Shown here: positions 1 to 37,754 of the stretch, piece after piece | Position numbering within the stretch: position 1 is the stretch's first letter | How the letters are laid out: each line of letters opens with the position of its first letter | Assembly: GCA_037721215.1 (NCBI GenBank) | Contig: JBBJNV010000032.1 | Coordinates: 1 to 37,754 of the forward strand | Direction: 5' to 3' | Source: Gemmatimonadaceae bacterium | GTDB lineage: Bacteria > Gemmatimonadota > Gemmatimonadetes > Gemmatimonadales > Gemmatimonadaceae | Length of the DNA: 37,754 nt | Made by a program: the position numbers and the translations under genes | Notes under the pieces: generated by a model | Databases searched by the model: none | What the model was told of the DNA's origin: nothing | The model's input: the letters and a program-made list of their open reading frames with translations, nothing else

Positions 1-40
1 ACGACCACGCTCTTGGCACAACTAATGCCTCAATCAAATA

Positions 41-72
41 CGGGGGGCCGCGTTGTGCGCCCCCGCTTCTTT
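41..72 (+). terminator. Weak hairpin, possible terminator of an upstream gene
   Basis: A 6-bp G/C stem (41-46 with 60-65) encloses a 13-base loop and is followed by a short pyrimidine run CTTCTTT. It lies before the first gene and could end a transcript that entered from the left. The T-run is broken and the loop is large, so this is only a possibility. I see no gene in bases 1-165. Confidence 0.2.
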
Positions 73-165
73 GCGCGCACGGCTATCATCTCCGGCGCTC
101 GGTATTCACAGTGGCCCGACCAGCGGCATGGTCCCGCAGGCGCAGAGACTTAAGCATATTTCCCC

Positions 166-711
166 ATGAATTCGCATTTCCTCGATCGATCCCGTTACTA
201 CCTCACGCAGGAGTATCCGGTCAAGATTCGCCAGGCGCTGCGCGAGGTTCCGGGTACCGCCATCTGGCGCCGCGAGAACGATAGCTCCAACAGCATTGGC
301 AATCTCCTGGTTCATCTCACGGGCAACATTCGTCAGTGGATAGTCGGCGGGCTTGGCGGGCTTCCCGTCGAGCGCGACCGCTCGTCCGAGTTTGCCAGGT
401 GCGACGGACCCGACTCCGAGACTCTCATGCTCGACCTTGAATCAATTATTCACGATGCGGACTCTGTCCTCGCGACGCTCAGCGAGCCCGACCTTATCCG
501 TCCATTCACCATTCAGGGCAGGGAGACAACCGGACTGGCGGCCATCTACCATGTCGTCGAACACTTCGCCATGCACACCGGGCAAATCATCCTTCTCGCC
601 AAGTTGCATGCCCCGGGGCGTATTCGTTTCTATCAAGACGCGGGAGGCACGGCGATCCCACTCTGGGGGGGTAACGAGGGAACATCAGCGGCATCCGAAG
701 GTCGTCACTGA
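166..711 (+). CDS. DinB-fold putative metal-dependent protein (DUF1572-like)
   Basis: A 181-residue protein with the four-helix DinB/YfiT fold pattern. The three histidines expected to bind a divalent metal are visible: H50 in the segment NLLVHLTGNIRQWI, and H133 and H137 in VVEHFAMHTGQI. Family members act as thiol transferases or have unknown roles, and nothing here fixes the substrate. The last 20 residues, Gly/Ser rich, look like a disordered tail. The start ATG has no good Shine-Dalgarno sequence. It stands alone: the next gene is 167 bases away and unrelated. The family call is firm and the function is unknown. Confidence 0.8.
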   Translation: MNSHFLDRSRYYLTQEYPVKIRQALREVPGTAIWRRENDSSNSIGNLLVHLTGNIRQWIVGGLGGLPVERDRSSEFARCDGPDSETLMLDLESIIHDADSVLATLSEPDLIRPFTIQGRETTGLAAIYHVVEHFAMHTGQIILLAKLHAPGRIRFYQDAGGTAIPLWGGNEGTSAASEGRH

Positions 712-773
712 CTGGTGGTGGTGGAATGGCCCTCCTGTGAAAAAACGAACTCGTCTTTCTCGCCGTTGCAGCT

Positions 774-812
774 CCATCTGTGCCATCTGTGTCCATCTGC
801 GTCATCTGTGGT
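774..812 (+). repeat. Four short imperfect direct repeats of CATCTGTG type
   Basis: Four near-identical units of the form CCATCTGTG or TCATCTGTG occur at 774-782, 783-791, 793-801 and 803-810, and the last runs into GTT. They sit in the 167-base gap between the DinB-like gene and the decarboxylase, where no gene is visible. Similar CTGTG-rich blocks recur as intergenic repeats in several bacterial phyla; that is from memory and not checked here. Confidence 0.6.
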
Positions 813-878
813 TACCACGGTTATCGCGCCGACACTCTCCCTTCCCGGAACTAGCGTTGTGACGCCCCCGGCGGCCTC

Positions 879-2306
879 ATGACGCGGTCTCCGCTTGACC
901 TCGACGAGGTCACAATGCAGCGCCTCGGCTACCGGGTCACAGACATCATCGCGCACCACCTCGCAAACATCCGGAATGAGCCGGTAATCAATCCGCTCCC
1001 CCGATCCGAACTCAGTCGCTTGCTAGCGAAACCCGCCCCGCGGCAGGGAACTGACTTCGAAGCGATTGTTGACATCCTTCGCAATGACGTACTCCCGTAT
1101 CACGCACGGGAACCACATCCGCGATTTCTGGCGTACGTACCAAGTTGTCCCACGTTCCCCGCATTGCTGGGAGACTGGCTTGCAACTGGCTACAACTTTT
1201 TCGCCGGAGTCTGGCAGATCGCACCAGGCCCCAATGAAATCGAGCTCGTCGTGCTTGAATGGTTTCGTGAGTGGATGGGCATGCCGGCAGGCGCGACTGG
1301 GTTGCTCACGTCAGGCGGATCAGGTGCCAATCTCACCGCTATCGTTGCTGCGCGGCATGCGGCGCTGGAGCGCGGTGCGGAGCTGTCGAGCCTCGTGATG
1401 TACACGTCGGTCCAGGCTCACTCGTCAGTGGTGCGGGCAGCCTGGATCGCTGGAATCCCACGCCGAAACATTCGCGTCATCGGAGTTGACGAAGAATTCA
1501 GGATCATCCCCCAGGACCTCGCAAACGCGGTCGCGGATGACCGACGTGCGGCACTTGAGCCGTTCCTGGTGGTGGCGAGCGCGGGGACTACAAGCACGGG
1601 ATCGGTAGACCCTGTGCATGAAATCGCAAACCTCTGCGAGCGAAACAAACTCTGGCTGCACATAGATGCCGCCTACGCCGGCTTTGCCGCGCTCACGGTG
1701 GAGGGGAAGAGCCTGCTCGACGGTATCGGACGCGCGGACAGCCTCACTCTCGATCCGCATAAATGGCTGTTCGTGCCGTTCGAATGCGGGTGCCTGATGG
1801 TGAAGGATGCATCAACACTGGAATCTGCGTTCCGGATTCTGCCGGACTATCTCAAGGACGGCGAAGCAGGCGAACACAACGTGAATTTTGCCGACCGTGG
1901 CGAACAGCTCACCCGGTATTCGCGCGCACTGAAAATCTGGCTTTCTGTGACTTACTTCGGCACCGATGCAATTGCAGCGGCCATTCAGGCCGCGATGGAC
2001 AGGGCGCGGCTCGCGCAGACACTGATCGAGAGCTCGCCCAAACTCGAACTACTAAGCACGGCGAAGTTCGGCATCGTCTGCTTCCGCGCGCAACCCGCGT
2101 CGCCAGTCGACGCGCACGAGCTCGATGCCTTCAACGAGCGCATAAACAGCCGCATTGTTGCCGGCGGAAGTTTCTTCATATCGTCGACGCGACTCGACGG
2201 CATATTCTCGCTTCGCATGTGCACTCTCGGTTTTAGAACGACCGACGATGACATCCGGGCACTCTTCGATGCCGTGGAGCTCGCAGTGGACGCCGAGCAG
2301 ACCTGA
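879..2306 (+). CDS. Group II pyridoxal-phosphate-dependent decarboxylase (aromatic-amino-acid decarboxylase-like)
   Basis: A 475-residue PLP enzyme of the DDC/glutamate decarboxylase superfamily. The PLP lysine is K295 in the hallmark LDPHKWLFVPFECG, and the PLP-ring Asp is in the preceding segment LWLHIDAAYAGF. The N-terminal region LGYRVTDIIAHHL and the block FLAYVPSCPTFPALLGDWLA match the aromatic L-amino-acid decarboxylase and tyrosine decarboxylase group, whose reaction is amino acid to amine plus CO2. The substrate cannot be read from the sequence. The length matches the family (470-510). The ATG at 879 gives the usual N-terminus; no clear ribosome site is seen. It appears monocistronic, converging on the MBL hydrolase. 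Confidence 0.9.
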   Translation: MTRSPLDLDEVTMQRLGYRVTDIIAHHLANIRNEPVINPLPRSELSRLLAKPAPRQGTDFEAIVDILRNDVLPYHAREPHPRFLAYVPSCPTFPALLGDWLATGYNFFAGVWQIAPGPNEIELVVLEWFREWMGMPAGATGLLTSGGSGANLTAIVAARHAALERGAELSSLVMYTSVQAHSSVVRAAWIAGIPRRNIRVIGVDEEFRIIPQDLANAVADDRRAALEPFLVVASAGTTSTGSVDPVHEIANLCERNKLWLHIDAAYAGFAALTVEGKSLLDGIGRADSLTLDPHKWLFVPFECGCLMVKDASTLESAFRILPDYLKDGEAGEHNVNFADRGEQLTRYSRALKIWLSVTYFGTDAIAAAIQAAMDRARLAQTLIESSPKLELLSTAKFGIVCFRAQPASPVDAHELDAFNERINSRIVAGGSFFISSTRLDGIFSLRMCTLGFRTTDDDIRALFDAVELAVDAEQT

Positions 2307-2324
2307 AACCGGCCGTCCGGTTTC
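2305..2324. terminator. Bidirectional hairpin between two convergent genes
   Basis: An 8-bp perfect stem, GAAACCGG with CCGGTTTC, encloses a CCGT loop. It starts inside the stop codon of the decarboxylase (2304-2306) and reaches the stop of the opposing MBL gene (2324-2326). Both arms carry an A/T triplet at the outer end, so it can act as a terminator in either direction, though the U-tract is short. Confidence 0.55.
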
Positions 2325-3139
2325 TACAGCCCGAGGGAAAGCTGACCCGCCGCAGAATACGTTCCGCCCGCCAGGCGAATCGTTGGCGACGGCACATCCT
2401 GGCTGGCGGTTGTAATCGTTCCCCGGAATGCCGTCCGTGACAGCGCCGCCCTCATGGACTGCGTCGCGACTTCAACAGAATTGTTAACCTGGCTCAGATG
2501 CGCCAGTACGACGGTGTGGAGCTGCCGGTGGGCGCACTCGCGCGCAACGCGCGCAGCCGCGTAATTGCTGAGATGGCCCTCGCTGCCGGCAATGCGGCGT
2601 CGCAGCATCGCAGGGTACGGCCCGTTACGAAGCATCTCGCCGTCGTGATTCGACTCCAGCACCAGCAGGTTGACTCCCTTCATGCCGCTCAACACCGCTT
2701 CGGTCATGATACCGAGGTCGTAAACGATCGCTGCTCGTGCGCCGTTTCCGCGATCAGTGGCAAAAACGGCTACCGGCTCGCTTGCGTCATGTGATGTCAG
2801 CGCTGTGGCGAGGTCGAAATCGCCAATCGAAAATGTTTCTCCGCAGATCATCTCCTGAACGTCCAGGCCGGCCAGAGCTTCGGCCGCAGTGACCGTCCCG
2901 CCCGTCGCATAGACTTTCCAATCCCACCGCTTTGCGCACCCCACCACTCCTTTCATGTGGTCGACATGCTCGTGAGTCACGATCATCGCCTCGATCGACC
3001 GGGGGTCGACCGCAATGGCGGCGAGCCGCGCCTTGATTCCCCGGGGAGAGAAACCGGCGTCAATCAGGATGCGGGTTTGACCGGCCTGAATCAGTATCGA
3101 ATTCCCTTTGCTGCCACTCCCCAGCACACAAAGCTTCAT
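2324..3139 (-). CDS. MBL-fold metallo-hydrolase of the WalJ/YycJ type
   Basis: A 271-residue metallo-beta-lactamase-fold protein. The metal motif H-E-H-V-D-H is at residues 56-61, preceded by the N-terminal LGSGSKGNSILIQ that is typical of the YycJ/WalJ subgroup. A later NYAAARVARE segment and VLAHLSQVNN supply the remaining family signatures. YycJ relatives are proposed nucleases or phosphodiesterases; the substrate is not visible here. The start ATG overlaps the stop of the upstream GlmU-like gene (3136-3139), so it is the last gene of a five-gene minus-strand operon. A hairpin at its 3' end probably ends the transcript. Confidence 0.85.
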   Translation of the reverse strand: MKLCVLGSGSKGNSILIQAGQTRILIDAGFSPRGIKARLAAIAVDPRSIEAMIVTHEHVDHMKGVVGCAKRWDWKVYATGGTVTAAEALAGLDVQEMICGETFSIGDFDLATALTSHDASEPVAVFATDRGNGARAAIVYDLGIMTEAVLSGMKGVNLLVLESNHDGEMLRNGPYPAMLRRRIAGSEGHLSNYAAARVARECAHRQLHTVVLAHLSQVNNSVEVATQSMRAALSRTAFRGTITTASQDVPSPTIRLAGGTYSAAGQLSLGL

Positions 3140-4344
3140 CGGGTAGATTCGCTCGCCTGGTAACTGTCATGCATCGCTTGGCGGGCCTTGTCACTAAGCA
3201 CCACATGTCGCCTCGACATCATGCGCTCAGCGACTCTGGCAAACTTTTCAACGTCATAGCGGCCATACGGTTCCGCGGCGCCCCACGCAAACGGCGGAAT
3301 CCACTTTGGGCTGGCAGCCGAGCCGAATACGTTCGCACCCGCTCCCACAGTGCAGCCCGTCGTGAGCATCGACCCGATGCCTGTCTTTGCGTGATCGCCG
3401 ATCAGGCTGCCGAGAAACTGGAGCCCGGTGTCCCGAAGCCCCGCAGCAGTAACCAGCTGCACGGGCCCATAGGTGTTCTTGAGGTTGCTCGTGGTCGTGC
3501 CTGCTCCCAGGTTCACCCAGCGGCCGATGTATGAGCTTCCGACAAATCCGGTGTGTCCCTTGTTGGAATGGCCAAGCATGACTGAGCCGGACATTTCTCC
3601 TCTCACCTTGCACACGTCCCCAATCGAACAGCCCCGAATGGCGTCACCGACAATGGTAGTATCGCTGCCGATGTAACACGGTCCCACGATGCGACTGAAA
3701 GAAGAGATAGTCGCGCCGCGTCGAATCATGATCGGACCGGACGATGCATCCAGCACGACGAACGGCTCGATGTTCGCTCCCTCTTCGCAGTGAACGCCAT
3801 GCGGTCCGAGAACTACAGCGCTACCGGGCGACGCATCGACGAACCGTGCGTGCAGCGCGGGAATGTCAGTGGCCAGCTGAACGTCGAGGTATCCAACCAG
3901 ATCCCATACCTCGTCGAGCCAGTTGCCCGCGATCTCGACCAGATCATCGGTATCCGCCAGTTGCCCAAGTGACAGCGTTCCCTGGATAAGACCAGCAGTG
4001 TCGATCGACCGCTTTGTGCGCACTGCGCACACAACTCCGTTGCAGCTGAACACCGCAGCATCCCCGTCGAGCGTCGCGTCCAGTGCTACTACGCAACGCG
4101 AGTTCACGAGCAACGTGCCCGCAGGTATGCTGCGTTGCGCCAGCGCTGACCCAGGCGCACCTGCTTCGTCGAAGTTTGCGAGATGCGCAGCGCCGAAGAA
4201 ACCGCTCGCGGCGAGCCCGGAGACGCGCTCCCACCGCGCGCGGATTATTTCCGCACCGGCCCGCAGCTCCGAGACGGGGCGGGTTAGCGAGAACGGTTCG
4301 AACTCACGTGCTTTCGCGTCATCAAACAGGAACAACGGGTTCAT
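3136..4344 (-). CDS. GlmU-family sugar nucleotidyltransferase / acyltransferase-like protein
   Basis: A 402-residue protein. The N-terminal half begins FLFDDAKAREFEPFSLTRPV, a form seen in GlmU-like proteins of Bacteroidetes-type lineages. It lacks the classical GxGTRMxP pyrophosphorylase loop, so its nucleotidyl transfer chemistry is uncertain. The C-terminal half (about 200-370) shows left-handed beta-helix hexapeptides such as IGSDTTIVGDAIRGCSIGD and a GHSNKGHTGFVGSSYIGRWV block like the GlmU acetyltransferase active region. It probably makes or modifies a nucleotide or amino sugar for cell-envelope glycans. It overlaps manC by 4 bases and the MBL gene by 4 bases, so the three are translationally coupled. 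Confidence 0.8.
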   Translation of the reverse strand: MNPLFLFDDAKAREFEPFSLTRPVSELRAGAEIIRARWERVSGLAASGFFGAAHLANFDEAGAPGSALAQRSIPAGTLLVNSRCVVALDATLDGDAAVFSCNGVVCAVRTKRSIDTAGLIQGTLSLGQLADTDDLVEIAGNWLDEVWDLVGYLDVQLATDIPALHARFVDASPGSAVVLGPHGVHCEEGANIEPFVVLDASSGPIMIRRGATISSFSRIVGPCYIGSDTTIVGDAIRGCSIGDVCKVRGEMSGSVMLGHSNKGHTGFVGSSYIGRWVNLGAGTTTSNLKNTYGPVQLVTAAGLRDTGLQFLGSLIGDHAKTGIGSMLTTGCTVGAGANVFGSAASPKWIPPFAWGAAEPYGRYDVEKFARVAERMMSRRHVVLSDKARQAMHDSYQASESTR

Positions 4345-5387
4345 CCGCGCTCCATCAGCTCCTGAGGCAGAGCATCGATGAGAGTCTTGAGGTCTGCCGA
4401 GCGCTCGGTGGTTGTTACGAGAGTAAGGCCCTCGCGCGATATGACCACCAGATCGGATACCCCATAGACCACTACCGCTCCGCCCTCTGCATGAATCACG
4501 TTGCCGGATGCTTCCACGGCGACCACCCTGCCACTGGTAACGTTGCCCGACTCATCCACCGGCTTCACCCGCTTCAACGCACCCCACGTTCCCACATCGT
4601 CCCATCCAAAGTCACCCGCAACCACCCTGACTTTTTTGCTCCGCTCCATGACGCCCACGTCAACCGAAACAGGGTTGACGGCCGCGAAGTAAGTCTCCAG
4701 ACCGTGGGGATCTCCGCGGTTCGCATGCAGTGCGACCGCTATCTCGGGCGTGACCTCCATCACCTCGGCCAGGAAATCCGCCACACGCCAGACAAAAATG
4801 CCGGAGTTCCAGAGGTAGCCATCCTTGAGCATCGATGCCGCCCGGAACCGGTCCGGCTTTTCAACGAATTGCGTTACCTCACGCGCGCCAGTCGCGGTAA
4901 CCCCACCAGGCTGGATATACCCGAACCCCGGATCCGGCCGTGTCGGCACAATGCCCACAGTGACGAGCGCCCGCTCGGCTACCGCCACTTTCTCTGCGGC
5001 AAGCAGGGCAGTCCGAAAGCCATCATCGTCAGCTATTGCCCAGTCTGCATGAACGCACATCATTGTCGCATCCGGATCCTTGCTCCGCCGCTCGATCTCT
5101 GACGCCGCCCAGGCAAGCGCCGCCGCGGTGCCGGCCGGCTTGGGCTCTGCAATCACATTCGACTCGGGGATCGCTTGTGCCACCGCACGCACCGCGCGCA
5201 CCAGCGATGCGTTCGTTAGGATCAACGTCCGGTCTGGTGGGACGATCTGCTGGAGCCGCGCAAGGGTGTTCAGGAGGAGTGGCTCGTCGGTCACCAGCGG
5301 CAGCAGCTGCTTGGGCCGGTCGGGTGTGCTCAAAGGCCAGAATCGGGAGCCCACCCCACCCGCCAGGATCACGGCCCATCGGCTCAT
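4341..5387 (-). CDS. manC: Mannose-1-phosphate guanylyltransferase
   Basis: A 348-residue nucleotidyltransferase that forms GDP-mannose from mannose-1-phosphate and GTP. The signature ILAGGVGSRFWPLSTPDRPK (residues 7-26) carries the GGxGxR loop and the RPKQLL motif. EPKPAGTAAA (81-90) and FVEKPD (174-179) are the other family motifs. The length matches the short form without the C-terminal isomerase domain found in bifunctional enzymes. The start codon overlaps the stop of the upstream receiver gene in TAATG, and the stop overlaps the GlmU-like gene. GDP-mannose would feed exopolysaccharide or LPS sugars. Confidence 0.9.
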   Translation of the reverse strand: MSRWAVILAGGVGSRFWPLSTPDRPKQLLPLVTDEPLLLNTLARLQQIVPPDRTLILTNASLVRAVRAVAQAIPESNVIAEPKPAGTAAALAWAASEIERRSKDPDATMMCVHADWAIADDDGFRTALLAAEKVAVAERALVTVGIVPTRPDPGFGYIQPGGVTATGAREVTQFVEKPDRFRAASMLKDGYLWNSGIFVWRVADFLAEVMEVTPEIAVALHANRGDPHGLETYFAAVNPVSVDVGVMERSKKVRVVAGDFGWDDVGTWGALKRVKPVDESGNVTSGRVVAVEASGNVIHAEGGAVVVYGVSDLVVISREGLTLVTTTERSADLKTLIDALPQELMERG

Positions 5388-5812
5388 TACGCCCCCGCGT
5401 CCGCTTCGCCCGTTTCCTCGCTCGACACGCCCGTGAGCTGCGCGATTCGTGAGTACAGCCGCTTCGGGCTGAAGGGCTTTGTCAGAAAATCAGTTGCGCC
5501 GCTCTCGCGTGCGTCACGCTCGTATTGTTCCTGGCCGGCCGCGGTGAGAATGATGCACGGGGTATTCCGCCATTTCTCACTTGCCCGAATTCGGTCCAGA
5601 ACGTCGAGCCCGCTCAGCTTCGGCATCATCAAATCGAGGATTACGAGATCGATCACGTCCTCACGATCGAGCACGTCCATGGCTTCCTGCCCGTCAAATG
5701 CCAGCGTGACCCGGAACGGACCATGCTCGAGCTTGATCTTTATGATTCGCCCTATATGCGCTTCGTCATCGGCGACCAGTACATGACGCTCCGGAATCTG
5801 AGGATCGGTCAT
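5387..5812 (-). CDS. Stand-alone response regulator receiver (CheY-like)
   Basis: A receiver domain of 141 residues with no output domain. The acidic pair is D15/D16 in VLVADDEAHI, the phosphorylated Asp is D60 in LVILDLMMPKLSG, the conserved Thr is T90, and the Lys is K112 in FLTKPF. I chose the ATG at 5812 because the 26 residues added by an upstream ATG at 5890 do not look like a receiver and would overlap the upstream gene. It starts 10 bases after the roadblock gene and overlaps manC, which suggests that a phosphorelay is coupled to this sugar operon. No cognate kinase is adjacent. Confidence 0.88.
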   Translation of the reverse strand: MTDPQIPERHVLVADDEAHIGRIIKIKLEHGPFRVTLAFDGQEAMDVLDREDVIDLVILDLMMPKLSGLDVLDRIRASEKWRNTPCIILTAAGQEQYERDARESGATDFLTKPFSPKRLYSRIAQLTGVSSEETGEADAGA

Positions 5813-5822
5813 CAGCCGGTGT

Positions 5823-6176
5823 TCAGAACAAACGGGATATGGATTCGCGATGACGGCGCACATCATACAGCAGTACGCCCAGATCGGCATCGCGGGATCT
5901 CAGCACGCAGAGAAGGGCATCGTCGCCCACCGACGACACAACGGCGTACCCCTTTTCGTGCTCGATGAGAGCGATTCGCATCGAGCCCCTTGCTGTGGTA
6001 CCCCCGATTTCGTCAGCCGAGGCAACTATTCCGGGCACTCGTGCTGCCAGATCGTCGGCGTCGAGGCCTGGCGCTGACTGGCTGTCGATCAGAAGGCCAT
6101 CGCGACCGAGTACCACCACGGCCTCGATGCCGGTTCTCATGCGGATAGCTGCCGTCAGATCGCGAATGGTCGGCAT
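5823..6176 (-). CDS. Roadblock/LC7-domain protein
   Basis: A 117-residue single-domain protein with the roadblock/LC7 pattern: an N-terminal helix (TIRDLTAAIRMRTGIEAVVV), then VLGRDGLLIDS, a central helix (DADDLAARVPGIVASADEIG) and the final strand pair ending VLLYDVRRH. Family members are dimeric scaffolds that often work with small GTPases such as MglA. No GTPase lies next to it. It is the first gene of the minus-strand operon leading to the receiver, ManC-like and GlmU-like genes, so it may be part of a regulatory unit for surface polysaccharide. It diverges from the lipoprotein gene at 6312. Confidence 0.75.
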   Translation of the reverse strand: MPTIRDLTAAIRMRTGIEAVVVLGRDGLLIDSQSAPGLDADDLAARVPGIVASADEIGGTTARGSMRIALIEHEKGYAVVSSVGDDALLCVLRSRDADLGVLLYDVRRHRESISRLF

Positions 6177-6239
6177 CGATGCCTCGTAATATGTGTTGCG
6201 AGACTGATCATCGCAGGGAATCTAGTCGATCGGATTCGC

Positions 6240-6268
6240 TTGAACTGCCCTGCGTTAAAGGGTATTAT
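6240..6268 (+). promoter_or_regulatory. Sigma70-type promoter for the lipoprotein-serS transcript
   Basis: TTGAAC at 6240-6245, a 17-base spacer, and TATTAT at 6263-6268. Both boxes are one mismatch from consensus. A start near 6275 would leave a short leader before the ATG at 6312. It also rules out the longer open frame that begins at 6240. Confidence 0.65.
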
Positions 6269-6311
6269 CGAATCCGGGCAGTCACTGCGCCCACTTCCTT
6301 TCCAACGTGTC

Positions 6312-6890
6312 ATGACACTTTCCAAATCGGCGCTCAGCTGCATCGCCGGAATATTGGTTATTACCGCTTGCGGCGGCACTGACTTGATGCGCGCCAGCCT
6401 CCCAACGGCGCGAGACTCTTACACAGTCTTCGCTCTGACGGGCTCGCCGGTGGCGTTCCCGAGCGGGATCAACATTTATTTCCGCCAGGCTGTGAGGGTC
6501 GACGGCAACGCCAATTTCGACGTCGCGTTCGACATCGACGCGGGGGGCAACGCCGTTGTATATCCAGCGCGGCTGATCGTCAGCTCACTGAGCGGCAACC
6601 GGCCTGTTGGAATCCGAAAGGTATCAGGTACCTTCGAGTCGATTCTTACGGCGCCGACCGGAATGTATGTCGACAGTCTGCCGGTGATCGCCGGCAAGGG
6701 AGACGTGATCGTGGTTGAGTCAGCCCGCAATGCCAGCGGGGATGTTTGCCAGTTCAGCATTTCTCCTTTCATCTATTCGAAGCTGCTCATCGAGAGTGTC
6801 GTTCCGGCTACGCGCACGATCGTCGTACAGGCCGTTTTGAATCCGAACTGCGGATTCAGGTCGTTCGAGCCGGGCATTCCAGCCAGCTAA
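6312..6890 (+). CDS. Predicted lipoprotein of unknown function
   Basis: A 192-residue protein that I do not recognise. The N-terminus MTLSKSALSCIAGILVITAC is a lipoprotein signal with the lipid-modified Cys at residue 20, followed by two glycines. The rest is rich in beta-type segments, with little charge and two further cysteines near residues 152 and 181 that might form a disulfide. The start at 6312 is preferred because it lies downstream of a good promoter and places the signal peptide at the N-terminus. It ends 3 bases before serS and is probably cotranscribed with it. Confidence 0.7.
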   Translation: MTLSKSALSCIAGILVITACGGTDLMRASLPTARDSYTVFALTGSPVAFPSGINIYFRQAVRVDGNANFDVAFDIDAGGNAVVYPARLIVSSLSGNRPVGIRKVSGTFESILTAPTGMYVDSLPVIAGKGDVIVVESARNASGDVCQFSISPFIYSKLLIESVVPATRTIVVQAVLNPNCGFRSFEPGIPAS

Positions 6891-6893
6891 ACC

Positions 6894-8168
6894 ATGCACG
6901 ACCTGCGCATGGTTCGCGAGCATATCGACGTGCTGCGTGAAGGCATGCGCCGCCGGGGAAAGCTCGACGCGTTCGGTGATCTGATCGACCGCGCGCAGAG
7001 CGTCGATGCAGACCGGCGCTCGGTGATTCAGCAGGTCGAGAAGACAATGGCGGAACGCAACGGCATCACGAGGGAAGTCGGCCGCCGCAAACGAACTGGC
7101 GAGGAGGCCGGCGATCTTCTTTCAGAGTCACGTTCGCTTGGTAAACAGATCGACGGCTTCAGGAGCAACCTTGCCGTGCTGGAGGATGAGCTCCAGCTCT
7201 CTCTCCTCAGCATCCCGAATGTCACTCTGCCCGATGTTCCCGAGGGGTCAGAGGAGTGCAACAAGGTAGTTCGCACGTGGGGATCGCCACGCGATTCAGG
7301 CGGCGTGCGCCCGCACTGGGAAATCGGCGCGGAGCTCGGCCTTATCGATTTCGAGCGGGGCGCCAAGATCAGCGGGTCGGGATTCATTGTTTTCCGTGGG
7401 CGAGGTGCGCGGCTCGTCCGGTCGTTGATGAATTTCATGCTCGATCTTCATACCGGCGATCATGGATACGACGAGACGTGGGTTCCCATTCTCGCCAATC
7501 GTGCGGCGATGACCGGGACGACACAGCTTCCCAAATTCGAAGACGACATGTACGCCGTCGACAGCGGAGAGCTTTTCCTCATCCCGACGGCCGAGGTTCC
7601 GCTCACCAATCTTTTCAGGGAAGAAATTCTCACGGCTGCTGATCTTCCCCGTGGGATGGCTGCGTACTCGCCCTGTTTTCGCCGTGAGGCGGGGTCGCAT
7701 GGCAAAGACACGCGCGGCCTGTTGCGCGTCCACGAGTTCGACAAGGTTGAGCTGGTCCGCTACTGCACTCCGGAAACTTCCGACGCGGAGCTCGAGCTTC
7801 TTACCAGCCACGCTGAGCGCGTTCTGCAATTACTTGGGCTCCCATATAAAGTGGTGCTGTTGGCGGCCGGGGATACCGGTTTCGGAAGCGCCAAAACGTA
7901 CGATCTGGAAGTGTTCGCACCGGGCGTCGGCACCTGGCTCGAAGTATCGTCGTGCAGCTCGTTCACCGATTTCCAGGCGCGGCGCGCGAATATCCGCTAT
8001 CGGCCAGCCGACGGCGGTAAACCGCGCTTCGTGCACACGCTGAATGGATCGGGCGTGGCTTTTCCGCGGATCATCGCAGCTATTCTCGAGCACTACCAGA
8101 ATGTGGACGGCACGGTATCGGTACCCGAGGTGCTGAGGCCGTATCTGGGCACCGACCGGCTCGGCTGA
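6894..8168 (+). CDS. serS: Seryl-tRNA synthetase
   Basis: A 424-residue class II aminoacyl-tRNA synthetase that charges serine onto tRNA-Ser and also onto tRNA-Sec. The N-terminal ~110 residues form the long helical coiled-coil arm that grips the tRNA variable arm. Motif 2 is seen in CFRREAGSHGKDTRGLLRVH, and the motif 3 region in LNGSGVAFPRIIAAILEHYQ, where the usual GLAVGR is replaced by GVAFPR. TAEVPLTNLF is the serine-site region. The ATG follows the lipoprotein stop by 3 bases. Because a tRNA-Sec gene lies in this same window, the enzyme has a second role as the first step of selenocysteine synthesis. Confidence 0.96.
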   Translation: MHDLRMVREHIDVLREGMRRRGKLDAFGDLIDRAQSVDADRRSVIQQVEKTMAERNGITREVGRRKRTGEEAGDLLSESRSLGKQIDGFRSNLAVLEDELQLSLLSIPNVTLPDVPEGSEECNKVVRTWGSPRDSGGVRPHWEIGAELGLIDFERGAKISGSGFIVFRGRGARLVRSLMNFMLDLHTGDHGYDETWVPILANRAAMTGTTQLPKFEDDMYAVDSGELFLIPTAEVPLTNLFREEILTAADLPRGMAAYSPCFRREAGSHGKDTRGLLRVHEFDKVELVRYCTPETSDAELELLTSHAERVLQLLGLPYKVVLLAAGDTGFGSAKTYDLEVFAPGVGTWLEVSSCSSFTDFQARRANIRYRPADGGKPRFVHTLNGSGVAFPRIIAAILEHYQNVDGTVSVPEVLRPYLGTDRLG

Positions 8169-8171
8169 CAC

Positions 8172-9314
8172 ATGCGCCGGCTCGCACCGGTCGCGGTCGT
8201 GTCTGTGTGCGTCGCCGCGCTCCTGATCTGGTACGTCATTTACACCCAGGGCGTAGTTCGTGAGTTGAGACGCGAAGCATCGCGGGTGGGCCTGATGTAT
8301 GCGCGGGTATACAACGGGCTGAATGATCCGAGTGCCGATGCGGCCAACAATGCGCTTCTCGATCTGGCGCGCTACATAAGGGAATCGGGAGTACCACTCA
8401 TTCTCACCGATGCCACCGGCACTCCTACGGCGGTCGACAATCTCCCTGTCGAGCTTCCGCTCAGCTCACCCGAGCTGCGGGAGTACGTTCGCCAGCTCGA
8501 TCGTCAGAATCAGCCCATCAGAGAGTCGGACGTGGGCACCGTGCACTACGGTAACACTCCTCTGGTACGGGGGCTGCGCATCATCCCGCTCCTGCAATCA
8601 CTGCTGATTGGCATGTTCCTCCTCGCCGGGGCGTACGGACTTCGTACCCGGGGCCGCGCAGACCGTGAGCAGATCTGGGCGGGCATGGCGCGCGAATCCG
8701 CGCATCAGTTGGGCACTCCGATATCGAGCATGAGCGGGTGGATCGAGCTTCTCCGTGACGCCGGAGGCGATTCGATGACCATGAGCGCACTCTCGCACAT
8801 GGACGGAGATCTCGAGCGTCTGAAGCGGGTCGCGAACAGATTCGAGCGCATTGGCCGTCCCCCGAGAAAGGAGAGTGTCGACCTGGGCGATCTGGTCGAG
8901 CGGGTCGCGACGTATTTCCGGGCCCGGGTGCCGACGCTTGCGCAACGCGTGTCGGTGAATTTTTCCCGCGGCGAGGGCTCGCTTCTGGTGAGCGGCGACC
9001 CGGTGCTGCTCGAGTGGGCAATCGAATCGCTGACAAAGAACGCCATTGACGCTCTCGCCGGGCACGACGGCCACGTAAACATGTCGGCGGAGGCCCTTCC
9101 CGAAGGCCGCGTCCGCGTTCGCGTAGCCGATACCGGGCCCGGCATTCCTCGAGAGCTGGGCAGCCGCATTTTCGAAGCCGGGTTCAGCACCAAACAGCAC
9201 GGGTGGGGAATCGGTCTGCCACTCGCACGCAGGATTGTCCGCGACAATCACGGCGGAGAGCTGCTGCTGATTCCGTCCGAACGCGGGGCGACGTTCGATA
9301 TTATCTTGAGTTGA
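8172..9314 (+). CDS. Membrane sensor histidine kinase
   Basis: A 380-residue kinase with two membrane segments (about 6-24 and 137-156) around a small extracytoplasmic sensor region of about 110 residues. The H box is ARESAHQLGTPISSMSGW with phospho-acceptor H178. The catalytic domain shows N box LTKNAIDAL, G1 VADTGPGIP, F box IFEAGFSTK and G2 GWGIGLPLARRIV. No HAMP domain is obvious. It begins 3 bases after serS and its TGA overlaps the ATG of the helicase gene. No response regulator is adjacent; the receiver at 5387-5812 is on the other strand but nearby, and pairing is a guess. Confidence 0.9.
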   Translation: MRRLAPVAVVSVCVAALLIWYVIYTQGVVRELRREASRVGLMYARVYNGLNDPSADAANNALLDLARYIRESGVPLILTDATGTPTAVDNLPVELPLSSPELREYVRQLDRQNQPIRESDVGTVHYGNTPLVRGLRIIPLLQSLLIGMFLLAGAYGLRTRGRADREQIWAGMARESAHQLGTPISSMSGWIELLRDAGGDSMTMSALSHMDGDLERLKRVANRFERIGRPPRKESVDLGDLVERVATYFRARVPTLAQRVSVNFSRGEGSLLVSGDPVLLEWAIESLTKNAIDALAGHDGHVNMSAEALPEGRVRVRVADTGPGIPRELGSRIFEAGFSTKQHGWGIGLPLARRIVRDNHGGELLLIPSERGATFDIILS

Positions 9315-11641
9315 TGAATGGAACGCTGGATACCACCGGTTCGACCGCCGCAATCGGTGATGGTGACGCACTTTCGCGATTGAATCCGGCTCAGCGCGAC
9401 GCGGTTCTTCATTTCAAGGGTCCGCTTCTCATCATTGCTGGCGCAGGCTCCGGCAAAACCCGTGTGCTTACTACCCGCATTGCTCATCTGATCGAGCACC
9501 ATGGGGTAGACCCGGCGCAGATTATCTCGGTGACGTTCACCAATAAAGCGGCCGGAGAGATGCGCGACCGCATCACTAAGCTGGTGGATTGTGACCTGCG
9601 GGGCATGTGGTGCGGAACTTTCCACGCCATCGGTGCACGTATGCTGCGATCGCACGCTCCACGCGTGGGTCGCACCGCGAGCTTCACCATCTACGATGAG
9701 GACGATTCCCTCGGTTTGATCAAGCGCGTGATGGAGCGCGTCGGCGTGTCACCAAAGCAGTGGACCCCGAAATCAATTGCGTCCGTCATCTCCGATGCAA
9801 AGAACTCGCTTGTCACGCCAGCCGAGTACCAGCAGCTTGCAATGGATCCGCTTTCCCGTGCCGGCGCGGTGGTATATGCCGAGCTTGAAGGGGCGCTTCG
9901 CGCCGCAAACGCTGTCACGTTCGACGATCTCCTGGTTCTCCCTGTCCAGTTGCTGCGTGAAAATGCTGACGTCCTCGACCGGTACCGGCAGAAATTCCAG
10001 TTCGTAATGGTGGACGAGTATCAGGACACCAACCGTGCTCAGTTTGAGTTCATCAAATTGCTCGGGGCGGGGCACGGCAACGTTGCAGTCGTCGGCGACG
10101 ATGATCAGTCCATCTACGGATGGCGCGGCGCGGATATCAGGAACATTCTCGACTTCGAAAAGGAGTTCGCATCAGCCCGTGTCGTCAGGCTGGAGGAGAA
10201 TTACCGCTCGACGCCTGGAATTCTCGAAGTAGCCAACATTGCGATCAGCGCCAATCTCGGCCGCCGCGGTAAGACACTGCGTGCCACGCGCCCTGGGGGC
10301 GAGGCCGTCACTCTCGTTGCAACGCTCGATGAGCGTGACGAAGCCGACTTCGTTGCCGATGAAATCCGCGGCCGGCAGAATCTCGATAAACGCGAGCTTC
10401 GCGAGTTCGCCGTGCTGTATCGCACTAACTCACAGAGCCGCCCGCTTGAAGAAACACTGAGGCGGAACGGAATCCCGTATCGGCTTGTGGGCGCCGTGCG
10501 CTTCTATGACAGAAAAGAGATTCGCGACCTGATGAGTTATCTCAAGCTCGTGGCCAACCCCGCCGACAACGAGGCTTTCCGTCGCGCAGTGGCTGTCCCA
10601 CGCCGGAAGCTCGGCGAAACGACGATCGAATCTCTCGCCACCGCCGCGCGGCGAGCGGGAGTTCCGATGCTGGAAGCCGCGACGCGTCCGGAGCTTCTTG
10701 CGGACATTCGGAGCACTGCGCGAGCCGGACTGCAAGAGTTTGCTTCGCTCATCCTCGGCCTTCGCGACCGCGCCCGCGAATCGAGCGTCGATGAGCTGCT
10801 GCGCGAGCTGGTCGACTCCATTCGCTACGGGGCCTATCTGCAGGCGGATTCGCCGGAGACGGCTCGTGATCGCCTGGATAACGTCAGCGCGCTCATTGAC
10901 GGGGCTGTTGAGACGGTCATTGAGGACGGAGGCGAACTTGGTCTGACCCCGCTCGACCATTTTCTGCAGCGGGCAATGCTGGTAGCCGGTATCGATGCAC
11001 TCGACCCAACGGCAGACGCGGTGACGTTGATGACACTGCATAACGCCAAAGGTCTCGAATATCCTGTCGTTTTCATTACCGGGCTGGAAGACGGTCTGTT
11101 CCCGCTTTCGCAAGCCATCGACGATCCGGATAAACTGGAAGAGGAGCGACGGTTGCTCTACGTCGGAATCACACGCGCCGAGCGCAAGCTGTACATGTCG
11201 TTCGCCGAGAGCCGGCGTCGAAATGGCGAGATGATGCAATCCGTGCGGTCCCGCTTTCTGGGCGAGATACCGCCGGCGCTTCTCGAAGATCGCAAGACAC
11301 TCAAGCTCCGCTCTGCCGGAAGAGGTTTTCTCCGCGAAACTTCCTCGCGTGTCGAGGCATTCGGACAACAGGCGGGCTGGCGCAACGCCTCGTCCCGGCC
11401 GAGACATGAGGTCCCCGCGTGGCGGGGTGCGAAGGTAGCCGCGGATGTCGACGTCTCATCGGGCGAGCCGATGTATGCACCCGGCGAGCGGATCAGCCAC
11501 AAGCTGTTCGGCGGAGGACAAATCGCGGAACTGTCGGGCACTGGCCGGGACATCAAAGCGGTGATCGATTTCGACGATACGAACGTCGGGCGAAAAACGA
11601 TCAAACTGGCTTACACGACACTCGAACGCGGACCGTTGTAA
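9314..11641 (+). CDS. pcrA: UvrD/PcrA/Rep-type DNA helicase
   Basis: A 775-residue superfamily 1A 3'-5' DNA helicase for repair and removal of protein blocks. Walker A is GAGSGKT at 43-49, motif II VDEYQDTN, motif III DDDQSIYGWRGAD, motif IV LEENYRST, motif V LMTLHNAKGLEYPVVF, and motif VI LLYVGITRAERKLYMS. The C-terminus (about 720-775) has the small beta domain (GERISHKLFGGGQIAEL) that in PcrA binds RNA polymerase. I chose the ATG at 9314, which overlaps the kinase stop as TGATG, over a start 37 codons upstream that lies inside the kinase. PcrA versus UvrD cannot be settled here. Confidence 0.94.
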   Translation: MNGTLDTTGSTAAIGDGDALSRLNPAQRDAVLHFKGPLLIIAGAGSGKTRVLTTRIAHLIEHHGVDPAQIISVTFTNKAAGEMRDRITKLVDCDLRGMWCGTFHAIGARMLRSHAPRVGRTASFTIYDEDDSLGLIKRVMERVGVSPKQWTPKSIASVISDAKNSLVTPAEYQQLAMDPLSRAGAVVYAELEGALRAANAVTFDDLLVLPVQLLRENADVLDRYRQKFQFVMVDEYQDTNRAQFEFIKLLGAGHGNVAVVGDDDQSIYGWRGADIRNILDFEKEFASARVVRLEENYRSTPGILEVANIAISANLGRRGKTLRATRPGGEAVTLVATLDERDEADFVADEIRGRQNLDKRELREFAVLYRTNSQSRPLEETLRRNGIPYRLVGAVRFYDRKEIRDLMSYLKLVANPADNEAFRRAVAVPRRKLGETTIESLATAARRAGVPMLEAATRPELLADIRSTARAGLQEFASLILGLRDRARESSVDELLRELVDSIRYGAYLQADSPETARDRLDNVSALIDGAVETVIEDGGELGLTPLDHFLQRAMLVAGIDALDPTADAVTLMTLHNAKGLEYPVVFITGLEDGLFPLSQAIDDPDKLEEERRLLYVGITRAERKLYMSFAESRRRNGEMMQSVRSRFLGEIPPALLEDRKTLKLRSAGRGFLRETSSRVEAFGQQAGWRNASSRPRHEVPAWRGAKVAADVDVSSGEPMYAPGERISHKLFGGGQIAELSGTGRDIKAVIDFDDTNVGRKTIKLAYTTLERGPL

Positions 11642-11967
11642 TGGGCGTAACTCATGACGAGGTGAGACACATAGCCGAATTGGCGCGATTGAGCGTGGGC
11701 ACTGCGCGCCTCGATGAGCTCGCTTCCGAGTTGAATGCTATTCTGGGTCATATGGACGTTCTCGGAAAAGTCGATACGTCGGGCACGCCACCCTCTGCGG
11801 CGGCTCCTGGATGTACTCACCTCCGCTCGGATTCGAGCGGACCGATTCCGCTGGCGGTGCCACGCGAGTCGTTCGCGCCATCAATGCGCGACGGCTTCTT
11901 CATCGTCCCCAGACTGGCTACGCATGAGGAGCTGTCGAACGGAGGCGCCCGTGAGGGCGGGGCGTGA
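11641..11967 (+). CDS. gatC: Asp-tRNA(Asn)/Glu-tRNA(Gln) amidotransferase subunit C
   Basis: A 108-residue GatC, the small clamp that stabilises the GatA-GatB interface. The N-terminal helix pattern [15 protein letters not shown] and [17 protein letters not shown] are typical. The C-terminal part ends [13 protein letters not shown]. Its ATG overlaps the helicase TAA (TAATG), and its stop overlaps the GTG start of gatA. Confidence 0.93.
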
Positions 11968-13448
11968 AGCACACCGACTTCGCCGATATGCCGGCATCGG
12001 TAATCGCTGCCCGGGTAACTGCGGGGTCACTGGACCCTGTGCAGGCAGTCGCGGCGAGCTTTGCAACGTCCAGGGAGAAGAAGTCGGGTAAAGACGGCCT
12101 CAACCTGGTTCTCTGGAGTGATGAAAAGCTGGCGACCGCCGATGCGTCGGTGCTCAAGGAAACTATGGGCCCGCGTGGTGAAGGCGGGTCACTGGCGGGC
12201 GTGCCCGTTGCGGTCAAGGACAACATCGCCACCCTCGGCCTGCCCACAACTTGCGCCTCCCGCATTCTCGCCGGATATGTCAGTCCGTTCGAAGCTACCG
12301 CCGTCACACGACTTCGTGCAGCGGGTGCAATCGTTGTCGCGAAGACGAACATGGACGAGTTTGCGATGGGATCGTCAACGGAGAACAGCGCGTACGGCCC
12401 CGCGCGCAATCCTCACGATCTTCGACGCGTGACTGGAGGGTCGTCTGGTGGCTCCGCGGGTGCGGTGGCAGCGGGGATCGTTCCCATTGCACTCGGATCG
12501 GAGACCGGGGGCTCGGTTCGTCAGCCAGCGTCGTTCTGCGGAATTGTCGGAGTCAAACCCACTTACGGCCGGGTCAGCCGTTACGGCCTGGTGGCTTTCG
12601 CGTCGTCGCTCGATCATATCGGGGTCATGGCCCGGAACGTCGACGATGCGGCGTTGGCGATGCAGGCAATCGCCGGGCTCGATCAACGGGATTCCACCAG
12701 CGCCGACGTACCCGTTGCGCCTTACTGCGAAGAATTTGTGTCAATCGCAACGACGCCCTCGCCACTCGAAGGACTCACTGTTGGAGTTCCCGCTGAATAT
12801 TTCCCGGAAATGCTCGACCCCGGAATCCGCGCTCTGTGCGATCGCGCGCTGGATGCACTACGATCGCTGGGCGCGAAGATAAGGAAAGTAGCGCTACCGC
12901 ATACTTCGCTCGCGATACCGGTCTATTACATAATTGCGCCCGCCGAGGCATCATCGAACCTCGCGCGCTTTGACGGCGTCAGGTACGGTCGGCGGGAATC
13001 GGGCACAGCCAGCCTGCGCGAGATGTTCGGCGACACGCGCTCGCAAGGTTTCGGGCCTGAGGTAACGCGGCGTATCCTGCTCGGCACATACGTCCTGTCA
13101 GCAGGTTACTACGACGCGTACTACAGGAAGGCACAGTCCGTCAGAACGCTGATCGCCGGTGACTTCGCACGTGTCTTCGCCGGCGGAGTGGACGTGCTTT
13201 TTACGCCGACGACACCTTCCACCGCGTTCTCCATTGGACAGATCACCGATCCGTACGAGATGTACATGAGCGACATTTTCACGGCGACCGCTAATCTTGC
13301 AGGTGTGCCCGCGATGTCCATTCCGATTGGTCGCGAGAGCGGTCTGCCTGTCGGCGGCCAGTTGATTGCCGGGCATTTTGCGGAAGCGGCAATGTTCCGC
13401 GTTGCGTATGCTCTCGAGGCCGCGCTTGGCGGGCAGGCACATCAATGA
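11964..13448 (+). CDS. gatA: Asp-tRNA(Asn)/Glu-tRNA(Gln) amidotransferase subunit A
   Basis: A 494-residue amidase-signature enzyme that releases ammonia from glutamine for GatB. The Ser-cisSer-Lys triad is K85 (VAVKDNIA), S160 (TGGSSGGS) and S184 ([14 protein letters not shown]). All three are offset by +6 from the S. aureus enzyme, so none is missing. The start is GTG in a GTGA overlap with gatC, and the stop overlaps gatB by 4 bases. Together the three genes make the complete heterotrimer in the order C-A-B, which predicts that AsnRS or GlnRS is absent from the genome. Confidence 0.96.
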
Positions 13449-14899
13449 GCGCTGATAAATACGAGATGGTCGTCGGTCTCGAAGTGCACGTTCAGCTCAA
13501 GACCCGCAGCAAGGCTTTCTGCGGGTGCTCGGCTGACTTCGGCGCCGCTCCCAATGTCAACACCTGTCCCGTTTGCCTTGGACTTCCCGGAGCACTGCCA
13601 GTAGTCAACGAGCAGGCAGTAATGCTCGCGGCGCGCGCCGCAATTTCGCTCGGCTGCACGGTGTACCATTCCTCTGTATTTGCCCGAAAAAACTATTTCT
13701 ATCCGGACCTTCCGAAGGGATATCAGATCACGCAGTTCGACGAGCCGCTGGCGACGGGCGGGACCGTCACGATCGACACGGGAGCGGGCGAGCGGACGAT
13801 TGGAATCACGCGGCTACACATGGAAGAGGATGCCGGCAAGTCGGTTCACGATCGATTTCCCGGCGAGACGGCGATCGATTTAAACAGGGCTGGCGTTCCA
13901 CTGATTGAAATCGTGAGCGAGCCGGATATGCGCACTGCCCGGGAAGCTGGCGCTTATCTGCGTACACTCCGCCAGATCCTTCAATACCTCGGCGTCAGCG
14001 ATGTGAGCATGGAGCAGGGCAGTCTCCGGGTGGACGCCAATGTGAGTGCGCGTTTGAAAGGCGAAGAGGCTCTCGGGACGAAGACCGAAGTGAAAAACAT
14101 GAATTCGTTTTCAGGGGTGGAACGTGCGCTCGAATTCGAATTCACGCGCCAGTGCGGATTGCTGGAACGCGGCGAGACGGTTGTTCAGCACACGTTGCTC
14201 TGGGACGCGTCGAAGAGCGAGGCGCGTGTGAGTCGCACCAAGGAAGGCAGCAACGACTATCGCTATTTCCCCGAACCTGACCTCGGCCCACTGGTGCTCG
14301 ATCCCGATTGGCTGAGCATGATCAAGCTGTCATTGCCTGAGCTGCCCGATAAACGAAAGGCGCGGTTCGCCTCGGATTTCAGTCTTGATGCGGAAGACGT
14401 CGACAAGCTGACGGCCGATTCGGAACTGGCGGAATATTTCGAAGCGGTGGCGCGCGCCACGGGCGACGGAAAGGCAGCGGCTAACTGGGTCATGGGTGAG
14501 GTTCAGGCTCTCCTCAATACAGGCAAAGGGACCTTCGACGAGCTATCGGTTCGACCCGCCGATCTTGCTCAGCTGATCTCGATGATTCGCGACGGTCTGG
14601 TGAGCCACGCAGCGGCGAAGCGAATTTTTTCGCTGATGGCGGAATCGGGCAAGCCCGCGGCCCAGGTGGCCCACGAGCATGGGCTGCTGCAGGTCGGCGA
14701 TGACGCGGCTCTGGCGGGCTGGATATCGGAAGTGATGACCGAGCATCCCGAAGAGTCGAGGCGGTACATTGGAGGCGAGCGAAAGCTGCAGGGAGTACTC
14801 GTTGGCTTCGTCATGAAGAAGTCGGCAGGGAAAGCCGACCCGAAACGAGTGAATCAGCTGCTTGTCGCCCGCGCAGAGGCAGCCGTCGGCCCGGGGTAA
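13445..14899 (+). CDS. gatB: Asp-tRNA(Asn)/Glu-tRNA(Gln) amidotransferase subunit B
   Basis: A 484-residue GatB that phosphorylates the mischarged aminoacyl-tRNA and amidates it with ammonia from GatA. The N-terminal [20 protein letters not shown] and the CPVCLGLPG motif provide the zinc-type cysteines. The [12 protein letters not shown] and MEEDAGKS segments form the ATP and active-site region. The C-terminal YqeY-like tail ends with [15 protein letters not shown], which contacts tRNA. Its last 46 bases run antisense to the 3' end of the phospholipase-like gene. Confidence 0.96.
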
Positions 14900-15822
14900 A
14901 CGGGTGTACCGAGTTTCGCAGAATATGCGAGTTCGGAATGTGGCAGGCCAAAGCTGATGCGCGCATTTTTCGTGACCGTACCGGCTGCACCATCGCGGAG
15001 GGCGGCACGACGGACACGCTTCGCTTCGCGCAGCGCAGTCGCGCCGGCGGGGTCGAGCCGGTAGGCTTCTGCCGCGTCGAACCTGTTGAATAGATCGACG
15101 ATATATTCGTACGAACGTGTCAGATAGGCAGCCAGATCGTTCTCGGCCAGGTCCCATCTGCTCTTTTCGGAGACCATCTGGAAGATGCGCTGCCACGATT
15201 CGGTGTCCGTCACGTAGACCATCCCGCGAAAAATTCTGCGGTTGGTGGGCGTGCTGAAGATGGTCGGGCTCAGTATCCGGTCCAGGTGGCCGTCAGAATC
15301 AGCGTGATCGAGCAGGATGATCTCGCGCGCCCGCCGGCTGTAGCGGTCGCCGATGTGCGTGTCGATCCGGCTTTCCCAGTAGCTGTGGCCGAGTGCTGCG
15401 GTTGTCGATGTGATCGCCAGCTGGTGAGGTACGAAATAATTGTGGGCAACAGTGTCGGCAGCCAGATGCGCGAGGTAACCCAGACCAAACGCACGCATTG
15501 GCGCCGGCTCGGCCTGGTCATAGATCTCGAAGCCGACTTTCCAGGAGTGACAGTGCCGGCCAGCCGCCGCGTATTTCTTTGCGATGCTGGTGTCGGCGGC
15601 AATACTGCCGTAAAGAAAATCATAGGGAAATGCGGCAATCAGCTCGGCAACCGCCGGAGGCAGAAGCACGAGGGAGCGAAGGATTGCTTCGCCGAGGAAA
15701 ATGTGCGTTCCCGGGGTCCAGGCAAAGGCAGTGCTGGGTGTCGCGGCAATAGCAATAATCGCGAGACCCAGCAGCCAGAGTATACCCGGATCAGGCTGTC
15801 TCCCGGACAGCCGGATTGCCAA
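14854..15822 (-). CDS. Secreted zinc-dependent phospholipase C-like protein
   Basis: A 322-residue protein with a signal peptide (hydrophobic segment 14-33) and likely cleavage after AFA at residue 34. The mature chain would begin with Trp35, as in Bacillus-type zinc phospholipase C, where the N-terminal Trp binds zinc. Candidate further ligands are H40 (WTPGTH), D77, H119 and D123 (YLAHLAADTVAHNYF) and H127. The reaction would be hydrolysis of a phosphodiester such as phosphatidylcholine, but substrate is inferred only from the family. The start is TTG just after the upstream stop. The 3' end overlaps gatB convergently by 46 bases. Confidence 0.75.
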   Translation of the reverse strand: MAIRLSGRQPDPGILWLLGLAIIAIAATPSTAFAWTPGTHIFLGEAILRSLVLLPPAVAELIAAFPYDFLYGSIAADTSIAKKYAAAGRHCHSWKVGFEIYDQAEPAPMRAFGLGYLAHLAADTVAHNYFVPHQLAITSTTAALGHSYWESRIDTHIGDRYSRRAREIILLDHADSDGHLDRILSPTIFSTPTNRRIFRGMVYVTDTESWQRIFQMVSEKSRWDLAENDLAAYLTRSYEYIVDLFNRFDAAEAYRLDPAGATALREAKRVRRAALRDGAAGTVTKNARISFGLPHSELAYSAKLGTPVYPGPTAASARATSS

Positions 15823-15823
15823 A

Positions 15824-16351
15824 CTAGATACCTATCCGCTTCCGCTGCCGGCGGACCGCCTTTCGCAGGTCGCTCAGCTCCTCGCGTACAACATCGTTGA
15901 TCGCTTCCCGGGCGCCGTCGACATACTCGCGAACGGATTCGCCGATCTCCGACACAGGAATATTGTCGACAAATTCCTCTCCGCGATCCCGCGCGACACG
16001 GTATCCCCTGGATGTGCGCTCGCCCGCCCAGCGCGCACTGTCCCGTCCGTGCTCCGCCGCCCAGCGTGCACCCGGAGCAGCGCGCTCGCCAGCCCACTTT
16101 ACGCCCTGCAGGCCCGCGCCCGCAGCCCACTGCGCACCTTTTCCAGTCGAGCGAAGCATCGGTCCAATCGGCCGGCTGCCGCTGGGCCCGGTCCGGAAGA
16201 GAAGCGTAACTGCCGCGCCCACGGCAACGCCGATGATCGCCGCGGTCAGAAGGTCGAACTGCTGTTCGCTGTCACCGTTCGAATCCCTCGCGGGGCCGGA
16301 CACGCGGGCGCGGCTTCTTCCACTCGCTGTCGTCTTCGATGTATCTGCCAT
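15824..16351 (-). CDS. YtxH-like membrane protein with 11-residue Trp repeats
   Basis: A 175-residue protein. Residues 1-32 are polar, 34-52 form one membrane segment (LLTAAIIGVAVGAAVTLLF) like YtxH proteins, and 73-126 hold a run of 11-residue repeats with Trp at 75, 86, 97 and 108 exactly 11 apart. The rest is a charged helix ending KAVRRQRKRIGI. The ATG at 16351 is chosen because AAGGAGAT precedes it at good spacing; an upstream ATG at 16444 would only extend into the neighbouring gene. It overlaps the DUF948 gene by 80 bases. The function is unknown; YtxH proteins are linked to general stress in Bacillus. Confidence 0.7.
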   Translation of the reverse strand: MADTSKTTASGRSRARVSGPARDSNGDSEQQFDLLTAAIIGVAVGAAVTLLFRTGPSGSRPIGPMLRSTGKGAQWAAGAGLQGVKWAGERAAPGARWAAEHGRDSARWAGERTSRGYRVARDRGEEFVDNIPVSEIGESVREYVDGAREAINDVVREELSDLRKAVRRQRKRIGI

Positions 16352-16874
16352 CTGACAATATCTCCTTGTCGAATACTTCATGAATGCCCGTGCGAACACC
16401 CCGCAGCGCGGACGCGGTCGAGACGAAAGCCGATTCCGCCTCATCCTGCACCACTGACAAAAGTGCGTTCAGCTCCCTTATGCGCTCCTCGGCAACCTCC
16501 ACCGACGCCATCAATCGCTGGTTGGCTGATGCGACGGTCTGGCTCACCTGCTGAACGTCAACCCTGACCGAGGTCGAGATGTAGTTCACGTTGTCGGCAA
16601 TGGTACTCGCATGACGCATAAGGGGATTTATGTCTCCATAAATCCTGTCCAGCATATCGCTGATCTTCGCGTAACTCTTCCGGAAATTCCATGCTGCCGG
16701 AACAAGAGCCACAGCGAGAATCAGCAACGCCACCGACGCAAGACCGCTCGCCCAGGTCGTGACCTGCTGAAACCAGCTTGCCTCACCCTGGACCTGCTTC
16801 GTGACGATCGTGTCAGGCAGCGTTGCGACTGCCTGCAGCAGCAAATCAGCGCCGGTCGTAAGCCATGCGGTCAT
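16272..16874 (-). CDS. DUF948-like single-pass membrane protein with coiled coil
   Basis: A 200-residue protein with one membrane helix (about 41-62, GLASVALLILAVALVPAAW) and a following coiled-coil segment (about 65-150) containing ISDMLDRIYGDINPLMRHA, as in DUF948 proteins. The C-terminal 30 residues are charged and end KPRPRVRPREGFER. It is the first gene of a three-gene minus-strand unit with the YtxH-like and phospholipase-like genes. In other bacteria DUF948 and YtxH proteins are often neighbours, which supports both calls. It diverges from murA across a 154-base gap with no feature that I can name. Confidence 0.68.
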   Translation of the reverse strand: MTAWLTTGADLLLQAVATLPDTIVTKQVQGEASWFQQVTTWASGLASVALLILAVALVPAAWNFRKSYAKISDMLDRIYGDINPLMRHASTIADNVNYISTSVRVDVQQVSQTVASANQRLMASVEVAEERIRELNALLSVVQDEAESAFVSTASALRGVRTGIHEVFDKEILSDGRYIEDDSEWKKPRPRVRPREGFER

Positions 16875-17028
16875 GCGCGGGTTGTGTGCAAGGGTAGGGC
16901 CAGCCGTGGATCGGCTGGTGTGTCACGGTACAAAGAGTGCTACTCACAATATATTTGCGCAACCGGCTTGGCGTACCATTCGAATGCGCGCTCCGCGAAC
17001 GGCGCCTCATCTCAGCTAACCGTATCCC

Positions 17029-18342
17029 ATGACAGAAACGAACGCCGTTCAGTACATCGTCGAGGGTGGCCGCACTCTCCATGGCACCATCCGGCCGTCG
17101 GGCAACAAGAATGCAGCGTTGCCGATTGTTGCCGCTGCGCTGCTGTCGGAGAGCACGGTGTATCTCGACAACGTGCCCCATATCCGGGACATCGAGACAT
17201 TGATGGAGTTGATTCGCTCGGTTGGCGCCAGCATCGAGTGGAGCGGTGACAACTCCCTGACAATCGAAGCCCGTGACTTGGTGGCCAGCGACCTCGACGC
17301 AGCGCTCTGCTCGAAGATCAGGGCCTCGATCCTGCTCGCGGCGCCTTTACTCGCGCGTTGTGGTGAAATCATGCTCCCTCCGCCAGGGGGCGACGTCATT
17401 GGGCGCCGCCGGCTGGATACCCATTTTCTGGCTCTGGAACAACTCGGCGCGACGGTGTCGCTGCACAAGGGGCTTCTCCGCCTGCACGTAAAGGGGTTCC
17501 GCGGAGCCGATGTGTTTCTCGACGAGCCAAGTGTGACTGCAACTGAAAACGCACTTGTTGCCGCCTGTGCTGCGCAGGGACGTACCGTTCTCCGGAACGC
17601 GGCAAGCGAGCCGCACGTTCAGGATCTTGCAAAGTTCCTGCGGGCGCTGGGTGCGCAAATCGATGGTGCCGGGACCAACTGCATCACTATCGAGGGCGGT
17701 CGCCCACTTGGCAAAGAGGCCGTACGGCACTCAATCGGGCCGGACCATATCGAGGTCGGCTCATTCATCGGTCTCGCAGCGGTGACAAAGTCGGAATTAC
17801 GCATCGAACAAGCGGGAATCGAACATCTCCGCTCCACCCGGCTGGGCTTCGCGAGGCTTGGTATCGAGTGCGAGGAGGACGGCGAAGATCTCATCGTCCC
17901 CGCCAAACAGACCCTCAAGATTCAGGCTGACATGGGAGACCATGTTCCCAAGCTCGAGGATCAGCCGTGGCCTGCGTTTCCGGCTGACACCATGTCGATC
18001 GCCATCGTCACGGCAACCCAATGCAACGGGATGATCCTGATGCACGAGAAGATGTTCGAGTCCCGGCTCTTCTTTGTTGACAAGCTCATCAGTATGGGAG
18101 CAAAGATCGTCCTCTGCGATCCACACCGCGCAATCGTTGCCGGGCCCTCCAGGCTCAGCGGCGCGACACTCGATTCGCCCGACATCCGGGCGGGGATGGC
18201 CCTCCTCATCGCCGCTCTCTGCGCCGAAGGCAGGAGCGTGATCAACAACGTCGGTCAGATCGAGCGCGGCTATGAGCGGATTGACTATCGGTTGCGTGCT
18301 CTGGGCGCATCGGTTGATCGGGTGGGCGATCGCCGCAAGTGA
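17029..18342 (+). CDS. murA: UDP-N-acetylglucosamine 1-carboxyvinyltransferase, Asp-type
   Basis: A 437-residue MurA, which adds enolpyruvate from PEP to UDP-GlcNAc, the first committed step of peptidoglycan synthesis in the cytoplasm. The N-terminal SGNKNAALP (residues 24-32) holds the conserved Lys-Asn pair. The active-site loop reads PPPGGDVIGRRRLDTH, so the residue at the position of E. coli Cys115 is Asp122 (codon 17392-17394). This substitution is known in mycobacterial and chlamydial MurA and gives fosfomycin insensitivity. All other blocks look intact. Its stop overlaps the GTG of pgeF. Confidence 0.95.
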   Translation: MTETNAVQYIVEGGRTLHGTIRPSGNKNAALPIVAAALLSESTVYLDNVPHIRDIETLMELIRSVGASIEWSGDNSLTIEARDLVASDLDAALCSKIRASILLAAPLLARCGEIMLPPPGGDVIGRRRLDTHFLALEQLGATVSLHKGLLRLHVKGFRGADVFLDEPSVTATENALVAACAAQGRTVLRNAASEPHVQDLAKFLRALGAQIDGAGTNCITIEGGRPLGKEAVRHSIGPDHIEVGSFIGLAAVTKSELRIEQAGIEHLRSTRLGFARLGIECEEDGEDLIVPAKQTLKIQADMGDHVPKLEDQPWPAFPADTMSIAIVTATQCNGMILMHEKMFESRLFFVDKLISMGAKIVLCDPHRAIVAGPSRLSGATLDSPDIRAGMALLIAALCAEGRSVINNVGQIERGYERIDYRLRALGASVDRVGDRRK

Positions 18343-19055
18343 CGGCGATCGCGTCCGGAACCGCCATCGAGGTGATTGATGGATTCGCAAATTTCGGCGT
18401 CCGGGCGTTTACGACGACGAGAGTCGCCGGCACTTTCAGCCTTTCGGGAAAAGACGCCGTTGGCGAAGTGATGGCACGCTGGACCGCTCTTCAGGAGGAT
18501 CTCTCCGGTCAGTCGCGGCGCATGGTCATCGGGCGACAGATTCATGGCTCACGCGTGCTCACGCATCAGGGAGGATGGGAAGGCCTGCTGCGTACCGCTG
18601 AAGCAGATGGCCATGTCGCGCTCGAGAAAGGGATTTCCCTTACGGTTTCTGTAGCTGATTGCGTTCCCGTATTCCTCGCGCATCCATCGGGAGTAGTTGG
18701 AATTCTGCACTCCGGATGGCGCGGGACCGGGGCACGGATCATCGATGCAGGTCTGAAGGCGTTTGCACGGTTCGGCATTCCTCCGGACGAAATCGTCGTT
18801 CACCTCGGTCCCGCGATCTGCGGACGCTGCTACGAGGTAAGTGCCGAAGTCCGTTCAGAACTTACCGGGCAGCCGGCAAATCGCCCAGGGAATGTTGACC
18901 TGCGTTCGCTGATCGCCGAACATGCGAAAGATGCTGGCGTGCGACAGATCAGCGTTAGCGATGCCTGCACGCGCTGTGACAACGATCGTTTTTTCTCGCA
19001 CCGCGCGGGCGATGCGGGCAGGCAGCTGGGAGTGATCGTGGCAGGAATTCTCTGA
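18339..19055 (+). CDS. pgeF: Peptidoglycan editing factor / polyphenol-oxidase-fold (YfiH/PgeF)
   Basis: A 238-residue YfiH-family protein. The zinc ligands are visible as H69 (GRQIHGSRV), C108 (VSVADCVPVF) and H124 (ILHSGWRGT). In E. coli the family removes faulty UDP-MurNAc-L-Ser products to keep peptidoglycan composition right, and other members act as purine nucleoside phosphorylases. It begins with GTG inside the murA stop, so the two are translationally coupled, which suits a shared job in wall precursor supply. Confidence 0.88.
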   Translation: MTAIASGTAIEVIDGFANFGVRAFTTTRVAGTFSLSGKDAVGEVMARWTALQEDLSGQSRRMVIGRQIHGSRVLTHQGGWEGLLRTAEADGHVALEKGISLTVSVADCVPVFLAHPSGVVGILHSGWRGTGARIIDAGLKAFARFGIPPDEIVVHLGPAICGRCYEVSAEVRSELTGQPANRPGNVDLRSLIAEHAKDAGVRQISVSDACTRCDNDRFFSHRAGDAGRQLGVIVAGIL

Positions 19056-19222
19056 TGCCCAGCTCTGCGGCCCCTGTAAGTCGCCACAGAATCACGCGCT
19101 AGGCCAGCTTCAAGCGTGACACTCGTTTCGGAGGCCATGCAGTCCTCATATTCGGGGTCTACGGGGCATTGTCCCATCGCCCGTCACAGTCCGCGTGCCC
19201 TGCTACCCGGAATCACTCCAGC

Positions 19223-19251
19223 TTGACTCTATAGTTAGCGATCCGTAGATT
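19223..19251 (+). promoter_or_regulatory. Sigma70-type promoter of the rimP-nusA-infB operon
   Basis: TTGACT at 19223-19228, 17 bases, then TAGATT at 19246-19251. The expected start is near 19258, a few bases before a perfect palindrome and a terminator-like hairpin. Bases 19056-19222 between pgeF and this promoter contain no gene, tRNA or repeat that I can see. Confidence 0.7.
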
Positions 19252-19260
19252 GCTTTCAGT

Positions 19261-19280
19261 TACGCGACGATCGTCGCGTA
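19261..19280. repeat. Perfect 20-base palindrome in the nusA-operon leader
   Basis: TACGCGACGA is followed directly by its reverse complement TCGTCGCGTA. In RNA it could fold as an 8-bp stem with a GATC tetraloop. It begins about 3 bases after the predicted transcription start and ends 5 bases before the terminator hairpin. It could be an operator for a dimeric protein or an RNA stem that competes with or protects the leader. Confidence 0.65.
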
Positions 19281-19285
19281 CGAGA

Positions 19286-19317
19286 ATGTGGGGATGCCCC
19301 CCACATTTTTTTATTTA
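19286..19317 (+). terminator. Intrinsic terminator in the leader of rimP
   Basis: An 8-bp stem, ATGTGGGG with CCCCACAT, encloses an ATGCC loop (19294-19298) and is followed at once by a T-rich run (19306-19317). It lies downstream of the promoter at 19223 and upstream of rimP, so transcription of the operon would have to pass it. That makes it a candidate attenuator. Confidence 0.75.
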
Positions 19318-19338
19318 CTGGAGTCAGCTCGAAATAAC

Positions 19339-19818
19339 ATGAGCGAAGCGTTGCAAGCCATTGTGGTACGGGAGCTTGACCCGCTTGAACTTGAGCTTTT
19401 CCAGCTCCGCTCGGGGGGTACGAAAAGCCGCCCTGTCCTCGACGTTCGCATTGAGAGGCGGGACGGTGAAAAGGTGACAGTGGATGACTGCGCAAAGGCG
19501 TCACGCGCAATCGAGGCTCGCCTGGATACAGACAGTTCAATTGCCGCACGGTACGTCCTTGAGGTTTCGTCTCCCGGAGTGGAGCGCCCCTTGAGGAATG
19601 CCGGGGACTGGCGGCGGTTTGTCGGTCGGGATGCCGTCATTTCGACGGACGCCGGGCCGGGCGTTGGCGGGTTCGAGTCGCAGGACATTCGAATCGCCGG
19701 CGTTGAAGGTGATGCTGACGACGAAATTATTGTTGTGGAAGACGCTGGTGGTCAGGCCCACCGCGTTCCGCTGGCCGCGATAAGAAAAGCGCGGCTTGCA
19801 TTCAACTGGAAACGGTAA
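19339..19818 (+). CDS. rimP: Ribosome maturation factor RimP
   Basis: A 159-residue RimP, needed for 30S assembly. Family blocks seen are the N-terminal ELDPLELELFQLR, DCAKASRAIEARLD, YVLEVSSPGVERPLR and the C-terminal small barrel ending IRKARLAFNWKR. I chose the ATG at 19339; an upstream ATG at 19288 lies inside the terminator hairpin and adds residues foreign to the family. The nearest purine block, TGGAG, is rather far away (15 bases). It opens the usual rimP-nusA-infB operon. Confidence 0.92.
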   Translation: MSEALQAIVVRELDPLELELFQLRSGGTKSRPVLDVRIERRDGEKVTVDDCAKASRAIEARLDTDSSIAARYVLEVSSPGVERPLRNAGDWRRFVGRDAVISTDAGPGVGGFESQDIRIAGVEGDADDEIIVVEDAGGQAHRVPLAAIRKARLAFNWKR

Positions 19819-19827
19819 GGAGCTGGG

Positions 19828-21339
19828 ATGGCGGGTTCACTGGAAATCCTGACTGCTATCAGGGAACTGACGAATACCAAGCAACTCGATCGGACCGAGC
19901 TTCATGGACTGCTGTTCGACGGGATAACAGCGGCTCTCGCAAAAAAGCACGGGCCAACGGTGCAGGCAGAAGTGGATATCGACGAAGACAAGGGTACGAT
20001 TCGCATCGTACGGCTTCGGACGGTGGTGGCCGATGTAACCGATACCGCCCGCGAAATTTCACTGGATGAAGCGCGCTTCACCGACGAAGAATTTCAGGTC
20101 GGCGACGTTATGGAAGATCCTGTGGACTTCTCGGAGTTCGGGCGGATGGCCGTGCTTGCAGCAAAGCAGCGGATCATCCAGCGCGTGCGCGAAGGCGAGC
20201 GCACGAAGATCCGCGACGAATTTACCAGCCGTGTCGGCGACCTGCTTTCCGGTGAGGTTCAGCAGATCGAACGCGGAAAGCTGGTAATCATGCTGAACAA
20301 GTTTCGCGAGGCAGAAGCAGTAATTCCCTATCGCGAGCAGAATCACCGCGAACATTTTCATCAGGGCGATCCCCTGCGGGCCGTCCTCAAGCGAGTTGAG
20401 GAAACGCCCAAGGGCCCGCGACTTATGCTCAGCCGGGGAGATCCGATGTTCGTGAAGGCGCTTTTCAAGCTCGAGGTTCCCGAGATTCAGCAGGGCATAG
20501 TCGAAATTCGTGCCGCTGCCCGCGAAGTCGGCAATCGCACGAAGATCGCCGTGTTTTCACGCGACGACTCGGTCGATCCGGTGGGCGCCTGCGTCGGGCT
20601 CAAGGGTTCACGCGTGCAGGCGGTAGTCAACGAGCTCGGCGGCGAGCGGATCGATATCGTCCCGTGGTCGGCCGATCCTGAGCGCTTCGCCAAGCTTGCA
20701 CTCGCTCCCGCTCGCGTTGCACGTGTGTTCAGCGACGCTGCATCGAAAACGATTCAGGCGGTTGTGGACGAAGACCAGCTTTCTCTCGCGATCGGGCGCA
20801 ACGGTCAGAACGTGCGGCTCGCATCCGAGCTGACCGAATGGAAGATCGAGCTTTACTCCAGCCGTGAGTGGATGGAGCGGGGTGCCGAGCAGCAGTTGTT
20901 CGCGCCGCTCCCGGGTGAAGCCGATGAAGCTGTAAACCCGCGGCTGTCGGAAATTGCCGGCCTCGAGCCTGCCACGATCGCGGTTCTCGAGGAAGCGGGG
21001 TATCGCACCCTCGACGATGTCATCGATCTTGAGCGTGAAGATTTTCTCCGGCTGGCTGGAATTGCACCTGAAGAAGCCGACCGGCTCATGAACATCATTA
21101 ACGAGCTGACGGTTGAAGAGGGTGCCGAAGGAGAGGGCAGCGACGCCGAAAGCGATAGTCCCGAATCTGAAATTCCCGAAGCCCCGGCTGTACCCGACGA
21201 AGATCCGGGGGCTGCCGGCACGCTCGGCAGTGACGGCGGGGCTGGGGATGCGACAAACGCCAATGACGGCGCGGCCAGTCAGCACTCAGACGCCGGCAGC
21301 GTTCCGAAAAGCGAGCCGGGAACCCGAAAAGGCGAATGA
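19828..21339 (+). CDS. nusA: Transcription termination/antitermination factor NusA
   Basis: A 503-residue NusA with an N-terminal RNA-polymerase-binding domain (1-125), an S1 domain (about 135-200), and two KH domains that include VGACVGLKGSRVQAVVNELG and LSLAIGRNGQNVRLA. After residue 365 one helix-hairpin-helix unit follows (LDDVIDLEREDFLRLAGIAP), then an acidic Glu/Ser/Ala-rich tail of about 70 residues. It starts with ATG behind AAGGAG, 9 bases after rimP. Because NusA stimulates hairpin termination, the terminator ahead of this operon could be a feedback switch. Confidence 0.95.
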   Translation: MAGSLEILTAIRELTNTKQLDRTELHGLLFDGITAALAKKHGPTVQAEVDIDEDKGTIRIVRLRTVVADVTDTAREISLDEARFTDEEFQVGDVMEDPVDFSEFGRMAVLAAKQRIIQRVREGERTKIRDEFTSRVGDLLSGEVQQIERGKLVIMLNKFREAEAVIPYREQNHREHFHQGDPLRAVLKRVEETPKGPRLMLSRGDPMFVKALFKLEVPEIQQGIVEIRAAAREVGNRTKIAVFSRDDSVDPVGACVGLKGSRVQAVVNELGGERIDIVPWSADPERFAKLALAPARVARVFSDAASKTIQAVVDEDQLSLAIGRNGQNVRLASELTEWKIELYSSREWMERGAEQQLFAPLPGEADEAVNPRLSEIAGLEPATIAVLEEAGYRTLDDVIDLEREDFLRLAGIAPEEADRLMNIINELTVEEGAEGEGSDAESDSPESEIPEAPAVPDEDPGAAGTLGSDGGAGDATNANDGAASQHSDAGSVPKSEPGTRKGE

Positions 21340-21704
21340 CGGAAGAGGTCGCGAAACGAAAGGTGCTGGGATTGATAGGCCTTGGACTTCGCGGGCGAAT
21401 GGCGGTAGTAGGGGTGCAACAGGTAAGGGAGGCGGCCAAACACGGCAAGCTGAAGGTCGCGCTCGTAGCGAGCGATGCGTCGCAGAATAGTCTGGACAAG
21501 GTTGTTGGATTGTTGAAAGCCCGAGACGTTCCGGTGATCACCACGTTGACGGCAACGGATCTCGGAGGCGTCGCGGGTCGTGAAGCGGTGGCGGTGATCG
21601 GTGTAACGAACATGGGGTTGGCTCGCGGTATCCTGGACGCGTTTCCCGGAGCAGCGGCCAATGTCGTTCGCGGGCGAGGTGCGCCGCGAACCATCAGGGA
21701 TTAA
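21336..21704 (+). CDS. L7Ae/L30e-family RNA-binding protein (YlxQ-like)
   Basis: A 122-residue protein with the L7Ae fold: LGLIGLGLRGRMAVVGVQQV, LKVALVASDASQNSLDKVV and the C-terminal AVIGVTNMGLARGILDAF. It corresponds in place to YlxQ between nusA and infB. The YlxR (DUF448) gene that often sits with it is not visible here. It overlaps nusA by 4 bases (ATGA), and its TAA overlaps the ribosome site of infB. The family binds kink-turn RNA; its target here is unknown. Confidence 0.82.
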   Translation: MTEEVAKRKVLGLIGLGLRGRMAVVGVQQVREAAKHGKLKVALVASDASQNSLDKVVGLLKARDVPVITTLTATDLGGVAGREAVAVIGVTNMGLARGILDAFPGAAANVVRGRGAPRTIRD

Positions 21705-21716
21705 GGAGACACGGTT

Positions 21717-24494
21717 TTGAGCAAACTTCTCGTAAATGACATGGCAGGCGAATTCGGAATCTCCGTTGACGAGGTTATCAACCTTCTTCGACAGTGGGAC
21801 ATTCCTGTGCGCAGCCATATGACCCCGCTGTCGGACGACCAGATCGCCCGCATCAGGGCGAGGTGGGAACGCGAGAAGAGAGCGCGCGCAACAGCACCGG
21901 CGGCATCTCCCGCACGCCGCCGCCGCGGCGCTGCGGCTCCAGTGGTCGCAGCGGTTGTGACCGTCGAGGCCGCGCCCGACACAGCCGGTGTTCGCCGCCG
22001 GCGCAAGGCGGCGGACATTGTCGTTGCCGATCCCGAAGTTGAAGCGCCTCCAGTGGCGGATGTCAGTACACCTGAGCCGGACGCTCCCGCGAAAAGCATT
22101 CCCGTCCCGCCGCCGTCCGCCGGAACTACGGCTCCAGTTGCCGGCTCCATCGCCGCACCTCCGGGGGGCACGGCCGCAGCTTCACCGCAGATACCAACGC
22201 GGGAGCCTGCAGAAGAAGAAAAGGTCGAAACCAGACCACCTGCGCCGACGGTTGAGCCGCGACCCGCTCGGCCCTCCGCGCCGCAACCCTCGACGTCGCA
22301 CTCCGGGTCTTTCACCCCAGGAGGCAGTCAGTCGTCCGGGCCGTCAGTGCCGGAGCGCCAGCGCCCGCGGCCAGTTGTACCGGGGGCGCCACGGCCGCGT
22401 CCCATCGCCACCGGAACCCCGTTTGTGCCCCCGCGCCCGGTCGCGTCCGCCGCACCAGGAGCGCCGGCCGGCTTCGCAGGGGCCAGACGGGACGAGCGAC
22501 CGCGTCCCGGTATGGTCGATGACCGCAATGCCCGCCGAGGGAAGAAAGGCAAGCGCGGCTCGGTGGATCAGGAAGCGGTTTCGTCGAGCATCTCGAAGAC
22601 GATGACCGCACTGCGACAGGGAGTAGTGCGGCGAGGCGGATCGCGACGCTCGGATGACATGAGCTACCGCGAAGAAATGGAGGCCCAGCGCGTCGCCGAC
22701 GTCGAGCGCGAGAAGAAAACAGTTCGGGTCAACGAATTCATCACGGTCAGCGAGCTGGCTGCCATCCTCAAGATCCCCGCGACGCAGATCGTTGGCTTCG
22801 CATTCAAGAATCTCGGGCTGATGGTCACCATCAATCAGCGCCTGGATTTCGACCAGATCGAGCTCATTGCCGGTGAGTTTGGATTCCAGGCAGTGAAGGA
22901 AGAGGAATACACGGTTGGACTCGAGGAGTCCGTCGAGACCGATATCGCGGAAGACCTCCACTCGCGGCCCCCTGTCGTTACAATCATGGGACACGTCGAT
23001 CACGGCAAGACTTCACTGCTCGATTACATCCGCAAGGCCAACGTCGTTGCCGGTGAATCCGGGGGCATTACCCAGCACATCGGGGCGTACCACGTGACCC
23101 TCGGCAATGAAAAGCAGATCACCTTCCTCGATACGCCGGGACACGAGGCATTCACGGCCATGCGCGCTCGCGGCGCGCAGGTTACTGACATCGTCGTGCT
23201 CGTGGTTGCCGCGGACGATCAGGTAATGCCGCAGACGGTTGAGGCAATCTCGCATGCCAAGAATGCCGGTGTGCCGATGATCGTTGCAATCAACAAGATC
23301 GACCTTCCGTCCGCGAACGTCGGGAAAGTAAAGCAGGATCTGCTTCAGCACGGTGTAGTGCTGGAGGAATTTGGAGGAGCTACGCTTTCGACCGAGATCT
23401 CGGCCAAGAAGGGAACGAATGTCGATGTACTTCTCGAGCAGGTCCTGCTGCAGTCCGAGGTGCTCGATCTGAAGGCAAATCCGAATCGGCGCGCCGCCGG
23501 TGCAGTGGTCGAGGCACAGCTGGATCCGGGCAAGGGTCCAGTGGCCACCGTGCTCGTCTCGGCGGGAACTCTGCGTGTGGGCGACGATTTCATCTGCGGG
23601 ATGTTCTCCGGACGCGTCAGGGCGCTGCTCGATGAGCGCGGCAAGACGGTGAAGGAAGCCGGACCGGCGATTCCCGTCCAGGTTCTCGGCATTGGCGGCG
23701 TGCCGATGGCAGGCGATCAGTTCGTGGTCGTCGAGGACGCCATGGAGTCACGCGACATCGCCCAGCGGCGCCAGCGGCTCGACCGTGAGGCGAAAAGCCG
23801 GCGAACGTCCAGGAGCAGGGTGTCGCTCGAAGACTTCATGTCCGCTGCGGCGTCCGGCGAAAAGCGCACGTTGCACATCATCATTAAGGCCGATCAGGGC
23901 GGGCCGGCGGAAGCACTCGCCGATGCGCTTGGCCAGCTCTCGCACGACGAAGTCTCGGTGGACGTGATCCACCGCGGTGTCGGCTCGATCAACGAAAGCG
24001 ACATTCTGCTGGCCCGCAGTTCAGGCGCGGTCATCGTCGGTTTCCACGTACGGCCCGACAACAACGCCCGCGCGGCTGCCGAAAGAGAAGGTGTCGAGAT
24101 AAAGCTGTACAAGGTGATTTACGAAGCAGTCGAAGACATCCGGTCGGCACTTGAAGGCATGCTGCGTCCCGAAGAGCGCGAAGTGGTGCTCGGCGAAGCC
24201 GAAGTGCGCGAGACATTCAAGGTTCCTAAGCTTGGTCTCATTGCCGGCTGCTCGGTGCGAAGCGGGATCGTTCAACGCGGAGGGCGCGCACGTGTTGTTC
24301 GGGATGGGGTGGAGATTTACGACGGCGTTGTCGGATCGTTGCGGCGCTTCAAGGACGATGTGAAGGAGGTCCGCGAGGGCTTCGAGTGTGGAATTGGGAT
24401 TGAGAATTTCAACGACATCAAGCTTGGCGACGTCATAGAGTGCTACCGCAAGGAACAGGTTGCGCGCACGCTGGCGTCGAGCGCTTCTGCGTAA
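21717..24494 (+). CDS. infB: Translation initiation factor IF-2
   Basis: A 925-residue IF-2, the GTPase that places fMet-tRNA on the 30S and joins the subunits. The N-terminal 50 residues form the IF2_N fold, followed by a long Pro/Ala/Arg-rich disordered stretch (about 55-300), then a second IF2_N domain. The GTPase motifs are [24 protein letters not shown] and NKIDL. The C2 domain near the end binds the initiator formyl-methionine. The start is TTG after AAGGAG at 8-base spacing, since no ATG gives the family N-terminus ([14 protein letters not shown]). It overlaps rbfA by 35 bases. Confidence 0.96.
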
Positions 24495-24930
24495 CACCCG
24501 GCGTGCCGACCGGGTGGCCGCAGCCATCCGTGAAGAGGTCGCGATGTTCCTTGCCAGCGCCGCAAAGGATCCGCGCATCGTTGGTTTCGTAACGGTGACG
24601 GGAGTGGAAGTCACTTCCGACCTCAGGCACGCACGTGTATTCGTGAGTGTGATGGGCAGCGAGCCCGAAAAGGAATCGACATTCCAGGGGCTCGGAAGCA
24701 CCGCCTCGCACCTGCGATCGCTCGTCGGACGTACCCTGCGACTGCGGGTGGCTCCCGAAATTCAGTTCAAGGAAGACGACAGCGTGGCCCGCGCCGCCCG
24801 TATCGAGTCGCTGCTCGCCGGTATCAAGCCCAGTGAGCCGGGTGACCCCGATTCGGCGGCCTCTACGCCAGTGTCATCCGACGCGCTTGGCCCGGACGGA
24901 CGGCCTGGCGACGAAGACGACGGGAATTGA
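24460..24930 (+). CDS. rbfA: Ribosome-binding factor A
   Basis: A 156-residue RbfA, a KH-type cold-shock assembly factor of the 30S subunit. Typical blocks are RADRVAAAIREEVA, VTVTGVEVTSDLRHARVFVS and LRLRVAPEIQFKEDDS. It begins with a TTG within infB with AAGGAA four bases ahead. No ATG or GTG lies before the family N-terminus, so this is the best start that I can see. The C-terminal 40 residues are an acidic extension not needed by the fold. The next gene, truB, begins 10 bases after its stop. Confidence 0.88.
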   Translation: MRARWRRALLRNTRRADRVAAAIREEVAMFLASAAKDPRIVGFVTVTGVEVTSDLRHARVFVSVMGSEPEKESTFQGLGSTASHLRSLVGRTLRLRVAPEIQFKEDDSVARAARIESLLAGIKPSEPGDPDSAASTPVSSDALGPDGRPGDEDDGN

Positions 24931-24940
24931 AGGCTCGCCG

Positions 24941-25627
24941 TTGGCCGCCAGTGTGGAAGGTCTTCTTCTCGTCGACAAACCCGCCGGCGCTACATCACAC
25001 GACATAGTACAACTGGCCCGTCGCGTTTATGGCGAGAAGAGCATCGGGCATCTCGGAACGCTTGATCCGTTCGCCACTGGGTTGCTGATACTGCTGATGG
25101 GTCGCTCGACCCGGCTGGCAACGTTCATTCTTACCGAGCCCAAGGTCTACCTCACCACAATCCGCTTTGGAGCGGAGACCGATTCTGACGACTGCACGGG
25201 ATCGGTGATTCGCCAATCGCCCCCGCCGCCGCGGGGCTCTATCTCCGACGCTATTTCAGCGCTGACTGGAGATTTGATGCAGGTGCCGCCGGCCTACTCG
25301 GCCAAATCCGTTGACGGCGTGCGCGCTTATGACGCCGCGCGGCGTGGCGAACCGCTGGAGCTTGCCGCGGCAAGAGTGATGGTTCATGGGTGGGCGATTC
25401 AGGATGAGCGGGATAATGAGATCGACGTGCGAATCACGTGCGGGACCGGGACCTACATCCGCGCCCTGGCGCGCGATCTGGGCCGTGCCACCGGGAGTGC
25501 CGCCCACCTGGCCGCGCTGAGACGCGAGCAGAGCGGGCCCTTCGACGTGGCTCACGCGGCAACCGTCGAAGTGCTGCGGACCTCACCCCCGCCCTTGAGA
25601 CCGCTGCGAGTCGTCACCGATGCCTGA
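24941..25627 (+). CDS. truB: tRNA pseudouridine-55 synthase
   Basis: A 228-residue TruB, which converts U55 in the T-loop of tRNAs to pseudouridine. The catalytic Asp is D42 in GHLGTLDPFATG, and the other conserved region is YSAKSVDGVRAYDAARRGE. The C-terminus is short, without the PUA domain found in the E. coli enzyme. I chose the TTG at 24941 (GAAGG seven bases ahead) over GTG at 24953; the longer frame from 24833 overlaps rbfA by about 100 bases and adds non-family residues. It overlaps ribF by 8 bases. Confidence 0.92.
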   Translation: MAASVEGLLLVDKPAGATSHDIVQLARRVYGEKSIGHLGTLDPFATGLLILLMGRSTRLATFILTEPKVYLTTIRFGAETDSDDCTGSVIRQSPPPPRGSISDAISALTGDLMQVPPAYSAKSVDGVRAYDAARRGEPLELAAARVMVHGWAIQDERDNEIDVRITCGTGTYIRALARDLGRATGSAAHLAALRREQSGPFDVAHAATVEVLRTSPPPLRPLRVVTDA

Positions 25628-26624
25628 CCTGATGGCGATATCGGGGGCTTCCGCTCTTCCCTCGAATGTCGACGGCACCGTCGTGACAGTTGGGACGTTC
25701 GACGGAGTGCATCGGGGGCACGCAGACGTCATCCAGCGACTGGTAGCCCGGGCAAAGATGGTCGGCTTGCCAAGCCTCCTGGTGAGTTTCGACCCGCATC
25801 CGCTTGAAGTCGTCAATCCGCATTCAGCGCCGCAGCTTCTTACCACTCATCATGAAAAACTCGAGATCTTTGCGGCGAGCGGTCTCGATTATTTTGCCGT
25901 CGTCCCGTTTACGGCTGCGCTGGCGTCTTTCACGGCGGCTGAGTTCGTCGATACGATTCTGCGACGGCGGTTCCGCATGCGAGAGCTGCTGATCGGGCAC
26001 GACCACGGATTCGGACGCCAGCGAGCAGGGAATGTGACTGTTCTCCGCGAACTTGGCGTCCGGTGGGGCTTTGACGTCGAAGTCATTGACGCAGTGTCCT
26101 ATGGCGACGGCACACATGTGTCGTCGACCTCCATTCGCCGGGCAATCGCGGGCGGTGATCTGGCCCGCGCGGCCGAAGCTCTCGGCCGTCCTTATTCCGT
26201 GAGTGGTACCGTAGTCAGCGGGCACGGGCGGGGAAGACAACTGGGGTTTTCTACCCTGAATCTGAGCCACCCGCTCCCGGTGAAGCTTCTTCCGCCTGAC
26301 GGTGTATATGCCGTCAGGGTGCAGTCGCGCCATGGCGAGTTCGAGGCAATGGCGAACCTTGGGCCTCGGCCGACGTTCGGCGAATCCGACAGGACAATTG
26401 AAGCTCACCTGTTTGACGCGTCGGGCGATTTTTACGGCTCCGCGGTGCGGCTGGACTTCATTGGTTTTCTCCGAAATACACGAAAATTCGACAGCCCGGC
26501 CGAACTCATTCAGCAACTTGAACGTGACCGTGCCAGCGCGACGCGCGCGTTGACTCTGCCCGCGAATGCCGGTAACCTTAGAGGCTACACAGGAACGGTT
26601 CACCCTACCTCGTCTGACGCATGA
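25620..26624 (+). CDS. ribF: Bifunctional riboflavin kinase / FAD synthetase
   Basis: A 334-residue RibF. The N-terminal adenylyltransferase domain has [10 protein letters not shown] (residues 25-34). The middle holds [14 protein letters not shown], and STSIRRAI ends that domain. The C-terminal flavokinase domain contains [15 protein letters not shown], where the usual GFPTAN appears as GFSTLN; the Thr and Asn that bind Mg-ATP are kept. It turns riboflavin into FMN and FAD. It overlaps truB by 8 bases and secD by 4 (ATGA), a common gene order (truB-ribF). Confidence 0.95.
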
Positions 26625-28297
26625 CCCTGAAGTATCGACTTCTGATAATAGCTGCACTCATTCTTGCGTCCGTCTGGGCGCTTTTTCCGCGGACCGTCGT
26701 CGAGCGGGTCAGGAAAGGCAGCGGCTTTACATACGATTCCGTGAAGCGGGTGCCTCTCAAAAGAGGTCTCGACCTTCAGGGCGGCATGCACCTGGCTCTG
26801 GAAATCGACGAATCCAAGGGTGCGGTGCCTCAGAAGGCCGAGGCAATCGACCGTGCTCTGAAGGTGGTTCGCACCCGCATCGATCAGTTCGGCGTATCGG
26901 AACCGGTCGTCCAGAAAGCAGGAGCTGAGCGCATCATCGTCGAGCTTCCGGGCATCGACGATCCGGAACGGGCACAGGAGGTCGTCCAGAAATCGGCATT
27001 CCTCCAGTTCCAGATTACCGACAAGACCCAGGCGCTCGAGAAAGCGTTGCCGCGTCTTGACGCAGCGGTGAAGCAGTTTGCATCGACGGGCTCCGCAGGT
27101 CCCGGAGCTGCCCGACCCGACAGCGCGCTCGCCGGATCAGGCCTGCAGTCCCTGTTCACTGCCGATACGACGAAATCCGCAGCGGACACGACGAAATCCC
27201 CAACGGACACGACAAAAACCGACACTGCCGCCTTGCCGACGCCAACCTCGGGCGGCTTCTCGAAGCTTATCCAGCAGGGGGGCATGGCCGGCGAGTACTA
27301 CGTCGCCGAAACAAATGTTCAGACCATGCAGGACTATCTCGAAACAGCGGGTGTGAAGGCCGCGCTTCCCCCAGGCAAGGTTGTTCGATTCGGGAGCGAC
27401 ACCACTTCGCTTGGCAGCCAGGTCTATCGGCCGCTGTATGTGCTGGATGCGAGGCCGATTATTACCGGTGAGCGTCTCATCGATGCCAAACCGGTAACGG
27501 ACCCGAGGGAAGGCACGCTGGTGACGTTCGAGTTCGACAACGAAGGTGGCCGCAAGTTCCGCAGTGAGACTTCGAAGCACATCCAGGATTTCATGGCAAT
27601 CGTCCTCGACGATCGGGTTATGGGCCGGCCGCCGGTAATCCAGAGTGCCATTGGCAACCGCGGACAGATCACGATGGGCGGGAAGGATTTGCAGGCGGCG
27701 TCCGACCTCGCGCTCGTGCTGCGTGCGGGCTCGCTTCCAGCCCCGCTCAAGATCGTCGAAGTCAGAAACATAGGCGCAAGCCTTGGCCAGGATTCAATTG
27801 ACAGCGGCATCCGCGCGGGCGTCGTGGCGATCGGATTCCTGGTACTGATCATCCTGATCTATTACAAATTCTCCGGGATGCTCGCGATCGGCGGCCTGAT
27901 ACTCTATGTATTGTTCACGCTGGGTATGCTCGCCGGATTCGATGCTGTCCTGACGCTTCCGGGACTCGCGGGATTCGTTCTTTCGCTCGGCGTTGCAGTC
28001 GATGCGAACGTACTGATCTTCGAGCGAATCCGCGAAGAACTCGACCGCGGGAAGTCCGTGCGGCTTGCGATTGACGAAGGGTTCGGCCACGCGATGAGTG
28101 CCATCGTCGACTCGAATGTGACCGCTGCGCTCACCGCGATCGTTCTTTACCAGTTTGGCACTGGGCCCGTAAGGGGATTTGCAGTGACGCTTCTTGCCGG
28201 AATCGCCGCGTCCATGATCACCTCGATCTTCGTGGTCCGCACCTTTTACATGGTGTGGCTCAACCGCTCCAACAACGCACAGGCCCTGAGCATCTGA
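26621..28297 (+). CDS. secD: Protein-export membrane protein SecD
   Basis: A 558-residue SecD, part of the SecDF motor that uses the proton gradient to pull proteins through SecYEG. The N-terminal membrane helix is at residues 4-20, followed by [16 protein letters not shown], then a large periplasmic region. The C-terminal RND-type membrane domain has five helices with [17 protein letters not shown]. The periplasmic part holds a Thr/Asp-rich insert (about 182-205) built of 7-residue repeats. The ATG overlaps the ribF stop, and the stop overlaps secF. Confidence 0.95.
27164..27223 (+). repeat. In-frame tandem 21-base repeat within secD
   Basis: Three units of 21 bases each encode a DTTK-containing heptad ([14 protein letters not shown] and TDTTKTD in series). 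Units start at 27164, 27185 and 27206. They fall in the periplasmic loop and would lengthen or shorten it without shifting the frame. Confidence 0.7.
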
Positions 28298-29286
28298 TGC
28301 TGAGAATATTCAAGGACACTAGCTACGATTTCATCAGATGGTGGAAATGGGCGGCGGGACTCACCATCGCTTTCCTGTTGATCGGCTTCGCGTCGTACCT
28401 GCGGGCACCAATCAACTATAGCATCGAATTCACGGGCGGAACGCTGATGCAGACGGAGTTCCGGCAGCCTGTCAACGTGGCCGACTTGCGGTCGCGCCTG
28501 TCGGCGGCGGGGGTGACCGGTGCGGAGATCCAGGAGTTCGGCTCGTCGCGCGAGTTCGCCATCAGGGCGCAGCAGCCGCGGCTCGTCGCAACCCAGACCG
28601 CAGGCGCGGCAACAGTCGCAGAGCAGATCCAGCAGGTTCTCAACTCCACCTACGGTGCGGGTAATGTGCGGGTCGTCCGAACCGAGGCCGTCAGTCCCCG
28701 GGTGGGCGACGAACTCCGGGAAGGAGCACTGATCGCGATGATTCTGTCGTTCTTCATCACGCTCATTTATCTGGCAATCCGCTTCGAGTGGCGGTTCGGT
28801 GCGGCGGCGGTAGTTGCGACTGCGCACGATTTCGTCGCAACGCTGGTGTTCCTCAAGCTGATGCATCTCGAGGTGTCGCTGATGGTCGTCGCCGGCTTGC
28901 TGACGGTGATCGGATATTCGATGAACGACACAGTGATCATCTTCGACCGCGTGCGCGAGAATCTCCACAAGCGTCGCAACGAGTCGCTCCACGACACGCT
29001 CAACAGGTCGATCAACGAGACCCTGCCTCGGTCGATCATTACCCACGCCCTGTCGTTGTCGTCGGTCATCGCGTTGATCGTGCTGGGGGGCGAGGTGATC
29101 CGGCCGTTTGCGCTGGTGATGGCATTCGGAATCTTCACCGGAACGTTCAGCTCGATGTACGTCGCGGCTCCAATCCTCATCTGGATCGAAAAGAAATGGC
29201 CGAGGAAGACGAGTGTATCGCAGGTTTCGTCGACAGCCACGCGCACCTCGCAGACCCGGCGTTCGCCGGTGACCGCGACGAGGTAG
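28297..29286 (+). CDS. secF: Protein-export membrane protein SecF
   Basis: A 329-residue SecF. Signatures are IEFTGGTLMQTEF in the first periplasmic region and IGYSMNDTVIIFDRVRENLH in the membrane domain. A helix at about 17-36 starts the protein and five more follow after residue 145. The TGATG overlap with secD couples them. The final ~25 residues form a polar tail that overlaps the start of tatD by 91 bases. A longer start at 28255 lies within secD and adds non-family residues. Confidence 0.95.
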   Translation: MLRIFKDTSYDFIRWWKWAAGLTIAFLLIGFASYLRAPINYSIEFTGGTLMQTEFRQPVNVADLRSRLSAAGVTGAEIQEFGSSREFAIRAQQPRLVATQTAGAATVAEQIQQVLNSTYGAGNVRVVRTEAVSPRVGDELREGALIAMILSFFITLIYLAIRFEWRFGAAAVVATAHDFVATLVFLKLMHLEVSLMVVAGLLTVIGYSMNDTVIIFDRVRENLHKRRNESLHDTLNRSINETLPRSIITHALSLSSVIALIVLGGEVIRPFALVMAFGIFTGTFSSMYVAAPILIWIEKKWPRKTSVSQVSSTATRTSQTRRSPVTATR

Positions 29287-30008
29287 CAGGCAGGGCAAAG
29301 CTGGCGGGAGCGAGCGCAATTGTCTGTATCGGCTCCGGCAGCGGCGCCTCGGCGCCGCTCGATGCTGCGCGCGAAGCGGCAACCGTGGCGGCACGGCATC
29401 CGGCATTCATCTGGTGGACGGCAGGGGTACACCCACATGACGCTGCGGGGTTCGACCCCGCACAGCACATTCCTGAACTGCGGCAGATGATTCTCGCGGG
29501 TGCGGTGGCGGTTGGCGAGTGTGGGCTGGATTATCACTACGACAAGCTCCCCCGCGCAACGCAGCGTAAAGCATTCGAGGCGCAGTTGAGTCTGGCTGGC
29601 GAGCAGCGCGTGCCAGTGGTCGTGCATACGAGAGACGCGGAAGACGATACGGCATCGATGGTTGCGGATGCCGGACGCGCGGGCGTCAGAGGTGTTCTTC
29701 ACTGCTACACGGGTTCACAGTCGCTAGCAGAGGTGGCGCTGCAGGCGGGATGGTACATCTCATTCAGCGGCATCGTCACTTTCAAGAAATGGAGCGGTGA
29801 CGATCTCGTACGGTTCGTTCCAGGAGATCGGATTCTGGCAGAATCGGATGCGCCGTATCTTGCACCAGTGCCGAGGCGGGGAAAGCGGAATGAACCTGCC
29901 TGGGTCTGCCATACGGTCGCGCGGCTGGCCGCCGCCCGCGGTATCCCTATCGGTGATATGGGAATCGCGGTCAGCGAAAATGCGAGGCGGCTGTTCAGTC
30001 TGGCGTGA
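29196..30008 (+). CDS. tatD: TatD-family metal-dependent hydrolase
   Basis: A 270-residue TatD/YcfH-type deoxyribonuclease or phosphoesterase. The metal ligands H15 and H17 lie in FVDSHAHLADPAF, the glutamate in AVGECGLDYHYD, another His in VVHTRDAEDD, and the Asp in LAESDAPYLAPVP. I chose the ATG at 29196, five residues before the fold begins; the open frame extends much further upstream inside secF but is not coding there. The overlap with secF is 91 bases. It precedes ridA by 57 bases. Confidence 0.9.
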   Translation: MAEEDECIAGFVDSHAHLADPAFAGDRDEVAGRAKLAGASAIVCIGSGSGASAPLDAAREAATVAARHPAFIWWTAGVHPHDAAGFDPAQHIPELRQMILAGAVAVGECGLDYHYDKLPRATQRKAFEAQLSLAGEQRVPVVVHTRDAEDDTASMVADAGRAGVRGVLHCYTGSQSLAEVALQAGWYISFSGIVTFKKWSGDDLVRFVPGDRILAESDAPYLAPVPRRGKRNEPAWVCHTVARLAAARGIPIGDMGIAVSENARRLFSLA

Positions 30009-30065
30009 AGGCCCTCTCGGCGTGTAACATTGCCGGGCATTCACCTTAACCCGCAGAGGTCCTAG

Positions 30066-30446
30066 TTGCACCAGATCACAAGTGACGATGCACCCGCTGC
30101 CATTGGGCCCTATTCACAGGCAGTAATTGCTAAAGGATTGTTGTTCTCGGCTGGTCAGATTGCGCTCGATCCGGCAACTGGTCAGCTCATCGACGGGGAT
30201 ATCTCGATGCAGACCGAGCGAGTGATGCAGAACCTGATGGCGGTGCTTGCTGCAGCGGGGCTCGATTGGCGTGATGTTGTGAAAACGACTGTGTATCTGC
30301 ACGACATGTCGCACTTCCCGCTTGTAAATGAGATTTACGGTCGGGCGCTCGGCGATGCGCGGCCTGCACGGTCGACGGTCCAGGTGACTGCGCTCCCGCG
30401 TGGTGGCCTGGTGGAGATCGACCTCATTGCCACGGTGCGTCCGTAG
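30066..30446 (+). CDS. ridA: RidA/YjgF family enamine/imine deaminase
   Basis: A 126-residue RidA that hydrolyses reactive enamine/imine intermediates such as 2-aminoacrylate from serine and threonine dehydratases. Family blocks are APAAIGPYSQAV, SAGQIALDPATG and GDARPARSTVQV; the key Arg is R102 and the key Glu E117. The start is TTG directly after an in-frame TAG, with AGAGG six bases ahead, so no longer start is possible. It ends 13 bases before selD. Pairing with selD is probably coincidental, although both handle reactive small molecules. Confidence 0.92.
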   Translation: MHQITSDDAPAAIGPYSQAVIAKGLLFSAGQIALDPATGQLIDGDISMQTERVMQNLMAVLAAAGLDWRDVVKTTVYLHDMSHFPLVNEIYGRALGDARPARSTVQVTALPRGGLVEIDLIATVRP

Positions 30447-30459
30447 CTGCGGCAGAAAA

Positions 30460-31530
30460 ATGAGCACGTCGAGAACCCGGGACGAAATTTTCCGTCTTAC
30501 GTTGTTTGCGCGGTGCGCTGGTTGAGCGTCCAAAATGGGTCCGGGTGACCTGTCCGCGGTGCTTGATCCTCTCCCCTCTGTCACCAATCCGCGGCTTCTC
30601 GTAGGCCGCGAGACCTTCGACGACGCCGGCGTATACCTGCTGTCTGACGATATTGCTCTGGTTCAGACGGTCGATTTTTTCGCGCCGATAGTTGACGACC
30701 CTTACGACTTCGGGCAGGTCGCGGCTGCCAACGCACTGTCGGATGTGTACGCCATGGGTGGTCAACCGCTTACTGCGCTGAACATCGTGGCATTTCCCAC
30801 AGGCGAGCTCCCGTTGTCGGTGCTGACGGAGATTCTGCGCGGAGGGCAGGACAAGGTGCACGAAGCGGGGGCCAGTATTGTTGGTGGCCACACTGTGACC
30901 GATGGGGAGCTGAAGTACGGATTGTCGGTAACCGGGCGTGCGCATCCGGCCTTTCTGCTCACAAACGCCGGGGCAGCCCCGGGCGACCGGCTCGTGCTGA
31001 CCAAGGCACTTGGGAATGGTATCCTGGCGACGGCGGCGAAGCGCGCCTCTGCCGGCGACGCTGCCATGCAAAGCGCTGCAACGCCGGTGCGGATTGCCGC
31101 GATGGTCGAAGGCATGAAAACATTGAACGGCGCTGCCAGCCGCGCAGCGTTGGCGGTCGCCTCGAAATGCGCCACCGATGTCACAGGTTTCGGTTTGCTT
31201 GGCCATGCGTCTCATATCGCGCGCGCGAGCAACGTTACAATGCGAATTCATGCCGCGTTGGTGCCGGTGCTCGATGGAGCGGAGGACTGCTGGAGGGCCG
31301 GTGCATCGAGCGATGGGTTGAAGCGGAACGCAGCTTACGTCGAACAACTCGTTGAATGGCGTGGCGTCAGCGAGTTTCATCAGGCGTTGCTCTGCGATCC
31401 GCAGACATCAGGCGGTTTACTTGTCGCTGTGCCCCGGGATCGTACCACTGACTACCTTTCGCGAATGACCGGCGCCACTGAAATCGGGGAAGTGATGGAG
31501 CGAGAGAATGCTGCGATCGTGGTTGACTGA
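30460..31530 (+). CDS. selD: Selenide, water dikinase (selenophosphate synthase), selenocysteine-containing
   Basis: SelD makes selenophosphate from selenide and ATP. The real frame begins at ATG 30460, 13 bases after ridA, and gives a 356-residue protein in which TGA 30523-30525 is residue 22. The context RLTLFARCAG-U-ASKMGPGDL lines up with E. coli SelD LTQYSHGAG-C17-GCKISPKVL, so the TGA falls exactly on catalytic Cys17, and Lys25 matches Lys20. The rest is a normal SelD: LSDDIALVQTVDFFAPIVDD, ALSDVYAMGGQPLTALNIV, IVGGHTVTDGELKYGLSVTG and the DPQTSGGLL motif near the end. A start at the later ATG 30535 would lose the active site. A tRNA-Sec gene follows 7 bases after its stop. Confidence 0.93.
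30526..30557 (+). promoter_or_regulatory. Candidate bacterial SECIS element
   Basis: Just after the TGA, ATGGGTC (30535-30541) can pair with GACCTGT (30547-30553) to form a 7-bp stem including G-U pairs, with a CGGGT loop at 30542-30546. The loop starts 16 bases after the TGA and has G at its second position, which fits the published spacing and loop rule for bacterial SECIS elements. The outer bases 30526-30528 could also pair with 30555-30557. SelB binding cannot be judged from sequence alone. Confidence 0.65.
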
Positions 31531-31537
31531 TGAATAC

Positions 31538-31634
31538 GGGGGTGGATGGAGCCTGGTGGCTTCCCCAGTCTTCAAAACTGGTGTGACCCGACCAGGTCGG
31601 GCCGGGTGGGTTCGATTCCCACACTCTCCCGCCA
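31538..31634 (+). tRNA. selC: tRNA-Sec, anticodon UCA
   Basis: Anticodon stem CCAGT/ACTGG (31565-31569, 31577-31581) holds the loop CTTCAAA with anticodon TCA at 31572-31574. The D arm has a 6-bp stem (31548-31553 with 31558-31563) and a TGGT tetraloop, as in E. coli selC. A long variable arm (31582-31605) forms a strong stem CCCGAC/GTCGGG. The T arm is GTGGG-TTCGATT-CCCAC, and CCA is encoded at 31632-31634. The 8-base acceptor arm (31538-31545 with 31623-31630) has one G-U and two mismatches, U43/U25 and G45/A23. It follows selD by 7 bases and is probably cotranscribed with it. SerS would charge it with serine for conversion by SelA. Confidence 0.92.
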
Positions 31635-31666
31635 TCCGACGGTTCGCGGCATTCGCGTTGATTTGC

Positions 31667-32299
31667 ATGGGTTCCCATACATTCTTTTCCGCCGTCGCCG
31701 GTGCACAGAGAGTTGACAGCACACGCGTGAAGCTCGGCGGGGAGATTGGCTGCGTTCCGATTCCAAAGGATTCTCTCGAGGGAGTGGGCCCGCGCGTACT
31801 CATCGCGGGACCTCCCGGACGTAGAGGCCCGCTGTGCAAAATACCTATTTCGCCGCGGCGGGCATTTATCACATCTCTGCTCGTTCCGGGCCTGGGTCAG
31901 TCGCGGCTGGGCCGCTCGAAGGCCGCGAAGATGTTCGGCGCCATAGAATTGGGGGCGATCGCAATGTCCCTCAAATCACTCAACGACCTGAGCAATGCGA
32001 AGGATGCGCGAAGCGATACTGTTTCGGTTCCGCGCCTCGACCCCGTCACCCAGAATCCTGTCCTCGACCCAGTATCCGGGCTGCCCATATTCATGAGCGT
32101 TCCACGCAATCCGAATCTTGCGGATCGCGTCAGAGCACGCCGCACTCATCTCGAGGACTGGCTCGCCGCGATTGCCTTCAATCACCTCTTCGCCGGCGCC
32201 GACGCATTTGTCGCGGCAAACCTTGCCGATTTCGACGCAAACGTGAATACGACGTCAGCCGGAATTGATGTGCGGGTATTGGCCCGTGTTTCCTGGTAG
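31667..32299 (+). CDS. DUF5683-like predicted exported protein
   Basis: A protein of about 210 residues. The hydrophobic start GSHTFFSAVAGA followed by QRV looks like the end of a signal peptide. The body has FITSLLVPGLGQSRLGR, a helix AAKMFGAIELGAIAMSL, and the C-terminal FNHLFAGADAFVAANLADFD, which resemble the DUF5683 pattern seen in Bacteroidetes (signal, PGxGQ segment, DAhV helix). The start is uncertain: ATG 31667 and TTG 31658 give a poor signal peptide, whereas the frame is open back through the tRNA-Sec. The true start might be a rare codon near 31634. The function is unknown. It overlaps the region where murI must begin. Confidence 0.6.
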   Translation: MGSHTFFSAVAGAQRVDSTRVKLGGEIGCVPIPKDSLEGVGPRVLIAGPPGRRGPLCKIPISPRRAFITSLLVPGLGQSRLGRSKAAKMFGAIELGAIAMSLKSLNDLSNAKDARSDTVSVPRLDPVTQNPVLDPVSGLPIFMSVPRNPNLADRVRARRTHLEDWLAAIAFNHLFAGADAFVAANLADFDANVNTTSAGIDVRVLARVSW

Positions 32300-33099
32300 A
32301 TAGATCGGCGCCGATCGGAGTATTCGACTCCGGCATCGGGGGCCTCACGGTTGTCCGGGAACTCATGCGTCAACTCCCGAACGAAAGCATCATTTACTTC
32401 GGGGACACCGCGCGTGTCCCGTATGGTCCGAAGAGTCCACAGACCGTCGTGCGGTACAGCCGGGAGATTACGACCTTTCTCGAGACTCAGGGCGTGAAGG
32501 CCGTCGTCGTCGCCTGCAACACCGCCACGGCCCACGCGCTCCCCACGCTGCGTGGCGAGTATGAATTACCCATTGTCGGCGTAATCGAACCCGGCTCCCG
32601 GGCGGCCGCGCGGGCGACGCGAACCGGAAACGTCGGCGTAATCGGGACGCACGGTACAATCAACTCGCACGCCTACGAGCGCTCGATTGCTGCGGCGACG
32701 CCGGGAGCGCGAATCACCGCACTGGCCTGTCCGCTTTTCGTTCCACTGGCAGAAGAGGGTTGGCTCGAGACTGAAGCCACAAATCTGATTGCGCGTGAGT
32801 ATCTCGCGCCAATGGTGGATGCCGACATCGATACGCTCGTGCTGGGCTGCACGCATTATCCGCTGCTGAAAGGCGCAATCGGAGCGGTTGTCGGTAGCAA
32901 CGTGCGCCTCATAGACAGCGCTGAGGAGACTGCGGCTGAGACTGCGGCGATCCTGAGGGAGAAGGGGATTGATTGCGATACGATCAGGACAGCGCAGCAC
33001 CGCTTCATCGCATCAGATGCCCCTGAGCAATTCCGGCGTGTGGGACAGCGTTTTCTTGGGTCCACGATCGACAGCGTTGAGACAATCACCCTCGGGTGA
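32293..33099 (+). CDS. murI: Glutamate racemase
   Basis: A MurI of about 268 residues that supplies D-glutamate for peptidoglycan. The N-terminal IGVFDSGIGGLTVVREL carries the Asp-Ser motif. The two catalytic cysteines are in VVVACNTATA and VLGCTHYPLL. The later ATG at 32365 would remove the Asp-Ser motif, so the start must lie upstream. In frame after the TGA at 32266 the only candidates are ATT 32278, CTG 32293, or ATC 32314; none is ATG, GTG or TTG. I give CTG 32293, which overlaps the stop of the previous gene. The last 87 bases overlap the opposing phosphoesterase gene. Confidence 0.9.
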   Translation: MVDRSAPIGVFDSGIGGLTVVRELMRQLPNESIIYFGDTARVPYGPKSPQTVVRYSREITTFLETQGVKAVVVACNTATAHALPTLRGEYELPIVGVIEPGSRAAARATRTGNVGVIGTHGTINSHAYERSIAAATPGARITALACPLFVPLAEEGWLETEATNLIAREYLAPMVDADIDTLVLGCTHYPLLKGAIGAVVGSNVRLIDSAEETAAETAAILREKGIDCDTIRTAQHRFIASDAPEQFRRVGQRFLGSTIDSVETITLG

Positions 33100-33873
33100 G
33101 CCATCGGTCGTCCTGCGGAGCTCGATTCTGTCGGGCGTAATCCGCAGGAATGTGGGCGCGTCGAGCCACGAACCGGCATTGGCGAACACTCCCGCATTTG
33201 GCACGCGCTCGAGCGCCGGCACATGGGAATGTCCGTAAACAAGCAGATCCAGGTCAGGGTCGCTCGACAATTCGCTTATCGCGATGGTGCGGAGCCCGCG
33301 TCCCTCATCTCGCGCCCGGTGAACGCGACTCGCTCCTGAGCTTCCCATTGCCAACCGGCTTGCCCAATCAGGATGCAGCGCGCGAAAGGCCCTGATAGCC
33401 CAGCGGTTCCGCATGATGGGCCGAATGGCTCTGTAGCCACGATCTTCCCGCTCGCGGAGGCCGTCGCCGTGCTCGACTCTGGCGCGCCATCCCGCCAGTA
33501 CTCCCGTCCAGGGTCCCATGTGATAGTCCACTCCAATTTCGTCACGGAGCATGTCGTCACCCCAGCAGTCGTGATTACCGGCCACCCAAAGTACCTTGAC
33601 TCCGCTTTCTGTCAGATGGGCAAGCGCCGCGAGTGCCCGGAAACTGTTTCTGGGGATCACTGACTTCCACTCGAACCAGAAGTCGAACAGATCGCCGTTT
33701 ATCACGAGTGACGCTGCGCGTCCCTCAAGCCCACGCAGGAACGAAATCAGAGACCTCTCGATGTTAGCGGAGGCAACGCCAAGGTGTGAATCCGAAATTA
33801 CGTAACAGGGTGAACTGAGCACGAACCAATTGTAGCCGCGGACTCCTGAGCGCACAAACACGCGGACCTTCAC
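33013..33873 (-). CDS. LpxH-like UDP-2,3-diacylglucosamine diphosphatase / metallophosphoesterase
   Basis: A 286-residue calcineurin-fold phosphoesterase. The metal ligands are in YVISDSHLGV (D28, H30), INGDLFDFWFEWK (D61), WVAGNHDCWG (N100, H101) and YGHSHVPAL. DFWFEW is a feature of LpxH-type enzymes that cut UDP-diacylglucosamine in lipid A synthesis. Its loose length makes a neighbouring family (LpxG/LpxI role, or a general phosphoesterase) possible. GTG 33873 opens the frame; GTG 33822 would begin the fold seven residues before YVISD and is an equally good start. It is divergent from ybgC with only 22 bases between them. Confidence 0.8.
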   Translation of the reverse strand: MKVRVFVRSGVRGYNWFVLSSPCYVISDSHLGVASANIERSLISFLRGLEGRAASLVINGDLFDFWFEWKSVIPRNSFRALAALAHLTESGVKVLWVAGNHDCWGDDMLRDEIGVDYHMGPWTGVLAGWRARVEHGDGLREREDRGYRAIRPIMRNRWAIRAFRALHPDWASRLAMGSSGASRVHRARDEGRGLRTIAISELSSDPDLDLLVYGHSHVPALERVPNAGVFANAGSWLDAPTFLRITPDRIELRRTTDGSPEGDCLNAVDRGPKKTLSHTPELLRGI

Positions 33874-33895
33874 TGCAGGACTTATCTTATTCCCG

Positions 33896-34324
33896 ATGGC
33901 TGTTGCACCTGTAACCGGATTGAGCAGTGACGTCGAGATTCGCGTGCGCTACGCGGAAACCGACCAGATGGGGGTGGTGTATCATTCGCACTATCTCGTG
34001 TGGTGCGAGATTGGCCGTACGGATCTCATCAGGCGGCTTGGCACACCCTACGCTGAACTCGAGCGCCAGGGTGTAATGCTGGCGGTGGTGGATGCTTCCA
34101 TCAGATACCACGCTGCCGCCCGGTACGATGATCTCGTTCGCGTGCGCACACGACTTTCCGGTGTCCGGTCGCGCAGCATCACGTTTGATTATGCCGTTGA
34201 ACTTGTAGAATCCGGCCGCAAGCTCGTCACCGCCACGACCACCCTCGCCTCGCTCAACGGAGAAGGAAAACTTGTTGCACTGCCCGCGGCGCTCCGATCG
34301 CTACTGGAAAATGCGGTCCCTTAG
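33896..34324 (+). CDS. ybgC: YbgC/FadM-type acyl-CoA thioesterase
   Basis: A 142-residue hot-dog-fold thioesterase. The catalytic motif is VRYAETDQMGVVYHSHYLVW, with D23 as the active-site Asp and Y29/H30 next to it. The family hydrolyses acyl-CoA or acyl-ACP thioesters; in many diderms ybgC accompanies the tol-pal genes, which are not here. The last 14 bases overlap the start of the HEAT/cyclophilin gene, so the two are probably coupled. Confidence 0.87.
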   Translation: MAVAPVTGLSSDVEIRVRYAETDQMGVVYHSHYLVWCEIGRTDLIRRLGTPYAELERQGVMLAVVDASIRYHAAARYDDLVRVRTRLSGVRSRSITFDYAVELVESGRKLVTATTTLASLNGEGKLVALPAALRSLLENAVP

Positions 34325-36416
34325 CACTCTCGCGGCTCTTGCAGCGGTTGTGGTATCGAGCAGTTGTGCCCAGGCTCAGTCCCGCCGCGCGCCCGGTGAT
34401 TCCGATATCCGGCTCTACGCGAGGTTGATGGCGATGACAGATTCGCGCAGACTCGATCTTGCGCTGATCGACACCTCGCTTGCATCCCGGTGGGCCCCGC
34501 TTCGGGCGGCGTCGGCCCTCGCCATCGGACAGGTCGGTTCGGCAGTCGGGAGGCCAGCCGTTGGAGTCGCTCGAGCTCTTCTCACCGACCCGGATCTCTC
34601 TGTTGCGTCAAAAGCCGCGTACGCACTCGGCCTGCTCCATGACACGGCGGGAATCGGAACCCTTGCATCGGCGCTTACCGCTTCACCGACGGTTGCGCGC
34701 GAGGCCGCGTGGGCGCTGGGCGAAATCGGCGCTCCTGCCCGCTCGATAATCGTTGCTGCGCTTGGGAGCCCGGGGACTGATGAGGCGCGGATGATCCAGC
34801 TGCTCCTGGCTGCGGCCAAGCTTCGTCCGGTGCCTGTCGAGGAGATGAGGCCGTACCTGCGAATGACAGGTCGTCCCTCCGTGGTATGGGCCGCGGCATA
34901 TGCAATTTCGCGAACGCGTGCTCCTGCGGGCGTGCGCGACCTCATCGAGCTCGCGGCGAGCCCCCTCGTTGTCCAGGGCGCTGCAACGCGTTCGAAGCGG
35001 GCGTCCGCCCCAGTACCGGGTCGTGGCGACACCCCTCAGGTGTATGTCTCGGCTGCGAGCGGAGCGCAGCGCGCGCGATCGGAAATTGCGCGGGGATTGA
35101 CGAAAACCGCGACGGGGGATTCCCTTGCCGAGGCAGCCTTCGCTGCTCTGTTGAGACTCAGTGGCGATCAGCATCCGCACGTCCGTATCAACGCAGTTCG
35201 CTCGCTTGCGACGTTCGGCACGCGCGCCGCTGATGCGGTAGTGCTCGCTGCGGGGGACAGCGACGCGAACGTGCGCATCGCTTCGGCCCAGTCGATGGCT
35301 ACCGTATTCGATTCGTCGAGCGCGTCATGGGTGTCACTCTGGCAGCGGGACACAAGTGTCGTTTACCGCGGCAGTATGCTCGCGTCCGCAATCCGGGTTG
35401 GCGCGCTTCGGCAGACGCTCGCGGGCTGGATGGCGCACCCGAGCTGGCAATATCGTGCGGCCGCGGTGAACGCTGCGGGTGCATCTCCGGATCCGCTTTT
35501 CGCTTCGTTTGCTGTGACCCCGATGCTGCGTGACGCTGACCCGCGGGTGCGAACGGCGGCGTACGGGGCCATCGCTGGGACGGATACCGCTGTACCCCGC
35601 GCGAACGTTCACGCCGCGCTCGTTGCCGGGCTTGACGACGCTGATTTCATGGTCAGGGCAACGGTGCTTGGAACGCTTGCTCGTCACGCGCGTGCGCAGG
35701 ACGTCCCGGCGGTTCTGGCGAGCTATGGCCGAGCGGAACGGGATTCGTCGAATGATGCGCGGATAGCCGCCGTCAAGTATCTCGCGAGCGCATGGCGCCG
35801 GGACAGCGCGGCGTTTTCACCCTCGCTTCGCGCGCGGCTCGTGGCGCTCGCGCCTTCCGGCGATCCGATTGTCAGAGCCGAAGCAGCTCGTACTTCCGTT
35901 TTTGCATCGTGGCCGTCGGTTTCAGGGAGTCCGCGCGCATTGCCCTGGTATGAGAGCCTGGTTCGCACCTACGTCGTGCCTGCGCGGGGTGGCCGTCTGC
36001 AACGGGCAACAATTCACACGAGCCGTGGCAGTGTGGTGCTCGAGCTTTTTGGCGCCGATGCTCCTCTGACGGTGTGGAATTTCCTGAACCTGGCCCGGAC
36101 AGGGTACTACCGGGGTACCAGCTTTCACCGCGTAGTGCCGAATTTTGTAGCCCAGGATGGCGACCCGCGGGGCGACGGAAATGGTGGCCCAGGTTACTCG
36201 ATTCGGGACGAGATGAACACGCGCCGCTACGACCGCGGAGCGGTTGGCATGGCGTTGTCCGGTCCTGACACCGGCGGCAGCCAGTATTTCATTACGCATT
36301 CGCCCCAGCCGCACCTCGATGGACACTACACGGTGTTCGGGCGTGTTGTGCGCGGCTATGATGTGCTTGATTCTATCGTGCAGGGTGACGCAATACTACG
36401 GGTGACTGTCCAGTGA
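34311..36416 (+). CDS. HEAT-repeat protein fused to a cyclophilin peptidyl-prolyl isomerase
   Basis: A 701-residue exported protein. The N-terminus RSLSTLAALAAVVVSSSC is a lipoprotein-type signal, with AQAQS after it that could instead be a type I cleavage site. Residues about 40-550 are made of HEAT-like helix pairs, for example AARSASALAIGQVG-type units and PHVRINAVRSLATFG. Residues 566-700 form a cyclophilin with FHRVVPNFVAQDGDP (the active Arg, Phe and Gln), GMALSGPDTGGSQYFIT and HYTVFGRVVRGYDVLD. It probably folds or holds proteins in the periplasm. The ATG at 34311 is chosen because it gives the signal peptide. Confidence 0.88.
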   Translation: MRSLSTLAALAAVVVSSSCAQAQSRRAPGDSDIRLYARLMAMTDSRRLDLALIDTSLASRWAPLRAASALAIGQVGSAVGRPAVGVARALLTDPDLSVASKAAYALGLLHDTAGIGTLASALTASPTVAREAAWALGEIGAPARSIIVAALGSPGTDEARMIQLLLAAAKLRPVPVEEMRPYLRMTGRPSVVWAAAYAISRTRAPAGVRDLIELAASPLVVQGAATRSKRASAPVPGRGDTPQVYVSAASGAQRARSEIARGLTKTATGDSLAEAAFAALLRLSGDQHPHVRINAVRSLATFGTRAADAVVLAAGDSDANVRIASAQSMATVFDSSSASWVSLWQRDTSVVYRGSMLASAIRVGALRQTLAGWMAHPSWQYRAAAVNAAGASPDPLFASFAVTPMLRDADPRVRTAAYGAIAGTDTAVPRANVHAALVAGLDDADFMVRATVLGTLARHARAQDVPAVLASYGRAERDSSNDARIAAVKYLASAWRRDSAAFSPSLRARLVALAPSGDPIVRAEAARTSVFASWPSVSGSPRALPWYESLVRTYVVPARGGRLQRATIHTSRGSVVLELFGADAPLTVWNFLNLARTGYYRGTSFHRVVPNFVAQDGDPRGDGNGGPGYSIRDEMNTRRYDRGAVGMALSGPDTGGSQYFITHSPQPHLDGHYTVFGRVVRGYDVLDSIVQGDAILRVTVQ

Positions 36417-37108
36417 CATCAGACCAAAAAAATTCTCGCGCGATCGCGGCACCGCGCAACAGGCTGAGCCGCAGGATCACATCAGGCCGCGCTTTAATCA
36501 GCGCATTCGCACTTCTTGCGTCAGCGTGCGCACCTCGTGCCGTGCCGCTCAAGGGGACACCTGTTCCGGCCACCACCCTGCCCCGGATAGATCTGGCTGC
36601 CGGACACCGGCGGGTCGTTTTCCGATGGGATTACGAGGAGAACAGTCTCATCGCTCGCGGCGAAGGCGCAATGCGCGTCGCTTCTCCAGACAGCGTGAGG
36701 GTCGATCTGTTCCTGGACGGGGGAATTGCCGTGGGATATGCAATTCTGATTGGCGACAAGCTGCGTGCGACCAATCAGAGTCAGGTTCAGCGGTTTCTGC
36801 CTCCCCCGCCGATGATGTGGGCCGCGCTTGGCCGCCTTGCGGTGCCAGCGCTTCCCGACACCGTTGTGACCACTCAGGGCGACATGATCTACGCCGATAT
36901 CGGCCGCCCCGCGGCCTGGCGCATGCGCATTCGCGGCACCCGCCTGATGCAGCTTTCGCGAATCGACAACGGCCGGATAGCGGAGAGCGTGACGCGTGAT
37001 GAGGGCGGGCGTCTCCTGTACGAGGTTCCCGGCCGGAGAAAGCTCTGGCTCGGAATCACTCGCGAAGAGGAGGTGCCGGCGTTTGCTGCGGCGATTTGGG
37101 GTCCTTAG
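36413..37108 (+). CDS. Predicted lipoprotein, LolB-like in layout
   Basis: A 231-residue protein that begins with GTG in a GTGA overlap with the cyclophilin gene. The long charged N-terminus leads to the lipobox ISAFALLASAC with Cys39. The rest is beta-rich (VVFRWDYEENSLIARGEGAMRV, RVDLFLDGGIAVGYAILIGD). The size, lipoprotein signal and position before LptE suggest an outer-membrane lipoprotein that handles lipids, somewhat like LolB or a DUF4292 protein. I do not recognise the sequence itself. The last 26 bases overlap lptE. Confidence 0.6.
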   Translation: MTSDQKNSRAIAAPRNRLSRRITSGRALISAFALLASACAPRAVPLKGTPVPATTLPRIDLAAGHRRVVFRWDYEENSLIARGEGAMRVASPDSVRVDLFLDGGIAVGYAILIGDKLRATNQSQVQRFLPPPPMMWAALGRLAVPALPDTVVTTQGDMIYADIGRPAAWRMRIRGTRLMQLSRIDNGRIAESVTRDEGGRLLYEVPGRRKLWLGITREEEVPAFAAAIWGP

Positions 37109-37577
37109 CGCCCTCCTGGCGCTTTCTGCGTGTCTTCCTTACGGCTTCGCCGGGGGAGGGCTGCCTTCGCATGTGCGTACGGTAGCCGTCATTCCATTCG
37201 AGAACCTCACTGCTGCTCCCGAGCTTCAAAGAGAGCTCGCGGAGGCATTGCGCAGTGAATTGCAGAACCGGCTAGGCTTGAGGAACGCGGCTGAAGCTCG
37301 TGCAAACGCCGTCGTTCGGGGCACGATTCAGCGCTACGAGACAGACATTCCGATAGCCTACAGCGGCAACAATAACAGCCAGACGAGCGCGCGGCGGCAA
37401 CTGCAGATATCGGTGGACATCGAGGTCTTCGATCAGGTTTCCGGTAAAGTGCTCTGGCAGCGAAAGGGTCTTACCGCGGATGGCCAGTACGAAGAGCGCG
37501 GAGTGCTCACGGGCCGCAGGCAGGCCATCGAGCGCATCGTGAACGACGTGATCCAGGGCGCGCAGTCGCAATGGTGA
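37083..37577 (+). CDS. lptE: LptE-like LPS-assembly lipoprotein
   Basis: A protein of about 164 residues with a lipobox LLALSAC (Cys17) followed by LPYGFAGGGLPSHVRTVAVI, the usual LptE opening, and later LQISVDIEVFDQVSGKVLW and a C-terminal helix AIERIVNDVIQGA. LptE plugs LptD in the outer membrane to insert lipopolysaccharide. I chose the TTG at 37083 because GAGGAGGTG lies nine bases ahead and it starts the signal peptide, whereas the frame from 36996 would add about 29 residues. It overlaps the upstream gene by 26 bases. Its TGA overlaps the next gene's ATG region. Confidence 0.78.
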   Translation: MLRRFGVLSALLALSACLPYGFAGGGLPSHVRTVAVIPFENLTAAPELQRELAEALRSELQNRLGLRNAAEARANAVVRGTIQRYETDIPIAYSGNNNSQTSARRQLQISVDIEVFDQVSGKVLWQRKGLTADGQYEERGVLTGRRQAIERIVNDVIQGAQSQW

Positions 37578-37754
37578 TCGGCTTCACGTCTCGTGCAGCG
37601 CGTCAGGGCCGCGGCCGCCTCGGATGTCTGGTGCAGCTGGTACTCATTGGCGGTCTCGTGTATTTCGGGATCTTCGCCGGTCAGGACATGCTCCAGTTTT
37701 ATCGGTTCCGGGATGCGATGAAGCAGCAGTCCCGGTTTGCAAGCACGAAGTCCG
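37571..37754 (+). CDS. Partial gene for a small membrane protein (cut by the window edge)
   Basis: An open frame from ATG 37571 overlaps the last bases of lptE and runs to the window end (61 complete codons). The start MVIGFTSRAARQGRGRLG is basic, then a membrane segment CLVQLVLIGGLVYFGIFAG (about 19-37) and a polar part with YRFRDAMKQQSRFAS follow. The layout recalls DUF4845-type single-pass proteins. The remainder lies outside the window. Confidence 0.55.
   Translation, partial: MVIGFTSRAARQGRGRLGCLVQLVLIGGLVYFGIFAGQDMLQFYRFRDAMKQQSRFASTKS

Follow-up and report, generated by a model that had tools for sequence, protein, structure and literature searches.

Among prokaryotic selenoprotein families, SelD is one of the most widespread (PMC13188914). 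For the tRNA that carries selenocysteine (Sec), an 8+5 fold has been described in bacteria alongside a 7+5 class (PMC5330540). Genes of the sel system located near selC, the gene for tRNA-Sec, are already known from other organisms (PMC5330540; PMC8124441), and in some bacteria selC is nested in, or overlaps, selB (PMC8124441). A literature search for a dedicated description of Sec decoding in Gemmatimonadota found none.

We analysed a stretch of 37,754 nucleotides (the window) from a Gemmatimonadaceae bacterium (assembly GCA_037721215.1, contig JBBJNV010000032.1). The sole tRNA that ARAGORN finds in the window is a tRNA-Sec with the anticodon TCA (UCA), ending at position 31634. We take this gene, at 31538–31634 on the forward strand, to be the only selC of the genome, working together with SelA, SelB and SelD in Sec decoding, and we give this explanation as a whole a probability of about 0.93. 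Direct reading of the sequence identifies a D stem of 6 bp (GGAGCC/GGCUUC) closed by the 4-base loop UGGU, an anticodon loop CUUCAAA, a long variable arm with the stem CCCGAC/GUCGGG and a T stem GUGGG/CCCAC. Eight residues separate the T stem from the discriminator G73 at 31631, which corresponds to 8+5 spacing, and the CCA end is encoded at 31632–31634. The tRNA-Sec identity that a sequence-only reading had proposed from the anticodon, the D arm, the variable arm and the CCA end is therefore borne out by ARAGORN, by the Rfam tRNA-Sec covariance model RF01852 and by direct reading. The 13-bp acceptor plus T stem has the expected spacing, with two mismatched acceptor positions, U6.U67 and G8.A66 (31538–31545 paired with 31623–31630), a feature absent from that reading. 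ARAGORN itself begins the gene at 31536, in a shifted acceptor register; this start was dropped, as the two extra bases vary freely among relatives of the genus. Since the acceptor strand is invariant from 31538 on and the two bases upstream are variable, 31538 is the right start; it had been given as such before, together with the resulting 7-base gap after selD. Positions 31645–31657, just 3′ of selC, hold a weak short hairpin and then a T-containing stretch, and could mark a site of processing or termination.

The gene upstream is selD, encoding a predicted Sec-containing selenide, water dikinase (30460–31530, forward strand; 368 bits with the NCBIfam model TIGR00476, cut-off 125), whose stop codon TGA at 31528–31530 is followed after 7 bases by selC. 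This arrangement recurs in relatives. Among 26 named Gemmatimonadota selD loci, two stop at a contig edge, and in all 24 with enough downstream sequence a tRNA-Sec lies directly 3′ of selD; within the genus, all 15 testable genomes show this order too. The gap is mostly 4–9 bases (the 2-base ARAGORN offset applies to these values) and reaches about 40–50 in two loci. On the other hand, 54 selD loci outside Gemmatimonadota all lack a selC directly after selD, and no selD occurs within about 1.5 kb of the selC loci fetched from other Gemmatimonadota families. As far as sampled, and judged from gene order, the selD–selC linkage is a trait of the host's family. It forms part of a longer conserved order, secF-tatD-ridA-selD-selC-DUF5683-murI, which in some relatives is interrupted between tatD and ridA by an insert. 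The forward strand of the window carries ridA at 30066–30446 (PF01042; same position in relatives), a DUF5683-like gene at 31667–32299 (weak PF18935 match, below the curated cut-off) and a murI-like gene of the glutamate racemase family, which ends the block, at 32365–33099 (PF01177); the last two keep their position in most relatives. The true start of the murI-like gene may lie 5′ of 32365. The two genes had been presented as a compact selenium module: selD and selC are indeed linked, but selA and selB are found elsewhere in the assembly, on different contigs.

Given the 7-base gap and the conserved gene order, selD and selC are likely to share one transcript. Alternatively, a functional selC could have a separate promoter, located within the 3′ part of selD, and be transcribed on its own; the adjacency would then be an inherited gene order devoid of functional coupling. 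We regard this as possible but rather doubtful. Since the whole block is conserved, selC may simply travel along with its neighbours, and the selC loci of other families that have no selD nearby indicate that linkage is not needed. Against this stand the tightness of the gap in most family members and the failure to find a sigma-70-like promoter in 29900–32100, which is weak evidence because such a search says little for Gemmatimonadota.

Reading the selD frame from the ATG at 30460 requires one in-frame TGA to be translated as Sec, namely codon 22 (30523–30525) in CAGUASKMGP, within the active site LFARCAGUASKMGPGD. An in-frame TGA is also found in the selD copies of the genus. A standard gene call from the next ATG (30535) would lose 30460–30534, including the catalytic residue. 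A SECIS-like hairpin with the apical part GGGUC-CGGGU-GACCU (30526–30565, forward strand) can form about 16 bases 3′ of the TGA. Its fold energy is no stronger than that of shuffled sequences (z −0.65), and the minimum-energy fold differs in some Sec-type selD loci. The Gly codon that supplies the hairpin U is GGT in 19 of 19 Sec-type loci compared with 4 of 15 Cys-type loci, in which GGC, GGA and GGG are used as well (Fisher p 5e-6, uncorrected for relatedness). This codon bias points to a constraint at the RNA level, as would be expected of a SECIS. When the Sec or Cys state is placed on a 39-row SelD tree, parsimony yields 8 changes, at least 4 of which are forced by well supported branches. 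Sec and Cys forms of SelD thus alternate among close relatives, with selC still adjacent, and the retention of selC behind a Cys-type selD agrees with the presence of further selenoproteins.

The remaining Sec machinery was sought by profile searches of the genome. Both selA (contig C5, 527 bits) and selB (contig C16, 341 bits) are present, intact and above the curated cut-offs, the latter with the SelB winged-helix domains, so that selA, selB, selC and selD all occur in one Gemmatimonadaceae genome. No ybbB was found in the genome, and SelD is therefore not retained for selenouridine. Query-based searches for selenoprotein genes revealed four further candidates, members of the AhpC-TSA family with a TGA at the redox site (contigs C29, C8, C2 and C19), in the contexts GUTREAC (PrxQ-like), KGUT, UMGC and GUINC, the last in a thioredoxin-like protein with a long C-terminal part; Pfam confirms the GUTREAC, KGUT and UMGC genes as family members. 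The PrxQ-like TGA is retained in 10 of the 15 genus genomes that have a match. In-frame UGA stands where homologues have Cys in these four genes and in SelD, of which Cys-type relatives are known. In the molybdopterin (FdhA-type) and CMD/AhpD families of the genome no internal TGA was seen. The idea that SelD is the sole selenoprotein, the machinery serving only itself, was dropped in view of the four TGA-containing redox genes. One genus genome in 530 contigs has the PrxQ-like in-frame TGA, while neither selD nor a strong tRNA-Sec was found in it, probably owing to an assembly gap. Taken together, the intact selA and selB, the lack of ybbB, the UGA of SelD and the four UGA-containing redox genes indicate that the host very probably decodes Sec. 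The sequence-only reading had made the same claim from selD and selC, and the genes it named for a check, selA, selB and other TGA-containing genes, are those now found.

In the mechanism we propose, selC would most likely be transcribed together with ridA and selD and then released from the common RNA by tRNA-processing nucleases. SerRS would load the tRNA with serine, SelA would convert this to Sec using selenophosphate derived from SelD, and SelB would bring the Sec-tRNA to UGA codons that have a SECIS hairpin behind them; these roles are established for the protein families and are inferred in the host from gene presence. Sec is predicted in SelD itself and in no fewer than four proteins of the peroxiredoxin/thioredoxin-like type. 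The position of selC beside selD would link selenophosphate supply to that of the tRNA which this compound modifies. An elaborate version, which we consider improbable, joins two proposals: that selD–selC is a selenium-gated circuit and that the acceptor mismatch of the genus is an adapted recognition element. According to it, UGA codon 22 of SelD would be translated only in the presence of Sec-tRNA; otherwise the rest of selD would stay untranslated, polarity would reduce the transcription that reaches selC, and tRNA supply would thus track selenium. The mismatched acceptor stem would serve recognition by SelA or SelB, or exclusion of EF-Tu.

The mismatches could also be taken as signs of a decaying selC that has lost its function, as could an RF01852 score below that of the best relatives (70.5 vs 85 bits). 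We find this very improbable. The acceptor strands, GGGGGUGG and ACUCUCCC, do not vary within the genus and leave U6.U67 and G8.A66 unpaired. This invariance in 15 genomes, whose SelD proteins are only 65–78% identical, argues against decay, as do the retention of selA, selB and several UGA-containing genes and the absence from the genome of a second selC as replacement. Position 6 is paired (C-G, U-A or U.G) in all other parseable selC of Gemmatimonadota, and position 8 is commonly mismatched across the phylum (G8.A or G8.G), a further point against decay. Because the spacing remains 8+5, the selC of the genus does not belong to the 7+5 class (PMC5330540).

As for the genuine selC that we favour, RF01852 matches 31538–31630 over all 91 model positions with 70.5 bits (E 1.3e-12; curated cut-off 47 bits), the only match above the cut-off in the whole genome. 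Most of the lower-ranked matches are to tRNA-Ser genes or further ordinary tRNAs, and two scoring tRNAs near selA and selB are ordinary tRNA-Ser rather than tRNA-Sec. Although the same model gives tRNA-Ser genes of the host up to 46.9 bits, the runner-up score, the proposal that a tRNA-Ser or a chance tRNA-like sequence was mistaken for tRNA-Sec is excluded for practical purposes by the ARAGORN call, the RF01852 scores, the UCA anticodon, the 6-bp D stem, the 8 residues between T stem and G73, the alignment with relatives and the family-conserved position of the gene.

A Sec-decoding trait had been thought unexpected for this phylum, which the wider survey contradicts. A strong tRNA-Sec (E below 1e-10) is present in about 280 of 395 Gemmatimonadota genomes, or some 70% by hand count. 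This threshold was preferred to the RF01852 cut-off, passed by 314 of the 395, as the latter count is likely inflated by near-cut-off tRNA-Ser. Judged from these genomes, Sec decoding occurs commonly in Gemmatimonadota, and some genera, among them genera of the host's family, have lost it. Our verdict is that the locus contains a real selC, conserved in the family beside a Sec-containing selD, in what is very probably an ordinary Sec-decoding organism. A complete Sec-decoding system is hereby documented in Gemmatimonadota; the picture of Sec synthesis is unchanged. The family-wide linkage makes co-expression of selD and selC testable, and SelD, which naturally changes between Sec and Cys next to a constant selC, offers a comparative system for what retains or loses Sec.

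Compared with bacterial tRNA-Sec as modelled in RF01852, the selC of the window is alike in the UCA anticodon, the 6-bp D stem with its 4-base loop, the long variable arm, the T stem–G73 distance and the encoded CCA; the selC of the genus differs by the mismatches U6.U67 and G8.A66. Relative to Sec-containing SelD elsewhere, the host's family stands out in that the Sec and Cys forms alternate while selC stays beside selD. In contrast to the known sel clusters that include selC (PMC5330540; PMC8124441), selC here follows selD in surroundings of ridA and murI, and selA and selB are elsewhere. A further parallel is the selC that lies within or overlaps selB (PMC8124441): there, too, tRNA-Sec is attached to a sel protein gene at its 3′ end, suggesting linked expression, whereas in the present case the partner is selD and the two genes do not overlap.
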